DNA of 64,000 nucleotides from positions 62,001-126,000 of the forward strand of contig ONBR01000008.1 of assembly GCA_900316105.1 (NCBI GenBank). The letters run 5' to 3'. Shown here in pieces: positions 1-64,000 of this stretch (position 1 is the stretch's first letter; each line of letters starts with the position of its first letter). Under the pieces are notes generated by a model. That model was not told the DNA's origin and made no database searches. It was given only the letters and a program-made list of their open reading frames with translations. The stretch is from an uncultured Olsenella sp. Its GTDB lineage: Bacteria > Actinomycetota > Coriobacteriia > Coriobacteriales > Atopobiaceae. Position numbers and translations under genes: made by a program.

Positions 1-57
1 TCACACACGGCTCGCGCGCTAAACTCTCCTTGTACGAATCCCAAGGAAAGGAATCCC

Positions 58-783
58 ATGTTCGAGACTGGCTCCGCCTGCATCCGCTGCAACAAGGAAG
101 ACGTCGCCAAGGTCGTCCTCATGCCCGGCGACCCCCTGCGCGCAAAGTTCATCGCCGAGAACTACCTGGAGAACCCCGTTCTCTTCAACGACGTCCGCAA
201 CATGCTGGGCTACACCGGCACCTACAAAGGCAAGCGCATCTCGGTCATGGGCTCTGGCATGGGCATCCCCTCCATGTGCCTCTACGCGCACGAGCTCTAT
301 ACCCAGATTGGCGTTGACGCCATCATTCGCGTAGGCTCCACCGGCTCCCTGCCCGAGGACATCCACACCGGCGAGATTATCATCGCCCAGTCCGCGGCAA
401 CCAACTCCAACATCGCCAGCCTCTACGACTCCCCCGTCAAACTGGCGCCTACGGCCGATTGGGACATGCTGATCGACGCCGTCAAGACCTGCGACAAGCT
501 TGGCGTGAAGTACCACGTTGGCCAGGTCGTCTCTTCCGACGTCTTCTACAATCCCCGTGAGGATGCTCCCGTCCGCTACAAGAACCTAGGCCTCCTCTGC
601 GTGGAGATGGAAACCGCCGGCCTCTACATCGAGGCTCAGACCTCACACAAGAAGGCCGTGTCCATCCTGTCCGTAAGCGATACCTTCTTTACCGGCGAGG
701 CCCTGTCCGCCGAGGACCGCGAGAAGAGCTTCACCGACATGATGGAAGTCTCCCTGGAGACGGCCCTGAACTACGCCGACTAG
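58..783 (+). CDS. deoD: Purine nucleoside phosphorylase, DeoD type
   Basis: This 241-residue protein would reversibly cleave purine (deoxy)nucleosides with phosphate to free base and pentose-1-phosphate, a cytosolic salvage reaction. The N-terminal half has the family's phosphate-site signature PGDPLRAKFIAENYL, then GSGMGIPSM and RVGSTGS. CVEMETAGLY, near residues 180-190, holds the ribose-binding Met-Glu pair, and VSDTFFTGEALSAEDR carries the catalytic-type Asp of hexameric DeoD enzymes. The length is normal for the family. The start is preceded by AAGGAAAGG. The gene stands alone on this strand at the window edge, and a family A repeat begins directly after its stop codon. A second nucleoside enzyme, mtnN, lies 1.7 kb downstream on the other strand. 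Confidence 0.96.
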   Translation: MFETGSACIRCNKEDVAKVVLMPGDPLRAKFIAENYLENPVLFNDVRNMLGYTGTYKGKRISVMGSGMGIPSMCLYAHELYTQIGVDAIIRVGSTGSLPEDIHTGEIIIAQSAATNSNIASLYDSPVKLAPTADWDMLIDAVKTCDKLGVKYHVGQVVSSDVFYNPREDAPVRYKNLGLLCVEMETAGLYIEAQTSHKKAVSILSVSDTFFTGEALSAEDREKSFTDMMEVSLETALNYAD

Positions 784-893
784 GAGACAATGGGAGACAT
801 TGGGGACGGAGCACTTTGTCTCAGAGACAATGGGGACGGAGCAGCACGCCTCAGCGGCGGCCGCTCCGTCCCTTCTTTTGTCCCTCATACACC
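784..893. repeat. Intergenic inverted repeat, family A
   Basis: The stretch begins on the base after the deoD stop. It contains GGGACGGAGCACTTTGTCTC followed by GAGACAATGGGGACGGAGCA, and later CTCCGTCCC and TTTTGTCCCTC, so it can fold into overlapping stem-loops. The same words recur at 1366-1536, 2430-2521, 18521-18965 and 24546-24610. No transposase accompanies it. Confidence 0.85.
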
Positions 894-912
894 GGTCCGA
901 CTGCGCCCTGAG

Positions 913-1344
913 TCACAGTTCGCGAAGGGTCTCCAGCATTCGATCGACTTCATCGATAGCCTGATCGACTTGCTCGCGGGCCTTTTCGATCTTTGACTGA
1001 ACCAGCACGTCGGAAATCGGATCGTCGAAGAAGAAGTCCGTAAAGGTGAGGAACCGACCCACGTCGATGCGAAGGCCGCCCGAACCATCCACATCCTGGG
1101 CCTCGCTCGCAAAACGAATGAGCGCCCGCTTGGCTTCCCCTATCTCCTGCCGGGCGTCGCTCAAGCGGGAGTGTTTGGCAAAGGTGCTAATGAAACCGCC
1201 GCCAAAAATGTCGAGCATGCCCCAGCCGCTTGCGCTCCGAAGACTGTCCGCGGCCTCCTCCAGCTGCTGACGAGCGTACTCACCCGCGGCGATGGCTTCC
1301 TGCAGCTCACGGCGAAACTTGGGGCTCATGTTCTTGTCGGCCAT
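913..1344 (-). CDS. Hypothetical helical protein
   Basis: I do not recognise a named family with certainty for this 143-residue protein. It is acidic and mostly helical. Residues about 10-35 are a charged amphipathic helix, the middle has a glycine-rich GWGMLDIFGGGF stretch followed by a conserved-looking KHSRLSDA segment, and the C-terminus (VQSKIEKAREQVDQAID) looks like a coiled coil. There is no signal peptide or clear membrane segment. The start has a very good ribosome binding site, GGAGGAAGGG just before the ATG, which supports a real gene. It is a single-gene unit flanked on both sides by family A repeats. Confidence 0.75.
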   Translation of the reverse strand: MADKNMSPKFRRELQEAIAAGEYARQQLEEAADSLRSASGWGMLDIFGGGFISTFAKHSRLSDARQEIGEAKRALIRFASEAQDVDGSGGLRIDVGRFLTFTDFFFDDPISDVLVQSKIEKAREQVDQAIDEVDRMLETLREL

Positions 1345-1365
1345 TCCCTTCCTCCGGATGGGTCA

Positions 1366-1536
1366 TTAGGGAGTCATTAGGGACGGAGCACTTTGTCTCC
1401 GAGACGATAGGGACGGAGCACTTTGTCTCCGAGACGATAGGGACAGGGCCAGCACACCGACAAGTCCCCACTTTGCTCCGTCCCTTTTGTCTCGGAGACA
1501 AAGTGCTCCGTCCCCATTGTCTCACATTGTCTCATT
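1366..1536. repeat. Intergenic repeat cluster, family A
   Basis: Two direct 30-bp units starting GGGACGGAGCACTTTGTCTC lie head to tail at 1380-1409 and 1410-1439. A variant carrying GGGACAGGGCC and an inverted copy ending at about 1520 follow. The cluster fills nearly the whole gap between the hypothetical gene start and the MgtC-like gene. Confidence 0.85.
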
Positions 1537-1617
1537 CGCGGGGAGGGGACGCGACCGATAGTAGTAAGCTATGGCCTTACATTTCTATTACATTCAAACC
1601 AGAAAAGAGGGCCAATC

Positions 1618-2316
1618 GTGCTTTACGACGCTTATCTCAGTGCCGCAGCGGTCGTCACCGAATGGAGTGGCTTCTCGGTCTTCTGTCGCCTATTGCTGGC
1701 AGTGTTAGTGGGAACGGTCATCGGATTCAACCGCGGCTGGAACAACAAGGGCGCGGGCATCAAGACCCACACCCTCGTTTGTATCGGCGCGGCCACCAGC
1801 ATGATCTTAGCCGAGTACGTCTTTCACCAGTTCCCCGACGCACGCGCGGACATGAACCGCATCGGCGCCCAGGTCATCAGTGGTGTCGGCTTTTTGGGTG
1901 TAGGCACAATCATCGTCACAGGCCGCAACCAGGTGCGCGGCCTCACGACGGCCGCTGGTCTTTGGGCGAGCGCCTGCATTGGCCTCATGGCGGGCATCGG
2001 TTTTCTCACCGGTACGCTCTTCGCCCTGCTTTTCGTGCTCTTTACCTTCTTTGTCCTGGACAAGGTGGACACCCAGATGCACCGAAGGTCTCGCAATTTT
2101 GACCTCTACGTAGAGTTTGACGACATCGTAGCGGTCCGCAAGCTCCTAAAGACTCTCACCGCCTGGGACACCAGCTATTCAGACTTTCTCCTAACAAAGG
2201 GCGAGACCAGCGTGGCCGCAACCTTTACCCTCAAGGTGGGAGAGCCCAACCGCAAGGAATACTACATCGACGCCATCCAGAACCTCGACGGAGTGGCCTT
2301 CGTTTTTGAGGTCTAG
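1618..2316 (+). CDS. MgtC/SapB-family membrane protein
   Basis: This 232-residue protein has about four to five hydrophobic helices in residues 15-160, then a soluble C-terminal domain of about 70 residues. The MgtC signature is clear: GTVIGFNRGWNNKGAGIKTH near residue 38-57, LVCIGAATSM, and a VISGVGFLGVGTI-type loop. Family members occur in the cytoplasmic membrane; some, such as Salmonella MgtC, support survival at low magnesium and act on ATP synthase, but the transport role is unproven. The start is a GTG with AAAAGAGGG upstream. The gene is monocistronic and followed by a good hairpin terminator. No magnesium riboswitch was recognised in the repeat-filled upstream region. Confidence 0.88.
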   Translation: MLYDAYLSAAAVVTEWSGFSVFCRLLLAVLVGTVIGFNRGWNNKGAGIKTHTLVCIGAATSMILAEYVFHQFPDARADMNRIGAQVISGVGFLGVGTIIVTGRNQVRGLTTAAGLWASACIGLMAGIGFLTGTLFALLFVLFTFFVLDKVDTQMHRRSRNFDLYVEFDDIVAVRKLLKTLTAWDTSYSDFLLTKGETSVAATFTLKVGEPNRKEYYIDAIQNLDGVAFVFEV

Positions 2317-2359
2317 ACTGGCCGAAACCAGCATCCTCGAGCTAACCAGACGAAAGAAC

Positions 2360-2402
2360 AAGCGGGGCAGAATCCTTGGTGGTTCTGTCCCGCTTCATTC
2401 TT
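2360..2402 (+). terminator. Hairpin terminator after the MgtC-like gene
   Basis: Arms AAGCGGGGCAGAA (2360-2372) and TTCTGTCCCGCTT (2382-2394) pair over a 9-base loop, with one G-T pair, and are followed by CATTCTTAAA. It lies 43 bases after the stop. Confidence 0.75.
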
Positions 2403-2429
2403 AAAGGGGCATCCCCAACTCAGTATGGG

Positions 2430-2521
2430 TGCCCTGTCCCCATTGTCTCTGAGACAATATGCTCCGTCCCCTTTGTCTCTGAGACAAAGTGCTCCGTCCC
2501 TAATGTCTCCTAATGTCTCAC
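2430..2521. repeat. Intergenic repeat, family A, overlapping the mtnN 3' end
   Basis: It holds CCCCATTGTCTCTGAGACAA, then CCCTTTGTCTCTGAGACAAA, then GTGCTCCGTCCCTAATGTCTC. The last bases encode the final Arg-His and the TAG stop of mtnN on the minus strand, so gene and repeat overlap. Confidence 0.85.
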
Positions 2522-3205
2522 GAGGTAGTCTACGATCTTGGCGCAGTGCTCGGCGGCCTTTGCCTCAAAGGTGGGGTAGTCCATGGCGTCCGAGCCGTCT
2601 GCCTTGTCCGAGATGGCACGCACGATCACGAAGGGCACCTTGTTGAGCCAGCAGGTCTGGGCGATGCTGGCGCCCTCCATCTCGCAGCAGTCTGCCTGGA
2701 AAGTATCGCGGATGCGGGCCTTCTCTTCATCATCGCGCACGAACTGGTCACCCGAGGCAACGCGTCCCTCCATGGAACTCACCTCGGGAGCCACGGCGGC
2801 AACAGCTGCCAGGGCCTTTGCCCGCAGGCTGGGATCCGCCTCGAAGGTAACGGTGCCCAGGCTGGGAACCTCACCAGGCGCATAGCCGAAGTTCGTGGCA
2901 TCCACGTCGTGATGGACGGCATCGCGAGAGACCAGAACGTCACCGATGTTGAGGGCGTTGTTGAGACTGCCGGCAACACCCGTGTTGATCACATGCGTCA
3001 CGTCGAAGCGGCAGATCAGCGTCTGGGCGCATACCGCCGCGTCAACCTTGCCCACGCCAGACTTGACCACAACGACATCGCTCTGTCCCAGCCTTCCCTC
3101 ATGGAACTCCATGCCAGCCATGGTCACGGGCTCCTTGGCCTCGTCCAGCTCGCCCAGGAGGTGCGCGACCTCAACGTCCATAGCTCCAATGATGCCAATC
3201 TTCAT
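2510..3205 (-). CDS. mtnN: 5'-methylthioadenosine/S-adenosylhomocysteine nucleosidase
   Basis: The 231-residue protein should hydrolyse methylthioadenosine and S-adenosylhomocysteine to adenine and the thioribose product, recycling by-products of SAM chemistry. It opens with MKIGIIGAMDVEVAHLLGEL, continues with VKSGVGKVDAA and NTGVAGSLN, and ends with DCCEMEGASIAQTCW and VRAISDKAD. The last two carry the substrate-binding Met-Glu and the catalytic Asp. I chose the ATG at 3205 because it begins the conserved fold and has GGGAG upstream; an open frame extends about 66 codons further without family similarity. The last two residues and stop lie inside a family A repeat. Confidence 0.95.
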   Translation of the reverse strand: MKIGIIGAMDVEVAHLLGELDEAKEPVTMAGMEFHEGRLGQSDVVVVKSGVGKVDAAVCAQTLICRFDVTHVINTGVAGSLNNALNIGDVLVSRDAVHHDVDATNFGYAPGEVPSLGTVTFEADPSLRAKALAAVAAVAPEVSSMEGRVASGDQFVRDDEEKARIRDTFQADCCEMEGASIAQTCWLNKVPFVIVRAISDKADGSDAMDYPTFEAKAAEHCAKIVDYLVRH

Positions 3206-3330
3206 GCAAAGACTCCCTTCAAGGCCGCACCAGGCGGCCAACAATAGCAAAGACAGGCAGGGGCCTGAGCCCATGGCCTGGGCCACCATGGCCCGACCCA
3301 CGACACCAACCCGGTCTCGCAGCCCGCAAT

Positions 3331-3364
3331 CGCAACTGCAGCCACGCCGCAACTGCAGCCACGC
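3331..3364. repeat. 17-bp tandem duplication
   Basis: CGCAACTGCAGCCACGC occurs twice head to tail in the 221-bp gap between mtnN and the aldo/keto reductase gene. I see no gene in that gap. Confidence 0.7.
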
Positions 3365-3426
3365 CGCGACAGCAGTCCCCTTGCCGCCGTACCATCCTGC
3401 CACAGGAAGGCGCGCCAGCCGTGGAC

Positions 3427-4278
3427 CTAGTCAGTAATCACATACTTCTCGCGCAGGTAGGCCTCTAGCTCGGGATCGTCGTGACGATGGGGCTTGCCTA
3501 CTCCCTCGTCCAGGGCGTCGATGCGCGCCATTTCCTCGTCAGTAAGCTCGAAGTCCCACACATCCAGGTTAGACGCAATATGGGCGGGTTTGGTGGACCT
3601 TGGCAGCATAACGATGCCCTGCTGGATGCCCCAGCGGACGATGACCTGACCCACATCCTTACCATGGGTACGTCCGATCTTTGCAATGACGGGATTTGCA
3701 ATGACTGAACGGTCGCCCTGCCCCAGCGGTCCCCAGGCCTCCAGGCGAACGCCAGTCTGATCCTGAATCTGCCGCATGTCGCGCTGCTGGTAGAGAGGGT
3801 GCAGCTTGATCTGGTTGACCGAGGGAAGCTTGTCGAACTGTGGAATCCAACGCTCCCAGAGGGTCGGCGTCATGTTGGACACGCCAATGGAGCGCAGGTC
3901 GCCCCTCTGCTGATACTCCTCCATACGGGTCCAGGCCCCCAGGAGGTCGCCGTAGGGATGGTGCAGGAGATAAAGGTCCACGTAGGTGCCAAGCTTGCGC
4001 AGACTTCGCTCGATGCCCCTCTTTGCCCCGTCAAAGCCAAAGTCAGAAATCCAGAGCTTGCTGGTCAAGAATATCTGGCTACGTGGTATGCCGCTCTCCC
4101 TGATGGCGCGACCGACCTCCTCCTCGTTGAAGTAGCAGGCGGCCGTGTCGATGTGGCGATATCCCAGCTTCAGGGCCTCGCGAACGGCCTGGTAGGTGGA
4201 TCCGTCTGCAGGAATGTGGAAGGTCCCAAAGCCGACGAGGGGAATCTGCACCCCGTCGTTGAGCGTGATGGTCTGCAT
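3427..4278 (-). CDS. Aldo/keto reductase
   Basis: This 283-residue cytosolic oxidoreductase would reduce carbonyl substrates with NADPH. The TIM-barrel catalytic tetrad is visible: Asp and Tyr in HIDTAACYFNEEEVG, Lys in TSKLW and His in LYLLHHPYGD. IGVSNM and the C-terminal LPRSTKPAHIASNLDVWDF region match the cofactor site of the 2,5-diketo-gluconate reductase/YvgN-like branch. The ATG at 4278 has AAGGAGA upstream and is preferred over one ten codons earlier. The gene starts 20 bases after the stop of the amidohydrolase gene, so the two are probably co-transcribed with the metallophosphoesterase gene further upstream. The natural substrate cannot be read from sequence. Confidence 0.92.
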   Translation of the reverse strand: MQTITLNDGVQIPLVGFGTFHIPADGSTYQAVREALKLGYRHIDTAACYFNEEEVGRAIRESGIPRSQIFLTSKLWISDFGFDGAKRGIERSLRKLGTYVDLYLLHHPYGDLLGAWTRMEEYQQRGDLRSIGVSNMTPTLWERWIPQFDKLPSVNQIKLHPLYQQRDMRQIQDQTGVRLEAWGPLGQGDRSVIANPVIAKIGRTHGKDVGQVIVRWGIQQGIVMLPRSTKPAHIASNLDVWDFELTDEEMARIDALDEGVGKPHRHDDPELEAYLREKYVITD

Positions 4279-4298
4279 AGGATGGGTCTCCTTTTGCA

Positions 4299-5267
4299 CT
4301 AGGCGCAAAGGTCAAAGAGGTTCTGCGGGTTCTGTCGGTAGACCTGCTCTGCCGTCGCGTCATCCAGAGCAGCGTCCATATCGGCGGCCAGATGGATCAC
4401 GCCAGACAGAGGCGTAAAGGGGCCATCGCTGCCATACATGATGTGACTCAGGTCGGTCACCTGGCGCAGGAGCCCATACTGCTTGGGCATGGCCATACCA
4501 GCCAGGTCGTAGTAGAGGGCAGCCATGTCTCCCCAGACGTCCACGCCCTCGAAGTGCAGCATGTGGGCAAGGTTATCCAGACGGTCGGAGAGGACGGGCA
4601 GAAAGGCGCCGGCATGCGGCACCAGGAAGCGCACATTGGGATAGCGATGTACGTCACCGCCCAGGATCAGGCTGGTCACGGCACGCGTCGTGTCAAAGAA
4701 GAACTCCATGGCGGGAATGGGAAGGCCCTCGTTGACTCCAGGGACGATGGCGGCAGGGCTCGTGGGGTGGATCACTAGGGTCGTCGGCTCCAGGTCGAGC
4801 TCCTCCATCAAAGGAGCAAGGCGCTTGTCACCCAGGTAGATCCCAGCAGAGTTGGTGAGGATGGAGAACTGCCGGATTCCCAGCCGGTCGCGACAGCGAC
4901 GGACCTCGGATACTGAGGCATCCACATCCGGCAGGGGCAGAGCGCCACAGGCGATGATATCGGGACGACGCTTGTGATAGTCAGCGCCGTAGTCGTTGCA
5001 GGCGCACACGACCTCCACGGTCTCGGCAATGTCGCCCCAGTATGCCAGGGGAGACGATATGGACAGAACCGCCTGCGTGATATTGGCACCAGCCATGTAG
5101 CGGTCCTGAATCTCCTCGTCCCACTGGGGAGCCGGAAAGCCATCGAGCTTGTCGGTCATTCCGTGACGGGCCAGGGCCTCCTTATAGGCAGGCGGCATAT
5201 AGTGGCCGTGCACGTCGATTCGGGACCCAAGCGCCTGGGGCGCGGTTGCTTCTTTGCTCATCACCAT
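4299..5267 (-). CDS. Amidohydrolase-2 family protein (ACMSD-like)
   Basis: The 322-residue protein belongs to the amidohydrolase-related metal-dependent hydrolases and decarboxylases that include ACMSD and gamma-resorcylate decarboxylase. The N-terminal metal motif is DVHGHYMPP; VIHPTSPA, VPHAGAFLPVL and a late MYGSDGPFTP supply the further His and Asp ligands expected of the fold. The first ATG (5267) abuts the stop of the upstream metallophosphoesterase gene; a second ATG at 5261 has better spacing to AGAAGG and is equally possible. It sits between a phosphoesterase and an aldo/keto reductase in one operon. Whether it decarboxylates or hydrolyses is unknown. Confidence 0.88.
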   Translation of the reverse strand: MVMSKEATAPQALGSRIDVHGHYMPPAYKEALARHGMTDKLDGFPAPQWDEEIQDRYMAGANITQAVLSISSPLAYWGDIAETVEVVCACNDYGADYHKRRPDIIACGALPLPDVDASVSEVRRCRDRLGIRQFSILTNSAGIYLGDKRLAPLMEELDLEPTTLVIHPTSPAAIVPGVNEGLPIPAMEFFFDTTRAVTSLILGGDVHRYPNVRFLVPHAGAFLPVLSDRLDNLAHMLHFEGVDVWGDMAALYYDLAGMAMPKQYGLLRQVTDLSHIMYGSDGPFTPLSGVIHLAADMDAALDDATAEQVYRQNPQNLFDLCA

Positions 5268-6176
5268 CTAGCCTTCTGTTCTTTCCTCTTGTCCTCGCTC
5301 CGCATCAGTGGGATGGAGACGCACCGACTTGCCACAGGTCGGGCACACATAATCGGAGCGCCCCTCCTTCTCCCCCTTCGAAGGAGGCGTCCAACGGAGC
5401 TTCCAGTCATGCCTTGAGCCGTCCGTACAGGGACCCATGTCCTCTCCAAAGCGCGTGAGCCCCGTGCCGTCCAGGTCAAAGACCTCGTTGTACAGGGTAG
5501 TGTGGGGCTCGTCCAGGGGAAGGTCCATGTGCAGGTGGCCAAAGAACCACTTCTTGTAGGCAAACTTCCCCTCCACACACTCCTCGAGCCAGTCCGTATA
5601 TTCATCAGACGGCCCCCAGAACCTGGGAAAACGCTCCTTGTATCGCCGATACTGCCCAGTTGGCGGACAATGGGTGAGCACATAGTCCACGCCATCCAGC
5701 TCGCTGGCGCGACGTGCGATGTATGCCCGCTCCCTCTCGTCTGGCACCTCCTGCGGCCACCAGGACCGATGGGGCTCCCGCCAGGCCTTGTCCGCAGAAT
5801 GGGCACCACCCACCACAAAGAAGGAATGGCCGCCAATCTGATAGGTCTCGCCCCGCATCAGATGGAGGACGTGGGGCCTCAACGCCTGAATCCGCCCACC
5901 ATGCCAGTCGCTCACGGGAAGGGCATCCAGGAGGTCGAAGTTCTCGTGGTTCCCATCCAGAAAGAGGGTCATCCAGGGACAGGCCTCCAACCACTCAAGG
6001 GTCTCAGCATCCTTCTCTGCAGGCGGGTCGGACCAGACGAAGCCAAAGTCCCCAAGGACGACCAGGCAATCCTCCCTAGTCAGACAGTCACCATGCTCCT
6101 CGACCGTCTTGCGAAAGCGTCTGACTTTGTCGAAGTCGATGCGACCGTGCGTGTCACCCGTTAGAAAAACGGCCAT
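5268..6176 (-). CDS. Metallophosphoesterase with C-terminal zinc-ribbon-like tail
   Basis: This 302-residue calcineurin-like phosphoesterase has its metal motifs in order: GDTHG (residues about 7-11), GDFGF, GNHE near residue 76, THCPP and GHLHMD. After residue 250 there is an unusual tail in which VCPTCGKSVRLHP could be half of a zinc knuckle. The substrate is not evident; relatives act on phosphodiesters or nucleotides. A strong site, GAGGAGGGGAGG, precedes the ATG. It is the first gene of a three-gene operon with the amidohydrolase (stop and start directly adjacent) and aldo/keto reductase genes. Confidence 0.9.
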   Translation of the reverse strand: MAVFLTGDTHGRIDFDKVRRFRKTVEEHGDCLTREDCLVVLGDFGFVWSDPPAEKDAETLEWLEACPWMTLFLDGNHENFDLLDALPVSDWHGGRIQALRPHVLHLMRGETYQIGGHSFFVVGGAHSADKAWREPHRSWWPQEVPDERERAYIARRASELDGVDYVLTHCPPTGQYRRYKERFPRFWGPSDEYTDWLEECVEGKFAYKKWFFGHLHMDLPLDEPHTTLYNEVFDLDGTGLTRFGEDMGPCTDGSRHDWKLRWTPPSKGEKEGRSDYVCPTCGKSVRLHPTDAERGQEERTEG

Positions 6177-6277
6177 GTAGCCTCCCCTCCTCTGTAGGTA
6201 GGATGATGTATGGACTCCATTGTCACATTTTTGGGTATCAATGAGTGAATGTCCTAGCAGACGGGAGGTGACTCACC

Positions 6278-7015
6278 ATGCGTATCGCACTATTGGAAGA
6301 CGAAATCACAAGCATGCGCACGCTCGACAGTTATTTGAGAACCTATTTTGCCGAGGATGAAGACCTCCAGATCAGTCCCTTTGACAACCCTGAGGAGTTC
6401 ATGCAGGTCTATGCGCCAGGCCGCTACGACCTCCTGGTCTTTGACTGCATCATCAGAAACACCCCCGTCACGGGCCTGGACCTCCTGAACGACCTGCGCA
6501 AGCGCGGCGAGAAGGCCCCCGCCATCCTGGTGACGACCAGCGTCGACTTTGCCCTGGGCGGCTACGAGGCCAATGTCCGCGCCTACCTGGTGAAGCCTGT
6601 CACCTACGGACGCCTCAAGGTAGAGCTGGACCGCCTGGGCCTCCACGAGGGGCTGGATCGTCGCATGCTCTGCCTGCCCGACAGCAGCGAGGTAGACCCC
6701 ACGGACATCTCCTATGCGCGTGCCGACGGCCACTACGTGGTCCTTCGCGAGATAGACAAGGGTCTGGGGCTTCGTATCCGCATGTCCTTCCAGGAGCTGG
6801 AGAAGGCTCTCTCGCCTTGGGAGCAGTTCTTTCGCTGTACCCGTGGCGTCCTGGTAAACCTGGACTATGTCACTGACCTGAGCAGGCAGTGCTTCATACT
6901 GCAGGACGGCACCTCGGTCCCCATCAGCAGACGTCTGGTCTCCCAGGCCCGCGAGGCCTTGGCCTGGCACTCCTTCTATCGCCTGCGCGACGAGGGAGGA
7001 AGGGATCTCCTATGA
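6278..7015 (+). CDS. LytTR-family response regulator
   Basis: The 245-residue protein has an N-terminal receiver domain (residues 1-120) with the acidic pair in LLEDE, the phosphoacceptor Asp in LLVFDCI (about residue 58), a Thr-rich LVTTS segment and the Lys of YLVKPVTYG. A LytTR DNA-binding domain follows (about 140-240: ARADGHYVVL, RCTRGVLVNLDYV). It resembles the AgrA/VirR type. Its stop overlaps the start of the sensor kinase gene by ATGA, and GGGAGGTGACTCACC precedes its own ATG. LytTR regulators bind paired direct repeats. No AgrB/AgrD-like pheromone genes are adjacent. Confidence 0.93.
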   Translation: MRIALLEDEITSMRTLDSYLRTYFAEDEDLQISPFDNPEEFMQVYAPGRYDLLVFDCIIRNTPVTGLDLLNDLRKRGEKAPAILVTTSVDFALGGYEANVRAYLVKPVTYGRLKVELDRLGLHEGLDRRMLCLPDSSEVDPTDISYARADGHYVVLREIDKGLGLRIRMSFQELEKALSPWEQFFRCTRGVLVNLDYVTDLSRQCFILQDGTSVPISRRLVSQAREALAWHSFYRLRDEGGRDLL

Positions 7016-8412
7016 ACGCCCTGGCAGACATCCAGTCGATGGTCATGGACTTCCTTGTCAGCCTGCCCCAGCAGGCCCTGGCGACATCCGAGCTCCTAGG
7101 ATGCCTGCCCGCTTTGGGCCTGCTCATGCGCACGATCTGGCACACCAGAGAAGACGACGAGGGGCTGCGCCACCGTACCAGGTGGATCATGCCCACAGCC
7201 CTCGTCATCCTTCTGGTGGAGGGCTACGTGGCATGCGACTTCAGAGTCAGCACAACCCTCTTGCTCTCTTTGGACATCCTTGCGCTCATGCCCGTGCTTT
7301 GCAGACTCTGCGACATGGATATCTGGCGCATCCTCTTTCTGAGCGCAAGCGCCTCCTACCTTGTTGCTGGGGTAAGCTTCCCTGCCCTCCTCATAGATGG
7401 CGCCCTGGTGGGCAACAGCCTCTCCACAAGGTACTTTGCCTGGCCGGGAATGCTTGCCCAGTGGACTCTCTGGGCGATGACCGTGGGCTCGCTCTGGCAC
7501 CTGACGGGAGACACGCTACCACGTTTCATGAGATCACCCTACGTGAGCCAACGCTTCTGGCGAAACCTCTGGATCATACCAAGCCTCCTGGCAATCGTGC
7601 TGGAGTACTCGCGTCCCAACATCACGGGCACCTACCCCATCGAGGCATTCGAGACCGCCGCCATCCTGTTTGTCGCTCTCGTAGGACTGACCACCCTGAT
7701 GAGCCGGCAACTCCAGCTGATGGTACGCGCTACGGGAAGGCGCATCGAGGCAGAGCGTGAGCTTGCCCACGCGACCCTACAGGGAAAGCGTTTGGAGTAT
7801 CTGGAAGACAGGATTCGCAATGACAGACGGGCGCGTCACGACATACGCCACAGGCTCATCGTCCTGAGGACGCTCACGAACGAGGGCGACATCGAGGGTC
7901 TATCCCGCTACCTGGATGGCCTGGCAAATATGGTCACGGAAGACTCGCCCATTCTTTACACGGACAAGCACCTCCTCAATGCCTGCCTGGTCTACTACAC
8001 AGATACAGCCAAGCGGGAGGGCGCGCAGACCGACGTGGAAGTCCGTATTGCCCAGGACCTGGTCCAAGACCAGAGGATGGTCCTCTCCGTCGTGACGAAC
8101 CTGCTGGAGAACGCCGTCACGGGCATTCATGACTACAGGTTGGCGCGCGAGGAGCAGGACAAGAAACCCTTCCTCCGCGTACGCATCGCCCAGAGGGGGC
8201 AGAGCCTCTTCATTACCGTAGACAACTCCTGCGCCCCCGAGCTGACCATGCGCCGAGGAGGCAGCTTCGTCTCCACCAAGGCGACGGGCACGGGATTGGG
8301 CATCCCGTCCATACAGAAAGCCGCCCGGGACACGGGCGGCTTGGCACAGTTCGAGTTGGAGGGCGAGACTTTCCGAGCCTCTGTCATGCTAGGCGGTGAG
8401 CCGGCCAAGTAA
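7012..8412 (+). CDS. AgrC-like sensor histidine kinase (GHKL type)
   Basis: The 466-residue protein has about six hydrophobic helices in residues 1-230, a coiled linker (ERELAHATLQGKRLEYLEDR), an H-box with phosphoacceptor His in RRARHDIRHRL (near residue 270), an N-box LLENAVTGI and a G-box KATGTGLGIPSI. This is the layout of peptide-sensing AgrC/ComD/VirS kinases that partner LytTR regulators. The start overlaps the regulator's stop (ATGA) with GAGGGAGGAAGGG upstream, so the two genes are translationally coupled. The signal it senses is unknown. Confidence 0.92.
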   Translation: MNALADIQSMVMDFLVSLPQQALATSELLGCLPALGLLMRTIWHTREDDEGLRHRTRWIMPTALVILLVEGYVACDFRVSTTLLLSLDILALMPVLCRLCDMDIWRILFLSASASYLVAGVSFPALLIDGALVGNSLSTRYFAWPGMLAQWTLWAMTVGSLWHLTGDTLPRFMRSPYVSQRFWRNLWIIPSLLAIVLEYSRPNITGTYPIEAFETAAILFVALVGLTTLMSRQLQLMVRATGRRIEAERELAHATLQGKRLEYLEDRIRNDRRARHDIRHRLIVLRTLTNEGDIEGLSRYLDGLANMVTEDSPILYTDKHLLNACLVYYTDTAKREGAQTDVEVRIAQDLVQDQRMVLSVVTNLLENAVTGIHDYRLAREEQDKKPFLRVRIAQRGQSLFITVDNSCAPELTMRRGGSFVSTKATGTGLGIPSIQKAARDTGGLAQFELEGETFRASVMLGGEPAK

Positions 8413-8439
8413 GGACGGCAGACGACCAGCGACGGGCGG

Positions 8440-10056
8440 CTAGATGGATACGTTGCCGAACTCGGAGAGCTTGAGCTCGGGATTGCGCTCCACGGCCCAG
8501 TTGACGTTCCACTCGTTGGTAAAGAGAAGGAGCTTGTTGCCACGCATGTCCTCCACCTTGCAGGTGTCACGCGAGAGGTTCAGGCGAGCGATGTCGATCT
8601 CGTCCGGCTTGTTGGTGATCCAGCGAATCTCGCTGTAGGGCAGGCCGTCGCGGCGAACCTTTACGTGATACTCGCTGTTCAGGCGACGCTCCAAGACGTC
8701 CAGCTGCAGGACACCCACGACGCCCACAATCACGGACTCCATGCCCATGCCCAGCTCGCGGAAGATCTGGATGGCGCCCTCCTGGGCCAGCTCCTCCACG
8801 CCCTTGATGAACTGCTTTCGCTTGAGGGTGTCCACCTGGGTGATGCGGGCAAAGTGCTCGGGAGCAAAGGTGGGAATGGCCGGATACTGAACCTTGGTCT
8901 TTGCATTGGCGCAGACAGTATCGCCGATGGAGAAGATACCCGGGTCAAAGAGGCCCACGACGTCACCGGCATAGGCAGTGTCCACCGTGGCGCGATCGTC
9001 AGCCATCATGGACGTGCCCGTGGCAAGCTTGAGCTTGCGGTCTCCCTGGACGTGATAGGCATCCATGCCGCGCTTGAACTCACCCGAGCAGATGCGCACG
9101 AAGGCGATGCGGTCGCGGTGGTTCTTGTCCATGTTTGCCTGAATCTTGAAGACGAAGCCAGAGAAGTCGTGGCTGGTGGGGTCCACCTGCTCGCCCGTCA
9201 GGCCGTCGGTATAGGGCAGGGGTGCCGGAGCCAGACGCAGGAAGTCCTTGAGGAAGGGCTCCACTCCAAAGTTCGTCAGAGCCGAACCAAAGAAGACGGG
9301 CGTCAGCCTACCGGTGCGGACGGCCTCCTCGTCGAAGTCGTCGCCACCACCATCGATGAGCTCGATGTCATCCATCAGAGTCTGGTGGTTCTCCTCGCCG
9401 ATAAGCTCGTCCATCTTGGGGTCACCCAGCTCGGCTTCGATCTCAGCGACCTTCTTTGTGGCATTTGCATGGCCGTCGCCCTGGAAGGCCAGGATGTGGC
9501 GGGAAGCGCGGTCAAAGACGCCCTTGAAGTTGCGACCGGAACCGATGGGCCAGTTCATGGGATAGGTGTGGATGCCCAGGACGTGCTCGATCTCATCCAT
9601 GAGGTCGAAGGGGTCACGGGTGTCGTGGTCCAGCTTGTTCACGAAGGTAAAGATGGGAATGTGGCGCAGGGTGCAGACCTTGAAGAGCTTGATGGTCTGG
9701 GCCTCGACGCCCTTCGCGCCGTCGATGACCATGACCGCTGCGTCAGCTGCCATGAGGGTACGGTAGGTGTCCTCGGAGAAGTCCTGGTGGCCAGGGGTAT
9801 CCAGGATGTTCACGCAAAAGTCGTTGTAGGTGAACTGCAGGACCGAGGAGGTGACGGAGATGCCGCGCTCCTTCTCGATGTCCATCCAGTCAGAGACGGC
9901 ATGACGCGCCGACGCCTTGCCCTTGACCGAACCGGCCGTCTGGATGCTGCCGGTATAGAGCAGCAGCTTCTCGGTCAGGGTGGTCTTGCCAGCGTCGGGG
10001 TGCGAGATGATCGCAAAGGTGCGACGCGAGGCAATCTGGTCTTGCAGGCTTGGCAT
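8440..10056 (-). CDS. prfC: Peptide chain release factor 3
   Basis: This 538-residue GTPase would remove RF1/RF2 from the ribosome after termination. The G-domain motifs are clear: ISHPDAGKTTLTEKLLL (G1), the switch region with ERGISVTSSVLQF, DTPGHQDFSEDTYR (G3) and VNKLDHDTRDP (G4). Domain II and the RF3 C-terminal domain follow, with GVVGVLQLDVLERRL and NEWNVNWAVERNPELKL. Length and order fit RF3 rather than EF-G. The start has GAGGGG upstream. It converges with the kinase gene, the stops being 28 bases apart, and no terminator was found between them. Confidence 0.96.
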   Translation of the reverse strand: MPSLQDQIASRRTFAIISHPDAGKTTLTEKLLLYTGSIQTAGSVKGKASARHAVSDWMDIEKERGISVTSSVLQFTYNDFCVNILDTPGHQDFSEDTYRTLMAADAAVMVIDGAKGVEAQTIKLFKVCTLRHIPIFTFVNKLDHDTRDPFDLMDEIEHVLGIHTYPMNWPIGSGRNFKGVFDRASRHILAFQGDGHANATKKVAEIEAELGDPKMDELIGEENHQTLMDDIELIDGGGDDFDEEAVRTGRLTPVFFGSALTNFGVEPFLKDFLRLAPAPLPYTDGLTGEQVDPTSHDFSGFVFKIQANMDKNHRDRIAFVRICSGEFKRGMDAYHVQGDRKLKLATGTSMMADDRATVDTAYAGDVVGLFDPGIFSIGDTVCANAKTKVQYPAIPTFAPEHFARITQVDTLKRKQFIKGVEELAQEGAIQIFRELGMGMESVIVGVVGVLQLDVLERRLNSEYHVKVRRDGLPYSEIRWITNKPDEIDIARLNLSRDTCKVEDMRGNKLLLFTNEWNVNWAVERNPELKLSEFGNVSI

Positions 10057-10079
10057 GTGGATCCCCTCTATACAGACAA

Positions 10080-10108
10080 AGGTGCGACGTCAATTCTGGC
10101 GCCGCACC
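10080..10108 (-). terminator. Possible weak terminator or stem-loop between the dtxR-like gene and prfC
   Basis: GGTGCG (10081-10086) and CGCACC (10103-10108) can pair in the 86-bp gap, and on the minus strand the hairpin is followed by TTTGTCTG. The stem is interrupted, so it may only reduce read-through into prfC. Confidence 0.35.
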
Positions 10109-10142
10109 GCTCGAAAGCAATTTCGTAACCTGTGGAATTGTA

Positions 10143-10538
10143 CTAGTGAGAGCCGTGCTCGTGCGCCGTGTCGCCGAGCTGGTTCAAAAAGTCCTTGAAC
10201 TTCACGGCAGTATCATCGGATATGGCATGCTCGATGCCGTGTGCCTCCTCGGAGGCCGTTTCCTCCTGTACCCCCAGGACGTCACGGAGGAAGCGCTTGA
10301 CCAGCTCATAGCGCTCGTGCAGCTCGGCCCCGCGGACCCTGCCCCTTTCCGTCAAGGTGATGGGGCCGTATTCGGTATTGGAGACGTATCCCAGGTCCTG
10401 AAGCTTCGCGCGGGCCTTGTTGACGCTGGGCTTCGACACGTCGAGGGCACGCGCCACATCCACCGAACGGACGGCATCATGGGTCAGGTTAATCTCGTAT
10501 ATGGCACGCAGGTAATCTTCCTCGCTACTTGTGGACAT
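10143..10538 (-). CDS. DtxR/MntR-family metal-dependent repressor
   Basis: This 131-residue protein has a winged-helix DNA-binding domain (EEDYLRAIYEINL, then a helix-turn-helix around VDVARALDVSKPSVNK and wing YGPITLTERGR) and a short dimerisation/metal domain with EEAHGIEHAIS. The family uses iron or manganese as corepressor. It lacks the SH3-like third domain of DtxR, so it is closer to MntR/TroR in size. The ATG at 10538 has GGGGGAGG upstream and is preferred over one ten codons earlier. No metal transporter is adjacent. The His-rich C-terminus (HEHGSH) might bind metal. Confidence 0.9.
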   Translation of the reverse strand: MSTSSEEDYLRAIYEINLTHDAVRSVDVARALDVSKPSVNKARAKLQDLGYVSNTEYGPITLTERGRVRGAELHERYELVKRFLRDVLGVQEETASEEAHGIEHAISDDTAVKFKDFLNQLGDTAHEHGSH

Positions 10539-10688
10539 TGCCGAAAACCTCCCCCCTGACGAAACCACGCCTCTGGGACGCGTAAGACCGTTGAGCCAAC
10601 ATGATAGTTTTTATCGAAATCTTTTACTACAAGATATTAAGCAAGTGTGGCTTCTTTAGCCAATCCCATGCTATGTGTACGCAAATGT

Positions 10689-10700
10689 ATTGTCTACAAT
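10689..10700. promoter_or_regulatory. Small inverted repeat in the regulator gap
   Basis: ATTGTCTACAAT is a 5-bp inverted repeat with a 2-base centre in the AT-rich 200-bp gap upstream of the dtxR-like gene and downstream of the marR-like gene. It could be an operator, but nothing else supports this. Confidence 0.3.
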
Positions 10701-10740
10701 CGATATATGGCAAAGGGCGGCACTGGTTCGGAGGAGCCTG

Positions 10741-11169
10741 TCACATCTCGACGCGGGAAGCAAGCTCGCAAACGCGTTCCGTCGCATGGCACAGCTCGGC
10801 AAAGTCTTGGGGCCCGAGGACTTCAAGCAGGCGATTCGAATACCCCAGAAGGCGCTCTCGCATCCCAGCGACATGCCTGCGGCCAGCGGGAGTGATGGAC
10901 ACGGCAACGCGCCGGTGGTCGGACGAATCCTGACTGCGCTCTATGTAGTTCTTTGACTCAAGGCTACGCAGGATGTTTGCAATACGCCCAGAGGTGAGCT
11001 GGGCGTCATCGGCCAACTGGCTGGCATTGGCAAGCCCGCCGCGTCTATCCAAGCGATACAGGACCGAGTCCTCGCCGCGGAGCAGAAATGCGGAGGCCAG
11101 CTTGCCAAGCTCCGAGGAGGCGTCAAGCTGCAAGTCAACCAGCTTGCTTGCCAAATCCTCTTCGCCCAT
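10741..11169 (-). CDS. MarR-family transcriptional regulator
   Basis: The 142-residue protein fits MarR size and layout: N-terminal dimerisation helix, winged helix in the middle with ASQLADDAQLTSGRIANILR as recognition region, the wing DSSDHRRVAVSITPAGR (MarR signature DxRD/DHR), then two C-terminal helices. It would be a cytosolic dimer that binds a palindrome and releases it when a small ligand or oxidant binds. It has its own promoter (TTGACT-17-TAAGCT). The flavodoxin-EamA operon lies just upstream in the same orientation and may be a target, but this is inference. Confidence 0.9.
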   Translation of the reverse strand: MGEEDLASKLVDLQLDASSELGKLASAFLLRGEDSVLYRLDRRGGLANASQLADDAQLTSGRIANILRSLESKNYIERSQDSSDHRRVAVSITPAGRRHVAGMRERLLGYSNRLLEVLGPQDFAELCHATERVCELASRVEM

Positions 11170-11202
11170 AGCTCAACCCCCATCTGTCCACCACTGAAAG
11201 TT

Positions 11203-11231
11203 AGCTTAGTGAAACCAGATGGTAAAGTCAA
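11203..11231 (-). promoter_or_regulatory. Sigma-70-type promoter of the MarR-family gene
   Basis: On the minus strand TTGACT (11231-11226), a 17-bp spacer and TAAGCT (11208-11203) lie about 35 bases upstream of the ATG. Confidence 0.6.
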
Positions 11232-11274
11232 CGACGATTAACATTCTGGTGCGGCTTCGCACGAGACATTCAGG

Positions 11275-12186
11275 CTATGCCCAGACCGCCATGGCTATGG
11301 TGGGAATCACGATGAGAGCCAGGCCGACAAGAGACCGCCGACTGAAGCGCTCATGAAAGACCAGAGCCGCAAAACCCATGGAGACCAGCATGGAGAGTTT
11401 GTCGATGGGTACGACCACGCTGACCACGCCGTTTTGGATTGCGTAGTAGTAGCAGAGCCAGCTGGCGCCGGTCGCCATGCCCGACAGGCAGATGAAACGG
11501 AGCTCGCGACGGTCCAAGGCTCCAGGGCGAGCCAGGGAGAGCTTCCCGCGCATGCCCACGATGAGCCAGGCCATGGCCAGGACGAAGCAGGTGCGGACCG
11601 CCGTCGCCAGATTACTCGGCACGCCCGAGATACCCACCTTTGCCAGGATGGACGTCAACGCTGCAAAGACCGAGGAACCCACGGCGTAAAGCAGGTAGCC
11701 GTTGTCGTGCGTGGGTCGAGCAGCCCGAGGGTCCTCCTCCCCTACCAGCTGGTTGGCAACGGGCTTCTTGCGCTCGATCATCAGGAGGGTGCCCACGAGC
11801 ATGAGGGCAGAGCAGACCAGTTTGAGCGGCAGGGCCTTCGTCTCGCCAAAGAGGGCGATCGCAAGGAGGATGGTGAGGATGGACGAGGTCTTGTCGATGG
11901 GGACGACCTTGTTCACGTCACCGATGGAGAGGGCCTTGAAGTAGCAGATCCAGCTGATACCGGTCGCCATGCCGGAAAGTGCCAAAAAGACCCAGGACTC
12001 CAGGCCGATGGACCAAAGGGCTCCCAGCTGTCCCGTAACGGCAGCCATCAGCCAGGCAAAGAGGAGAACGACAATGGTCCGAATGGCGGTGGCAACATCG
12101 GAATCGGTGTGCCGTATGCCCAATTTTGCGAGGATGGCGGTAATGCCGGCAAAGAGCGCCGAGCCCGCCGCCGCAACGATCCACAT
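11275..12186 (-). CDS. EamA-family (DMT superfamily) transporter
   Basis: This 303-residue membrane protein has about ten hydrophobic helices in two homologous halves. The repeat is obvious: ALSGMATGISWICYFKALSI and VVPIDKTSSILTI in the first half match CLSGMATGASWLCYYYAIQN and VVPIDKLSMLVSM in the second. The family exports amino acids, metabolites or sugars from the cytoplasmic membrane; the substrate is unknown. It starts 21 bases after the flavodoxin stop, so the two are probably one operon. The open reading frame begins directly with a hydrophobic helix, as usual for this family. Confidence 0.9.
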   Translation of the reverse strand: MWIVAAAGSALFAGITAILAKLGIRHTDSDVATAIRTIVVLLFAWLMAAVTGQLGALWSIGLESWVFLALSGMATGISWICYFKALSIGDVNKVVPIDKTSSILTILLAIALFGETKALPLKLVCSALMLVGTLLMIERKKPVANQLVGEEDPRAARPTHDNGYLLYAVGSSVFAALTSILAKVGISGVPSNLATAVRTCFVLAMAWLIVGMRGKLSLARPGALDRRELRFICLSGMATGASWLCYYYAIQNGVVSVVVPIDKLSMLVSMGFAALVFHERFSRRSLVGLALIVIPTIAMAVWA

Positions 12187-12207
12187 GGCCGAAGTCTCAC
12201 CTACTTC

Positions 12208-12618
12208 CTATGCCTGAAGAACCCTACGAGTGAATGCCTTTGCGTCAGCGACATCCTTGTCATTGGGGCGACCCTTGTGCATGGCCAGGAACTGGCCGCG
12301 GCAGTGGAACTCGCGAGTGTCCACTGAGATACCCCGCTCGTCGGCGATGCCCTTGACCTGCTTGTAGGTGGAGGGCAGGAGGGCGGCGGTGGAGATGTTC
12401 ACAATCTTTGCCACCTTTGCGCCAGGATTCTCGATGAAGGACTTCACCGCATCGTCAATGCCAGCGGCATAGACCGAGCTGCAGAGGAAGAGCAGGTCCA
12501 CGTCCTCGCTCAGGGGCACGCTCACATCCTGAGCCTGGACGCCTGCCACCTCCGCGACCGCATCCGCAAGCTTCTTCGTATTGCCACCACGAGTGAAATA
12601 CCTGACTGCCACCTTCAT
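12208..12618 (-). CDS. Flavodoxin-like protein
   Basis: The 136-residue protein has an FMN phosphate-loop motif near the N-terminus, RYFTRGGNTKKLADAVA, then LLFLCSSVYAAGIDDAVKSF and a C-terminal FHCRGQF segment that matches flavodoxin-like proteins of anaerobes. It would carry electrons through FMN in the cytosol. The phosphate loop is TRGGNT rather than the canonical TGNTE, so it may be a flavodoxin-like domain rather than a classical flavodoxin. It leads an operon with the EamA transporter. The upstream region is AT-rich and may hold the promoter. Confidence 0.85.
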   Translation of the reverse strand: MKVAVRYFTRGGNTKKLADAVAEVAGVQAQDVSVPLSEDVDLLFLCSSVYAAGIDDAVKSFIENPGAKVAKIVNISTAALLPSTYKQVKGIADERGISVDTREFHCRGQFLAMHKGRPNDKDVADAKAFTRRVLQA

Positions 12619-12706
12619 GCTAGATGCCTTTCTTCGAAACTTAAATTTTGTAGAATTACTTTGTACACGATATTAAAGTATTCCAGATGGCTCCGTCGCA
12701 CCGACA

Positions 12707-14425
12707 TCATTCACGTGAGATGAGACCCCATATTCCCTGTGCTGCAATATAGATGCCAGAAATGAGCAGAAGCCAGTGCGTAAGCTCCGTCGGATTCACG
12801 AAAAGCATGAAGCTTAGAGCGATGGAAAGCAGTGCGTTGTAGGTACCGGCCTGTCTAAGGACACGTGGCAAGTCATTGCCACTGCGAATGCGTTTCTTGC
12901 GCAGAACGCTAACCCCCCACGCCAATAGACCACCAGCAAGCACCAAGTTGTACAGGGCAGATACCGCCACCCTAAAGAAAAGGACCGCCACAGCCGGAAC
13001 TGCCGTGATGATGCCGATGAGAAGGTCTTCTATATCTGCGTCCTCACCAGTCCGTACCGCCACCACGTACCGTGCCAACAACAGAACCGAATACACAGCG
13101 ACAGACGTCACCATCAGATAGGCTACGACAGGCGCCGAATCCCCAGCGTTTGCCAGTACGAGCAAGCCCAAACCCAAAGTGACATAGTCCCTGAGCAAGT
13201 CACTACCTAGAATCGCCCGTACGAAGGTGACGGGAGCCTTGCGACCCTGTGCGCGCTTTTGCCTAGCACGGTGGCGCCTCATGCCTTCAACGGAAAGGGG
13301 CTCCTTTGCCGTGTCTTCCGCACCTGCGCTAGCCGGCGTCAAAGACGAGCGCACCATCTCCCCCATCAGTGCAGTAAGCAACTTTCGAGTGGCCTCTCGT
13401 GTGTCGGGATCAGCGCTAGCCAAATGGCCAATGACCTTCTCGACACCTGCCGGCCCCAAGGCGACGAGCCCCTCAAGATCACCAGCGCCGGTGGCAGACA
13501 GGGCATCAAACACATCACTGACAAAGACCTTGCGCTCCGCAAGATTTCGTCCCTTGATCAGCTGGTCAAAGAGATAGCCAATCCTCCTTGCATCCGGACT
13601 GATTCCCGTCAGGCGCTCGAGATTTCCCTCTTCGTCCAGTTCCCAGCCCGTCATGGCATGTTGCATCACCTGAGGGTCCGTCGAGTGGACCACCACGGGT
13701 TTGGCAACATGTTCCATAAGTGCACCCACCACGCAGAAGCCAGGCACAAAGAGATGCACGCGCGATGCCATGAACGCAAGTTTGGAGAAGTCGACAACCG
13801 CTCGGTCGAAACCAGGTGAGTCATTGCACCAAACGTCAGTGATGCGGGCGCGCACAGGCTCCGGCGCAAAGGCGCTGGCAAAGGCAGCCAGGTTTCCGCC
13901 CTTCGAGTGGCCGCCAACCATAAGTCCATCGTCCACGAGCTCCGCGACGCGCTCCAGGTATCCCAGCGCGTGCCTCTGGGCGGCAACGACCTGATAGCTC
14001 AGCATGAAGTCTTCCCGCCAGCCCGCTAGGGTTGAGTCCGTGCCACGAAAGGCAACGTAAGCCGTGCCATCAGGCAGCGCCGCATAAAGGGCGGCGAACT
14101 GCTCGTGCCGCTCGGAGGACTCTATGCAGGCAAAACCTCCCAAGCGTAGCCCAGAGAAGCGCGGACTTTCCGCCATAGCCTGCAGGACAAAGGGCGCCAG
14201 CTGGGTGCCAAGGCCGCTCAGGCTGTAGATGTAATTTCGATCGTGAAGTCGCAGGTATTCCTTCCACGCGTGTCGGAGGGTAACCGTACCCCCTCGTAGG
14301 GGCGGCACGCAGCCGGCAAGATCCAAGTAGACGATCAGGGACAGGGCAAGGTTATCCGCCTCACAGAACGGGCGCTGACCAAAGCCCTCGTCGCCACAGT
14401 CGCGCACATAATCAAGCAGCTTCAT
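12707..14425 (-). CDS. DUF2974-type alpha/beta-hydrolase with C-terminal membrane domain
   Basis: This 572-residue protein starts MKLLDYVRDCG, typical of DUF2974 (Mbeg1-like) lipase-like proteins. A lipase-type core follows: AFRGTDSTLAGWREDF and GGHSKGGNLAAFAS, whose Ser (about residue 183) is the likely nucleophile, then WCNDSPGF. From about residue 430 the protein has a basic segment (RRHRARQKRAQGRK) and four hydrophobic helices. The C-terminal membrane domain is an extra on the usual enzyme. Its start overlaps the upstream gene by 14 bases and has GAGGGG upstream. Physiological substrate is unknown. Confidence 0.82.
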   Translation of the reverse strand: MKLLDYVRDCGDEGFGQRPFCEADNLALSLIVYLDLAGCVPPLRGGTVTLRHAWKEYLRLHDRNYIYSLSGLGTQLAPFVLQAMAESPRFSGLRLGGFACIESSERHEQFAALYAALPDGTAYVAFRGTDSTLAGWREDFMLSYQVVAAQRHALGYLERVAELVDDGLMVGGHSKGGNLAAFASAFAPEPVRARITDVWCNDSPGFDRAVVDFSKLAFMASRVHLFVPGFCVVGALMEHVAKPVVVHSTDPQVMQHAMTGWELDEEGNLERLTGISPDARRIGYLFDQLIKGRNLAERKVFVSDVFDALSATGAGDLEGLVALGPAGVEKVIGHLASADPDTREATRKLLTALMGEMVRSSLTPASAGAEDTAKEPLSVEGMRRHRARQKRAQGRKAPVTFVRAILGSDLLRDYVTLGLGLLVLANAGDSAPVVAYLMVTSVAVYSVLLLARYVVAVRTGEDADIEDLLIGIITAVPAVAVLFFRVAVSALYNLVLAGGLLAWGVSVLRKKRIRSGNDLPRVLRQAGTYNALLSIALSFMLFVNPTELTHWLLLISGIYIAAQGIWGLISRE

Positions 14426-15179
14426 CGTCCGACCCCTCGTCGTCGAAATCCAGGTCTCCACACTTGATGGCTCGAAGTTGTCGGATGTTCTTTGCGATGG
14501 TCCAGAGGGCAATGACAAAGGACGTGACTGCCGCAACTCCACCCAGGTAGCGAGCACCAATATTGACAAGGGAGTCAACCACGCCATCGCCGCCACCCAG
14601 GGTAAAGGCAGCGGTAAGAGTCAAGAAGACGAAGGTCATCATCGCCTTGCAGAGGGTAATGCCCTTTGCGGCAACCACTATCGGGGACGGATGGCGCCGA
14701 TAGCGGCGTGCGCCAGCGATGGCAAAGCCAAAGACGACAAAGGAGTACAAGGCCATCACGATGAAATGGATAAGACCAGAATCGCTACCCTGCCAGCCCG
14801 TCGCCAGTTGTTTGACGATGCGCGCGATAACGATATTGACCCCCAGCAGAAGGCAACCACAGGCAATTGCCACGCCACACTGGACCTGGAGCTTTCGTTG
14901 ACGCGGGGCCATAGTCCGCGTACGCGCAAGTCCAATGGAGAGCACGCAACTCAGAAAGGCAAGGGAGAGGTAGTACTGGCCCATGAAGCGCATGGGCCGG
15001 CTATCAGTAGCTGCGCTGCCAATAAGCGCATAGGTGGCGTAGGCGAAGTCCCATATGGTCGATGCACCGAAAGTAGCCAGGATGCGTATGGAGATTTGCG
15101 ACAGCTGGCCTATCGCACCGATGATGATGCCCTGCACCAGGCCTTTCTCTGACTGTGCTTTATCTTGTCCGTCTTTCAC
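14412..15179 (-). CDS. Polytopic membrane protein of unknown function
   Basis: The 255-residue protein has about six hydrophobic helices and an acidic tail (DFDDEGSDDEAA). I do not recognise a family. Its start is a GTG with only a weak ribosome binding site. Its stop lies 14 bases inside the following lipase-like gene, so the two are translationally linked and their products may act together in the membrane. The AlbA_2 gene ends 47 bases upstream. Confidence 0.75.
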   Translation of the reverse strand: MKDGQDKAQSEKGLVQGIIIGAIGQLSQISIRILATFGASTIWDFAYATYALIGSAATDSRPMRFMGQYYLSLAFLSCVLSIGLARTRTMAPRQRKLQVQCGVAIACGCLLLGVNIVIARIVKQLATGWQGSDSGLIHFIVMALYSFVVFGFAIAGARRYRRHPSPIVVAAKGITLCKAMMTFVFLTLTAAFTLGGGDGVVDSLVNIGARYLGGVAAVTSFVIALWTIAKNIRQLRAIKCGDLDFDDEGSDDEAA

Positions 15180-15226
15180 ACTTCATCCGTTCTGCCAGAA
15201 CGTGACATCCACAGGGGTTTGTCGCG

Positions 15227-16510
15227 TCAGTTGCTGAGAAGGGCATCCACCAGGGCGTTGTCCTTGGGATCGGGCGAGCCCAAGGGCAGGCCACAGGCCT
15301 CGAAGAAATGGCTGCCAGCAAACTGCCTGGCGCGGAAGGAGTCGTGTGCCGCGTCATTGAGGTGGCGCACGCGGCTGCGACAGTCAGTGGTGCCGCAAAA
15401 GAGCACCCCTCGCTCGCGTACGTAGGAACGATATTCTTCCACATCGCTCCAGAGGACGATGCCCGCCATACCCTCCAGCTCATATGCCACGGCATAGCTC
15501 TGCCATGAGAGCCCCCGTTCGCGAACGTAGCGGTCCAGCAGAGAGGCCATGCGGGTCACCCTCCGCAGGGTCTCTCGGGCACCTACGATTTGGCTTCCCT
15601 CGGGCACGAACTGCCCCACGGCCTCTAGGTCGGCAACGGCGTCCGCATAGTTCTTTCCCGTCAGGGGAACGGCAGGCACCGTCAGCTTCATTGACTCATC
15701 GCCAAAGAGCTCGATGGCAGAGTGCGCCTCCCCGACCCTCATAGGCGGATTGTTGCGAAAGATCAGAGAGTCGTGGGCATGCTGCACGTAGCAGTCCATT
15801 CCCTGCTTGGCAAAGCCCACTCGCATGGCAACCACATGCTTCTCGATCTCAGCGCGAGAGGGGGAGCCTGCGGTACGCTGCCCCATGCGAAAGAGATACA
15901 GGTCAAAGAGGGGGATGTTTGTCGGCGCAAGCTCTGGGCCACCTGCGGAGGCCGCTGCCCCCACCGGCTCCGACTGCGGGTAAAAGACGGTGCGCCTGCA
16001 GAAGCTGGCTATCTCGAAACGACGCTGGGTCGTCTTGTCATAGAGCTCCACCAAGGCGCTACCCGTGGCCGGACCCGAGGTAGAGCCCTCACGAACCTCC
16101 ACCACACCGTCTGCGATATAGGGAGGAAAGTCCCCCTCTGCCACCTGAACGAGGGCCACTCCCTGCCGTTCGTTACTGGGGTCCACTATGAAACGGGCAT
16201 CGAAGGGCGGTGCTGGCGAGACGTGTCTGCGACAGAGCTCCCCCACCGTCTGTGAGAAGTCAGCCTGGGGACGCGGAATGGGCGTGAGCTCCTTCGTATC
16301 GTCAGCGATGCCGATGACCAGCCAACCACCATGAGAGTTTGCGAAGGAGGCGATGATCTTTGGGATCTTGCGCCGGACAGACGGGGTGTAGGAGCACTTG
16401 AACTCCAGGACGAAACCCTCGTCCATGTCCTTGAGCTGGGCAAGATCCTCCCAGGTCACGTCAGGCAGAATCTTTGGTCGGCCATCCTTGTCGCGAAACG
16501 GGCTGAACAT
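15227..16510 (-). CDS. AlbA_2-domain (Schlafen-like) putative nucleic-acid-binding regulator
   Basis: This 427-residue protein carries an AlbA_2 domain in residues 20-140: EGFVLEFKCSYTPSVRRKIPK with the EFK motif and IASFANSHGGWLVIGIADD with the AFANxxGG motif. Family members are cytosolic, often regulators or parts of defence loci; the N-terminal domain is thought to bind nucleic acid or nucleotide. The rest (about 150-427) is an unfamiliar mixed alpha/beta region with cysteines. GGGGGAG precedes the ATG. It heads the unit containing the membrane and lipase-like genes. Confidence 0.8.
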   Translation of the reverse strand: MFSPFRDKDGRPKILPDVTWEDLAQLKDMDEGFVLEFKCSYTPSVRRKIPKIIASFANSHGGWLVIGIADDTKELTPIPRPQADFSQTVGELCRRHVSPAPPFDARFIVDPSNERQGVALVQVAEGDFPPYIADGVVEVREGSTSGPATGSALVELYDKTTQRRFEIASFCRRTVFYPQSEPVGAAASAGGPELAPTNIPLFDLYLFRMGQRTAGSPSRAEIEKHVVAMRVGFAKQGMDCYVQHAHDSLIFRNNPPMRVGEAHSAIELFGDESMKLTVPAVPLTGKNYADAVADLEAVGQFVPEGSQIVGARETLRRVTRMASLLDRYVRERGLSWQSYAVAYELEGMAGIVLWSDVEEYRSYVRERGVLFCGTTDCRSRVRHLNDAAHDSFRARQFAGSHFFEACGLPLGSPDPKDNALVDALLSN

Positions 16511-16653
16511 ACGCGCTCCCCCACAGAGTCGCCGCTGCTACAGTCACTTGATATTGTCGCACTTTGGGGTCGGGCACGACGTCCTTTCCCGATGTATGGC
16601 AACCTTGCCGTGACAGCCAGCGGTTGGCCCGGCCCAACCCAGGTTCGCCCGGT
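16511..16653. other. Intergenic region with a decayed family B repeat
   Basis: Bases 16549-16571 (GATATTGTCGCACTTTGGGG and following) resemble the family B word ATTGTCACATTTTGGG with changes. I see no gene here. Confidence 0.4.
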
Positions 16654-17523
16654 CTACCGTCGGGCGTCGTCGCGGACAGCCTGGGCAGTCGGTTCCTCCC
16701 CTTGCCTGTGGATGAAAAAGCGCCGCACAAAACCGCCGCGCTCGCTGCCCGAGGTATAGAGGCCACCAAAGACGCAGAAGACCGCGGCCCCGATGAAGTT
16801 GACGAAGAGGTCCTTCATCGTGTCAATGATGCCCAGATCCAGGTAGCCGCCCTCTATCACATGCATGCTACCGTCTGCGGACTCGATGGTAGTTCGCACG
16901 ATATGGTCGACCACCACCTGCTGCTGTCCAGTCGGGTCCAAGGTCACGGAGCCAAACTTCTGCACCACAAAGTCCTTCTGCATGTCCGCAAAGAAGGTCG
17001 TGTCGACAAAGAACTCCACGAACTCCCAGAGGACGCCGATGGTCATCGAGAAGCAAAAGGCAACCAGGGCAAGGTAGAGGGGCGACAGATTGATGCCCTC
17101 GACGTGACGGTTGAGGAGGTCAACCAGCGAGAAGCCAACCGCCGCGCAAAGAAAGCCGTTGAGGGTGTGCAGGACCGTGTCCCAGCCAGGGATGAGAACG
17201 TAGTAGTGGTTGACCTCACCCAGAATCTCGGCGGCATAGATGAAGAGGTAGATCGTCGCCTCAAAGACGGGAGGGATGTCCAGCTTGAAGCTGCGCTCGA
17301 TGAGGGCGGGCACCAGAAGGAGCACGAGGGACAAAATGCAGAGGGACATCTGCTCCCAGGAGCCAATCATGATGGCGCGTATCAGAGTGATGATCACCAG
17401 AACACGGAGCACCGAGTAGATGACGAAGTCGCGTCGGTCGGTACGAATCTGGTCCCTGAGGTCCTGGATGAGGCCGCGGACACCGTGCGACCCCGTAGGC
17501 TGCTTCTGTACTTTGCTACGCAT
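16654..17523 (-). CDS. DUF2238/YjdF-like integral membrane protein
   Basis: This membrane protein has about seven hydrophobic segments in the first 210 residues and the hallmark GWDTVLHTLNGFL followed by FSMTIGVLWEFVEFFVD, which resembles the DUF2238/YjdF family of unknown function. A soluble stretch of about 70 residues follows (MHVIEGGYLDLGIIDTMKDL), then a last hydrophobic helix and a basic tail. I prefer the ATG at 17523 (289 residues), with GGGGTGG upstream; earlier in-frame starts at 17559 and 17598 have poorer sites. It is divergent from the ZIP transporter gene. Confidence 0.8.
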   Translation of the reverse strand: MRSKVQKQPTGSHGVRGLIQDLRDQIRTDRRDFVIYSVLRVLVIITLIRAIMIGSWEQMSLCILSLVLLLVPALIERSFKLDIPPVFEATIYLFIYAAEILGEVNHYYVLIPGWDTVLHTLNGFLCAAVGFSLVDLLNRHVEGINLSPLYLALVAFCFSMTIGVLWEFVEFFVDTTFFADMQKDFVVQKFGSVTLDPTGQQQVVVDHIVRTTIESADGSMHVIEGGYLDLGIIDTMKDLFVNFIGAAVFCVFGGLYTSGSERGGFVRRFFIHRQGEEPTAQAVRDDARR

Positions 17524-17734
17524 GACCACCCCAAATTGGCTGCTTCCCCCATGGCCCATTGTGACAAAAGCCTCGGAGAGTTCTGCCGCATTTTGCAATT
17601 TGGCATAAATACTAGGACGTCAGTGGGATATTCTGGAGTACCGTCTTGACGGCTTTCGCAGCGGGTATCCTAGGCAGGTGAAAGGATTCTACGCGCGATG
17701 GGATCCCAGAGCGCAGACAGGATTGGTTCGTATC

Positions 17735-18520
17735 ATGCTCGAAGTATTGCAAGGCCTGGCCATCCCATTCGCCGGCACCACCCTGGGTGCGACGCTCGTC
17801 TTCTTCATGCACGGCGAGCTCAGGCATGGGATCCAGCGCGCCCTCACGGGCTTTGCCGCCGGTGTCATGGTCGCGGCCTCCATCTGGAGCCTGATCATTC
17901 CGGCCATGGAGGACTCAGCCGCTATGGACCGTCTGGCCTTCCTGCCCGCCTTCATAGGCTTCTGGCTGGGCATTCTCTTTCTGCTGCTCCTGGACAGCAT
18001 CATTCCCCACCTCCATCTGGGCGAGGGAGACGCAGAGCCAGAGGGTGTAAAGAGCCAGCTCCAACGCACGACTCTGATGGTCCTGGCAGTCACGATTCAC
18101 AACTTCCCGGAGGGCATGGCCGTAGGCGTCGTCTACGCCGGCTGGCTATCCGGCCAGGCGCACATCACGCTAGCGGGCGCACTGGCGCTATCTTTGGGTA
18201 TCGCCATCCAGAACTTTCCCGAGGGAGCCATCATCTCGCTGCCCCTGCGCGCCGAGGGTTCGAGCAAGGGCCGTGCCTTCCTTGGAGGCTTCCTCTCGGG
18301 TGCGGTGGAGCCCATCGGAGCCATCCTCACGATTGTCTTTGCCCAGCAGCTCCTGCCCTTCCTCCCCTACCTGTTGAGCTTTGCCGCGGGTGCCATGATG
18401 TACGTGGTAGTGGAGGAGCTCATCCCCGAGATGAGCGAGGGACACCACTCCAACGTGGGCGTCCTGATGTTTGCCTTGGGCTTTACGGTGATGATGGCCC
18501 TGGATGTGGCCCTGGGCTAG
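17735..18520 (+). CDS. ZIP-family divalent metal transporter
   Basis: The 261-residue protein begins MLEVLQGLAIPFAGTTLGA and has about eight membrane helices. ZIP metal-site motifs are present in the fourth and fifth helices: VTIHNFPEGMAVGVV and GIAIQNFPEGAIISLPLR, plus HLHLGEGD in the loop before them. It would carry zinc or other divalent cations into the cytosol. A GTG start 19 codons upstream with AGGCAGG is possible, but the family normally begins near the ATG used here. A family A repeat array begins directly after the stop codon. Confidence 0.92.
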   Translation: MLEVLQGLAIPFAGTTLGATLVFFMHGELRHGIQRALTGFAAGVMVAASIWSLIIPAMEDSAAMDRLAFLPAFIGFWLGILFLLLLDSIIPHLHLGEGDAEPEGVKSQLQRTTLMVLAVTIHNFPEGMAVGVVYAGWLSGQAHITLAGALALSLGIAIQNFPEGAIISLPLRAEGSSKGRAFLGGFLSGAVEPIGAILTIVFAQQLLPFLPYLLSFAAGAMMYVVVEELIPEMSEGHHSNVGVLMFALGFTVMMALDVALG

Positions 18521-18965
18521 GGGGAGACATTGGGGACGGAGCACTTTGTCTCTGAGTCATTAGGGACGTGAGTCATTAGGGACGGAGCACTTTGTCTCAC
18601 TGGCCTGTGAGTCATTAGGGACGGAGCACTTTGTCTCACTGGCCTTGGCATGTGAGACGATAGGGACGTGAGACGATAGGACGGAGCACTTTGTCTCACT
18701 GGCCTTGGCCTAGGCCTAGGCCCGGACCAGGTCGTGAGCCCGTGCCCACGCCCGACGCCCGGCCTGCCCTGTCCCCTTTGTCTCTGAGACAGCTTGCTCC
18801 GTCCCCATTGTCTCTGTGGGCCTAGGCCAGGACCAGGGCGTGAGCCCGTGCCCACGCCCAACGCCCGGCCTGCCCTGTCCCCTTTGTCTCTGAGACAGTT
18901 TGCTCCGTCCCCATTGTCTCCGTCCCCATTGTCTCTGAGACAAAGTGCTCCGTCCCTAATGTCTC
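18521..18965. repeat. Large compound array of family A repeats
   Basis: This 445-bp array starts on the base after the ZIP stop. It contains at least six copies of GGGACGGAGCACTTTGTCTC or its inverse, in both orientations. Several are separated by ACTGGCCTTGGC or GAGTCATTAGGGACG words. A 106-bp tandem duplication lies inside it. It ends with CCCTAATGTCTC directly against the interior of a truncated SGNH hydrolase gene. Confidence 0.9.
18714..18920. repeat. 106-bp tandem duplication within the array
   Basis: Copy one begins GCCTAGGCCCGGACCAGG at 18714 and copy two begins GCCTAGGCCAGGACCAGG at 18820. Both continue through GTGAGCCCGTGCCCACGCCC and a GTCTCTGAGACAG inverted repeat. They differ at only a few positions, so the duplication is fairly recent. 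Confidence 0.85.
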
Positions 18966-19484
18966 GTCGATATCCCCTGGCCTCGCCAGCTCGCGCGCAA
19001 GGGCTACGACACGGTCAACGAGGGTCTCAACGGCCGCTGCATCCCAGATGATCTCGTGTCCTACCGCCGCACCGCCGACATGCTGTCAGAGGATTTGCCC
19101 GCGGACGTCGTCACAATCATGCTGGGCACCAACGACCTCCTCCGAGGCATCCAATCTGGCTTCACCGCATCTGACGCAGCGAAGCGCATGGAACTCTTCC
19201 TGACGTCCGCCCCCATGCGCAATCTCGCAAAGACGACCAGCCTCCTCCTGGTCGCCCCACCACAGATGACCCGCGGCGCGCTCACGGATCTGCCGGGCCT
19301 CCTGAAGGAGTCAAAACAGCTCGGCCAGGCATACGCAAGACTGGCGAAACGGTTGAGCATCGATTTCGTTGACGCCAGCCAGTGGGACCTCCCCATGGCC
19401 TACGATGGCACGCACCTCTTGCCGGAGGGTCACGCCCAGCTGGCAGAAGGCATCGCCACATTCCTGGAAAAAACCTGGCAGTAA
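18966..19484 (+). pseudogene. 5'-truncated SGNH/GDSL hydrolase
   Basis: Translating from 18966 gives VDIPWPRQLARKGYDTVNEG, then LNGR, which matches the segment after the first block of SGNH hydrolases. Later blocks are present: MLGTNDLL (block III) and DGTHLLPEGHAQLAEGI with the catalytic Asp and His. The N-terminal GDS block with the nucleophilic Ser is absent, and the reading frame runs directly into the family A array with a stop at 18957. A GTG at 19056 could start a 142-residue product, but without the Ser it could not be an active esterase. It is best read as a gene cut by the repeat array. Confidence 0.8.
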
Positions 19485-19628
19485 TCTCTTCAAGCAGTAT
19501 TCAGGTCTTTCAGGAAACTAAGACCATTGCGGCGCTTCCGTGCCCATTTCGGCACAAACACCCTTCCTTAACAGGCATTTTCAGGTTCAAATCCTATTCT
19601 TCTCCCAACCTCGTGAAGGGAGAAGACC

Positions 19629-20435
19629 ATGACCGCAACAGTCCGAACCTATCCCCACGCCGACGGAGCACCTCAGGTACTAGACCTCGAGATCGTGCTT
19701 CCTGCCTACAACGAGGAGGAGCAGATCGGCATTGCCGTGACCAAGCTCATTCGTTGGCTGCGCGTCAACGCGCTCTGGAGCTGGCACATCACGATAGCTG
19801 ACAATGCCTCCACCGACGGCACCCTGGCAATTGCCAAGCGCCTCGAGGCAAACAACCCGACCAGAGTCTCCGCAGTCCATCTGGACCAGAAGGGACGAGG
19901 CCGCGCTCTCAGCCAAACCTGGCTCGCCAGCAAGGCACAGGTCGTCGCCTACATGGACGTGGATCTCTCCACAGACTTATCAGCCCTACCCTCATTGATA
20001 AATCCCCTGCTCGCTGGCACCGCAGACCTGGCCATAGGCAGCAGGCTCCTGCCCCAGTCGCACACGACGCGCTGCTTCAAGCGCGAGTTCATCTCCCGCT
20101 GCTACAACCTTCTGCTCAACGCCTCCTTTGGCTATGGCATCCACGATGCCCAATGCGGCTTCAAGGCGATGAGGACCGACGTTGCCAGACGGATCCTGCC
20201 CCAGGTAGAGGACACCAACTGGTTCTGGGACACCGAGCTCCTCGTCATTGCCAGCCACACGAGCCTGCAGATTCTGGAGGTACCCGTCACCTGGGTAGAG
20301 GATTCCGGAACCACGGTGGATATCCCAAAGACCGTCAAGGAAGACCTTCGCGGCATCCTTCGCATGCGGGCAAGGCTACGCGCAGGACAGATCGAATCGG
20401 CAAATTCCCTAGCGACAAGCAGAACCAGGAGATGA
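19629..20435 (+). CDS. Family 2 glycosyltransferase (polyprenyl-phosphate sugar synthase-like)
   Basis: This 268-residue protein has the GT2 fold: EIVLPAYNEEEQIGIAV at residues 22-38, IADNASTDGT, and AYMDVDLSTDLSAL (metal-binding DxD), then IGSRLL and DAQCGFKAMR. These match enzymes that transfer a sugar from a nucleotide donor to a polyprenyl phosphate (DPM1/YkcC-like). No C-terminal membrane helices are seen. GGGAGAAG precedes the ATG. It lies 5 bases before, or overlaps, an ArnT-like glycosyltransferase gene, and the pair probably loads a lipid carrier and then transfers the sugar to a surface acceptor. Confidence 0.92.
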   Translation: MTATVRTYPHADGAPQVLDLEIVLPAYNEEEQIGIAVTKLIRWLRVNALWSWHITIADNASTDGTLAIAKRLEANNPTRVSAVHLDQKGRGRALSQTWLASKAQVVAYMDVDLSTDLSALPSLINPLLAGTADLAIGSRLLPQSHTTRCFKREFISRCYNLLLNASFGYGIHDAQCGFKAMRTDVARRILPQVEDTNWFWDTELLVIASHTSLQILEVPVTWVEDSGTTVDIPKTVKEDLRGILRMRARLRAGQIESANSLATSRTRR

Positions 20436-20440
20436 GACAG

Positions 20441-22855
20441 ATGCAGCTATTGAAGAAGGCAAATCGGCCACAGACATACGATGGCCGACCGCAGCCACAA
20501 CCCCGAACACGGCCTGAGCTCGTCTCGCTCGTTGCCCTGCTCGTGGCAACGGCAGCCCTCTTTATGATCGGCCTTGATGCCTCGGGCTATGCGAACGAGT
20601 TCTACGCAGCGGCAGCTCAGGCAGGCTCCACCAACTGGTGGTCCTTCCTCTGGGGCTCCTCCGACGCCGGAAACTCCATCATGGTGGACAAGCCACCTGC
20701 CGCGCTCTGGCCCATGGCCCTCTGCGTACGGGTATTTGGCCTTTCCAGCTGGTCGATTCTCATGCCCCAGGCCATCATGGGCGTGCTGAGCGTCTGGCTG
20801 CTCTACGCGACGGTGCGCAGGGCATATGGACACTGGGCTGGCATCCTGGCTGGCGCGGTCCTGGCCACCACGCCCATTGCCTGCCTGATGTTCCGCTTCG
20901 ACAATCCCGATGCCCTGCTCATGCTCCTGCTGATTGCCTGTGCCCATTGCGTCCTGCGCGCCTGCGAACTGCCCGACAACCCCAGCGCCAACAGGTCTCG
21001 CACGCGCTGGATGGCCCTGGCAGGCATCGCGATGGGCTTTGCCTTCCTGACCAAGCAGCTACAGGCCTTCCTGATCCTGCCTGGCATAGGCGTCGCCTTC
21101 CTCCTGGCGTCCCCCACAAGCTGGCGCCGCAAGCTCCTGGATACGTTTGCGGCCTTTGGCGCACTGATCGTCTCCGCTGGTTGGTGGGTCCTCTTGACCG
21201 TCCTGGTACCCGCGAGCGCCCGTCCCTACATTGGTGGCTCGCAGACCAATTCCTTCCTTGAGCTCACCTTTTCCTACAACGGCTTGGGTCGTATCACGGG
21301 ATCCATGGAGGGGGCAGTGCTGCCCGGCGGCAGTGGGACCACGAGCACCATTGCCCAGGGTCATGCCGGAATGTGGGGCCAAACGGGCATCACGAGACTC
21401 TTTGACGGCGTATGGGGCACCCAATGGTCCTGGCTCGCATGGGTCGCCCTGGCAGGCATCGCCATCGCCTTCGCATGCACCAGGAAAGAGAACCGGCAGA
21501 GCCCCCGCAGATCCCAGGCCATCGTCTGGGGTTCCTGGCTCCTTGTGACGGGAGTCGTCTTCTCCTTCATGGGCGGCACGATTCACCAGTATTACACCGT
21601 CGCCCTTGCACCTGCCGTTGGTGCGCTCGTCGCCATCTGCGTCACCCACCTCTGGGAGCAGAGGGCGGAGCGCTGGACCCAGGTGACGGGGCTTGCCCTG
21701 GTGTGCGTAACGGCCATCTGGTCAATCATCCTCCTCAGAAGGTCGGACTGGATCTGGGTCCTGCAGCCCCTGGTGGCAATCCTCGCCGCTGGCTCCGTCA
21801 TCGTCGGCGTCATCGCCTGGCGGCGCGCTCGAGCAGACCAGGCTGACGAGCTTGACAGCGGCACCACGACCACCAAGTCCGGCCAAGACAACCTCTCCAC
21901 CCAGAAGCAGTCCGCATCCGCCCAGATAAAGGCCCTCGAGATAACGGCCCTCGGTCTTGCCCTGACATCTGCCCTGACTGGCCCCGTTTCCTACTCGCTC
22001 TACACCGCAGCAACCGGACACACGGGCTCCATCGTAACGGCTGGCCCCGCCGTAGAGGGTGGATCCGGAATGGGCGGAATGGGTGCTGGTCCTGGTAACG
22101 GCTCGCTCCCTGGCAAGGGTGACAACAAGGACGGCATGATGTCCGACAACGGGCAGACCCCGAACGGGCAGACCCCGAACGACCGGTCCCAGGATGGCCA
22201 GTCTGAGGACGGAAAGACGTCAGACGAACAAAGCCAGGGCGGGCATCCCCAGGGTTCAATGCCCACCCCTCCCGACGGCAACGGCTCTTCTGCCCCTGAC
22301 GGGTCGGATGGCAATACACTCGGCGGGCACGGACCTGACTCCAGCACGGATGGGAGCGGCATGATAGGTGGACCAAACGGTGATCCCAGCAGTTCGGCCG
22401 GCTCGACGTCCAATGGCTCAGCCAACACGACACCCGACGGAGCGGCTGGCCCTATGCCGAATTCGAGCGAAGGCGGCAAGGGCGGAGCAGGCGGGCTTCT
22501 TGGCGGAGGCAGCGTCTCGGACGAACTCGTTGCTGCGCTCAAGGACGGCGCGAGCTCTTATAGATGGGTCGCCGCAACGGTGGGCTCGCAGAATGCCGCT
22601 GGCTACCAGCTCGCCACCGAGTGCTCGGTCATGCCCATCGGCGGCTTCAACGGATCCGACCCCTCGCCCACGCTCGAGCAGTTCCAGGAGTGGGTCGCCC
22701 AGGGACAGATTCACTACTTCATCAGTGGCGGCGGCGTCGGCGGAGGAACCCAAATCGGCGGTTCCGACACTTCAAGCCAGATTTCCGAGTGGGTCCAGGA
22801 AAACTACGAGGCCACGACCATCGGTGGAGTTACCGTATACGACCTCTCCGAATAA
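20441..22855 (+). CDS. ArnT/PMT-like membrane glycosyltransferase with low-complexity linker
   Basis: This protein of about 804 residues has a first membrane helix followed by YANEFYAAAAQAGSTNWWSF and MVDKPPAALWPMAL, the GT-C signature with acidic residues in the first outer loop. Some eleven helices run to about residue 460, and one more near 530. A Gly/Ser/Asp/Asn-rich segment covers about residues 550-690. The C-terminal domain has YRWVAATVGSQNAAGYQLAT and MPIGGFNGSDPSPTL, as in actinobacterial and Bacillus YkcB-like proteins. AGGAG favours the ATG at 20441; an ATG at 20432 overlaps the preceding stop. It would use a polyprenyl-linked sugar to decorate a cell-surface acceptor. Confidence 0.9.
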   Translation: MQLLKKANRPQTYDGRPQPQPRTRPELVSLVALLVATAALFMIGLDASGYANEFYAAAAQAGSTNWWSFLWGSSDAGNSIMVDKPPAALWPMALCVRVFGLSSWSILMPQAIMGVLSVWLLYATVRRAYGHWAGILAGAVLATTPIACLMFRFDNPDALLMLLLIACAHCVLRACELPDNPSANRSRTRWMALAGIAMGFAFLTKQLQAFLILPGIGVAFLLASPTSWRRKLLDTFAAFGALIVSAGWWVLLTVLVPASARPYIGGSQTNSFLELTFSYNGLGRITGSMEGAVLPGGSGTTSTIAQGHAGMWGQTGITRLFDGVWGTQWSWLAWVALAGIAIAFACTRKENRQSPRRSQAIVWGSWLLVTGVVFSFMGGTIHQYYTVALAPAVGALVAICVTHLWEQRAERWTQVTGLALVCVTAIWSIILLRRSDWIWVLQPLVAILAAGSVIVGVIAWRRARADQADELDSGTTTTKSGQDNLSTQKQSASAQIKALEITALGLALTSALTGPVSYSLYTAATGHTGSIVTAGPAVEGGSGMGGMGAGPGNGSLPGKGDNKDGMMSDNGQTPNGQTPNDRSQDGQSEDGKTSDEQSQGGHPQGSMPTPPDGNGSSAPDGSDGNTLGGHGPDSSTDGSGMIGGPNGDPSSSAGSTSNGSANTTPDGAAGPMPNSSEGGKGGAGGLLGGGSVSDELVAALKDGASSYRWVAATVGSQNAAGYQLATECSVMPIGGFNGSDPSPTLEQFQEWVAQGQIHYFISGGGVGGGTQIGGSDTSSQISEWVQENYEATTIGGVTVYDLSE

Positions 22856-22856
22856 G

Positions 22857-22912
22857 GCCTCAGGCATCGGGCTTCAGGCATCGGGCCTCAGGCATCGGAC
22901 GTCAGGCATCGG
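22857..22912. repeat. 14-bp tandem repeat, four units
   Basis: Units GCCTCAGGCATCGG, GCTTCAGGCATCGG, GCCTCAGGCATCGG and ACGTCAGGCATCGG follow each other just after the ArnT-like stop. A partial fifth unit follows. The rest of the gap to 23106 contains no gene I can see. Confidence 0.85.
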
Positions 22913-23106
22913 AAGTCGGACGTCAGTTTGAAACCAGTCGCAACGGTGTGGGACCAGGCGTGTCAAACCCTTTGGGCGCGGCACGCCCGGTCCCTTTGGC
23001 GCGATGCCGCGGACAATGTAACGCGAATTCCGTTCGAAAAATTGGCTCCATGTGTGGGTAGACTGGGCAAGTAAGCTAGGTCTTAATTCTGAAATAAGGG
23101 AATCTC

Positions 23107-23886
23107 TTGGCAGCAGACTCTTCAACAGCTAACGACAATCTGAGGGGCGGGCAGCGCAAGCCCAAGCGGAAGCGCGTCCTGATCGCGGTCGTCGCGATGC
23201 TGGCGGCGCTTGCGGTGGCGGTCGTCGTCTTTCTTAACACGTCCTATCCCGCCTCGCCCGAGGCCATCGCAGCCCTGAACGGCAACGACGAGGTGACGGT
23301 CACCATCCAGGAGGACGGCGACATGGTCTTTGCCCCGACAAACGGGACTAGCGACAGGGGCATCGTCTTTTACCCAGGAGGCAAGGTGGACCCACGCGCC
23401 TACGCACCCCTGATGCAGGACTTTGCAAAGAGGGGCTTTACCTGCGTGCTCGTACGCATGCCCTTCAACCTGGCCGTCTTTGACATCAATGCCGCCGACG
23501 GCGAACAGGCCGCCTTCCCTGGGATCAGCCACTGGTACATAGGCGGTCATTCCCTGGGCGGCGCCATGGCGTCAGAGTACGTGGCGGGACACGCAGGCCA
23601 GTACGAGGGCCTCTTGCTTTGTGCGGCCTTCCCCACCGAGGACCTGAGCGGAAGTCAGTTGGAGGTCGAATCCGTCTACGGCAGCAACGACGGCGTGCTC
23701 AAGCGTGACAAATACGAGGAAAACCGGTCCAACGCGCCGCAGATGGTCGAGGACGTCATCGAAGGCGGCTGCCATGGCTACTTTGGCGACTACGGCGGCC
23801 AGGAGGGCGACGGCATGCCAACGATCAGCCGCGAGGAGCAGTTGGACCGTACGGCAGACGATCTGGTTACCCTTTCCAAGCGCTAG
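23107..23886 (+). CDS. Membrane-anchored alpha/beta-hydrolase
   Basis: The 259-residue protein has a basic N-terminus and one hydrophobic helix (VLIAVVAMLAALAVAVVVFL, residues 25-44) that would anchor it with the catalytic domain outside. The hydrolase core shows IVFYPGGKVDPRAYAPL, then GGHSLGGAMAS with the nucleophile, YGSNDGV with the acid, and GGCHGYFGDYG with the His. The family is the small dienelactone-hydrolase/abhydrolase_5 type. The start is a TTG with AAGGGA upstream. A family B inverted repeat begins two bases after the stop. Confidence 0.88.
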   Translation: MAADSSTANDNLRGGQRKPKRKRVLIAVVAMLAALAVAVVVFLNTSYPASPEAIAALNGNDEVTVTIQEDGDMVFAPTNGTSDRGIVFYPGGKVDPRAYAPLMQDFAKRGFTCVLVRMPFNLAVFDINAADGEQAAFPGISHWYIGGHSLGGAMASEYVAGHAGQYEGLLLCAAFPTEDLSGSQLEVESVYGSNDGVLKRDKYEENRSNAPQMVEDVIEGGCHGYFGDYGGQEGDGMPTISREEQLDRTADDLVTLSKR

Positions 23887-23888
23887 TT

Positions 23889-23921
23889 GTGACAAAGGGG
23901 CCAGGCGCCTTTGTCACACTT
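23889..23921. repeat. Inverted repeat, family B
   Basis: TGTGACAAAGG and CCTTTGTCACA pair around GGCCAGGCG. It begins two bases after the hydrolase stop and could also serve as a hairpin at the end of the transcript. Confidence 0.8.
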
Positions 23922-23939
23922 TCAAATTTTGGGGGTGGC

Positions 23940-23998
23940 TCCGATTGGTCGCGAACGACGGCACCAATCGGGGGCTACCCCCGTTTAGACAATCTGGA
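23940..23998. repeat. Inverted repeat related to family D
   Basis: CCAATCGGGGGCTACCCCCG followed by TTTAG resembles the 28101-28133 element (CCAATCGGGGCTGCCCCGTT). An upstream inverted word CCGATTGG extends the structure. Confidence 0.6.
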
Positions 23999-24005
23999 CG
24001 AATAG

Positions 24006-24479
24006 CTACTTCAGCGAGCGATAGTAGGCATACGTCATGGCCTCACCCTGCGCGAGGACCTGCGCATCGGTGACTTCGGCAAGCAGGAGCAGGTGGTCTC
24101 CGTAGTTGGTGATCGTCTTGATCTCGCAGGACAGCTGGGAGAGAGCGCCGTCGGCAATCCAGGGGCTGCCATTCTCGTCGTGCTTGACCTCATGGCCCTC
24201 GAACTTGTCGACGTCCTTGCTGGAGCGCAGGCCAAAGCCCTTCACGAGCTCCATGGGGGCATCCTTGGCCAAGACCGTCAGGCTGAAGTGGCCGAAGGGC
24301 TTCACGACATGGGACGTGTAACCGCCGTTGTGAAGCGAGACACTGATGATCGAGGGCTTGACGTTCACGTGGGATACGGCATCGACGGTGCGGCCGATGG
24401 GACGCTCCCCATCTGCATCCACGCAGGTAAAGAGGTACACACCAGCGCTGATGGGCCAAAGTGCCTTGTTGTCAATCAT
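24006..24479 (-). CDS. Flavin reductase-like flavoprotein
   Basis: This 157-residue protein has the FMN-binding split-barrel features of flavin reductase-like proteins: ISAGVYLFTC, VNVKPSIISVSLHNGGYTSH, FGHFSLTVLAKDAP and a C-terminal ALSQLSCEIKTITNYGDHLL segment. It would bind FMN as a dimer and move electrons from NAD(P)H or a partner such as rubredoxin; partners are not adjacent. The ATG at 24479 has AAGGGGAAG upstream and replaces an upstream in-frame ATG that lacks family similarity. A decayed copy of its 3' end is present at 33139-33199. Confidence 0.88.
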   Translation of the reverse strand: MIDNKALWPISAGVYLFTCVDADGERPIGRTVDAVSHVNVKPSIISVSLHNGGYTSHVVKPFGHFSLTVLAKDAPMELVKGFGLRSSKDVDKFEGHEVKHDENGSPWIADGALSQLSCEIKTITNYGDHLLLLAEVTDAQVLAQGEAMTYAYYRSLK

Positions 24480-24545
24480 CTTGACTTCCCCTTTCCGGCA
24501 GCACGCTGCCATTGCCATGGGACTTTGCCCAAAATCGTACACGTT

Positions 24546-24610
24546 CGTGAGTCAATAGGGACGGAGCACTTTGTCTCTGAGACAAAGTGCTCCGTCCCTA
24601 TTGACTCACG
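24546..24610. repeat. Perfect 65-bp palindrome, family A
   Basis: Two 32-bp arms match perfectly around a single T at 24578. The left arm runs from CGTGAGTCAATAGGG to CACTTTGTCTC; the right arm is its exact reverse complement. It lies between the 5' region of the flavin reductase gene and the end of the DUF5655 gene. There is no T-tract, so it is not a standard terminator. Confidence 0.92.
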
Positions 24611-24646
24611 GCAACAATAAACGATTGTCGTCAGCAACGCCTTGAC

Positions 24647-25051
24647 CTAACGGCCCGAAAACAGGTCGTGCGAGAGCGACACCCAGTCGAAGAGCTCCTC
24701 GTCCAGCTCTTCCCCCTCCCCCACTACGACGTGCACGGTCCAGCGGCCTGGGCGAATCTGAACCTGCTGGGCGACACGGGGAGAGTCCAGGCGTTCTTGC
24801 GCAGAGAAGGTCACGACGATGTATTCGGGAGGCAGCTCGGCCTTGCGCTTGGCTCGCATGATGCTGACGCAGGCATACATGCGACCATCAATAAGGGAAA
24901 TCTGGGTCTTTCGGACATCTAGGCGCGTATCGGGAAACGCCTCCAGCGCCCAGCTGACCAGCGCCTTGTAGAGCGCCAGCGCATGCGGCTTTCCATCAAA
25001 GAAGGCCGCCGCCTCGGGATATATGCGTTCCAGCTCGTCCATGCCGTACAT
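24647..25051 (-). CDS. DUF5655-like protein
   Basis: The coding part of about 134 residues includes FFDGKPHALALYKALVSWAL, VRKTQISLIDGRMYACVSIM, PPEYIVVTFSAQERLDSPRV and WTVHVVVGEGEELDEEL, which resemble DUF5655 proteins of unknown function. It is soluble and has no signal peptide. The start is uncertain: ATGs at 25051 and 25042 are both possible and neither has a good ribosome binding site. The open frame continues upstream but there runs antisense through a PatB-like gene remnant, so the gene may have lost its own promoter when that region was rearranged. Confidence 0.75.
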   Translation of the reverse strand: MYGMDELERIYPEAAAFFDGKPHALALYKALVSWALEAFPDTRLDVRKTQISLIDGRMYACVSIMRAKRKAELPPEYIVVTFSAQERLDSPRVAQQVQIRPGRWTVHVVVGEGEELDEELFDWVSLSHDLFSGR

Positions 25052-25087
25052 ATTAGCCGAAATCGAGCAGGGTGAAGGCGCCCCTCG

Positions 25088-25111
25088 GGCCCCGGCCTCG
25101 AGGCCGGGGCC
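25088..25111. repeat. Perfect 24-bp palindrome
   Basis: GGCCCCGGCCTC is followed immediately by its exact reverse complement. It sits at the upstream edge of the PatB-like remnant and may be partly coding sequence of that remnant. Confidence 0.8.
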
Positions 25112-25438
25112 TTCGGCTACACCACGATTCCCAGCGAGTGGAATGACTCCGTCCGCGCCCGGTGGCGCGACAGACACGACGTGGAGCTGACCGCAGGCGA
25201 GGTCGGCGAGCCTGGTGCCTTCGCCATCGTCTCCGCCATAGCGGCCTATTCCGTCGATAGCGCGACATGGTTGGACGAGCTGCGTCAGGTCTTCGCGGCA
25301 AACAAGAACGAGTGGCCGCCCTCTGTGGTGAGCGACCGGAGCTTGGCCTGTCTTACCTGGCCAGCGACGCCACCGACCTGGCTTGGATCGACCGCTCGGC
25401 AGCAATGGAGGCACGCACGACGGCCTGCGCTACCTCGG
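25091..25438 (+). pseudogene. Remnant of a MalY/PatB-type cystathionine beta-lyase
   Basis: The plus strand reads GLEAGAFGYTTIPSEWNDSV, which matches the FGYT segment near residue 60 of MalY/PatB aminotransferase-fold lyases. After a short stretch it continues GAFAIVSAIAAYSVDSATWL and DELRQVFAANK, which match a region some 200 residues further on, so the PLP-binding middle is deleted. After a frameshift another frame gives LGLSYLASDATDLAWIDRSA, the next conserved piece. There is no start or catalytic Lys. The identification rests on recalled family motifs and needs an alignment. Confidence 0.6.
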
Positions 25439-25448
25439 GACACTGGTA

Positions 25449-25519
25449 AGTGTGACAACGGTGCCAGGCGCTATTGTCACATTTTGGGACAGAGACGCCA
25501 GGCGATATTGTCACATCGG
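25449..25519. repeat. Two family B inverted repeats in tandem
   Basis: GTGACAACGGTGCCAGGCGC then TATTGTCACATTTTGGGAC, followed by a second GCCAGGCGATATTGTCACAT. It lies downstream of the PatB-like remnant. Confidence 0.8.
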
Positions 25520-25656
25520 TAAAGGAAGCGCGCCGGGGGACCATCCCGCCAGCGTGCTCCAAAGCCGCTAGGGCCGCACGGCCGACACGCCTCCACGAGG
25601 AGGATCGGCCGCTGTATGTCCCCGTCGATGCTGTCGCGCTGGGTCCGGGAGAGTAC
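25520..25656 (+). other. Non-coding or decayed coding stretch
   Basis: One frame reads HEEDRPLYVPVDAVALGPGE before a stop supplied by the family C element. It looks like the end of some coding sequence, but I do not recognise it, and no start is visible upstream. Confidence 0.35.
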
Positions 25657-25721
25657 GTCGATTAAGCGGAAGTTCTAGCTCGAAAAGTCCTTCTTTTAAG
25701 CAAAACTCACGCTTAATCGAC
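25657..25721. repeat. Inverted repeat, family C
   Basis: Arms GTCGATTAAGCG (25657-25668) and CGCTTAATCGAC (25710-25721) are perfectly inverted. The inside is imperfectly paired. Relatives occur at 27452-27533 and 61810-61878. Bases 25722-25839 after it are repetitive (CGCGCCTCACGT words) with no gene. Confidence 0.85.
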
Positions 25722-25839
25722 ACGCCGCACGGCCGACACACCGCACGATATTCAGCCCGGCACGCCGCCCAATATGCAGCCCGTCGCGCCTCACGTCGCG
25801 CCTCACGTCGCGCAAGTCGCACCTCTCGGCAAGAATAAC

Positions 25840-26532
25840 CTACCCAACGATGGCGGCGATGCCCTTCGCCGTGCGGAGGGCAGGCTGCTTGAAGTGGTTT
25901 CCCTGATTGAGCTCCCAGGTCACGCGCAGGCCCTCTTCGCGGTAGAAGCGGACCAGCTCCTCGGAGTTCTCCTGCACATGGCGGAGGTACTCGTTCCGCG
26001 TACGGGCCTCGTGGTCGCCTAAGGAGATATAGAGCCGCTCGGGCACGCGCCTCATCGGCTCCTTCTCGGCGAAGTCCACGATGCCGGGAAACCAGAGCGA
26101 GCCCGATACGCTGGCCACGCGGGCGAAGGCGTCGGTCCGATAGGCGGCATAGAGGGCAAAGAGCCCACCCAGGGAATAGCCTGCGATGCACTCGTAAGGA
26201 GATGCCGCTGACAGGTGGTTCCGAACGGCAGGCAGAATCTCTTTTAGCAGGACTTGCAGGTAGTCATCCGCACCGCCGGTGCAGGGGGTATCCCCCTTTG
26301 CAATGGGGGGACAATCCCAGGGAGCCATGTCGCGGTCCCAGGCCAAGTCGGATATGGAGACGACCGAGCAGGACGGGCAGTCCACGCGGTCCATGGCAGC
26401 AACAACCGAGGAGCCATCGCCCGCGTACTCGTTCAGGACAACCAGCGGGACTGGGGTCGCAGCGGCCTCATCCGCATAAAGCACGACCTTCTTACCTGCA
26501 ATATTCGTCTGCCAAATCTGATTCAGCATCAT
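25840..26532 (-). CDS. Esterase-like alpha/beta-hydrolase (IroE/BesA-type fold)
   Basis: This 230-residue cytosolic protein resembles the putative-esterase family, which includes enterobactin esterases and YbbA/BesA. The nucleophile Ser lies in CIAGYSLGGLFALYAAY (about residue 120), followed by VASVSGSLWFPG, SLGDHEART with a possible acid, and QGNHF with the catalytic His. There is no signal peptide. Two adjacent ATGs (26532 and 26529) follow GGGAGA. No siderophore genes are near, so the substrate is open. Confidence 0.85.
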   Translation of the reverse strand: MMLNQIWQTNIAGKKVVLYADEAAATPVPLVVLNEYAGDGSSVVAAMDRVDCPSCSVVSISDLAWDRDMAPWDCPPIAKGDTPCTGGADDYLQVLLKEILPAVRNHLSAASPYECIAGYSLGGLFALYAAYRTDAFARVASVSGSLWFPGIVDFAEKEPMRRVPERLYISLGDHEARTRNEYLRHVQENSEELVRFYREEGLRVTWELNQGNHFKQPALRTAKGIAAIVG

Positions 26533-26542
26533 CTCTCCCTAC

Positions 26543-26612
26543 GATGTGACAGAAGCGCCTGGCGCTATTGTCACATTTTGGGACGCAGATGCCTGGCGCT
26601 ATTGTCACATTC
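26543..26612. repeat. Two family B inverted repeats in tandem
   Basis: TGTGACAGAAGCGCCTGGCG, CTATTGTCACATTTTGGGAC, then GCCTGGCGCTATTGTCACAT. The end abuts the stop codon of the DUF134-NifX gene on the minus strand. Confidence 0.82.
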
Positions 26613-27337
26613 TAGTGGCAGCAGCTGTGGCCCTCGCCGTGGCCGCCGCAGTCATGCCCCTCGCCATGACCGTGATGGTCGCAGTGGACGTCGGGGTTGA
26701 ACTGAAGGCTGCCGTCCACCAGCGCCTGGGCGGCCTTGTCGGCGTCCCCGCTCACGCCGCCGTAGAGCTGGATACCCGCCTCGGCAACGGCGTTCTGCGC
26801 GCCCATGCCGATGCCGCCGCAGATCAGGACGTCAGCCTGGCACTGACGCAGGAAGCCGCCGAGGGCACCATGTCCCTGACCGTTGGTGCCAACCACCTGC
26901 GAAGACACGATCTTTCCGTCCTCGACGTCGTAGAGCTTGAACTGCTCCGTACGGCCAAAGTGCTGGAAGATCTGGCCGTTTCCGTCGTAGGTCACTGCAA
27001 TCCTCATGATGTCCTGTCCCTTCTGCGCCAAACCGACGATTCTCCTTTGCCGGAGCTCGTATGCCCCACCTGCAATCTGTAGGCGGCGACCATCCACGAT
27101 AGCCAGGGCCAGCTTGTGCCGCGCACTGGCATAGATGGACGTCACAGTGGTCCGCGCGACCTGCATACGTTCTGCGCACTCCCCCTGCGTCAGTCCCTCT
27201 TTGTCAATCAGACGAATCGTCTCGAACTCATCCAAAGACAGCGTGACACTGTCTGGCATATCGTCCGCATCGTCTGGTGAGAAGACCCAGTAATCCGGGT
27301 ACCCCTCAATCCTGCGACACCTCTGGTGCCTTGGCAT
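26612..27337 (-). CDS. DUF134 - NifX/NifB-like fusion protein with metal-binding tail
   Basis: The 241-residue protein has an N-terminal DUF134 (UPF0251) DNA-binding domain, residues 1-105, with MPRHQRCRRIEGYP and a sigma-like helix-turn-helix in LDEFETIRLIDKEGLTQGE and MQVARTTVTSIYASAR. Residues 110-215 form a dinitrogenase iron-molybdenum cofactor (NifX/NifB C-terminal) domain, with MRIAVTYDGNGQIFQHFGRT and DVLICGGIGMGAQNA. The tail is rich in His and Cys (HCDHHGHGEGHDCGG and more). It may be a regulator that senses a metal or iron-sulphur cluster; this is inferred. No nif genes are near. Confidence 0.88.
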   Translation of the reverse strand: MPRHQRCRRIEGYPDYWVFSPDDADDMPDSVTLSLDEFETIRLIDKEGLTQGECAERMQVARTTVTSIYASARHKLALAIVDGRRLQIAGGAYELRQRRIVGLAQKGQDIMRIAVTYDGNGQIFQHFGRTEQFKLYDVEDGKIVSSQVVGTNGQGHGALGGFLRQCQADVLICGGIGMGAQNAVAEAGIQLYGGVSGDADKAAQALVDGSLQFNPDVHCDHHGHGEGHDCGGHGEGHSCCH

Positions 27338-27350
27338 GGCAGCCCCTTTC

Positions 27351-27398
27351 TGACATATGTCAGATACTAGGTATATACGCGTTTACGACATATGTCAA
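27351..27398 (-). promoter_or_regulatory. Promoter with two TGACATATGTCA-type palindromes
   Basis: On the minus strand TTGACA (27398-27393), a 17-bp spacer and TATACC (27375-27370) form a strong promoter ahead of the DUF134-NifX gene. GACATATGTC (27387-27396) overlaps the -35 box. A perfect 12-bp palindrome TGACATATGTCA (27351-27362) lies between the -10 box and the ATG. The positions fit repressor control. Confidence 0.72.
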
Positions 27399-27451
27399 GT
27401 ATTGAAAGCGGCGCATCGCTGGCGTTCAGGCTCTTCCTCCGTCTGAGGCCA

Positions 27452-27533
27452 TGTCGATTAACCATGTCGATTAAGGGAGAGTTTTGCGCCGGAAACGGGC
27501 TTTTCGGGCTCAAACTCGCCCTTAATCGACATG
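27452..27533. repeat. Inverted repeat, family C
   Basis: ATGTCGATTAAGGG near 27464 and CCCTTAATCGACAT at 27519-27532 pair, with further pairing of GAGTTTTG and CAAACTC inside. An extra TGTCGATTAA half-copy lies just upstream at 27452. Confidence 0.82.
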
Positions 27534-27641
27534 CTCCCCCGCAGCGTGAAGCCACCATGCGGGCCAGGTGATTGCGAAGGTGATCAGCGGGTAGGCGCCG
27601 ACACGGGCCAGCCCGGTCTGGCTCGTCTTGGCATCCTCCAC
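27522..27641 (-). pseudogene. Truncated membrane-protein gene (CPBP-like N-terminus)
   Basis: A GTG at 27641 with TAGGGGATG upstream opens 39 codons that include GLARVGAYPLITFAITWPAW, one membrane helix, and then end VD-stop inside the family C element. The helix resembles the start of CPBP-family intramembrane proteases, but that label is tentative. Everything downstream of the first helix is missing. It starts 9 bases after the stop of the preceding membrane-protein gene, as a following operon gene would. Confidence 0.5.
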
Positions 27642-27649
27642 GGCATCCC

Positions 27650-28072
27650 CTACTTCTGCCGCAGGACACGCCAGAGACTGACGCTTACAAGCACGCAGAG
27701 GGCAGCCTCGATGTCGGACGCGACCAGCTGCAGGATTGCCGCCCAGGCAATGGGCTCGAGGGGCCAGGGCTCGATGAAGGTCGCCAGCGCACCGCGAAAG
27801 ACCCACACCACGGTAAAGAAGTAGTAGAAGCAGACGACCTCGCGGTTGGGCTGGAGGGCCTTCTTGCCAAGCCAGACCAGCATGATGCTGAGGCCGAAAA
27901 GCAGGAGAGAGAAACAGTAGTTGGTGTAGTCGATACCCACGATGAGGTTGGTGTACTGCATAGGCAGGTAGCGGTACCACTCGTAGAGATGCGGGACAAA
28001 GAAGTGCCAGAGTCCGACCAGCGCGCTCACGACCGTCGTGAGGTAATACGTCACGCGAATGCCCTTGCCCAT
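27650..28072 (-). CDS. Small membrane protein, four helices
   Basis: This 140-residue protein has four hydrophobic helices with conserved-looking polar spots (WHFFVPHLYEWYRYLP, DYTNYCFSLLLFGLS). I do not recognise a named family. AAGGAGAGG lies 13 bases before the ATG, slightly far. A family D inverted repeat sits directly upstream. A truncated gene follows it on the same strand. Confidence 0.75.
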   Translation of the reverse strand: MGKGIRVTYYLTTVVSALVGLWHFFVPHLYEWYRYLPMQYTNLIVGIDYTNYCFSLLLFGLSIMLVWLGKKALQPNREVVCFYYFFTVVWVFRGALATFIEPWPLEPIAWAAILQLVASDIEAALCVLVSVSLWRVLRQK

Positions 28073-28100
28073 CCTGGTCGCCCGTCCTCTCCTTGCCTAC

Positions 28101-28133
28101 GGTAGCCAATCGGGGCTGCCCCGTTTGGCTACC
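28101..28133. repeat. Inverted repeat, family D
   Basis: GGTAGCCAATCGGGG and CCCCGTTTGGCTACC pair around CTG, with one mismatch. It lies just upstream of the small membrane-protein gene. Confidence 0.8.
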
Positions 28134-28216
28134 CTTTTCGATAGAGATAGTACGCGTAGCCGTCGGCGACCACAAACATGAAGACAGCCGACGCTATGAG
28201 ATCAGACAATTAGCCA

Positions 28217-28252
28217 GTGCAAGTCGGGTGCCGTCTTGTGCAAGTCGGGTGC
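28217..28252 (+). promoter_or_regulatory. Candidate LytTR operator: 21-bp-spaced direct repeat
   Basis: GTGCAAGTCGGGTGC occurs at 28217-28231 and again at 28238-28252, a period of exactly 21 bp. Direct repeats about two helical turns apart are the known target form of LytTR proteins. It lies about 75 bases upstream of a LytTR gene. Confidence 0.6.
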
Positions 28253-28326
28253 GTCTGACCGTTCGACCACGCCAGGGAGCCTATCGTATGAGTCGGAAAG
28301 AGCCCCAAAGGCGACGGGAGGTCCAC

Positions 28327-28797
28327 ATGGATGTGCACGTGATTGAGGAACCCGGTCGCACGCAGATTGCCGTCGACATCTACTGCGCCCCGCACGACCC
28401 ACGGGTGAAAGGCATTGCCCGCGCTCTGAAGTCTGCCCTGGGCAAGCTGGTGGGCTACGCCGACGGCAGCACCAAACGGCAGCTAATCAACCTGGACCAG
28501 GTCGCCTCCATCCACACCGACGGCGACCATGCCTGGATCGTCTGCACAGACGGACAGCGTTACCAGAGCCCCCAGCGTCTCTTTGAGCTGGAGCTGGCCC
28601 TGGCAGGCACCGAGTTCGTGAGGGTCTCTCGCCAGGCGCTGGTCAACTTCGACAAGGCCAGGTCCATCCGCCCGGAGCCCTACGGCCGCCTGAGTCTGGA
28701 ACTGGAGGGTGGAAGCTACCTGGCAGTGAGCCGCACCTACGCTACGGCCATCAAGGAAAAGATCGGCATAGAACCACCGGCCCGAAGGGAGCATTAG
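28327..28797 (+). CDS. LytTR-family DNA-binding regulator without receiver domain
   Basis: The 156-residue protein has a short N-terminal part (about 55 residues, VHVIEEPGRTQIAVDIYCAP) and a LytTR domain from about residue 60 (QLINLDQVASIHTDGDHAWI, RVSRQALVNFDKARSI, YLAVSRTYATAIKEK). It lacks a receiver domain, like the regulators of LytTR regulatory systems of Gram-positive bacteria. GGGAGG sits before the ATG. The DUF3021 membrane gene follows two bases after its stop. In known LytTR systems the membrane partner inhibits the regulator, which activates its own promoter. Confidence 0.88.
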   Translation: MDVHVIEEPGRTQIAVDIYCAPHDPRVKGIARALKSALGKLVGYADGSTKRQLINLDQVASIHTDGDHAWIVCTDGQRYQSPQRLFELELALAGTEFVRVSRQALVNFDKARSIRPEPYGRLSLELEGGSYLAVSRTYATAIKEKIGIEPPARREH

Positions 28798-28799
28798 CC

Positions 28800-29324
28800 A
28801 TGACCAAGAGGACCATCGAGCAGGATGCCCGCGGGCAGCGCACCACCGAGCAGAGCACGACCGCCCGCATCATGTCCGCAGACCCCCATCCCGGCCTGGG
28901 CGGTGCCCTGGGCATGGGCTACTACGTGGGATCGGCAATCGCCATCGGCACCATGCTGGTCATGATGGCCGTCGGCGCCGCCACCCGCGGCCTCAGCTGG
29001 GGAGAGCTTCTTTACCTCTCCTACCTGCTGGCCTTCCTGGCAATGGGAATCCTCCAGCAGGTCTGGTTCAACTGGGAGACCACCATGAGGCTGGCCTATC
29101 CCGGACGAGTCGCTGGCTTTGGTCTGACCTACTTTGCCGTGCTGGTAGGGTGCGCATGGTTGGGCGGCTGGGTGCCAAAGGACAACCCCTGGGCCTGGGT
29201 GACCTTTACGGCCATCTACCTGGTCATCCTGGCGGCGCTTACCGTCGCGATCGGGCGAGCGCTCCGCCGCCAGGGCGTGGACTACCAGCAGAGGCTGGAC
29301 GAATACCGAGCATCTCGCAGATAG
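28800..29324 (+). CDS. DUF3021-like membrane protein, partner of the LytTR regulator
   Basis: The 174-residue protein has four hydrophobic helices (about residues 38-155) after a charged N-terminus of 35 residues. The size, topology and position next to a LytTR-only regulator fit DUF3021 partners. It would sit in the cytoplasmic membrane and may hold the regulator inactive. Its ATG starts 3 bases after the regulator's stop. The N-terminal extension is longer than the roughly 10 residues I expect in family members. A hairpin terminator follows. Confidence 0.82.
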   Translation: MTKRTIEQDARGQRTTEQSTTARIMSADPHPGLGGALGMGYYVGSAIAIGTMLVMMAVGAATRGLSWGELLYLSYLLAFLAMGILQQVWFNWETTMRLAYPGRVAGFGLTYFAVLVGCAWLGGWVPKDNPWAWVTFTAIYLVILAALTVAIGRALRRQGVDYQQRLDEYRASRR

Positions 29325-29340
29325 CAGAAGTCGAAAGTAC

Positions 29341-29380
29341 GCAGGTGGGCCACCCCAAAGGGCGGCCCACCTGCTGCTTT
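29341..29380 (+). terminator. Hairpin terminator after the LytTR-DUF3021 operon
   Basis: GCAGGTGGGCC (29341-29351) and GGCCCACCTGC (29364-29374) are perfect 11-bp arms with a 12-base loop, followed by TGCTTTGCG. Confidence 0.7.
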
Positions 29381-29389
29381 GCGTGAAAA

Positions 29390-29427
29390 CGTTACGAGAG
29401 CTCGTGCCCGTTACGAGAGCTCGTGCC
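29390..29427. repeat. 19-bp tandem duplication at the acetyltransferase 3' end
   Basis: CGTTACGAGAGCTCGTGCC occurs twice head to tail. One copy encodes the last codons and stop of the GNAT gene on the minus strand; the other lies just beyond the stop. Confidence 0.85.
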
Positions 29428-29902
29428 AGTAGAGGACCAGGTCGTCGTAGGTGCCGTCGGGCTTTCGGTAACCACCCGGCAGGACGCCGACCCGACGAAG
29501 TCCCATGTCGTCGTAGAGCTGGAGGACCCGCACGTTCGAGGCGACGGCATCCGTGCGGAGGACGCGGAAGCCCAGAAGTATGGCCTGCTCCATGCTGTCG
29601 ACCACCAGCCTGCGCACCAGCTCCCCATCGGTCGTCGGGTCGACGTAAGCGTAACTTGCCACCGCGACGTGCTCGCAGCGACCTGTCGTGAACGGACGGA
29701 GGACATAGGCGCCCATCAGCCTGCCAGTATCCGCATCCACTGCCACACCCGTATGGGTCTGCATGGAGAAGAAGAGCGCCGCCTGGTCGGGCGAGAGGGG
29801 CTCTTCCTGGGAAAGGGAGCTGGCCTCCTGGACCTCGCGATTCCAAACGAGGCGCGCAGCCTCGGCGTCGGTGTGGTCATAAGCGCGGATGATGATGTTC
29901 AT
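29411..29902 (-). CDS. GNAT-family N-acetyltransferase
   Basis: The 163-residue protein has the GNAT layout: MNIIIRAYDHTDAEAARLVW at the start, GAYVLRPF, then SYAYVDPTTDGELVRRLVVD in place of the acetyl-CoA P-loop region, and LRTDAVASNVRVLQLYDDMG followed by LRRVGVLPGGYRKPDG. Similar proteins acetylate small amines or peptides; substrate unknown. The ATG at 29902 has GGGAAGG upstream, better than an in-frame ATG seven codons earlier. Confidence 0.88.
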   Translation of the reverse strand: MNIIIRAYDHTDAEAARLVWNREVQEASSLSQEEPLSPDQAALFFSMQTHTGVAVDADTGRLMGAYVLRPFTTGRCEHVAVASYAYVDPTTDGELVRRLVVDSMEQAILLGFRVLRTDAVASNVRVLQLYDDMGLRRVGVLPGGYRKPDGTYDDLVLYWHELS

Positions 29903-30192
29903 GGGAACCTTCCCTTCCGGCATCAGCGTGGCATCCCAACAGCACGCTTGGGCGAGTGTACCGCTGGCAACTGCCCCTTACACCAGAATCCCGGCGCAGT
30001 GATCCTCCTCGCGCTGGGCCCGCATTGCCGCAGCCTCAGCCTCGCGCCCCGCCTTCCCCAGGCCAGTGGGGACATGAGCCGGATGAGCCAAAAGTGGCCT
30101 GTCCCCTTTTGGCTCATTGTATCCCCTGACAACCCCCGCCACTCGGCCATCAACGACGAACTCCCCACCTAACGGGTCTCAGCATGTGCGAC
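29903..30192. other. Intergenic region, one inverted repeat, no gene seen
   Basis: Apart from the family D element at 30083-30117 I see no coding sequence, promoter pair or RNA fold I can support in this 290-bp stretch. Confidence 0.5.
30083..30117. repeat. Inverted repeat, family D
   Basis: ATGAGCCAAAAG and CTTTTGGCTCAT are perfect 12-bp arms around TGGCCTGTCCC. The loop word GGCCTGTCCCC recalls family A and B centres. Confidence 0.82.
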
Positions 30193-30221
30193 TTGCGGTA
30201 TCATCAATAGGAAGACTAAAT
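30193..30221 (+). promoter_or_regulatory. Possible promoter of the diguanylate cyclase gene
   Basis: TTGCGG (30193-30198), a 17-bp spacer and CTAAAT (30216-30221) lie 32 bases upstream of the ATG. Confidence 0.45.
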
Positions 30222-30253
30222 CGCACCAGCAAACGAAAGCTGAACGTGACGTC

Positions 30254-31735
30254 ATGGACGAGAACCTAAGAAAGGTCCAACTCAGGCAGGTTGTGACCAT
30301 CTTTGCCCTCATCTTCGTCTTCATGGGCGTCGTCTGTACCTTTCTCATCAGCCGCAGCGAGCGGTCCACCCAAGACACCATGGCGCGACTCATCGCGACT
30401 GACACCACCCAGCTCCAGTTCAACGTCTCCAACTACTTCTACGACGTCTCTACAGCGGCGGACCTCATGTTCACCGACCCGAACTACTACGAGTACGACC
30501 CCACGACCACGGACCTGGTCGACTACGACAAGCTGGCACGAGAGAAGGCCATCGACGACCGCCTGGTCGACGTTGGCAGCACAAAGAACTTCGCGGACTT
30601 TGGCGTGGTCTACGAGAACGACGACACCGTGGGCTGGATCTCGCAGACCACGGCCGGCCTCTTCACCAACGTCAACATGTACCAACAGTTCTCCACCCTC
30701 ATCACTGACCAAACCCACGAGTCTGGCTGGGCCTATGGCTTCATGGGCAACTACGACCGAATCTGGTTCGTCAAGCGCTTGAACCCCCATGCCATCCTGG
30801 TCATTTCCTTCTACTCCCGGGAGCTAGAGTCCGCCTTTACCTTCCCCAAGGAGCTGTCGGGCGTGACCATGCGCCTGTGCGACCCCCAGGGCAACGTCAT
30901 CTACTCGACCAACGACGAGGAAATCTCCCATCCCCTCGACCCCAGCGTCACCGACCTCATCGGCACTGCGGGCAACTCCTCCTACCACACCGACCGGCTC
31001 TTCGCCGCGGCCAGCACCTGCAACAACGGCTGGCGCGTGGTCTCCAGCGTCCCGGCCGGCTCCATCCTCCAGGAGGCCCGCTCCTCCCGGAACACCCTGG
31101 TCCTCTTCCTGGTCTTCATGGCCGTCACCTTCGCCCTCCTCCTGGGCGTGGTCTACACCAGGCTCTCCAAGCCCGTCGACGCCATCGTCAACAACCTGAG
31201 CCGCCGCGCCACCAGGGACCAGCTGGCGGGCGTCCTCAACAAGATCACCTACGAGACCCTGGTCAAGGACCGGCTGGCCAACGCCGAGGGAGCGGGACTG
31301 GCAAGCTACGCGATCCTGGACCTGGACCACTTCAAGGACGTCAACGACACCCTAGGCCACGCCCGCGGCGACGACGCGATCGTGACCATGGGAGACGTCC
31401 TCAACCGCACCTGCGCAGACTCCGCCCTGATCGGACGTGTGGGCGGCGACGAGTTCTCGGTCTTCGCCATCTGGCCCGAGGTCATCGACGGGTCCGACAT
31501 GGATGCCCTGAACCACATGCTGGACCAGGTCATAGCCGAGGTCCACCGGTCCTTCCCGACCCGGCAGTGGGGCAACCTGCATATCACCACCAGCATCGGC
31601 GTGGCCGTGGCGCCCGCGGGCACCGTGGACTTTGACAAGCTCTACCACGTCGCCGACCAGGCCCTCTACCAGGCAAAGAGTGCGGGCCGCGACCGTCACG
31701 TGATACTTCGCTACGAGGAGGGCGAGTGGGAATGA
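30254..31735 (+). CDS. Membrane diguanylate cyclase with extracellular sensor
   Basis: This 493-residue protein has a first membrane helix (residues 14-32), an extracytoplasmic domain of about 245 residues that looks like a double-Cache sensor, a second helix (about 285-305) and a GGDEF domain. RVGGDEFSVFAI near residue 396 keeps the full active-site motif, and LDLDHFKDVNDTLGHARGDD precedes it, so it should make cyclic di-GMP. No RxxD inhibitory site was recognised with certainty. The stop overlaps the start of a binding-protein gene (ATGA), which suggests that the two products work together in sensing. Confidence 0.92.
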   Translation: MDENLRKVQLRQVVTIFALIFVFMGVVCTFLISRSERSTQDTMARLIATDTTQLQFNVSNYFYDVSTAADLMFTDPNYYEYDPTTTDLVDYDKLAREKAIDDRLVDVGSTKNFADFGVVYENDDTVGWISQTTAGLFTNVNMYQQFSTLITDQTHESGWAYGFMGNYDRIWFVKRLNPHAILVISFYSRELESAFTFPKELSGVTMRLCDPQGNVIYSTNDEEISHPLDPSVTDLIGTAGNSSYHTDRLFAAASTCNNGWRVVSSVPAGSILQEARSSRNTLVLFLVFMAVTFALLLGVVYTRLSKPVDAIVNNLSRRATRDQLAGVLNKITYETLVKDRLANAEGAGLASYAILDLDHFKDVNDTLGHARGDDAIVTMGDVLNRTCADSALIGRVGGDEFSVFAIWPEVIDGSDMDALNHMLDQVIAEVHRSFPTRQWGNLHITTSIGVAVAPAGTVDFDKLYHVADQALYQAKSAGRDRHVILRYEEGEWE

Positions 31736-33091
31736 CTCGCAGAGGCAGCAAACCCAAATCGAAGCCGGACCAGACCTCCGACCGCAGGAAGGCCGCCATG
31801 GCTGCCGCCTCCTCTCGCCTCATGCGCTACGTCACCATGACCCTGGTGGTCCTTCTGGCCATCATGGGCCTCTTGCTCTACCACTACATTACGACCGACC
31901 AGAGCCAGGGAAGTCTCGAGTCGACGGACGCCCCCGCCACCATCTACTACTCCTGGTGGGGCAACGACCCTCGCCACCAGTACACCCTCAAGGGTCTCCG
32001 GGCCTTCCGCGAGAAGAACCCCGATATCCGCGTCCGCGCCCGCTACGGGGTCTGGAACAGCTTCGAGAAGCGCTACGACGCCTTCATGAACGCCCGCGAC
32101 GAGTCCGACGTCATGCAGATCAACTACGCCTGGGTCTCGCACTACTCGCCTGACGGCACCCGCTACTACGACCTCCGCAAACTCTCCGACGTCATCGACC
32201 TCTCCCAGTTCAGCGAGGAGGACCTCGCCTTCGGCGAGAGCAACGGGGTCCTCAACGCCCTGCCCATCGCCTACAACATGCCCGTCTTCTACTACAACCA
32301 GGACCTCCTGGACCACTACGGGCTCCAGCCCCCCCAAGACCTGGGACGACCTCTTTGCCATGGCCAAGGTCATGTCCGCTGACGGCGTCTACCCCCTGAG
32401 CGCCAACGACAAGCAGACCCTCATGCTCCTTCTGGCCTGGTACGAGCAGACCACGGGAACGGCAGTCTTTGACGCCTCGGGCACCTGCCAGATAGGCCAG
32501 GAGGGCTTCGAGCAGATTCTTGCCATGTACAAGCGGCTGGTGGACGAGAAGGTCATCAACCCCAATGACAAGGCCCAGGTCAAGGAATTTGCCAGCGGCA
32601 AGGTTGCGGGAATCCTCATCTGGGTGAGCGACGCCCCCCGCTACTGCGGCCAGGCCGAGAAGGCGGGCATCAGGGTGACCCTTGGCCAGAACCTGAGCCT
32701 GGACGGGACCAGCTTCGTGGGCTGGTACATGAAGCCCGCCACCATGCTGGCAGTTTCCAGCCTGACCTCCAACCCCGAGGAGGCGGGCAGGCTGGTCAAC
32801 TACCTTCTCAACGACCCCGACTACGCCCTCATGCAGGGCACCGAGAAGGGCGTGCCCGTCTCTAGGAGCGCCTATGCCGCCCTGGAGGCCAACGGTAAGC
32901 TGGAGGGCTACGAGACGGACGCGACCAACCAGATGCATGACCACCAGGGCGAGCTCAAGGCCATGGTCCCCATAATGGAGGACTCGGACGTCCTGGCAGC
33001 CTTCTCGGACGCGGCCAAGCTCTACCTCTACGGCAAGGCCGATCTGTCCACCTGCGCGGGCCAGGTCATGGCTGCCGTAGAGGGAGCCTAG
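31732..33091 (+). pseudogene. Membrane-anchored sugar-type binding protein, frameshifted at a C7 run
   Basis: The 5' frame has a basic N-terminus, one membrane helix (about residues 34-54) and YYSWWGNDPRHQYTLKGLRA, typical of family 1 extracellular sugar-binding proteins. At 32329-32335 a run of seven C shifts the frame. Six C would restore LQPPKTWDDLFAMAKVMSAD and continuous coding to 33091, about 452 residues. As it stands the first frame ends at 32382. It has no lipobox and no permease genes nearby, and it overlaps the cyclase gene. It may be a real mutation, a phase-variable tract or a sequencing error. Confidence 0.85.
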
Positions 33092-33138
33092 CAGTCTGCC
33101 GCACGGACCTTCACGCCCGCCAGCCCCTTGCTGGCCCG

Positions 33139-33199
33139 CCTACTTGAGCGATCGGTAGTAGGCGCAGGTCATGGCCTCGCCCTGGGAGAGGACCTGGGC
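33139..33199 (-). pseudogene. Decayed 3' end of a flavin reductase-like gene
   Basis: The minus strand reads AQVLSQGEAMTCAYYRSLK and a stop, against AQVLAQGEAMTYAYYRSLK at the end of the intact gene at 24006-24479: two differences in 19 residues. Upstream the similarity fades within a few codons. Only the C-terminal piece survives. Confidence 0.82.
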
Positions 33200-33285
33200 C
33201 TTCCTTCTCTATATCCCTGATGGTGACCCCCGACCAGGACCCATCCGCCGAACGGACGAGAATGCGGGGACGCCCATGCGACAGC

Positions 33286-34488
33286 CTAGGGCAGCCAGCT
33301 CTGGACTAGGGAGCCCAGCCGACGCATGCCCTCCTCGATCTGGGGAGGCTCGACCCCGCTGAAGCTCAGGCGAAGTTCGTCCTTTCCCGTGTCGCCACCC
33401 TCCACGTAGAAGCCCCTGCCCGCCACATAGGCCACGTGGTAGTCGCGGGCCGCCTCTACCAACATGTCGGTCGTGTCGATGCCTCCCGGCAGTTGGACCC
33501 ACATGAAGAAGCCGCCATCGGGGTTGGTGTGCCGGGTCCCCTCGGGCATATACCGATCCAGAGCCAAGACCATGGCGTCGCGCTGGGTCCGGTAGATGTC
33601 GCAGATTTTCTTGTGGTGGGCGGGATAGAGGCCCTGCTTGAAGAACTCGGCACAGGCTACCTCGGCCAGGAGGCTGGAGTGGGAGTTGGTGGCCGTCTTG
33701 ATGTCGCAGATCTTTCGGATGTAGTCATGCTTGGCATAGACGTAGCCCAGACGAACGCCGGGCGAGAAGATCTTGGAGAAGCTTGAGGCCAGGATCGTGT
33801 TGCCCGTGGTGTCGTAGGTCTTTATGGGGGCAAGGTCCTCTCCACTGTAACGGATGTCACGGTAGGGGTCGTCCTCCAGGACGATGACGTCGTAGGCGCT
33901 GCCCATCTCGGCCAGGCGGCGGCGCCGGTCGGCCGGCAGGGTCTTGCCTGTGGGGTTCTGGAAGGTGGGCACGGTATAGATCATCTTGGGGTGGTACTGA
34001 CGGATCTTCTCCTCCACGTCCTCCATGACCAGGCCGTGGTCGTCCATCTGGCAGGGGACGCAGCGGGCCTGGAACATGTCGAAGATCTCGACGCAGTGCA
34101 TGAAGGTGGGCGACTCCACCAGGATCACGTCGCCCGGCTCGATGAAGAGCTGGCAGACCAGGTTCATGGTCTCCAGGCCGCCGCTCACGACCACCACGTC
34201 GTCGGGGTCGGCCTGGACCCCCTTGGGGGCCAGGAGGGTGTCGCAGATGGTCTGACGGAGGTCAGGAATGCCCTGGGGACGGTTGTACTGGAGGGCCTCC
34301 ACGCCCCGTCCCTCGCGGGTCATGACCTTGTCCATGATGTCATGGACCTCCTCGATAGGAAGGCAGGCGGGGGCAGGGGAGCCCCCGGCGAAGGAAATCA
34401 CGTTGGGGTTGGCGAAGGACCCAAAGAGGGTCTGCATGACCCGGGCGGACTTCTCCATCTTGCTTATCCTGCTTGCGTATGCCGGCAT
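33286..34488 (-). CDS. PLP-dependent aminotransferase, class I/II (2-aminoadipate type)
   Basis: The 400-residue protein has SFAGGSPAPACLPIEEVHDI near the start, the cofactor region VVSGGLETMNLVCQLF, TVPTFQNPTGKTLP, VLEDDPYRDIRY and the Schiff-base Lys in SSFSKIFSPGVRLGY (about residue 235). A late DELRLSFS carries the carboxylate-binding Arg. It resembles LysN-like and multisubstrate aminotransferases (aromatic, branched, aminoadipate); the substrate is uncertain. GGAAGG precedes the ATG. It is transcribed alone, opposite to the neighbouring operons. Confidence 0.92.
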   Translation of the reverse strand: MPAYASRISKMEKSARVMQTLFGSFANPNVISFAGGSPAPACLPIEEVHDIMDKVMTREGRGVEALQYNRPQGIPDLRQTICDTLLAPKGVQADPDDVVVVSGGLETMNLVCQLFIEPGDVILVESPTFMHCVEIFDMFQARCVPCQMDDHGLVMEDVEEKIRQYHPKMIYTVPTFQNPTGKTLPADRRRRLAEMGSAYDVIVLEDDPYRDIRYSGEDLAPIKTYDTTGNTILASSFSKIFSPGVRLGYVYAKHDYIRKICDIKTATNSHSSLLAEVACAEFFKQGLYPAHHKKICDIYRTQRDAMVLALDRYMPEGTRHTNPDGGFFMWVQLPGGIDTTDMLVEAARDYHVAYVAGRGFYVEGGDTGKDELRLSFSGVEPPQIEEGMRRLGSLVQSWLP

Positions 34489-34784
34489 AGGTGCCTACCT
34501 TCCTCGCGTTTCGGTACTGGAGGGAAAGATAGGACCCTGGGCCGACCAAGCCAGGCGCAGGTGAGCGATGTTCACCGATGCGTCGACTGCCTGAAACCGG
34601 GCGGAATCAAAGAAGGACGAGGACCTGTAACAGGGGGCGCCCTTCTTCCCCCAGCAATAAAGGGTCACTTCCCCTCCCGCGGCAACAGCCGTTCAAGAAC
34701 CCTTATACGTAGCTTACAAAGGCGGCATTTCTCACTCGCATACTTTACCTAACTATAAGTTCTCTCCGTCGAAGGGGCTCTGCC
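34489..34784. other. Divergent promoter region
   Basis: This 296-bp gap separates the aminotransferase gene from the VWA operon. A TATAAG at 34754-34759 could be a -10 box for the operon, but I see no good -35 partner. No gene or repeat was recognised. Confidence 0.4.
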
Positions 34785-36539
34785 ATGGGTCACGTCCACC
34801 TATCCACGGTCGGTCAGCGCACGGGATGCAGGTTCCTCCCTGCCCTGATGGCCCTCATCGTCTGCGCCTGCCTCCTGGTCCTGCCGGCCTGCGGGTCGGA
34901 TGATGCGGGCGGTGGCACGAACGCCGGTGGCACGACCACGGCCTCCCAGGTCACGACCTCCCATGACACCCAGATAGCCACCCAGGGCAAGGTCCAGACC
35001 TTCACACCCAAAGACCCCAACGGGACCACCTTGGTCATAGCCTCGGGCTCCGAGAACAAGGAGGCCCAGGACGCCATAGCCCTGGCCTGCTCCCAGTCCC
35101 ACGTGACCGTCGAGCTTCACTACATGGGCTCCGTCGACATCATGAACCTCCTGGCAGACGGCGCCCAGGACTACGACGCCGTGTGGCCCGCCAGCTCCAT
35201 CTGGATCTCCATGGGCGACAGCCAGCACCTGGTGAAGGACCAGCAGTCCACCTCCACCACCCCCATCGTCCTGGGCGTCTCCCAGCAGAAGGTCAGGGAC
35301 CTTGGATGGACTTCCCAGGACGGCGCCACCATCTCGGTCACCACTGCCGACATCCTCCAGGCCGTCCGCGAGGGCAAGCTCTCCTTTGCCATGACCAGCG
35401 CCACCCAATCAAACTCCGGCGCCTCCGCCTACCTAGCCTTCCTGACCGCCTTGGCCGGCAAGGACCAGCCCCTGACCTCCCAGGACCTGGACGACCAGGC
35501 TCTCCAGAACGACATGAAGTCCCTCCTGGCGGGCCAGGACCGGTCCTCGGGCTCCTCGGACTGGCTCAAGGACCTCATGGTCCAGTCCCCTGGCAAGCAT
35601 GACGCCATGATCAACTACGAGTCCCTGGTCATCGCTGCCAACAAGGAGCTGACGGCCGCCGGCCAGGACCCCCTGGTCGCCGTCTACCCCGCTGACGGCA
35701 TAGCCGTCTCCGACTCTCCCCTGGGCTACCTGGACCACGGCCAGGACAGGGAGGAGGCCTTCAAGGGCTTCCAGGACGCCCTTGCCTCCGATGACGCCAA
35801 GCTGGAGCTGGAGCGAGCGGGCAGGCGGTGCGGCCTGGGCGGCAAGCTGACCCACGCCGACGACAGCCAGGTCCAGGAGGCCTTTAGGGCCGACTGGGGT
35901 ATCACTCAGGACGCCTCGGTCCTGCGCACGGCCCCCCTTCCCTCCGCGGACGTGATGCGCCAGGCCCTCACCCTCTACCAGACGGCCCTGCGCAAGCCCG
36001 CCTACACCATCTGGGTGGTCGACTACTCGGGCAGCATGGTCGGAGCCGGCAAGGACGGTGTGGTCCAGGGTCTCAGCCTGGCGCTAGACCCCACTCAGGC
36101 CTCCTCCTACCTGATCCAGCCCGCCGAGGGCGACGTGAACGTCCTCATCCCCTTCAACAACAAAGTGATCGACGACGTCCGCGCGGACGGCACGGACACC
36201 CAGAACCTGCTGACGCGCGCCCAGACCACCGAGGCCCATGGCGGTACCAACATGTATGCGGGCCTGCTTAAGGCCCTGGACGACCTTCCCCAGGACGTCG
36301 GCTCCTACAACGTGGCCATCGTGCTCATGTCGGACGGCCAGTCCCTGACCACGGACGCCAAAAACTTCCAGGAGGCCTACCAGAGCCTGGGCCTGGACGT
36401 GCCAATCTTTCCCATCATGTTCGCCGATGCGGATGACTCCCAGCTCAAGCCCCTGGCGGAGATGTCGGGCGGCAAGCTCTTTGACGGACGGTCGGAAGAC
36501 CTCGCGGCCACCTTCCGCGAAGTGAAGGGATACAACTGA
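34785..36539 (+). CDS. Lipoprotein with binding-protein domain and VWA domain
   Basis: The 584-residue protein has a signal peptide ending in the lipobox LVLPAC (Cys at about residue 36), then a Gly/Thr linker. Residues about 75-380 form a type-2 periplasmic-binding-protein domain (TTLVIASGSENKEAQDAIAL, DYDAVWPASSIW, AMTSATQSNSGASAYL). Residues about 405-580 form a von Willebrand A domain with an intact MIDAS motif, VVDYSGSM, plus GGTNMYAG and VLMSDGQSL. It would sit outside the cell on a lipid anchor. It starts a four-gene operon and its stop overlaps the next start. Ligand and partner are unknown; no permease is present. Confidence 0.88.
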   Translation: MGHVHLSTVGQRTGCRFLPALMALIVCACLLVLPACGSDDAGGGTNAGGTTTASQVTTSHDTQIATQGKVQTFTPKDPNGTTLVIASGSENKEAQDAIALACSQSHVTVELHYMGSVDIMNLLADGAQDYDAVWPASSIWISMGDSQHLVKDQQSTSTTPIVLGVSQQKVRDLGWTSQDGATISVTTADILQAVREGKLSFAMTSATQSNSGASAYLAFLTALAGKDQPLTSQDLDDQALQNDMKSLLAGQDRSSGSSDWLKDLMVQSPGKHDAMINYESLVIAANKELTAAGQDPLVAVYPADGIAVSDSPLGYLDHGQDREEAFKGFQDALASDDAKLELERAGRRCGLGGKLTHADDSQVQEAFRADWGITQDASVLRTAPLPSADVMRQALTLYQTALRKPAYTIWVVDYSGSMVGAGKDGVVQGLSLALDPTQASSYLIQPAEGDVNVLIPFNNKVIDDVRADGTDTQNLLTRAQTTEAHGGTNMYAGLLKALDDLPQDVGSYNVAIVLMSDGQSLTTDAKNFQEAYQSLGLDVPIFPIMFADADDSQLKPLAEMSGGKLFDGRSEDLAATFREVKGYN

Positions 36540-37207
36540 TGGCAGTTGCCTTGGGCATAGTGGCAGGACTTCTCCTGGGCGGCGTCAGTATCGCCCTCCT
36601 GCCAGGCATGGTCGGCGTGGTGGTGGGCATGGCAGCGGCAGCCCTGGCCTACGTGGGGGTCTCCTACCTGGCCACCCCCGAGCGCAGGCTGGGGGGCCAG
36701 GCCGCGTCCCTCCTGCCCAACGGCGAGTCCATATCGGCCACCCTGGAGCGCGGCGAGACCCTCGCGTCGCGTCTGTCCAAGACGGCTGGCTCCCTGCGCG
36801 ACGGGGACGTCCGCTATGCAGTCGGACGGCTTGCCGACGCCCTCAAGAAACTGACCCACTATGTGGAGGACAATCCCGCCGCCCACAAGCAGCTGGCCCA
36901 CTTCCTCAACGTCTACGCCGACCAGTGCGCCTCCGTCCTGGACAGCTGGCGGGCCCTGGAGGGGTCCCAGGACCAGGGAAACCTGGCCGAGGCCAAGGAT
37001 GACGTCCTTTTGGCCCTCAAGGGTCTGACGGACGCCGTGAACGGCGAGCTGGGCCAGGCAACCGACGCCCACGTAGCCCAGATCGAGGCCAGCCAGGAGG
37101 CCATCAAGCGGCTCGTGGCCATGGACGGCTACGGGGTGGGCAGCCCATCCGAGCCTACCACTCCGGACGGGGCAGACCAGATCGACGAAGGAGGCGTCTC
37201 CTCATGA
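36539..37207 (+). CDS. XpaC-like membrane protein
   Basis: The 222-residue protein has two hydrophobic helices in residues 3-45, then a helical soluble region with KTAGSLRDGDVRYAVGRLAD and LAHFLNVYADQCASVLDSWR, which resembles XpaC (5-bromo-4-chloroindolyl phosphate hydrolysis) proteins. The biochemical role of XpaC is not established; in Bacillus it is encoded next to the TelA homologue YaaN, and here a TelA gene follows two genes later. Start and stop overlap both neighbours (TGATG and ATGA). The C-terminus is acidic and flexible. Confidence 0.75.
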   Translation: MAVALGIVAGLLLGGVSIALLPGMVGVVVGMAAAALAYVGVSYLATPERRLGGQAASLLPNGESISATLERGETLASRLSKTAGSLRDGDVRYAVGRLADALKKLTHYVEDNPAAHKQLAHFLNVYADQCASVLDSWRALEGSQDQGNLAEAKDDVLLALKGLTDAVNGELGQATDAHVAQIEASQEAIKRLVAMDGYGVGSPSEPTTPDGADQIDEGGVSS

Positions 37208-38307
37208 GCATGAGTAGAAACAAGCTGATCGGCCTGGTGGCAGTGGTCCTGGCTGTGGGAATCATCGGGGGTGTCTATGCCTGGAGGCAGGCCCAACCCG
37301 CGCCCGTGGAGCCCGAGCCGCCGGCCGTCCCCTCCGTCGTCAAGGGCTACCTGGGCGGCGAAAAGATCAGTCTCTTCGAGGACCAGGCCTTCCAGGACCT
37401 TGCCAGCCAGTCGGGCCTGGACATCCAGTACAAGAAGGCCGGCTCCCTGGCCATGATGGACGCGGACCTGACGGGCATGGACTACCTCTTTCCCTCATCG
37501 CGAGCGGCGGTGGACTACGGTGCCTCCAAGGGAGTGACCTCCGGCGACAAGGACATCGTCTTCAACTCCCCCATCGTCATCTACACCTACCGGGACGTTG
37601 CGGACTCCCTGGTTGCCTCGGGGCTCATGTCCAAGGACGGCGAGGTCTACAGCCTGGACGTGTCCCAGGCCGTGACGGCCATGGCCCAGGACAAGACCTG
37701 GGCCGACGTGGGCTGGGCGCGGGGCTATGGGCAGTTCCGGATTGACTCCACGGACCCCACCCAGTCCAACAGCGGCAACGAGTGGGCGGCCCTGGTGGCA
37801 ACGGTCCTCAACGGGGGACAACCCGCTACCGTGGACAGCATCAACCGCGACAAGGATGCCATCCTGGACATCTTCTCGAAGTCGGGCTGGATGGAAACCT
37901 CCTCCGAAGACTCCTTCGAGCAGTTCCTGACCCTGGGCGAGGGGTCCAAGCCCATGATGGTAGGTTACGAGTCCCAGATCCTGGACCTGGCGGTAAACAA
38001 GCCCGACCTCTACGCCCAGGCCAAGGACGACGTGGTGATCGTCTATCCCACACCGACGGTCTGGTCCACGCACGTGGTCATGCCCTTGGACGAGGCAGGC
38101 GTCAGGCTCCGCGACTTCCTCAAGTCCGAGGATGTCCAGAAGCTTGCCTGGGAGCGCCACGGGTTCCGGACGGCCTCCTACGCGGCGGCCAGCTCGACCG
38201 ACCAGTTTGGCGTGCCTGGCGTGACCGGGCAGGTGGGGGCAGCCGTGGAGCTTCCCTCAACCGACGCCATGTCCAGACTCATCGAGCTTCTTGCCAACAA
38301 GCAATAG
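37204..38307 (+). CDS. Membrane-anchored binding-protein-like protein
   Basis: This 367-residue protein has an N-terminal membrane helix (LIGLVAVVLAVGIIGGVYAW) without a lipobox, a Pro-rich linker (PAPVEPEPPAVPS) and a type-2 binding-protein fold. VVKGYLGGEKISLFEDQAFQ, FPSSRAAVDYG, IDSTDPTQSNSGNEWAALVA and VWSTHVVMPLDEAGVRLRDF parallel the binding domain of the first operon gene, so the two may be paralogous. It would face outward. It overlaps the XpaC-like gene by four bases. No ligand can be proposed, and no transporter subunits accompany it. Confidence 0.82.
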   Translation: MSMSRNKLIGLVAVVLAVGIIGGVYAWRQAQPAPVEPEPPAVPSVVKGYLGGEKISLFEDQAFQDLASQSGLDIQYKKAGSLAMMDADLTGMDYLFPSSRAAVDYGASKGVTSGDKDIVFNSPIVIYTYRDVADSLVASGLMSKDGEVYSLDVSQAVTAMAQDKTWADVGWARGYGQFRIDSTDPTQSNSGNEWAALVATVLNGGQPATVDSINRDKDAILDIFSKSGWMETSSEDSFEQFLTLGEGSKPMMVGYESQILDLAVNKPDLYAQAKDDVVIVYPTPTVWSTHVVMPLDEAGVRLRDFLKSEDVQKLAWERHGFRTASYAAASSTDQFGVPGVTGQVGAAVELPSTDAMSRLIELLANKQ

Positions 38308-38374
38308 CCATAGGGCCCCGGGGGCGGGCGCGGTCCCCGGAACAGTCAGACACGCGCGAACACGAGGAGGAAGC

Positions 38375-39529
38375 ATGGCAGACACGAAGGAAGAGTCCAA
38401 GGCACCCACCGTCTCCCTGGAGTCCCTGATGGGATCGGCGTCGAGGCCCGCAACGACCGAGCTGGTTCCCGCCAAGCAGGTGGAGTCCCAGGTGACCAAG
38501 GCCATCTCGGGCCTGAGCCCCGAGGATCAGCAGAAGGCCGATCAGATCGCCCGGACCATCGACTTCGGCCAGGCGGCCATCGAGCAGACCTACGCCGCCG
38601 ACGCCCAGCGGAGCATGGCCGACTTCTCGGACACGGTCCTGGCCAAGGTCCAGAGCAAGGACACGGGCGACGCGGGCAAGCTCCTGCGGGAGCTCGTGGT
38701 GACCGTGGACGAGTCCGACCTCTCGGGCATAAAGAAGGTCCCCATCCTGGGCACCGTGGTGGTCAAGATCGACCAGCTCCGCAGGGAGTATCAGAAGGTC
38801 ACGCCCCAGATTGATGACATCGTGGGCAAGCTGGAGCGCAACCAGGCCCAGATGGTCTCGGACATCGCCCTCTATGACAAGCTCTACGACCGCAGCGTCG
38901 CCCAGTACCGGCAGCTCAAGATCTACGTCGCGGCCGGCCACCAGGCCCTGGACACCTTCCGGGCCGACCAGCTGCCCCGCCTGGAGCAAGAGGCCCAGGA
39001 GTCGGGCGACCCCATGGCCAGCCAGGTCCTCAAGGACTTCAAGGCCAAGCTCGAGCGCTTCGACAAGCACCTGGACGACCTCGACCGAGTGAGCGTGGTA
39101 GCCCTCCAGTCCTGCCCCCAGATCAAGATCCTCCAGGCCGCCGACCAGGTCATCGTGGACAAGATCAACACCACCGTCACCATGACCATCCCCCTGTGGA
39201 AGAGCCAGATGGTCATCGCCCTGGGCCTGGAGAACCAGCGTCAGGCACTGGAGCTCCAGAAGAACGTGGACGATGTGACCAACAAGCTCCTGAAGCAGAA
39301 CGCCCAGGCCCTCCACCAGGGGGCCGTGGACACAGCCAAGGCCAACCAGCGGGGCGCCGTGGACGTGGAGACCCTCCAGGAAGTCAACGACCAGCTGATC
39401 TCCACCATCAAGGACACCATCCAGATCCAGGAGGAGGGCCGTGCCCAACGGGCCGATGCCCAGGTCAAGATGAGGCAGATGGAGGCCGACCTGAAGGCCG
39501 CCCTCATGGAGCAGGCCCAGAGCCTCTAA
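38375..39529 (+). CDS. TelA-like (toxic anion resistance family) protein
   Basis: The 384-residue protein is almost entirely helical, soluble and charged, as are TelA/YaaN/KlaA proteins. Matching segments are PILGTVVVKIDQLRREYQKV, LYDKLYDRSVAQYRQLKIYV, TVTMTIPLWKSQMVIALGLE and LLKQNAQALHQGAVDTAKAN. Family members are linked to tellurite resistance and envelope stress and are often found with XpaC; the mechanism is unknown. GAGGAGG precedes the ATG, 67 bases after the preceding stop. It closes the four-gene operon, and a terminator follows. Confidence 0.88.
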   Translation: MADTKEESKAPTVSLESLMGSASRPATTELVPAKQVESQVTKAISGLSPEDQQKADQIARTIDFGQAAIEQTYAADAQRSMADFSDTVLAKVQSKDTGDAGKLLRELVVTVDESDLSGIKKVPILGTVVVKIDQLRREYQKVTPQIDDIVGKLERNQAQMVSDIALYDKLYDRSVAQYRQLKIYVAAGHQALDTFRADQLPRLEQEAQESGDPMASQVLKDFKAKLERFDKHLDDLDRVSVVALQSCPQIKILQAADQVIVDKINTTVTMTIPLWKSQMVIALGLENQRQALELQKNVDDVTNKLLKQNAQALHQGAVDTAKANQRGAVDVETLQEVNDQLISTIKDTIQIQEEGRAQRADAQVKMRQMEADLKAALMEQAQSL

Positions 39530-39605
39530 GGCAGACGAGTCGACAGGCCCTGACGGGCAGAGGACACCCTTGTCTATTGATTCGGAAGCCTCAGCACCGC
39601 ACGTT

Positions 39606-39642
39606 AGGGCGGCAGGGAGCGCGACCTCCCCGCCGCCCTTTG
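39606..39642 (+). terminator. Hairpin terminator after the TelA operon
   Basis: AGGGCGGCAGGGA (39606-39618) and TCCCCGCCGCCCT (39627-39639) pair with one A-C mismatch over GCGCGACC and are followed by TTG. Confidence 0.65.
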
Positions 39643-39691
39643 CCATCCAACGGCCCCGTCTCCCCACCGCGCGGTCTTCACACCCACCCCC

Positions 39692-39697
39692 TATACT
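39692..39697 (+). promoter_or_regulatory. Possible -10 box for galE
   Basis: TATACT lies 60 bases upstream of the galE ATG. No convincing -35 box is seen at 16-18 bases upstream. Confidence 0.35.
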
Positions 39698-39756
39698 GGG
39701 AGGTCCTGCACGCATATCCCAGGCCCCGCGGCCGCACACACGAAGGGACACATCAC

Positions 39757-40812
39757 ATGAGCAAGACCCTTGACCCCAAAGACACCTGCGTCCTGGTCAC
39801 CGGCGGCGCCGGATTCATAGGCTCCCACACCGTCGTGGAGCTCCTCCAGGATGGCTACCAGGTCGTCGTCGTGGACGACCTCTCCAACGCCTCCGAGAAG
39901 GTCCTCGACCGCATCGACACCATCGTGGGCGAGGAGGCCTCCGAGCGCCTGACCTTCTACCGCGCCGACGTGAACGACCGCGAGGCCCTGGAGTGCGTCT
40001 TCGACGAGAACCCCATCTCCCGCGTCATCCACTTCGCCGGCTTCAAGGCCGTCGGCGAGTCCGTCTCCAAGCCCATCGAGTACTACTCCAACAACCTGGG
40101 CAACACCCTGACCCTGGTGGACGTCATGCGCGAGCACGACTGCAAGGACATCATCTTCTCCTCCTCCGCCACGGTCTACGGAGACCCCGACTCCCTGCCC
40201 CTGACCGAGCAGAGCCCAAAGAAGCCCGCCACCAACCCCTATGGCTGGACCAAGTGGATGATCGAGCAGATCCTGACTGACCTCCATACCGCCGACCCCG
40301 AGTGGAACGTCGTCCTCCTGCGCTACTTCAACCCCATCGGAGCCCACCCCTCGGGACTCATGGGCGAGGACCCCAAGGGCATCCCCAACAACCTCCTGCC
40401 CTACGTGGCCCAGGTGGCCGTGGGCAAGCGCGAGTGCGTCCACGTCTTTGGCAATGACTACGACACCCCCGATGGCACGGGCGTCCGCGACTACATCCAC
40501 GTGATGGACCTGGCCTCTGGCCACGCAGCCGCCCTGAAGTGGATGAACGGCAAGACCGGCGTCGAGATCTTCAACCTGGGCACCGGCAAGGGCACCTCCG
40601 TCCTCCAGATCGTCAAGGCCTTCTCCAAGGCATGCGGGCGTGAGCTCCCCTATCAGATCGACCCCCGTCGTCCTGGCGACGTCACGGCCAACTACGCCGA
40701 CTGCTCCAAGGCCAAGGAGCAGATGGGCTGGGAGGCCAAGTACGACATCGATGACATGTGCCGCGACTCCTGGAACTGGCAGTCAAAGAACCCCAACGGC
40801 TACGCAGACTAG
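39757..40812 (+). CDS. galE: UDP-glucose 4-epimerase
   Basis: This 351-residue enzyme interconverts UDP-glucose and UDP-galactose with bound NAD. It has the Rossmann motif VLVTGGAGFIGSHTVVELL, the catalytic region SSSATVYGDPDSLPLTE with the Ser, and the YGWTKWMIE Tyr-Lys pair; RYFNPIGAHPSG and GVRDYIHVMDLASGH complete the family pattern. The ATG at 39757 has GAAGGGA upstream, and an open frame further upstream overlaps the telA gene out of frame. It appears monocistronic, with a hairpin after the stop. It could feed galactose into cell-surface glycans. Confidence 0.96.
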   Translation: MSKTLDPKDTCVLVTGGAGFIGSHTVVELLQDGYQVVVVDDLSNASEKVLDRIDTIVGEEASERLTFYRADVNDREALECVFDENPISRVIHFAGFKAVGESVSKPIEYYSNNLGNTLTLVDVMREHDCKDIIFSSSATVYGDPDSLPLTEQSPKKPATNPYGWTKWMIEQILTDLHTADPEWNVVLLRYFNPIGAHPSGLMGEDPKGIPNNLLPYVAQVAVGKRECVHVFGNDYDTPDGTGVRDYIHVMDLASGHAAALKWMNGKTGVEIFNLGTGKGTSVLQIVKAFSKACGRELPYQIDPRRPGDVTANYADCSKAKEQMGWEAKYDIDDMCRDSWNWQSKNPNGYAD

Positions 40813-40824
40813 TCGTCCGGCCAC

Positions 40825-40858
40825 GCCGGCCCACCTCCACGGTAGGGTCGGCGCTTTT
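40825..40858 (+). terminator. Hairpin terminator after galE
   Basis: GCCGGCCC and GGGTCGGC pair (with one G-T pair) over 12 bases and are followed by GCTTTTCT. Confidence 0.55.
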
Positions 40859-40916
40859 CTCCCAGACCCCATCATGCAACTCGTCGGCACACAGAGCAGG
40901 AAGAGAGACGACCACC

Positions 40917-41972
40917 ATGGCAGTCGCATCACAGAACTTCGTGACCTATCTGGAGCGTACGCGCCCCCTCGTCGAGGCCTACCTGCAGGAGCACCAACCC
41001 CATGCGGCACAGGACCCCTCAGCCGGCAACGAGCGAGAGCAGGGGGACCTGGCCCGCTACCTCTATGACCCCCTGGCGCGCTTCACGGCCTCGGGCGGAA
41101 AGCGTATCCGTCCCGTCCTGACCCTGCTGGGCTGCGAGGCCGTGGGCGCCGACCCCAAGGCCGCCCTCTCCTGCGCCTGTGCCATCGAGGACTTCCAGTC
41201 CGCCGCCCTCATCCACGACGACATCGCCGACGAGGGTGAGCTTCGTCGTGGTGAGCCCTGCGTGCATGTACAGGAGGGTATCGGTGTTGCCATCAACGTG
41301 GGCGACCTGGCCCTAGTGACGGTCTTTGGCAAGGTCCTACGCGACACGAGCCTCCGCCATGGTCTGCGTACCCGCGCCCTGGGCGAGCTCCTGCTCATGG
41401 AGGAGCGCACCCTGGAAGGGCAGGCCCTGGACCTGGGCTGGGCCCGCGACGAGTGCTGGGACGTGACCGTGGAGGACTATCTCTACATGGCCACTCACAA
41501 GACGGCCTATTACTCTGCGGCCACACCCCTGGCCCTGGGGGCCATCTGTGGCGGAGCCGACGACCAAACCATCGAGGGCCTGCGCGCCTTTGGTATGGAC
41601 GCGGGACTGGCCTTCCAGCTCCAGGACGACCTGCTCAACCTGGTAGGCGACGCGGAGGCGCAGGGCAAGGACTTCCGCAGCGACATCACGGAGGGAAAGA
41701 GGACCATGGCCGTCTGCTGGGCACTGGAGCAGCTCGAGCCGGGCGTGAGGGCAGAGCTCGTCTCGATTCTCTCGTCCGGAACCCACCAGCCAGACCAGCT
41801 CGCGCGTGCCGTCGAGCTCATGGAGCATTGTGGTGCCATCGCGGCAGTCCGCGGCAAGGCAGAGGAGCTCACCCAGAGCGCCATTTCCCATCTGGATAGC
41901 GTGAAACTTGTGGAGGGCTACCGTCAGATACTGGAATCCATGGCACACTTCTTCGTGGAACGGGTAGCCTAG
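40917..41972 (+). CDS. Polyprenyl diphosphate synthase
   Basis: The 351-residue all-helical enzyme condenses isopentenyl diphosphate onto allylic diphosphates. GGKRIRPVLTLL, the first aspartate motif in ALIHDDIADEGELRRG, and the second in FQLQDDLLNLVGD with a following KRTMAV segment identify it. The product length cannot be set from sequence; size and motifs fit geranylgeranyl or longer-chain synthases for quinones or carriers. The ATG is weakly preceded by AGGAAGAGAG. It starts 104 bases after galE and is followed 81 bases later by a peptidoglycan-binding gene. Confidence 0.92.
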   Translation: MAVASQNFVTYLERTRPLVEAYLQEHQPHAAQDPSAGNEREQGDLARYLYDPLARFTASGGKRIRPVLTLLGCEAVGADPKAALSCACAIEDFQSAALIHDDIADEGELRRGEPCVHVQEGIGVAINVGDLALVTVFGKVLRDTSLRHGLRTRALGELLLMEERTLEGQALDLGWARDECWDVTVEDYLYMATHKTAYYSAATPLALGAICGGADDQTIEGLRAFGMDAGLAFQLQDDLLNLVGDAEAQGKDFRSDITEGKRTMAVCWALEQLEPGVRAELVSILSSGTHQPDQLARAVELMEHCGAIAAVRGKAEELTQSAISHLDSVKLVEGYRQILESMAHFFVERVA

Positions 41973-42053
41973 TCCGTGGGCGCAGCGGCGCCCTCCCACG
42001 ACAGACATTTTTTCGCTGGCCACGAGGCTCAGATCGCGGCAAGGAGAGACACG

Positions 42054-42965
42054 ATGGAAGCAATCAGAGAAGGCGCGAGGGGCGCCGCAGTAGAGGACAT
42101 CCAGGACAGGCTCGCATCCCTGGACTACCAGATTGACGCAGACGAGCGCGCAAGGCAGGAGTATGGTCACTCCACCGCCCAGGCCGTGGCGAAGTTCCGC
42201 CTGGATCACGACATCGCCCTAGGCACCGACGTAGACTCGGAGACCTGGATGGCCCTGGTGGACGAGTGCTACCAGCTGGGTGACCGTACCCTTTACCTGC
42301 GCCTTCCCAACTTCCACGGCAACGACGTCAAGCAGCTCCAGGAGCGTCTGAACATCCTGGGCTTCTCTTGCGGCAAGGTCGACGGCTACTACGGCGTCTA
42401 CACCGAGTCCGCGGTCAAGGAGTTCCAGGAAAGCCAGGGCTCCCTGGCAGACGGCATGGCGTTCCAGGACACCTTTGACGACATCGAGCGTCTCCACCAC
42501 GTGTGGGCTGGCAAGCCCGCCGCAGGTCCACACCCCATGGGTGGCATGGGCTTTGCCCGAGCCGCGGGCGTGCTGGACACCACCCAGATCTCCCTGACCG
42601 CCGAGGACCCGATCTCGCGCAACGTGGCGGGGCGCATCTGGAACCTGGCCACCGCCACCAGCGAGAAGAGCCGGCTGGACCTGGTGGACAGCGTGGCTGC
42701 CGCCCGTCCCGACGACAAGGTGGTCCTGGTCCTGGCCGCCTCGCCCCTGCCCCGGGGCAACACCATGCCCAGCATCATCATGGATGACATCGACACCCTT
42801 CCCCAGCGTCTGCGCACTGCCTGCGAGAGCTCGCGTGAGCCCGTGGCCGTTGTCCGCATCGAGCTTCCCATCGGCCTGGACTACGACGGCACCTTCACTA
42901 CGGGAGACGCCCAGACCTTTGCTGTCATGCTCCTGGACGCCATCTGCGCAGCCTTCGACTACTAG
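42054..42965 (+). CDS. Peptidoglycan-binding-domain protein
   Basis: This 303-residue protein has two peptidoglycan-binding-1 repeats: residues 1-70 (REGARGAAVEDIQDRLASLD, STAQAVAKFRLDHDI) and 80-145 (NFHGNDVKQLQERLNILGFS, ESAVKEFQESQG). The C-terminal 140 residues form an alpha/beta-looking domain (DDKVVLVLAASPLPRGNT, VAVVRIELPIGLDYDGTFTT) that I cannot assign; it lacks the metal-ligand pattern of amidases. There is no signal peptide, which is unusual for a wall-binding protein. AAGGAGAG precedes the ATG. A strong hairpin follows. Confidence 0.85.
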   Translation: MEAIREGARGAAVEDIQDRLASLDYQIDADERARQEYGHSTAQAVAKFRLDHDIALGTDVDSETWMALVDECYQLGDRTLYLRLPNFHGNDVKQLQERLNILGFSCGKVDGYYGVYTESAVKEFQESQGSLADGMAFQDTFDDIERLHHVWAGKPAAGPHPMGGMGFARAAGVLDTTQISLTAEDPISRNVAGRIWNLATATSEKSRLDLVDSVAAARPDDKVVLVLAASPLPRGNTMPSIIMDDIDTLPQRLRTACESSREPVAVVRIELPIGLDYDGTFTTGDAQTFAVMLLDAICAAFDY

Positions 42966-43009
42966 CTCCTAGTCCGCGCTCCCAGCAAAAAAGAGAATCG
43001 CGACAGTCC

Positions 43010-43040
43010 GGGGAGGGGCCCACAGGGCCCCTCCCCCTTG
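43010..43040 (+). terminator. GC-rich hairpin terminator
   Basis: GGGGAGGGGCCC and GGGCCCCTCCCC are perfect 12-bp arms around ACA, followed by CCTTGTG. The gap from here to 43200 holds no recognisable gene. Confidence 0.65.
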
Positions 43041-43200
43041 TGTCCATGTGCGGCCGAAGCAGCAAGCACCGCCCCCAAGACTGGGTCCTTGGGACACCGC
43101 CGCCTACTTGGAAGGGGAAAGGATGGACGGTGCCCGCCGGGAGGCCAGGCCTAGGAGCGGTGCAAGGGAAAGGGGTAATCGCGCTTATGCCAGGCAGGCC

Positions 43201-45462
43201 CTAGCTAAGGTGCCAGATGTCCTGGTCGTACTGGGCGATGGTTCGGTCACTCGAGAAGGCGCCCGCCTGGGCGATGTTGACCAGGGACTTCCTGAGCCAG
43301 GTGCCCCGGTCCTCGTAGTCGGCATAGACCCTCTCCTTGACCTGGATGTACTCCTCAAGGTCAAGGAGGGCCATGAACCAGTCCTTGTTGGCCATGTCGT
43401 CGTGAAGCCTTCTGAGCCTGTCCTCCTTGCCCAGGGCCATGAAGTCGGGCCTGGTGAGGAAGTCCACCAGGAGCTTGATGCCAGGCTTGTGATAGCAGGC
43501 CTTGGGGTCATAGGCGCTCTCACGGTAGAGCCGCTCCACCTCAGCGCTGGAGGTTCCGAAGGTGTAGATGTTGTCGGGACCCACCAAGTCCGCAATCTCC
43601 ACGTTAGCCCCGTCCAGGGTGCAGAGAGTCACGGCACCGTTGAGCATGAACTTCATGTTGGAGGTACCCGAGGCCTCCTTGCTGGCCAAGCTGATCTGCT
43701 CGGAGATGTCGGCCGCGGGAATCAGCCTCTCGGCCGCCGAGACGTTGTAGTTCTCCACCATGACAACCTGGAGGTAAGGCGAGACGTCCGGGTCCTCTGC
43801 GATCCAGGTTCCCAGGGTAATCACCAGGTGGATGATGTCCTGGGCGATGGTGTAGGCAGGAGCCGCCTTGCCGCCAAAGATGACAGTGATGGGGCGGGGC
43901 GGGATGTTGCCGTTCTTGATGTCCCAGTACTTCCAGATCAGGTAGAGGGCCAGCATCTGCTGGCGCTTGTACTCGTGGAAGCGCTTGACCTGGACGTCGA
44001 TGATGGCGTTCTCGGGCACGATCACGCCCTGGCTCTGCCGGAGGAAGTCCCGCATCCGCTTCTTTGCGTCATCCTTGGCCTCGGCCAGGGCCAGGAGGGT
44101 GGCCTCGTCGTCCTGGTAGTCCATGAGCCCCGTCAGGTCCCCGGTCCGGTGCCAGTCCGCCCCCAGCCTACCGTCCAGGAGAGAGGTGAGGACGGGATTG
44201 CAGGCCATAATCCAGCGGCGGAAGGTGATGCCGTTGGTCTTGTTGGAGAACTTCTGGGGATAGAGCTGGTAGAAGGTCTTGAGTTCGGACTTCTCGAGGA
44301 TCTGGGTGTGGAGCTCTGCCACCCCGTTGACGGAGAAGCCATAGTGGATGGCCAGGTGGGCCATGTGAACAACCCCGTCCTGGATGATGGCCACGGCGGG
44401 GTCATCGTGCTCGGCGCGCTCCTGCTGGTCCAGGTCCTGGATGACCTGGGCGATGCGGGGAGACACTTTGTTGATGGAGTCCAGGGGCCACTTCTCCAGG
44501 GCCTCCGCCAGGATTGTGTGGTTGGTAAAGGCAACCATGGACCTGACTATGTCCACGGCCTCCTGGAAGTCCATGTCGTGGTCGTCCACCAGAAGGCGGA
44601 TGAGCTCGGGAATCACCATGGTGGGATGGGTGTCGTTGATCTGGACCACCGCATAGTCGGCCAGGTCGTGAAGGTCACTCCCCCTGCCCTGAGCCTCAGC
44701 AAGGATGAGCTGGGCGGCGTTGGAGACCATGAAGTACTGCTGGTAGACCCGCAGGAGCCTCCCCTCCTCGTCCGAGTCGTCGGGATAGAGGAAGAGGGTC
44801 AGGTTCTTTGTCAGGGCCTCCTTGTCGAAGTCGATGGAGTCGTTGGGGACCAGGCCGTCGTCCACACCCTCCAGGTCGAAGAGGCGAAGACGGTTCTTGG
44901 TCGTCCGATCAAAGCCCAGGACGTCGATGGTGTAGAGGCGGGAGGTCACGGAGAAGCTGCCAAAGGGTACCTTGAACGACAGGGGCTCCTTGCGCAGCCA
45001 GCCCTCCTGGTCCAGCCAACCATCGGGCAGGGCCGTCTGCTGACCGTCAACGAAGCGCTGGTGGAAGAGACCAAAGTGGTAGTTAAGGCCTACTCCGTCA
45101 CCGGGAAGGCCCAGGGTGGCCATGGAGTCCAAGAAGCAGGCTGCCAGGCGGCCCAGGCCACCGTTGCCCAGGGAGGGCTCTACCTCGCACTCCTCCACCC
45201 TGGCAAGGTCGTGGCCTGCTATGGCCAGCTGGTCGCGGACCTGGTCGTAGATGCCAAGGTTGATGAGGTTGGTGGTCAGGAGCCTGCCGATCAGGAATTC
45301 CGCGGACAGGTAGTAGAGCCGCTTCTTGCCCTGGTTCAGGGGCATCTGGGCAGCATGGTCGCGAACCAGGGACTCCAGGAGCTGGCAGACCTCCCCGTCG
45401 GTCAGCTGGACGAGGGGCTTGCCGAAGGTGTCCTGGGCGCTCTTCTCGAGGTCGATGGTCAT
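43201..45462 (-). CDS. glgP: Glycogen/maltodextrin phosphorylase
   Basis: This 753-residue PLP enzyme releases glucose-1-phosphate from the non-reducing ends of alpha-1,4-glucans. Marks are EVEPSLGNGGLGRLAACFLD with the glucan/phosphate loop, VQINDTHPTMVIPELIRLL, KFSNKTNGITFRRW, VQVKRFHEYKRQQML and EASGTSNMKFMLNGAVTLCT with the PLP Lys and signature. It lacks the N-terminal regulatory extension of animal enzymes. It is the last gene of the maltodextrin operon, 90 bases after malQ, and would act on the chains that MalQ produces. Confidence 0.96.
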   Translation of the reverse strand: MTIDLEKSAQDTFGKPLVQLTDGEVCQLLESLVRDHAAQMPLNQGKKRLYYLSAEFLIGRLLTTNLINLGIYDQVRDQLAIAGHDLARVEECEVEPSLGNGGLGRLAACFLDSMATLGLPGDGVGLNYHFGLFHQRFVDGQQTALPDGWLDQEGWLRKEPLSFKVPFGSFSVTSRLYTIDVLGFDRTTKNRLRLFDLEGVDDGLVPNDSIDFDKEALTKNLTLFLYPDDSDEEGRLLRVYQQYFMVSNAAQLILAEAQGRGSDLHDLADYAVVQINDTHPTMVIPELIRLLVDDHDMDFQEAVDIVRSMVAFTNHTILAEALEKWPLDSINKVSPRIAQVIQDLDQQERAEHDDPAVAIIQDGVVHMAHLAIHYGFSVNGVAELHTQILEKSELKTFYQLYPQKFSNKTNGITFRRWIMACNPVLTSLLDGRLGADWHRTGDLTGLMDYQDDEATLLALAEAKDDAKKRMRDFLRQSQGVIVPENAIIDVQVKRFHEYKRQQMLALYLIWKYWDIKNGNIPPRPITVIFGGKAAPAYTIAQDIIHLVITLGTWIAEDPDVSPYLQVVMVENYNVSAAERLIPAADISEQISLASKEASGTSNMKFMLNGAVTLCTLDGANVEIADLVGPDNIYTFGTSSAEVERLYRESAYDPKACYHKPGIKLLVDFLTRPDFMALGKEDRLRRLHDDMANKDWFMALLDLEEYIQVKERVYADYEDRGTWLRKSLVNIAQAGAFSSDRTIAQYDQDIWHLS

Positions 45463-45552
45463 GGGTGATTCCTCCTTGTGATAGGGGTCCCTACCGCGCG
45501 GCCGGAGCCGCTCGGGGTAGCGCTCGATGCTTGGTCTGGGTCGCGTCCTGCC

Positions 45553-47061
45553 TTACTGGGGCAGGACGGGCTCTGGTGTTCCGGGAACTCGGAAGTAGGT
45601 CTGGGTCAGGGCCCTGAGGCCCTCCTCCACGGACCGGGTCAGTGCGCCCCGGCGCATCCTCCAGGTCCAGTTGCCCCCCACGGTGGCAGGCGTGTTGATC
45701 CGGGCCTCGTCGCCCAGGTCCAGGAGGTCCTGCATGGTGTAGATGCAGGTATCGCTGGGCGAGGCCGCAATGGTCCGGTTCATGGCCGCCGAGAAGGGCT
45801 CGTCGGCACCTCGATGGAGGTAGCGGTCTGCCTGCTCCCGCTGGCGGGGAGTGGCGGTCGTCTCGTACCATCCACGGGCGGTCTGGTTGTCGTGGGTCCC
45901 CACGTAGGCCACGGTGTTGTGGTCATAGTGGTGGGGCAAGTAGTAGGAGTCGTGGTCACCGTCGAAGGCGAACTGGAGAATCTTCATACCGGGAAAGCCC
46001 GTGGCGTCCCGCATGGCGATGACCTCAGGGGTCAGGAAGCCCAGGTCCTCGGCGATGATGGGGAGGTCGCCCAGCTGGCGGGCAAGCTCCTGGAAGAAGT
46101 CTATGCCCGGTCCCTTGGCCCAGGTGCCCGCCGCGGCGGAGGGAGACCCGAAGGGGACGTCCCAGAAGGACTCGAAGCCCCGGAAGTGATCGATCCGGAT
46201 CACGTCGTAGAGGTCCAGGCTGGCCCTGATACGCCTGACCCACCAGGCATAGCGGTCCTGGGCCATGGCCTCCCAGTCGTAGATGGGATTGCCCCAGTAC
46301 TGACCCGTGGCGCTGAACTGGTCGGGAGGAGTGCCGGCAACGTCGGTGGGCTGGCCCTGGGCGTCGGTCAGGAAGAGGTCGGGTGTGTCCCACATCTCCA
46401 CGGAGTCGCGCGAGACGTAGATGGGCATGTCGCCCACCACCAGGACCCCCCGGGCATTGGCATAGGTCTTGAGGTCCCGCCACTGGCTCCAGAAGATGTA
46501 CTGGGTCATCCGGTGGTAGCGCATGCGGCCGGGATGGGCCGCGCAGATGGCCCGGGTGGCGGCCCCCCGCTTCTGGCAGGCAGCGGGCCACTCCCAGTAG
46601 GCCCGCAGGTCGAACTCCTCCTTGACGGTCATGAACTCGCAGTAGGGCTCCAGCCAGTCCTCCTGGTCCTGGCAGAAGGCCTCGAAGTCGGCGGGCAGCT
46701 CTTGGTAGAAGCCCTCGCAGGCGGAGGCCAGGGCCTCGCGCTTGGCCGTGAAAATCCGCTCGTAGTCCACCCGCTGGGGGTCGTCCCCCCAGTCCAGGGC
46801 GTCCAGGTCGGCCCGGTCCAGGAGGCCAGCCTGGCAGAGGGCCTCCAGGTCGATCAGGTAGGGGTTTCCCGCATAGGCCGAGAAGGATTGGTAGGGGGAG
46901 TCGCCAAAGCTCGTGGTGGTCAGGGGCAGAATCTGCCAGTAGCGCTGCTCACAGGCAGCCAGGAAGTCCACCAACCGGTGGGCCGCTGCCCCAAAGGTCC
47001 CGATTCCATAGGGGCCAGGAAGGGCCGAGACCGGCATGAGGACCCCGCTTGCTCGCTCCAT
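45553..47061 (-). CDS. malQ: 4-alpha-glucanotransferase (amylomaltase)
   Basis: The 502-residue GH77 enzyme transfers maltodextrin segments between chains and frees glucose. It has ERASGVLMPVSALPGPYGIG, LPLTTTSFGDSPYQSFSAYA, RIDHFRGFESFWDVP with the nucleophile Asp, IAEDLGFLTPEV with the acid-base Glu, and YVGTHDNQTARGWYE with the third acid. AAAGGAG precedes the ATG at 47061; an upstream in-frame ATG is less likely. It lies between the ABC ATPase and glgP genes. Confidence 0.96.
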   Translation of the reverse strand: MERASGVLMPVSALPGPYGIGTFGAAAHRLVDFLAACEQRYWQILPLTTTSFGDSPYQSFSAYAGNPYLIDLEALCQAGLLDRADLDALDWGDDPQRVDYERIFTAKREALASACEGFYQELPADFEAFCQDQEDWLEPYCEFMTVKEEFDLRAYWEWPAACQKRGAATRAICAAHPGRMRYHRMTQYIFWSQWRDLKTYANARGVLVVGDMPIYVSRDSVEMWDTPDLFLTDAQGQPTDVAGTPPDQFSATGQYWGNPIYDWEAMAQDRYAWWVRRIRASLDLYDVIRIDHFRGFESFWDVPFGSPSAAAGTWAKGPGIDFFQELARQLGDLPIIAEDLGFLTPEVIAMRDATGFPGMKILQFAFDGDHDSYYLPHHYDHNTVAYVGTHDNQTARGWYETTATPRQREQADRYLHRGADEPFSAAMNRTIAASPSDTCIYTMQDLLDLGDEARINTPATVGGNWTWRMRRGALTRSVEEGLRALTQTYFRVPGTPEPVLPQ

Positions 47062-47106
47062 GTTCGCTCCTTTCCTGCCTACGTCTTGGTAGCCCACGGC
47101 CTTACC

Positions 47107-48315
<1,209 letters not shown>

Positions 48316-48351
48316 GATGTGATGCCCTTCCTAGTGTTCGCGGGTGGTGCT

Positions 48352-48401
48352 GGGCGTCGGTGCCCCTCTCGGGGACGGGAATCCGAGGGGCACCGACGCC
48401 C
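48352..48401 (-). other. Strong stem-loop between permease and ATPase genes
   Basis: GGGCGTCGGTGCCCCTC (48352-48368) and its exact reverse complement (48385-48401) form a 17-bp stem with a 16-base loop. No T-tract follows on the minus strand, so it may be a processing or stability element rather than a terminator. Confidence 0.85.
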
Positions 48402-48412
48402 TGGGGATGGTC

Positions 48413-49252
48413 CTAACCCTTGACGGCTCCGGAGACGACGCCGCTGATGATGTACTTCTGGCAGACCAGGTAGACCACGACGATAGGTATGATGACCATC
48501 ATGATGCAGGCCATCATGGGGCCAAGCTCGACGTGGCCGAAGCCGCCGCGGAAGTACTGGATCAGGATGGGGATGGTCTTGTACTTGGTGGAGTCCAGGA
48601 CCAGGTAGGGCAGGAGATAGTCGTTCCAGACCCACATGGTCTCCAGGATGCCCACGCTGATGTAGGTGGGCTTCATGATGGGCAGGACCACGTGGAAGAA
48701 GGTCTGCAGGGGGCTGCAGCCGTCGATCATGGCCGCCTCCTCGATCTCCAGGGGGATGGTCTTGACGAAGCCGGCGAACATGAAGACCGCCAGGCCGGCC
48801 CCGAAGCCCAGGTAGATGAAGCAGATGTTGAAGGGGGTGTTGAGCCCCATCCCATCGGCCAGGCCCGAGAGGGTGAACATGAGCATCTGGAAGGGTACGA
48901 CCATGGAGAAGACGAAGAGGAAGTAGAGGGCCTTGCAGATGCGGTTGTTGACCCGAACTACGTACCAGGCACACATGGAGCAGCAGACCAGGATGAGGAC
49001 CACCGAGGTGACGGTGATGATGAGGGAGTTCATGAAGGCTGCGGCAAAGCCCTGTCGAGTGAGGGCATCGATGTAGTTGGCCAGGCCGTTGAAGTTGCCC
49101 GCGTTCAGGAGCTCGAAGACCCTGGTGGACGAGATGGACTGCTCGTTCTTGAAGGAGTTGACCAGAATCATGAACATGGGGTAGATCCAGGCCAGGCTCA
49201 GGATGGTGAAGACCACGGAGAGGACCCGGTTGGTGGACTTTTCCTTCTGCAT
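48413..49252 (-). CDS. Sugar ABC transporter permease, MalG type
   Basis: The 279-residue permease has six membrane helices and the EAA loop EIEEAAMIDGCSPLQTFFHV then VLPIMKP, which docks with the ATPase. It pairs with the MalF-type permease upstream; stop and start overlap by one base (TAATG). The ATG at 49252 begins MQKEKSTNR, and the upstream open frame is a shadow of the neighbouring permease gene. The context with malQ and glgP points to maltodextrin import. Confidence 0.93.
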   Translation of the reverse strand: MQKEKSTNRVLSVVFTILSLAWIYPMFMILVNSFKNEQSISSTRVFELLNAGNFNGLANYIDALTRQGFAAAFMNSLIITVTSVVLILVCCSMCAWYVVRVNNRICKALYFLFVFSMVVPFQMLMFTLSGLADGMGLNTPFNICFIYLGFGAGLAVFMFAGFVKTIPLEIEEAAMIDGCSPLQTFFHVVLPIMKPTYISVGILETMWVWNDYLLPYLVLDSTKYKTIPILIQYFRGGFGHVELGPMMACIMMVIIPIVVVYLVCQKYIISGVVSGAVKG

Positions 49253-50106
49253 TATGCCTGCACCTCCTTGGACTTGGTTGCCTTGAGCTGGATGAGGGAG
49301 ATGGCGATGACCAGGATGCAGAAGATCACGGCCTTGGCCTGGCCGATGCCCATCCACTTGGCACCGACGCGGGAGTAGAAGGTGTTGTAGATGTTGAGGG
49401 CCAGCATCTCGCTCATGTGGTCGGGGTCGCCGCCCGTCAGGGCCAGGTTCTGGTCGAAGAGCTTGAAGCCGTTGGTGAGCGAGAGGAAGAGGCAGATGGT
49501 GATGGTGGACATGAGGTTGGGAATCTTGACCTTCCACAGGGTCTGCCAGGCGTTGGCACCGTCCACCTTGGCCGCCTCCAGGTAGTCAGAGGGGATGGAC
49601 TGGAGGCCGGCGATGTAGATGATCATCATGTAGCCCACCTGTTGCCAGAGGGTCAGGATGATCATGCCCCAGAAGCCCGCCGTGGTGTTGAGCGAGAGGA
49701 GCTGGGCCCCCAGGCCGCTGAGGACGGCGTTGATCAGGATCTGCCAGATGTAGCCCAGAACGATGCCACCGATCAGGTTGGGCATGAAGAAGACCGTACG
49801 GAAAGCGTTGGTCCCCTTGACGCCCTTGCGGGTCAGGGCCAGGGCGATGGCCAGGGCGATCACGTTGATGAGGACCGTCGAGAGGAAGGCGAAGAGGGCC
49901 GTGAGCCAGAAGGCGTGGGCGAACTCGGGATCCTGGAAGGCCTCCACGTAGTTGGAGATGCCCACGAACTCGGCCCGGTCGATGGTCTTGAACTTGCAGA
50001 ACGAAAGAAACGCACCCTGGAAGAACGGGATGATGAAGCCGAAGGTAAACGAGAGGGCCGTTGGCAGCACGAAGAGCGGCCACCACCGTTTGAGCACCTT
50101 TCCCAT
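49252..50106 (-). CDS. Sugar ABC transporter permease, MalF type
   Basis: The 284-residue permease has six membrane helices, a short cytoplasmic N-terminus and the EAA loop DYLEAAKVDGANAWQTLWKV then KIPNL. It lacks the large extra periplasmic loop of E. coli MalF, as is usual in Gram-positive bacteria. It is encoded after the binding lipoprotein, with a hairpin in the gap, and overlaps the MalG-type gene. Confidence 0.93.
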   Translation of the reverse strand: MGKVLKRWWPLFVLPTALSFTFGFIIPFFQGAFLSFCKFKTIDRAEFVGISNYVEAFQDPEFAHAFWLTALFAFLSTVLINVIALAIALALTRKGVKGTNAFRTVFFMPNLIGGIVLGYIWQILINAVLSGLGAQLLSLNTTAGFWGMIILTLWQQVGYMMIIYIAGLQSIPSDYLEAAKVDGANAWQTLWKVKIPNLMSTITICLFLSLTNGFKLFDQNLALTGGDPDHMSEMLALNIYNTFYSRVGAKWMGIGQAKAVIFCILVIAISLIQLKATKSKEVQA

Positions 50107-50164
50107 GGGTTCCCCTTCCTCGACGCTACGGAGGCATCAGCCGTGCCCCTGGCGTCAATAAGAA

Positions 50165-50192
50165 GGGCGGGGCCCTCGCAGGCACCCCGCCC
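50165..50192 (-). terminator. Hairpin after the binding-protein gene (partial terminator)
   Basis: GGGCGGGG (50165-50172) and CCCCGCCC (50185-50192) pair; on the minus strand TTCTTATT follows. It lies within the operon, 17 bases after the binding-protein stop. Such hairpins commonly keep the binding protein in excess over the permeases. Confidence 0.7.
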
Positions 50193-50209
50193 GTCCGGTC
50201 TGACAGAAA

Positions 50210-51532
50210 CTAGGCGTTGGCCTTCTTCTCGGTCGCCCAGTTGTCGACGAAGGCCGTCTTGACCTCGTCCCACGAGCCGCCTGCCGCGTACTTGTTGAGG
50301 GCGGAGGCCAGGTCGTCGCGGTACTCCTGGTTGGGCTGGACGGAGAAGGCCCAGCCAACGCGGGTCTTGCCGGCGTCGGTGATGGCCTTGGCCTCCTTGG
50401 CGATGGCGTTGTCGGTCTCCTTCGCGGACTTGAAGGGGCAGGAGAAGCCCATGTCCTCGGCCAGGGCCTTGGTGCCCTCGTCAGAGGTGACGACCCAGTA
50501 GATGAAGTCCAGGGTGGCCTTCTGGTCGTCCTCGGAGGCGTTGGCGTTCACGCACCAGTAGTTCTCGGTGCCGGCGCAGACGCCCTGATCCTTCTCGCCG
50601 TCGACGCCGATGTAGATGGGCAGGAGACCGATCTTGTCGTCGCCCAGGGCCTTGATGTCCTTGTAGCCCCAGGTGCCGTTCTGGTAGAAGACGGCCTCAC
50701 CGTTCAAGAACTCGTTGACGGCGTCGTCTGCCTTCTTGTCGGAGAGCTTGGAGTGGTCGTCCACGGTGCCGTCGTTGATGTAGAGGTCAAAGATGTTCTT
50801 GTAGTTCTCCAGGTAGGTGCCCTTGATGGAGTCGGGGTTGGTCTCGTTGGCGTCCTTGAACTCGTACCAGAGAGGCATGTTGGCCAGGTGGTTGGTGAAG
50901 CGCCAGCTGGAATCGGAGCCCAGGCCCGAGGAGACGAAGGCGCCCTTGACGCCCAGCTCGGAACGACGGGCCTGGATGTCGTCGGCAACCTTCTTGAGGG
51001 AGGCGAAGTCGGTGATGTCGGAGGCGGAGTAGCCGGCCTTCTTGAGGAGGTCCTTGTTGTAGACGATGCCGTACTCCTCCTCGACGAAGCCGACGCCGTA
51101 GGTCTTGCCATCGTCCTTGAGGACCAGGTCGGGGTTGGTCAGCTCATCCATGATCTGGGCACCGGAGAGGTCGGCGCAGTAGTCCTTCCAGTTCTGCAGA
51201 CCCACGTAGCCGGACACCTGGAAGAGGGTGGGAGCGGAGGACTTGGGCATCTCGCTGGTCAGCTTCTCCTCGTAGGTGCCGGAGGCGGCGGTGACGATCT
51301 GGACGTCCACGCCGGTCTTCTCGGTGTACTTCTTTGCCAGGTTCTTCCACGCGTCGTCGACCTCGGGCTTGAAGTTGAGGTAGTAGACCTTGCCGGAGGC
51401 CTTGGAGTCGCTGGAGCTAGAAGACGACGAGTTGTTTGAACTTGTATCGGCGCAGGCCATCAGACCAAGGCTCAGAAATGCTGCGGAGCCCAAACCCAGG
51501 AACTGCCTTCTGCTCATGTTGTTGAATGCCAT
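50210..51532 (-). CDS. Maltodextrin-type binding lipoprotein
   Basis: The 440-residue solute-binding protein starts with a twin-arginine-like SRRQFLGLGSAAFLSLG followed by the lipobox LMAC, so it may be a Tat-exported lipoprotein. A Ser-rich linker leads to a family 1 binding fold (VYYLNFKPEVDDAWKNLAKK, VYNKDLLKKAGYSA, GEAVFYQNGTWGY, AGTENYWCVNANASE). It would deliver maltodextrins to the two permeases. It heads the operon, behind a promoter region with a perfect palindrome that is a likely operator for the divergent GntR regulator. Confidence 0.93.
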   Translation of the reverse strand: MAFNNMSRRQFLGLGSAAFLSLGLMACADTSSNNSSSSSSSDSKASGKVYYLNFKPEVDDAWKNLAKKYTEKTGVDVQIVTAASGTYEEKLTSEMPKSSAPTLFQVSGYVGLQNWKDYCADLSGAQIMDELTNPDLVLKDDGKTYGVGFVEEEYGIVYNKDLLKKAGYSASDITDFASLKKVADDIQARRSELGVKGAFVSSGLGSDSSWRFTNHLANMPLWYEFKDANETNPDSIKGTYLENYKNIFDLYINDGTVDDHSKLSDKKADDAVNEFLNGEAVFYQNGTWGYKDIKALGDDKIGLLPIYIGVDGEKDQGVCAGTENYWCVNANASEDDQKATLDFIYWVVTSDEGTKALAEDMGFSCPFKSAKETDNAIAKEAKAITDAGKTRVGWAFSVQPNQEYRDDLASALNKYAAGGSWDEVKTAFVDNWATEKKANA

Positions 51533-51651
51533 CGTTCATCCTTCCGTCCCGTTTACCTGCATTTATTTGGTCTGCAGCGCATGGGGTGCGCTGCCTTCCC
51601 TTGTTGGAGGAGCCTTTGCCGCGTCCTCCGTTCGACACTTGCAAGCTTATG

Positions 51652-51674
51652 CGTTTAAACAAGTTGTTTAAACG
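51652..51674 (-). promoter_or_regulatory. Perfect palindromic operator upstream of the binding-protein gene
   Basis: CGTTTAAACAA and its exact reverse complement flank a single G, giving a 23-bp palindrome. On the minus strand TTTAAA-17-TAAGCT can be read as a promoter overlapping it. It is the likely site of the adjacent GntR regulator. Confidence 0.75.
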
Positions 51675-51844
51675 TCCTGGTCATGAAAGGTAGAAATTCA
51701 GGGGTGAACGGTAGGTGCGGCATCAGGCGGACGCGCCGCCTCCTCAGGGGCACCAGGCGGTGAACGGCCAGGATGATGGGGACTTGGAGAGCACCATGGG
51801 CCCTGGATGACCTGGACCGCTCCCCACAGTGGTGCAAAATAACC

Positions 51845-51873
51845 TCGACACGATGTTTGAACGTGGGCATAAT
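51845..51873 (+). promoter_or_regulatory. Promoter of the GntR gene with operator half-site
   Basis: TCGACA (51845-51850), a 17-bp spacer and CATAAT (51868-51873). The spacer holds TGTTTGAACG, one base from TGTTTAAACG of the main operator, which suggests autoregulation. Confidence 0.55.
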
Positions 51874-51934
51874 AGCCCTATGAGCAGACCGTCCAGGCAT
51901 GACCCCGCGCCATGCCGCGCATAAGGGAGCAACC

Positions 51935-52654
51935 GTGCCTAAGGCTATCTACGAGGGAATCTACCGCGACCTCAAGGGAAAGATCCAGGAGGGCACCTAT
52001 GCCTACGGTGACTTCCTGCCCACCGAGAACGACCTGACCGAGACCTACCAGTGCTCGCGCAACACCCTACGCCGCGCCGTGGCCATGTTGGCCGACGACG
52101 CCTACGTCCAGCCCCTCCACGGACGGGGCGTGCGGGTCATCTGGCAGCGCGACCAGCGGGTGGCCCAGGGGTCCCTGGACGGGGTCGAGTCCTTTGGCGA
52201 GTACGCCGGCAAGAACGACGCCCGGCCCGCCACCTCGGTCAAGTCCTTCGAGCACGTCACCTGCGGCAAGGGCCTGGCCCAGCGCACCGGCTTTTCCGAG
52301 GGATCCAAGCTGATCCGGGTGGTCCGGGTCAGGTCCCTGGACGGCGCCGCCCGCCAGGTGGACCACGACTACTTCCTGGAGTCTGCCGTGGGCGACCTGA
52401 CTCCCCAGGTTGCCGAGGGGTCCGTCTACCGCTACCTGGAGGAGGACCTGAGCATGAAGATCCTGACCAGCCGCAGGCGAATCACCGTCCAGCTTGCCAC
52501 CGACGAGGACTGCAGCTACCTGGACCTGGGGGCCTACAACTGCGTGGCCGTCATCGAGAGCCAGTCATTCAACTCGGAGGGCGTCATGTTCGAGTACACC
52601 CAGGTTCGCCACCACCCCGAGCAGTTCAGCTACAACACCATCTCGCGCAGGTAG
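51935..52654 (+). CDS. GntR-family regulator (HutC/TreR-like)
   Basis: The 239-residue protein has an N-terminal winged helix (IYRDLKGKIQEGTYAYGDFL, PTENDLTETYQCSRNTLRRA) and a C-terminal UTRA ligand domain (LIRVVRVRSLDGAARQVDHD, IESQSFNSEGVMFEYTQVRH). It resembles TreR-type repressors that respond to sugar phosphates. The start is a GTG at 51935 with AAGGGAGC ideally placed; an ATG 12 codons upstream lacks a site. It is divergent from the maltodextrin operon and close to the PTS operon, which carries the same operator core. Confidence 0.9.
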   Translation: MPKAIYEGIYRDLKGKIQEGTYAYGDFLPTENDLTETYQCSRNTLRRAVAMLADDAYVQPLHGRGVRVIWQRDQRVAQGSLDGVESFGEYAGKNDARPATSVKSFEHVTCGKGLAQRTGFSEGSKLIRVVRVRSLDGAARQVDHDYFLESAVGDLTPQVAEGSVYRYLEEDLSMKILTSRRRITVQLATDEDCSYLDLGAYNCVAVIESQSFNSEGVMFEYTQVRHHPEQFSYNTISRR

Positions 52655-52717
52655 CCCCTCCGCACGAGCGTCCTGGGCCCCAGGGGCGGCCAGCCGTCGA
52701 CAGGTCCGCCCGAGCGT

Positions 52718-53596
52718 TCAGACCAGGACGGCAGGGTCGGCCAGACCTAGGTCCACCAGGCCCCGGGCAACCCCGTCCTCCCAGACGGGGGCCGTCACCA
52801 GGGCCGCCCGGTCCTTGATCTCGGGGCTGGCGTTGCCCACGGCCACGGGCACGTCCACCACCGCAAAGCTGGAGAGGTCGTTCTCGGAGTCACCGAAGGC
52901 GTAGGTGGTGCCCACCCGAGAGCCAAGCCGCCGCAGGACCAGGTTCATCCCCACCTGCTTGGTGTTGGCAGCCAGGCCCAGCTCGGTGTTCTCGTCGCCC
53001 AGGTCGGAACCCTTCAACATGCCGCCCAGGGCGGGCAGGGCAAGGACCTCCTGGGCCATCCAGGTCCGCATGACCAACTTGTAGGCATTGCCCCCTAGGT
53101 CTCGCAGGGCCCCCTGCATGGTGGAGTGGCCGCCCTCGCTGGTCCCCTCGGGACCCCCGCGCAGCTCGCTCACCCCGCCGACCCCCTCCACCAGGGCGCC
53201 TGCGCCCCTCTTTGCCAGGGCCCCCTCGATAAGCATGAGGACCTCCAGGGGCAGGGCAACGTCGCGCAGGACCTCGCCCCCCATGGAGGCGTAGGCCCCC
53301 GAGAGGGTCACGAAACCCGTGAAGGGCAGACCGGCCAGGATGGGGTGGATGGCCGCCGGCGACCTACCTGTGCACAGGAAGGCCAGTCCTCCCCTCTCCA
53401 CCAGGCTGCGGACGGCCTCTGCCGCCACGGGCGTCGGGGCGGGCGACCAGTCCCGCTCCTGGGCCGAGAGGGAGGCCGCCTGCTCGGGGTCTCGCCAGGC
53501 CAGAGTCCCGTCTATGTCAAAGAAGACCGTGGGGCGACCCTGGGTCATGCCATCGGAGTGGGTTCCTCCCCAGGCCTTGGGCGTCTCTTCCCTCAT
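52718..53596 (-). CDS. HAD-superfamily (Cof type) phosphatase
   Basis: The 292-residue protein has FFDIDGTLAW with the nucleophile Asp near residue 26, FLCTGRSPAAI, a C2-type cap, and YAFGDSENDLSSFAVVDV with the acidic metal site followed by AVGNASPEIKDRAA. It would dephosphorylate small molecules, possibly sugar phosphates, because its ATG overlaps the stop of the PTS gene (ATGA) and has GGGAGG upstream. A role in relieving sugar-phosphate stress or in maltose-phosphate processing is speculation. Confidence 0.88.
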   Translation of the reverse strand: MREETPKAWGGTHSDGMTQGRPTVFFDIDGTLAWRDPEQAASLSAQERDWSPAPTPVAAEAVRSLVERGGLAFLCTGRSPAAIHPILAGLPFTGFVTLSGAYASMGGEVLRDVALPLEVLMLIEGALAKRGAGALVEGVGGVSELRGGPEGTSEGGHSTMQGALRDLGGNAYKLVMRTWMAQEVLALPALGGMLKGSDLGDENTELGLAANTKQVGMNLVLRRLGSRVGTTYAFGDSENDLSSFAVVDVPVAVGNASPEIKDRAALVTAPVWEDGVARGLVDLGLADPAVLV

Positions 53597-55197
53597 GCCT
53601 GACCTCCCTTCTGGCAGGCGGGCGCGACGTCTTCCTCCAGGATGGCGTTTACCTGCTCGCATATCTCCGTCACGTTCATACCTACGATAACCTGAACGGC
53701 CCTGCCCCGGCAGAAGACCGCTCTCACGGAATCCAATGCGCAGAAGTCCCTTTCGGGGGCCACCAGGGCCGGCTCGCGCACGTCCACGCGCAGGCGGGTC
53801 ACGCAGGAGGTCACGCCCACGATATTGGACGCACCGCCCAGGAGGCGGACGATCTCCAGGGCCTCGGCGGATGCACCCACGGGCTGGGTGGTCGCCCGCT
53901 TGCGCTGGTAGTCGCCCCTGTCGTGGAGGCGGACGTCGTCATCGGGGCCGCGACCAGGCGTCATGAAGTCGAAGCGGAGGATGAGCCAGCGGAAGACAAG
54001 GAAGTAGACGACGGTGAAGCAGAGACCGACGGCCAGGGCCACCAGATAGGTGCCCCCGTGCGAGGAGGCCAGGGGAATGAAGTTGAAGGAGGACATCTCG
54101 ATGAGGCCGCCCGAGAAGACCCCCACCACCCCGCAGAGGTTCATGACGCTGGAGAGGAGGGCCGCCAGGACGGCATGAACCACGTAGAGCTGGGGCGCCA
54201 CGAAGAGGAAGGTGAACTCTATGGGCTCGGTCACGCCGCAGAGGACGGCCGTCAGGGTGACGGGCACCAGGAGGGCCAGGAGCCGCTTACGGTTCTGGGG
54301 CCGGGCCGTCACATAGAAGGCGGCGGCGATGCCCGGGACGCCAAAGATCTTGGACCAGCCCGTCGCCGTGAGGGCGGCCCAGGGGGCGGCCTCCTTGAGG
54401 GGGGCCGTCGTGGCCGCCAGCTGGGGCAGGGCGTTGGCCCAGGCAGCGTAGATCCCGCCCTCCACGACCACACTGTCGTAGTAGATGGGCGCATAGAGGA
54501 GGTGGTGGAGGCCAAAGGGGATCAGGGCCCGCTCAAGGAAGACGTAGATGCCCACGCCCGCCGTGCCAGCCCCTACGATCAGCCCCTGGAGGACCCTCAT
54601 GCCGGCCTGGATGTGGGGCCAAACCAGGACGGCAAGGACGGCAAGGGGAAGCATGACCAGGAAGGAGACCATGTAGACGAAGGTAGAGCCCGCAAAGACG
54701 CCCAGCCATTCGGGGAGCTTGGTGTCGAAGAGCCGGTTGTGGAGGGCAACCACGACGCCCGAGACCAAAAGGGCACCCAGCATGCCCATGTCCAGGGTCT
54801 TGATGCCGCCGATGAGTGCCAGACCCGAGGCCTGGCCCACCTCCTGGGCAAAGTCGACGCCCAGGTCCGCGCCCCAGTAGAGAAGGATCTGGCTCACAAA
54901 GTAGTTGAAGGTAAGGTAGGCCACGAGGGCCTCCATGCAGCAGCGGGCCTGCTGCTTCTTTGCAAGGCCGATGGGTAGTGCCACGGCAAAGAGTATGGGC
55001 AGCTGGTTGAAGACCGTCCAGCCGCCCGCCAGGACCACGTTCCAGACCTTGTACCAGGCCGTGCCCTCCCCCGCCAGGGGCCCCATGATGGCCGGGGTGG
55101 TAAAGAGGGTGCCCAGGCCCACCACGACGCCGGCGAAGGCAAAGAGCATCACGGGCGTGAACATGGCACCGCCGAACCGTTGGATCTTCTGCATCAT
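53593..55197 (-). CDS. PTS enzyme IICB, alpha-glucoside/maltose type
   Basis: The 534-residue protein has an EIIC membrane domain (residues 1-410; FGGAMFTPVMLFAFAGVVVG, GVTEPIEFTFLFVAPQLYVV) and a C-terminal EIIB domain with the phosphorylated Cys in GVTSCVTRLRVDV (about residue 475). The order C then B and the EPIEFTFLF motif fit the maltose/alpha-glucoside/glucose group. No EIIA is encoded here, so it must be supplied elsewhere. GGAGGA precedes the double ATG. An operator-like motif lies upstream and a HAD phosphatase overlaps downstream. Confidence 0.92.
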   Translation of the reverse strand: MMQKIQRFGGAMFTPVMLFAFAGVVVGLGTLFTTPAIMGPLAGEGTAWYKVWNVVLAGGWTVFNQLPILFAVALPIGLAKKQQARCCMEALVAYLTFNYFVSQILLYWGADLGVDFAQEVGQASGLALIGGIKTLDMGMLGALLVSGVVVALHNRLFDTKLPEWLGVFAGSTFVYMVSFLVMLPLAVLAVLVWPHIQAGMRVLQGLIVGAGTAGVGIYVFLERALIPFGLHHLLYAPIYYDSVVVEGGIYAAWANALPQLAATTAPLKEAAPWAALTATGWSKIFGVPGIAAAFYVTARPQNRKRLLALLVPVTLTAVLCGVTEPIEFTFLFVAPQLYVVHAVLAALLSSVMNLCGVVGVFSGGLIEMSSFNFIPLASSHGGTYLVALAVGLCFTVVYFLVFRWLILRFDFMTPGRGPDDDVRLHDRGDYQRKRATTQPVGASAEALEIVRLLGGASNIVGVTSCVTRLRVDVREPALVAPERDFCALDSVRAVFCRGRAVQVIVGMNVTEICEQVNAILEEDVAPACQKGGQA

Positions 55198-55213
55198 CGA
55201 GGAGTCCTCCTTG

Positions 55214-55252
55214 GAACAAGTTGGTCCTCCATATAGTAAAACTTGTTCAAAC
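55214..55252 (-). promoter_or_regulatory. Operator-like inverted repeat upstream of the PTS gene
   Basis: GAACAAGTT (55214-55222) and AACTTGTTC (55240-55248) are perfect 9-bp inverted arms. On the minus strand GTTTGAACAAGTT at 55252-55240 differs by one base from GTTTAAACAAGTT in the maltodextrin operator. Confidence 0.65.
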
Positions 55253-55347
55253 ATCATGGGAGAGAAGTTTGTTATGCAGACAGGCGGAGGACCAAGACCC
55301 CCACACCTCCTGGCCCTCTGTGTTACACTGCTATCACTAGTGCTCAC

Positions 55348-55421
55348 TGGGGTATCGTCCAATGGCAGGACAGCGGTTTTTGGTGCCGTCAATGGGGGTT
55401 CGAATCCCTCTGCCCCAGCCA
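55348..55421 (+). tRNA. tRNA-Gln (anticodon TTG)
   Basis: Acceptor TGGGGTA pairs with TGCCCCA, D-stem GTCC with GGAC, anticodon loop TTTTGGT gives anticodon TTG, and the T-loop is TTCGAAT in a GGGGG/CCCTC stem. The discriminator is G and CCA is encoded. A hairpin terminator follows 13 bases later. Confidence 0.95.
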
Positions 55422-55434
55422 CCTTTGGCTAATG

Positions 55435-55460
55435 CGTCGCGCACCATGCGCGGCGTTTTT
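55435..55460 (+). terminator. Hairpin terminator after tRNA-Gln
   Basis: CGTCGCGC and GCGCGGCG pair (one mismatch) over ACCAT and are followed by TTTTTATT. Confidence 0.75.
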
Positions 55461-55599
55461 ATTCTCTCCCTCACAAAGAATTCTTTACTATTTGTAAGGC
55501 ATACAAACTTTTTGTTCGCCTACCCATGAAAACCGTCCGCCCACATATAAAAAATCTCGAGATATCTGACTCTGCAATCGGTTTCGTAAGGGCTGCGTT

Positions 55600-55605
55600 A
55601 TGATA
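55600..55605 (+). promoter_or_regulatory. Possible -10 box for glmU-prs
   Basis: TATGAT lies 65 bases upstream of the glmU ATG in an AT-rich leader. No clear -35 box was found. Confidence 0.35.
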
Positions 55606-55669
55606 TGAAAGGCAGTTTCGCCCAAGGGCCTAGTTTCGTTGGGTGAGCGGACGTTTTATGGGAGGTAGC

Positions 55670-57073
55670 ATGTCAGCTACAGCGATCATCCTCGCCGCCG
55701 GCGAGGGTACGCGTATGAAGTCCCATCACCCCAAAGTCATGCACAAGATGCTGGATCACCCCCTGGTATGGTGGGTGGTTCGTGCGGCGCGCCAGGCTGG
55801 CGCCGACCGCGTCATCCTGGTCGTCGGCAGCGGCGCCCAGGAGGTTCGTGACTACTTCACCACGGGTGAGGGCAAGGACGAGTCCATCGAGTTCGTAGAG
55901 CAGACCAAGCGCCTGGGCACGGGCCACGCAGTCCGCACCGTCATCGACACCCTGGGTAACATCAAGGGACCAGTTGTCGTGATGAACGGTGACGGTCCGC
56001 TCCTGAGGCCCCAGACCATCGCGGCTCTGATCAACGAGAGCAAGACGAATCACAACGCCTGCACCGTGCTGACCATGACGCCTCCGGACGTCTCGGGCTA
56101 TGGTCGCGTGGCCAAGGACGACCAGGGCGCCGTCACCGCCATCATCGAGGACAAGGACTGCACCCCCGAGCAGCGCCAGACGCTCATGGAGTGCAACTCC
56201 GGCGTCTACTGCTTCTGCGGTCGTCGTCTGTCCGAGAACATCGGCAAGATCACCAACGACAATGCTCAGGGTGAGTACTACCTCACCGACATGGTCGGCA
56301 TCTACGTCGGCATGGGCGAGCCCGTCGCCGCCGTCCACGTGGATGACTACGGCGAGCTCCTGGGCGTGAACAGCCGCTCCCAGCTGGCCCAGGTGACAAA
56401 GATCATGCAGCGTCGCATCAACGAGCGCCTGATGGCAGAGGGCGTAGGCATGCTTGACCCCGACCAGGTGTGGGTCGGTCCTGAGGTCAGCGTGGGTCAG
56501 GATACCGTCCTGCTCCCCCAGACCTTCCTGTGGGGAAAGACCACCGTGGGCGAAGACTGCACCGTAGGCCCCAACAGCCGCCTGACCAACGCCACCGTAG
56601 GCGACCGCTGCCTGGTGGACGAGACCATCATCGTTGACTCCGCCATCGACAACGACGTCAACTGCGGCCCCCGCGCCTACCTGCGTGGCGGCGCCCACTT
56701 CCACGACCACTCCAAGGCCGGCACCCACGTGGAGCTCAAGGGCACCGAGGTCGGCGAGGGCTCCAAGGTCCCCCACCTCTCCTACTTGGGCGATGCGCGC
56801 CTGGGCAAGGATGTCAACATCGGTGGCGGCACCATTACCTGCAACTACGACGGCAAGCACAAGAGCCACACCGAGATTGGCGATCACGTCTTCGTCGGTT
56901 CTGATGTAATGCTTGTGGCGCCTGTGACAATCGGTGATAATGCGCTACTGGGCGCTGCATCATGCATTACAAAGGACGTTCCCGCGGGAGCCCTCTCCCT
57001 CGAACGTTCCAGGCAGATGACTCGAGAGGGATGGGCGGACGCATACTGGAAGCGACTCGAGGAAGAGGACTAG
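55670..57073 (+). CDS. glmU: Bifunctional UDP-GlcNAc pyrophosphorylase / GlcN-1-P acetyltransferase
   Basis: The 467-residue enzyme acetylates glucosamine-1-phosphate and adds UMP to form UDP-GlcNAc, the peptidoglycan precursor. The N-terminal uridyltransferase shows IILAAGEGTRMKSHHPKVMH, VVVMNGDGPLL and ECNSGVYCF. The C-terminal left-handed helix has hexapeptides and the catalytic GGAHFHDHSKAGTHVELKGT and IGGGTITCNYDGKHKSHTEI. The usual D-P in NGDxPLL reads GDGPLL here. GGGAGGTAGC precedes the ATG. The prs gene starts 4 bases after its stop, a common glmU-prs operon. Confidence 0.96.
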   Translation: MSATAIILAAGEGTRMKSHHPKVMHKMLDHPLVWWVVRAARQAGADRVILVVGSGAQEVRDYFTTGEGKDESIEFVEQTKRLGTGHAVRTVIDTLGNIKGPVVVMNGDGPLLRPQTIAALINESKTNHNACTVLTMTPPDVSGYGRVAKDDQGAVTAIIEDKDCTPEQRQTLMECNSGVYCFCGRRLSENIGKITNDNAQGEYYLTDMVGIYVGMGEPVAAVHVDDYGELLGVNSRSQLAQVTKIMQRRINERLMAEGVGMLDPDQVWVGPEVSVGQDTVLLPQTFLWGKTTVGEDCTVGPNSRLTNATVGDRCLVDETIIVDSAIDNDVNCGPRAYLRGGAHFHDHSKAGTHVELKGTEVGEGSKVPHLSYLGDARLGKDVNIGGGTITCNYDGKHKSHTEIGDHVFVGSDVMLVAPVTIGDNALLGAASCITKDVPAGALSLERSRQMTREGWADAYWKRLEEED

Positions 57074-57077
57074 CGTA

Positions 57078-58076
57078 ATGTACGAAAACCTGTGTGAACC
57101 CAGGACTTACCAGAAGGAAATCAAGCTTTACACTGGCACGAGCAACCCCGAGCTGGCAAAGAAGATCGCAGACATCCTGCACCTGGAGCTGCAGGGCCTG
57201 AAGATCGAGAAGTTCGCCAACGGCGAGATTTACGCTCGCTTCATGGAGTCCGTCCGTGGCGACGAGGTCTTCTTCATCCAGTCCGTCGCAGGCAAGAACC
57301 TCAACGACGTCCTTATGGAGACCCTGATCGTTGCCGATGCGGCCTCCCGTGCCTCCTGCAAGAACTTCACCGCTGTCATCCCCCACTATGGCTACGCCCG
57401 CCAGGACCGCAAGGCCGCTTCGCGCGAGCCCATCTCCGCACGCCTGGTTGCAAACCTGCTTGAGGCCGCAGGCGTCGACCGCGTCATCGCACTGGACCTG
57501 CACTCCGGCCAGATCCAGGGCTTCTTTGACATCCCCGTCACGCACCTGACGGCTCTCTACCTCTTTGGCGACTACTACAAGCAGAAGAACTTCGACTGGG
57601 ACAACACCGTCGTCGTCTCCCCCGACATGGGCCGCGCAAAGGTAGCAAAGAAGCTCTCCGACTACCTGGGCTGCGAGGTCGCCATCGCCCACAAGTCCCG
57701 TCCCAAGCACAACGCTGCCGAGGTCATGGGCATCATCGGCAACATCGTGGGCAAGACCTGCATCATCAACGATGACATGATCGACACGGGTGGCACCCTG
57801 GTCGGCTCCATCAACAAGCTCAAGGAGATGGGTGCTGGCGACGTCTACGTGTGCGCCACCCACGGTATCTTCTCTGGCAAGGCCATCGAGCTCCTGGAGA
57901 ACGCCCCCATCGAGGAGTGCGTCGTCACCGACGCCATCCCCTGCGAGGTTGCCAATAACCCCGGCTCAAAGATCAAGCAGATTTCCGTGGCCAACATGCT
58001 GGCCCAGTGCATCTACAACGTTTACACGGACAACTCCGTGTCCGAGAGCTCTAAGGGCGGCAACTCCGAGATGTAA
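57078..58076 (+). CDS. prs: Ribose-phosphate pyrophosphokinase
   Basis: The 332-residue enzyme makes PRPP from ribose-5-phosphate and ATP. It has YTGTSNPELAKKIADILH, FANGEIYARFMESVRGDEVF, PHYGYARQDRKAASREPISA (ATP flexible loop and site), DLHSGQIQGFFDIPVTHL, KSRPKHNAAEVMGIIGNIVG and DDMIDTGGTLVGSI (PRPP-binding loop). It lies directly after glmU and is followed by a good terminator. PRPP would also serve the salvage enzymes encoded elsewhere in the window. Confidence 0.97.
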   Translation: MYENLCEPRTYQKEIKLYTGTSNPELAKKIADILHLELQGLKIEKFANGEIYARFMESVRGDEVFFIQSVAGKNLNDVLMETLIVADAASRASCKNFTAVIPHYGYARQDRKAASREPISARLVANLLEAAGVDRVIALDLHSGQIQGFFDIPVTHLTALYLFGDYYKQKNFDWDNTVVVSPDMGRAKVAKKLSDYLGCEVAIAHKSRPKHNAAEVMGIIGNIVGKTCIINDDMIDTGGTLVGSINKLKEMGAGDVYVCATHGIFSGKAIELLENAPIEECVVTDAIPCEVANNPGSKIKQISVANMLAQCIYNVYTDNSVSESSKGGNSEM

Positions 58077-58112
58077 GGCTTCAAGCCGACACAACAGGTT
58101 CGTCTGATACGA

Positions 58113-58151
58113 AAGGAGCCAGCTGGAAGACCAGCTGACTCCTTCTTTTTT
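58113..58151 (+). terminator. Rho-independent terminator after glmU-prs
   Basis: AAGGAGCCAGCTGG and CCAGCTGACTCCTT pair with one mismatch over AAGA and are followed by CTTTTTT. Confidence 0.88.
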
Positions 58152-58153
58152 GG

Positions 58154-58187
58154 GTGTGAAAAGTACCCCAGGGGTATTTGTCACACT
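58154..58187. repeat. Inverted repeat, family B variant
   Basis: GTGTGAAAAGTACCCC and GGGGTATTTGTCACAC pair imperfectly around A. It ends three bases from the serA stop and may terminate that transcript. Confidence 0.7.
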
Positions 58188-58190
58188 TCC

Positions 58191-59363
58191 TTACTTCGCG
58201 GGAATGAACCTCACGCGACGGACGCCCTCGATGGCACGGAGCTCCTCGACGACCTTGTCGTCGAACTGGCCGGAAACCTCGAGCAGGGTATAGGCGTTCT
58301 TTCCATGGCTCTTGTTCTGCATGTTCTCGATGTTGAGATTGGAGTTTGCCACGATGGACGAGATCTTTCCGATGTAGCCCTGGGCGTTCTCGTGGAAGAT
58401 GCCCAGACGGGCGCAGCCAGGCGCCAGCGCACCCATATCGACAGTGCCATAGTTGACCGAGTGGGTGAGATTGCCGTTCTCGATGTAGTCAACAAGCTCG
58501 GTGGCTGCCATCACCGCGCAGTTCTCCTCGGCCTCAGCCGTAGAGGCACCCAAATGCGGGGTGACGATGGCATTCTTCATGTTGCCAGTGGCAGGATTGG
58601 CGAAGTCGCACATGTAGTGGGCAACCTTACCGTTATCGAGCGCCTGGGCCATGGCCTGCTCGTCCACGAGCTCTCCGCGTGCGTAGTTGAGGATCACGAC
58701 GCCCTGCTTCATCTGGGCGATGGCCTCGGTGTTGATCATGCCCCTGGTGTCATCGGTCGCGGGCACGTGGACGGTGATGTAGTCGCAGTCACGGTAGATC
58801 TCGTTCACGTCGGTGACGTGACGGATGCGACGGTCAAGGCCCCAAGCAGCGTTGATGGAGAGGAAGGGGTCGTAGCCATAGGCCTCCATGCCAAAGCGGG
58901 TGGCCGTATTGGCGACGGCGGAGCCGATGGCGCCCAAGCCGATGACACCGAGCTTCTTGCCAGCGAGCTCGGTGCCAGCAAACTTCTTCTTTGCCTTCTC
59001 GGCCTTCTTGCTCACGTCGGGATCGTCGCAGTTCTCGCGGACCCACTCGACACCGCCGATGATGTCGCGGCTTGCAAGGAGCAGCGCCGCAAAGACAAGC
59101 TCCTTCACTGCGTTGGCATTGGCACCAGGGGTGTTGAAGACGACGACGCCCTCCTCGGCGCAGCGGTCGACGGGGATGTTGTTCACGCCAGCGCCGGCAC
59201 GGGCGATGGCCAGAAGGCCCTCGGGGAACTCGACCTCGTGCAGGTTGGCGCTGCGAAGCATGATGGCGTCAGCATCCTGGAGCTCATCCACCATCTGGTA
59301 GTTGTCACCAAGGCGGTCGGTACCAGCCTTGGCGATGTTGTTCATGCAATGGACCTTGTACAT
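58191..59363 (-). CDS. serA: D-3-phosphoglycerate dehydrogenase
   Basis: The 390-residue enzyme oxidises 3-phosphoglycerate with NAD in the first step of serine synthesis. Visible are FNTPGANANAVKELVFAALL, the NAD motif LGVIGLGAIGSAVA, NYARGELVDEQAMAQALDNG with the substrate Arg, and TPHLGASTAEAEENCAVMAA with the catalytic His. A C-terminal ACT domain (IGKISSIVANSNLNIENMQN) suggests feedback control by serine. It is the short two-domain-plus-ACT form. The ATG at 59363 has GGAAGAGG upstream. It lies 102 bases after serC in the same direction. Confidence 0.95.
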   Translation of the reverse strand: MYKVHCMNNIAKAGTDRLGDNYQMVDELQDADAIMLRSANLHEVEFPEGLLAIARAGAGVNNIPVDRCAEEGVVVFNTPGANANAVKELVFAALLLASRDIIGGVEWVRENCDDPDVSKKAEKAKKKFAGTELAGKKLGVIGLGAIGSAVANTATRFGMEAYGYDPFLSINAAWGLDRRIRHVTDVNEIYRDCDYITVHVPATDDTRGMINTEAIAQMKQGVVILNYARGELVDEQAMAQALDNGKVAHYMCDFANPATGNMKNAIVTPHLGASTAEAEENCAVMAATELVDYIENGNLTHSVNYGTVDMGALAPGCARLGIFHENAQGYIGKISSIVANSNLNIENMQNKSHGKNAYTLLEVSGQFDDKVVEELRAIEGVRRVRFIPAK

Positions 59364-59465
59364 GCGATTACCTCTTCCTATGGATGCGGGCGCAGTGCGC
59401 CCGCAATACAGTCGATTGAAAGACGGGCGGGAGTGGCACAAGCCTGCCCCCAGGACCAAGCAGAG

Positions 59466-60548
59466 CTAAGCCTTGTGGGCGAGCTCGAAGTCCTTCATGA
59501 AGGCGACGAGCTTCTGCACGCCCTCCAGGGGCATGGCATTGTAGATGGAGGCGCGCATGCCACCGACGGACCTATGGCCCTTGAGGCTCACGAGGCCGTT
59601 CTTCGTCGCCTCGGCGACGAATTCGGCATCCAGATCCTTGTCACCCGTGACAAAGGGCACGTTCATGATCGAACGGCTGCCGGGGCGGACGGTGGGCTGG
59701 AAGAGGTCGGAGTTGTCCAGGTAGTCGTAGAGAAGGGTGGCCTTCTCCTCGTTCTTTGCCTTCATGCCCTCGAGGCCGCCCTGGGACTCGATCCAGTGGA
59801 AGACCTTGTCGCACATGTAGATGCCAAAGCAGTTGGGCGTGTCATAGAGAGAGCCCTTGTCGACCTGGGTCTTGAAGCGCAGCATGGTGGGGACGCCGGG
59901 CAGGTCATCGGGGATGAGGTCCTCGCGAACGATCACGATCTGGACACCAGCGGGGCCGACGTTCTTCTGAACGCCGGCGTGGATCATGCCATACCTGGCG
60001 ACGTCAACGGGTTCGGAGAGGAACATGGAGGACTGGTCGGCTACCAGGGGTACGCCCTTGGTGTCAGGCAGCGTCCAGATGCGGTTGCCGTGGACCGTCT
60101 CGTTCTCGCAGATGTAGACGTAGCTCGCGTCCGGACGGACGTCGAGGTTCGTGAGGTCGGGAATCTCGGAGAAGTTCTTGTCCTCGCCGGAGGCAAGCAC
60201 CTTGGGGTCACCCAGAATCTGGGCTTCCTTCAGGGCCTTCTTGGACCAGTTGCCAGTCACGATATAGTCTGCCTTGCCGTTGGTGGCGAGGTTGATGAAG
60301 GTTGTGGCGAAAATCAGCGAGTCGCCACCCTGGAGGAAGAGGACCTTGTAGTTGTCGGGGATACCCATGAGCTTGCGAATGCTAGCCTCGGCGTCGTCGA
60401 TGATGTCCTGGAAAGCCGAAGATCGGTGACTCATCTCGCACACAGACATGCCGGTTCCCTGATAGTCGAGCATCTCGTCGGCCGCAGCTTGCAGCACAGG
60501 CTCAGGCAGCACAGCCGGGCCTGCAGAGAAGTTGTAGACACGTGCCAT
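59466..60548 (-). CDS. serC: Phosphoserine aminotransferase
   Basis: The 360-residue PLP enzyme converts 3-phosphohydroxypyruvate and glutamate to phosphoserine. It begins RVYNFSAGPAVLPEPVLQAA, has SHRSSAFQDIIDDAEASIRK, LFLQGGDSLIFATTFINL, the cofactor Asp in VADQSSMFLSEPVD and the PLP Lys in AGVQKNVGPAGVQIV. The ATG at 60548 is preceded by GGAG at a slightly long spacing. With serA it forms a two-gene serine operon; serB was not seen in the window. Confidence 0.96.
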   Translation of the reverse strand: MARVYNFSAGPAVLPEPVLQAAADEMLDYQGTGMSVCEMSHRSSAFQDIIDDAEASIRKLMGIPDNYKVLFLQGGDSLIFATTFINLATNGKADYIVTGNWSKKALKEAQILGDPKVLASGEDKNFSEIPDLTNLDVRPDASYVYICENETVHGNRIWTLPDTKGVPLVADQSSMFLSEPVDVARYGMIHAGVQKNVGPAGVQIVIVREDLIPDDLPGVPTMLRFKTQVDKGSLYDTPNCFGIYMCDKVFHWIESQGGLEGMKAKNEEKATLLYDYLDNSDLFQPTVRPGSRSIMNVPFVTGDKDLDAEFVAEATKNGLVSLKGHRSVGGMRASIYNAMPLEGVQKLVAFMKDFELAHKA

Positions 60549-60737
60549 GTAATGATCACTCCAAACATCGACTTGCCATGACAGATACCGCGGCACTCAC
60601 CGCGATTAGCTCAAAAGCATAGGGCTCTTTCAGGGAGCTCATAAATGTCGACGTGGAATTTATTCATTTGATAACAAGCCCTCCCGATTTGCGACACATT
60701 GCCACTACAGGAAGGCTTGCAAAAAGACTCTGATTAA

Positions 60738-60752
60738 TGTGCGCTGCGCACA
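60738..60752. promoter_or_regulatory. 15-bp palindrome upstream of serC
   Basis: TGTGCGC and GCGCACA flank a T in an AT-rich 236-bp gap. It could be an operator of the serine operon. No gene is seen in this gap. Confidence 0.45.
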
Positions 60753-60784
60753 ATTTGAGCGAAGAACCGTTCATACTTCTTGGA

Positions 60785-61696
60785 CTATAGTCCCAAGAAC
60801 CTCTTTACCTCGTCCAGGCGCTCGGTAGCCTGCCGACGACCATCCAGATAGAGTTCGAGGAGCTTCGCGCCGTTTGATTCATTTGTCCCGACCTCGACGG
60901 GCTTCGAGGGGGCAAAGACCAGGACGGAGCTGTTCTCCTCCTGCTCCAGGGCAAAGAGCTTCTGGCGCTGTGCATTGTAGCGGAGCTTGCGGGACTCCAA
61001 GGCTTCAAGGTAGTAGGGATAGCCATCGTAGCGGTGAGAGCGGACCACCAGAGCCTCGTTGGCACCGTCCTTGATATAGCCACGATCCTGGGTCAGGATT
61101 ACCAAAGCACGCTTCGCGGGTGTATATCCCTCGGGAAGGGGCTCCTCTCCCTTGCCCAGGGCCATCTCGTAGGGGATGGAGTCGGTAGTGCCACCATCCA
61201 AATACTCGTGACCGTCCACCTGGACCATCCGGGACACCAGCGGCATGGATGCGGATGCCCTGACCTTGATCACGTCCTCAGGGAAGCTCTTGCACTCCAG
61301 GTAGGCGGGAGTGCCAAAAACCACGTCGGACGCCACACAGAACATCTTTGTGGGATTTGCGTTAAAGGTCTCGTCGTCGCCAGGATCCAGGTGGTTCTGG
61401 ATCTCGTCGTAGAGGAACTCGCCACCGGCAAGGTTGCCCGTGGTGGCCCAGGACCAAAGGCTCATGAAGCGGCGGTCGTCGCGAAAGGCCAACATGATGC
61501 GCATGGCCCTACCGATCTGGCGGGACTTGAAGCTGGCCGCGTTGATGGCACCGGCGGAAACGCCCCAGACGCTGCCGAAGTCATAGATGCCTTGCTCCTG
61601 CAGGACGTCTGCGACGCCTGCCGTAAACATCCCCCTGAAGCCGCCGCCCTCAAAGACCAGGGCATTGTTTGAGGATGGGGTACCAAAGTCTGTCAT
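60785..61696 (-). CDS. Patatin-like phospholipase
   Basis: The 303-residue protein has the oxyanion loop ALVFEGGGFRGMFTAGVADV, the nucleophile Ser in WGVSAGAIN (GxSxG, about residue 50) and the catalytic Asp in YLDGGTTDSIPYE (DGG). These make a patatin catalytic dyad, so it would be a lipid acyl hydrolase. There is no signal peptide; it resembles YjjU-like proteins of unknown physiological role. The ATG at 61696 has AGGAGAAGC upstream. A transcript from it would run toward serC. Confidence 0.9.
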   Translation of the reverse strand: MTDFGTPSSNNALVFEGGGFRGMFTAGVADVLQEQGIYDFGSVWGVSAGAINAASFKSRQIGRAMRIMLAFRDDRRFMSLWSWATTGNLAGGEFLYDEIQNHLDPGDDETFNANPTKMFCVASDVVFGTPAYLECKSFPEDVIKVRASASMPLVSRMVQVDGHEYLDGGTTDSIPYEMALGKGEEPLPEGYTPAKRALVILTQDRGYIKDGANEALVVRSHRYDGYPYYLEALESRKLRYNAQRQKLFALEQEENSSVLVFAPSKPVEVGTNESNGAKLLELYLDGRRQATERLDEVKRFLGL

Positions 61697-61769
61697 AGCT
61701 TCTCCTAGCATCGTCTTTTCCGCTAGTAGGTTACCCCATGGACGACCGCGTCGCAAAGGGTCTGGCGGC

Positions 61770-61807
61770 GTGAGACGACACGACGCAAGTGAGACGACAC
61801 GACGCAA
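61770..61807. repeat. 19-bp tandem duplication
   Basis: GTGAGACGACACGACGCAA occurs twice head to tail, directly before a family C element. Confidence 0.88.
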
Positions 61808-61809
61808 GA

Positions 61810-61878
61810 ATGTCGATTAAGCGGGAGTTTGCGCCGAAAAAGCCAGAAATTGGGCTCAAACTCCTGCTTAATCGACAT
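61810..61878. repeat. Inverted repeat, family C
   Basis: ATGTCGATTAAGC and GCTTAATCGACAT are perfect ends; the next bases (GGGAGTTTG and AAACTCC) pair as well. It is the cleanest family C copy. Confidence 0.88.
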
Positions 61879-61936
61879 GTCCCCGTACCCCCTATTTGCC
61901 TATGCTCCCTATTTGCCCGTTTGAGATTCCGCGGGG

Positions 61937-61965
61937 TTGAGCTGCAGGAGTTTGGGTATCATACT
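61937..61965 (+). promoter_or_regulatory. Promoter of the tmRNA gene
   Basis: TTGAGC (61937-61942), a 17-bp spacer and CATACT (61960-61965) lie about 66 bases before the mature 5' end, leaving a leader for RNase P removal. Confidence 0.6.
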
Positions 61966-62031
61966 GTCGCTGGATGCCAGTGGCATCTGTGTACGCTGAC
62001 ATTCGCATGGTGGCAGCAGCCCCATTTCTGT

Positions 62032-62397
62032 GGGGGTGACTGGTTTCGACAGGGTATGTCTGAGGTGGGCAGCAAGCCGTGGTCTCCTCGCCACGTTAAA
62101 CAGGGGTACCGTCAAATTTAATTGACAATGATTCTTATCAGGGCTCTTACGCCCTCGCTGCTTAATTTTAACTAGCAGCCGTCTAACCGGGATTTCTCCC
62201 GCTCTCGGGGCGACGTCATCTTAGGGAGATGCTCGTGCGGATGTGGTTGGTATGCCGCACGCAAAGACCAAACCAGCTGGGACGCCGATCGCGGGTCACG
62301 GGGCCTGACGCGTCCGAGACTTGATACGTGACTGTGCTTGGAGACACCTGCCAGGGATGTGCTTTGGACCGGAGTTCGATTCTCCGCACCTCCACCA
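62032..62397 (+). ncRNA. ssrA: Transfer-messenger RNA (tmRNA)
   Basis: The 5' end GGGGGTGACTGGTTTCGACA pairs with CACCTCC near the 3' end, and GGAGTTCGATTCTCC plus CCA complete the tRNA-like domain. The open frame at 62124-62165 gives the tag ending DNDSYQGSYALAA and stop; the exact resume codon may be one codon earlier. tmRNA frees stalled ribosomes with SmpB, whose gene lies at the window edge on the other strand. Confidence 0.95.
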
Positions 62398-62406
62398 TGA
62401 GAGGCC

Positions 62407-62451
62407 ACGGGCCGCAATCAGCTTTCCTGCTGGTCGCGGCCCGTTTTTTTC
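62407..62451 (+). terminator. Rho-independent terminator after ssrA
   Basis: ACGGGCCGC (62407-62415) and GCGGCCCGT (62436-62444) are perfect arms, followed by a run of seven T. Confidence 0.85.
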
Positions 62452-62612
62452 TTTTCGCCCGCAAAAGCCCAGATAAGGAGCACTCCCCCATTTGAGCTTT
62501 TGCGTGCTGGGACTGCACGGCAGCTCTCTGCTTTCTCCATGCCGATTGCAAGGGCCAGGAATTCCAGGTTTACAATGGCGGCTGCTTGCCCGACAACCAC
62601 CGAGGTGTATGC

Positions 62613-63311
62613 ATGAAACGCGCCCTTCAAACGTCCGAGTCCATAGAGTTGGCCTTCTTTCTGGCCCTTTCCGGCGGAGTCATGGATGCCTATTCCTACC
62701 TGGTAAGGGACCATGTCTTTGCCAATGCGCAGACGGGAAACCTTCTCCTCTTGGGTGTGAACCTCTCCCAGGGCAACTTGAGCCAGAGCGTTCGCTACTT
62801 CTTTCCCGTGGTCTTCTTTGCCGTCGGCATCGCCATCGCCCACAACCTCAAGCTCCTCTTCAAGCCCAGGCAGCTCCACTGGCGACAGATAGTCCTGGTT
62901 TTGGAGGCCGTGATTTTGGTGTGCGTCTCCTTCATGCCCACCGAGTGGAACCTCCTGGCAAACAGCCTCACCTCGCTGGCCTGCGGCATGCAGGTCCAGT
63001 CCTTCCGCAAACTTCACGGCCACGCCTTTGCGACCACCATGTGCATCGGCAACCTGCGCTCGGGCACCCAGGCCATGGTCTCCTACATGCATTCGCGCGA
63101 GCATGAGGACCTGGAGACGGGCTTGCTCTACTACTTTGTGATCCTGAGCTTCGTCCTGGGTGCCGTGATAGGCAACTGGCTCATCGGGCCACTTGGCCTG
63201 CGCATGATTCTGGCGAGCCCCATCCTTTTGACGATAGCCTTTGGCATCATGTTCGTGGACAGGGAGCACCGAAAGGGACGGAGCCCCCAGGCAGAGGAAA
63301 ATCTGAAATAA
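62613..63311 (+). CDS. YoaK/DUF1275-family membrane protein
   Basis: The 232-residue protein has about six hydrophobic helices and family motifs: FFLALSGGVMDAYSYLVRDH, FANAQTGNLLLLGVNLSQGN and ACGMQVQSFRKLHGHAFATT followed by MCIGNLR. DUF1275 proteins are cytoplasmic-membrane proteins of unknown function. GAGGT lies six bases before the ATG at 62613. It is a single gene between the tmRNA terminator and the rubredoxin gene. Confidence 0.9.
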   Translation: MKRALQTSESIELAFFLALSGGVMDAYSYLVRDHVFANAQTGNLLLLGVNLSQGNLSQSVRYFFPVVFFAVGIAIAHNLKLLFKPRQLHWRQIVLVLEAVILVCVSFMPTEWNLLANSLTSLACGMQVQSFRKLHGHAFATTMCIGNLRSGTQAMVSYMHSREHEDLETGLLYYFVILSFVLGAVIGNWLIGPLGLRMILASPILLTIAFGIMFVDREHRKGRSPQAEENLK

Positions 63312-63334
63312 GGGAGTAAGCCTTTTGTGAGAAA

Positions 63335-63361
63335 AGGGGCCCAGGCGCACCTGGACCCCTC
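63335..63361 (-). terminator. Terminator downstream of the rubredoxin gene
   Basis: AGGGGTCCAGG and CCTGGGCCCCT pair on the minus strand (one mismatch) and are followed by TTTCTCAC. It lies between convergent genes and may serve both. Confidence 0.7.
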
Positions 63362-63387
63362 CGCCACAATCAAGTGCTCAGTCGGGC

Positions 63388-63531
63388 TTACTCCTCGACG
63401 AGCTCGAACTGGTCAGCGCCAACGCCGCACATGGGACAAACGTAATCCTCGGGCAGCTCGGGGGTGTCAACCTCAACCTCGTAGCCACAAACGGTGCAAC
63501 GGAACTTATAGGTCTTCTTCTCCTCGGCCAT
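63388..63531 (-). CDS. Rubredoxin
   Basis: The 47-residue protein has two iron-binding knuckles, [10 protein letters not shown] and [18 protein letters not shown], and matches the second half of the rubredoxin fold well. It is short, at 47 against about 52 residues, with the first loop reduced. It would carry single electrons in the cytosol of an anaerobe, for example to flavoprotein oxygen- or peroxide-reducing enzymes or to flavin reductases. The ATG at 63531 has GAGAGAGGG upstream; earlier in-frame starts lack similarity. Confidence 0.93.
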
Positions 63532-63635
63532 GTCAGTACCCTCTCTCTGAACGTCCCCTTTGGGACCCTCTCCTTGGAAGCGCATATGCTACCGAAAAAC
63601 AAGCACAACGCTTGAGACCCATAGTACTGCATCAC

Positions 63636-63663
63636 CCAAAAAAGCCAAGGAGGAAAGTCCTCC
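63636..63663 (-). terminator. Probable terminator after smpB
   Basis: On the minus strand GGAGGA and TCCTCC pair over CTT, and TTGGCTTTTTT follows. Confidence 0.55.
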
Positions 63664-63691
63664 GATTTCGCTGATTTTCATCGACCATGAA

Positions 63692-64000
63692 TCAATACCG
63701 GCTTCGCTCCTTGAGAGCGCGCTGAATCTCGCGGTCGGAATCGCGCTTTGCCATGTCACGACGTTTGTCGTAGAGCTTCTTGCCCTTGCCCAGGCCCACA
63801 TAGAGCTTTACGCGATTGTGCTCGTCGAAGTACATCTCCAGGGGCACAAGGGCATTTCCCGCCGTCTTGAGCCTTTGGTCAATGAGATTGATCTGCTTGC
63901 GGTGCAGGAGGAGCTTGCGTCTGCGGTCTGGGTCGACGTTCCAGACGCCACCATTGGAGTAGGGGTGAATGTGTACGCCCACCAGGTAAACCTGGCCCCC
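63692..64000 (-). CDS. smpB: SsrA-binding protein SmpB (partial, N-terminus outside window)
   Basis: The last 102 codons are present and reading runs off the window edge. GQVYLVGVHIHPYSNGGVWN, LLLHRKQINLIDQRLKTAGN, ALVPLEMYFDEHNRVKLYVG and the basic LGKGKKLYDKRRDMAKRDSD tail match SmpB, which binds the tRNA-like part of tmRNA and delivers it to stalled ribosomes. A GTG at 63982 is an internal valine, not a start. The ssrA gene lies 1.3 kb away. Confidence 0.95.
   Translation of the reverse strand, partial: GGQVYLVGVHIHPYSNGGVWNVDPDRRRKLLLHRKQINLIDQRLKTAGNALVPLEMYFDEHNRVKLYVGLGKGKKLYDKRRDMAKRDSDREIQRALKERSRY

Follow-up and report, generated by a model that had tools for sequence, protein, structure and literature searches.

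The window, a 64,000-nucleotide stretch of an uncultured Olsenella sp. contig (ONBR01000008.1), contains four genes of one strand between an upstream sequence element and a downstream hairpin. The features were as follows:

34702 to 34719, + strand: upstream element CTTATACGTAGCTTACAA, about 65 bases 5' of gene A (alignment of upstream regions)
34785 to 36539, + strand: gene A, lipoprotein of 584 aa with an SBP_bac_11 binding domain and a C-terminal VWA domain with intact MIDAS (Pfam, lipobox, hydropathy, alignment)
36539 to 37207, + strand: gene B, XpaC family (PF10112), 222 aa (Pfam, hydropathy of residues 1–46)
37204 to 38307, + strand: gene C, predicted N-terminally anchored extracellular binding protein, 367 aa (hhalign against A, hydropathy)
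38375 to 39529, + strand: gene D, TelA (PF05816), predicted soluble helical protein, 384 aa (Pfam, hydropathy)
39606 to 39639, + strand: hairpin 3' of TelA (RNA fold)

The gene positions and couplings given by the first-pass annotation were correct. A and B overlapped by 1 base and B and C by 4 bases; the stop codon of C was separated by a 67-base gap from the TelA ATG at 38375, and the TelA stop codon ended at 39529. Together with the recurrence of this gene order in other genomes, described below, these couplings bore out the proposal of a single coupled operon. The upstream element CTTATACGTAGCTTACAA consisted of two CTTA-type elements with a spacing of 11 bases. Alignment of upstream regions revealed a similar sequence 5' of A in locus L029 and a weaker likeness in L022, and the element had its sole exact copy in the genome at this position; it is a possible promoter or operator. 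A terminator had been proposed after TelA. The hairpin at 39606–39639 was strong (-27.7 kcal/mol, z -4.37, with 0 of 200 shuffles equally stable) and is likely to mark the end of transcription, while its T-run was weak and a scan for consensus terminators did not call it. An Rfam search gave no match. No permease or ATPase was found among the ORFs and Pfam matches of the four-gene block, as the first-pass annotation had stated, and the PADLOC anti-phage defence models gave no match for A, B, C, or D.

Pfam analysis of protein A showed an SBP_bac_11 match (2.5e-18) and a VWA match at the level of the cut-off (24.0 bits, cut-off 23.8). The lipobox was LPAC with a nearly invariant Cys36, and hydropathy showed an N-terminal hydrophobic segment as the single predicted anchor. 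All residues of the VWA metal site (DxSxS, T, and D) were present in A: the MIDAS residues D413-x-S415-x-S417, T488, and D517 were intact and did not vary in any of the 68 A proteins compared. In the binding domain, G212 and G305 were kept in all 68 A proteins, E90 and S209 in 67 each, and the position of E279 was occupied by Glu in 42 proteins and by Gln in 22. Ligand contacts of type-2 binding proteins are usually found at strand-to-helix loops. In the AlphaFold model of A, which was of moderate quality (pLDDT 62), E90, S209, and E279 sat at such loops, and they may line the ligand cleft of A. A sequence search of the PDB with A returned VWA relatives only.

Protein C had no match in Pfam and no relative in a PDB sequence search. 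Profile alignment by hhalign revealed that it matched the binding domain of A with a probability of 98% (E 1.9e-13), which identifies C as a paralogue of that domain. S188, Y255, and E256 of C were invariant in 41 C proteins. The AlphaFold model of C, built from four sequences, was poor (pLDDT 48). The hydrophobic anchor of C covered residues 3–29, and the hydropathy of both proteins suggests that A and C are located outside the cell, each on a single N-terminal anchor. The Pfam matches of A, the paralogy of C, and the conserved MIDAS agree with the earlier description of two extracellular binding proteins, one of them fused to a VWA domain.

The other two genes were the XpaC-like and TelA-like partners that had been named. 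B matched PF10112 with 31.5 bits, above the curated cut-off of 29.8, and belongs to the XpaC family; it had a two-segment hydrophobic hairpin within residues 1–46, followed by a helical domain that is predicted to be cytosolic. D matched the TelA model with 309.6 bits (cut-off 30) over positions 2–331 of 332 and is a full-length TelA; no hydrophobic segment was detected in its hydropathy profile. A single TelA and a single XpaC were found in the genome. The PDB sequence search with TelA gave only a weak match to an artificial coiled coil.

The binding proteins of ABC importers of the ModA/SBP_bac_11 type share the type-2 binding fold with this operon, as shown by Pfam and by Foldseek matches to FbpA/AfuA-type proteins, but the operon differs from them by the VWA fusion, the diverged paralogue pair, and the lack of a linked permease and ATPase. 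A and C could still be the binding proteins of an importer that has its permease and ATPase at another locus, with a secondary linkage to XpaC and TelA. The transporter-type domain of A and the genomes that carry C-A without TelA are consistent with this explanation. However, the genome's own ModA adjoined ModB at a place away from the operon, so that the molybdate permease has its own ModA, and neither the A profile nor the C profile matched that protein; clustering of the binding domains with a transporter, which the first-pass annotation had regarded as fatal to its proposal, was therefore not seen for the molybdate system. In addition, A is tied to a VWA domain whose MIDAS is invariant, an arrangement atypical for import, and its linkage with TelA was recurrent. 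We consider an importer quite improbable.

The adjacent PF10112 and PF05816 genes resembled the classical XpaC-TelA pairs (xpaC-yaaN in B. subtilis, lmo1966-lmo1967 in Listeria, and llmg_1115-telA1 in Lactococcus). The membership of the classical pair in envelope-stress regulons was counted as a further likeness: the XpaC-TelA genes belong to the sigma-W core regulon of B. subtilis (PMC3498285), and they were up in the response of L. lactis to membrane-protein overproduction that was studied with CesSR (PMC3139573). In contrast to the classical two-gene operon, the present one had four genes and its TelA fell outside the classical group, and no SBP-VWA gene (the A type) or second binding protein was found in the eight classical loci inspected (about 12 kb). 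The Ter systems (TerB, TerC, TerD, TerF vWA, and TelA) are similar in combining TelA with a VWA protein, in being membrane-associated, and in conferring stress resistance. They differ in that the vWA protein TerF is described as lying beneath the membrane with TelA, while the VWA domain described here is carried by a secreted lipoprotein and is fused to a binding domain. A search of the genome (about 92% complete) for TerD (PF02342) gave no match. In the literature within reach, from which the majority of subscription papers were absent, the 2012 analysis of Ter systems among them, no link between TelA and an SBP-VWA protein was found. Neither a Bifidobacterium vWA paper nor a survey of PSP partners had any relation to the operon. 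The operon is thus a variant on the TelA/XpaC theme with an apparently new SBP-VWA partnership, and the 2012 analysis may already note the neighbourhood.

Recurrence was investigated in 298 genomes of the class Coriobacteriia. TelA scored above the cut-off in 97 of them, and A was found at E < 1e-40 in 26. On all 25 intact contigs, TelA was encoded next to A, in the same orientation and within about 3 kb; in the 26th genome, the locus was split across two contig ends inside C. The genes that flank the operon in the window were not found around it in relatives; passive synteny therefore does not explain the order, and the adjacency in 25 of 25 contigs with non-conserved flanks showed that the linkage is not due to chance. 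Assigned by TelA score, 52 of the 97 genomes had classical and 45 non-classical TelA. An SBP-VWA neighbour was present for 39 of the 45 non-classical genes, while in the inspected loci of the 52 classical genomes XpaC was present and an SBP-VWA gene was absent. The six non-classical TelA genes without such a neighbour comprised one TM-TelA pair, one gene at a contig edge, and four solitary window-type genes (L023, L025, L034, and L035). These four had no adjacent A, B, or C and were nested in the clade of the operon, which suggests a loss of the sensor genes. In one genome (G108; L022, 7000–10640), an extra XpaC copy lay between C and TelA, giving the order A-B-C-B-D, and in L117 and L123 the SBP-VWA gene was apparently in tandem duplicate before TelA.

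Profile searches of fetched loci revealed several gene arrangements. Coriobacteriia of two families and three genomes of Clostridia had the order A-B-C-D. Other Coriobacteriia had C-A-TM-TelA or TM-A-(TM)-TelA, and two additional families of this class had TelA-TM-A. Thirteen fetched loci from Actinomycetes had C-TelA-A-TM, and three Bacillota with large genomes had TM-A-TelA. A-B-C with no TelA next to it was found in two Eisenbergiella species, whose TelA lay elsewhere in the genome, and in one other. C-A alone occurred in Nocardiopsis and relatives, and TM-A alone in nine Clostridia. The TM proteins that were read began with a hydrophobic stretch and continued as a helical domain. Comparison of three TM variants with XpaC by hhalign gave weak support for two and none for the third, so their likeness to XpaC is one of layout only; no PF10112 match was found in four TM proteins of the other arrangements.

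A was detected in 14 of 291 genomes of the class of Eisenbergiella, in 6 of 249 genomes of its phylum, and in 65 of 297 genomes of the class of Nocardiopsis, where some of the weaker Actinomycete matches were of a different, TelA-free kind. A scan of genome contigs with single-protein queries reached only three distant loci. When TelA was sought in 24 more genomes that carry A, the gene was adjacent to A in 3, elsewhere in 4, present only below the threshold in 1, and without a match in 16, three of which had only the weak kind of A and for which genome completeness is not given. The surface module is thus not bound to TelA, which counts against a strict four-part machine.

Several observations were made beside these arrangements. 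In L111, L112, and L114, an Actinomycete SBP-VWA gene had an IMP dehydrogenase-like gene on one side and, on the other, a TM protein with a conserved 131-aa membrane protein, and the genomes of L111 and L112 had no TelA. In a large-genome Bacillota locus (L146, from 7881 onward), a multi-pass membrane protein was encoded 3' of TelA. A contig from a viral collection, whose viral origin is putative, carried an XpaC-TelA pair of the classical group (L045, 448–2251).

The neighbourhood search proposed at the outset showed that the block is conserved beyond the window, with adjacency as the rule in Coriobacteriia and the A-B-C-D order also in Clostridia. The expectation of the first-pass annotation that the four genes would stay together in relatives held for the adjacency within the class; it did not hold for the four lone TelA genes, for Eisenbergiella, or for the 16 genomes without a TelA match. 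Another explanation is that the SBP-VWA pair and the TelA-XpaC pair are independent modules, which are co-transcribed because both answer envelope damage, with no physical coupling. The 52 classical genomes with XpaC and no SBP-VWA gene in the inspected loci would fit such modules, as would C-A or TM-A alone in Actinomycetes and Clostridia. However, the association was repeated in several gene orders, with gene overlaps, and on both sides of the deepest split of TelA, and we regard a merely parallel action of two modules as improbable.

In a quick phylogenetic tree, TelA formed two deep halves, and linkage with SBP-VWA genes appeared in both. The classical XpaC-TelA rows (21) formed one group inside one half, and the TelA of the window was apart from them. 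The branches between the halves were very long and the root was arbitrary, so the ancestry of the SBP-VWA linkage can be put forward only as a hypothesis. The pairwise distances of A and TelA were correlated (r 0.86 over 40 loci), which may come from shared descent alone and not from contact. It is conceivable, and on balance rather unlikely, that SBP-VWA lipoproteins were the ancestral surface sensors of TelA, that the system built on TelA is a ligand-gated device spanning the membrane, and that the XpaC-TelA pair is a reduced form that has lost the outer sensor.

We favour the reading that the operon encodes one transmembrane assembly for envelope sensing or envelope protection, with A and C outside, B as the link, and TelA beneath the membrane, and give it a probability of about one half. 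Lipoprotein A and the anchored C would present two paralogous type-2 binding clefts outside the cell, and the VWA MIDAS of A would add a metal-dependent protein contact. B, with its predicted membrane hairpin and cytosolic helical domain, would link this surface module to TelA. A ligand or a state of the envelope (a cation, peptide, antimicrobial, or cell-wall fragment) would change A and C, and the change would be passed via B and alter the assembly of TelA at the inner face of the membrane.

Counted in support of this assembly were the overlapping genes, the linkage in 25 of 25 contigs, the A-B-C-D order in three Clostridia, the re-ordered sets, the MIDAS in 68 of 68 proteins, the near-invariant cleft-loop residues in A and C, the distance correlation of 0.86, the non-shared flanks, and the stress regulons. 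Counted against it were A without TelA in 16 genomes, C-A alone, the four lone window-type TelA genes, the homology of the TM proteins with XpaC, which is not firm, and the pLDDT of the C and A models (48 and 62). In PMC12791056, a Listeria telA mutant is reported to be 4-fold more sensitive to nisin, and PMC7824862 relates a proposal that TelA and TerF vWA form sub-membrane structures that exclude phage or xenobiotics. The envelope-stress regulons, the nisin phenotype, and the Ter proposal together favour a surface-triggered envelope-protection device.

The same ties of TelA and XpaC to envelope stress and to nisin or bacteriocin tolerance also fit a structural protection without sensing, in which the VWA and binding domains hold partners in the wall or membrane and an XpaC/TelA scaffold makes the membrane more rigid against pore-forming agents such as nisin. 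The sub-membrane location proposed for TelA in the Ter literature is in keeping with such a scaffold. VWA MIDAS domains are usually mediators of adhesion, which is also in its favour. However, the near-invariant residues at strand-to-helix loops in the two binding domains suggest that a ligand cleft is really there, for which a scaffold has no need; structural protection alone thus appears unlikely, if less so than an importer or independent modules.

Links of TelA and XpaC to tellurite, nisin, and envelope stress have been on record for years without a mechanism or a known input. With a recurrent outer partner whose metal site is intact and which has an apparent cleft for a ligand, the input of TelA becomes a testable question, with specific residues to mutate and a ligand to seek. 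Simple tellurite resistance should not be assumed for the TelA genes of many Actinomycetota and of some Bacillota, and the four-gene set, which is found in several orders in two phyla, may reveal what the TelA family responds to.
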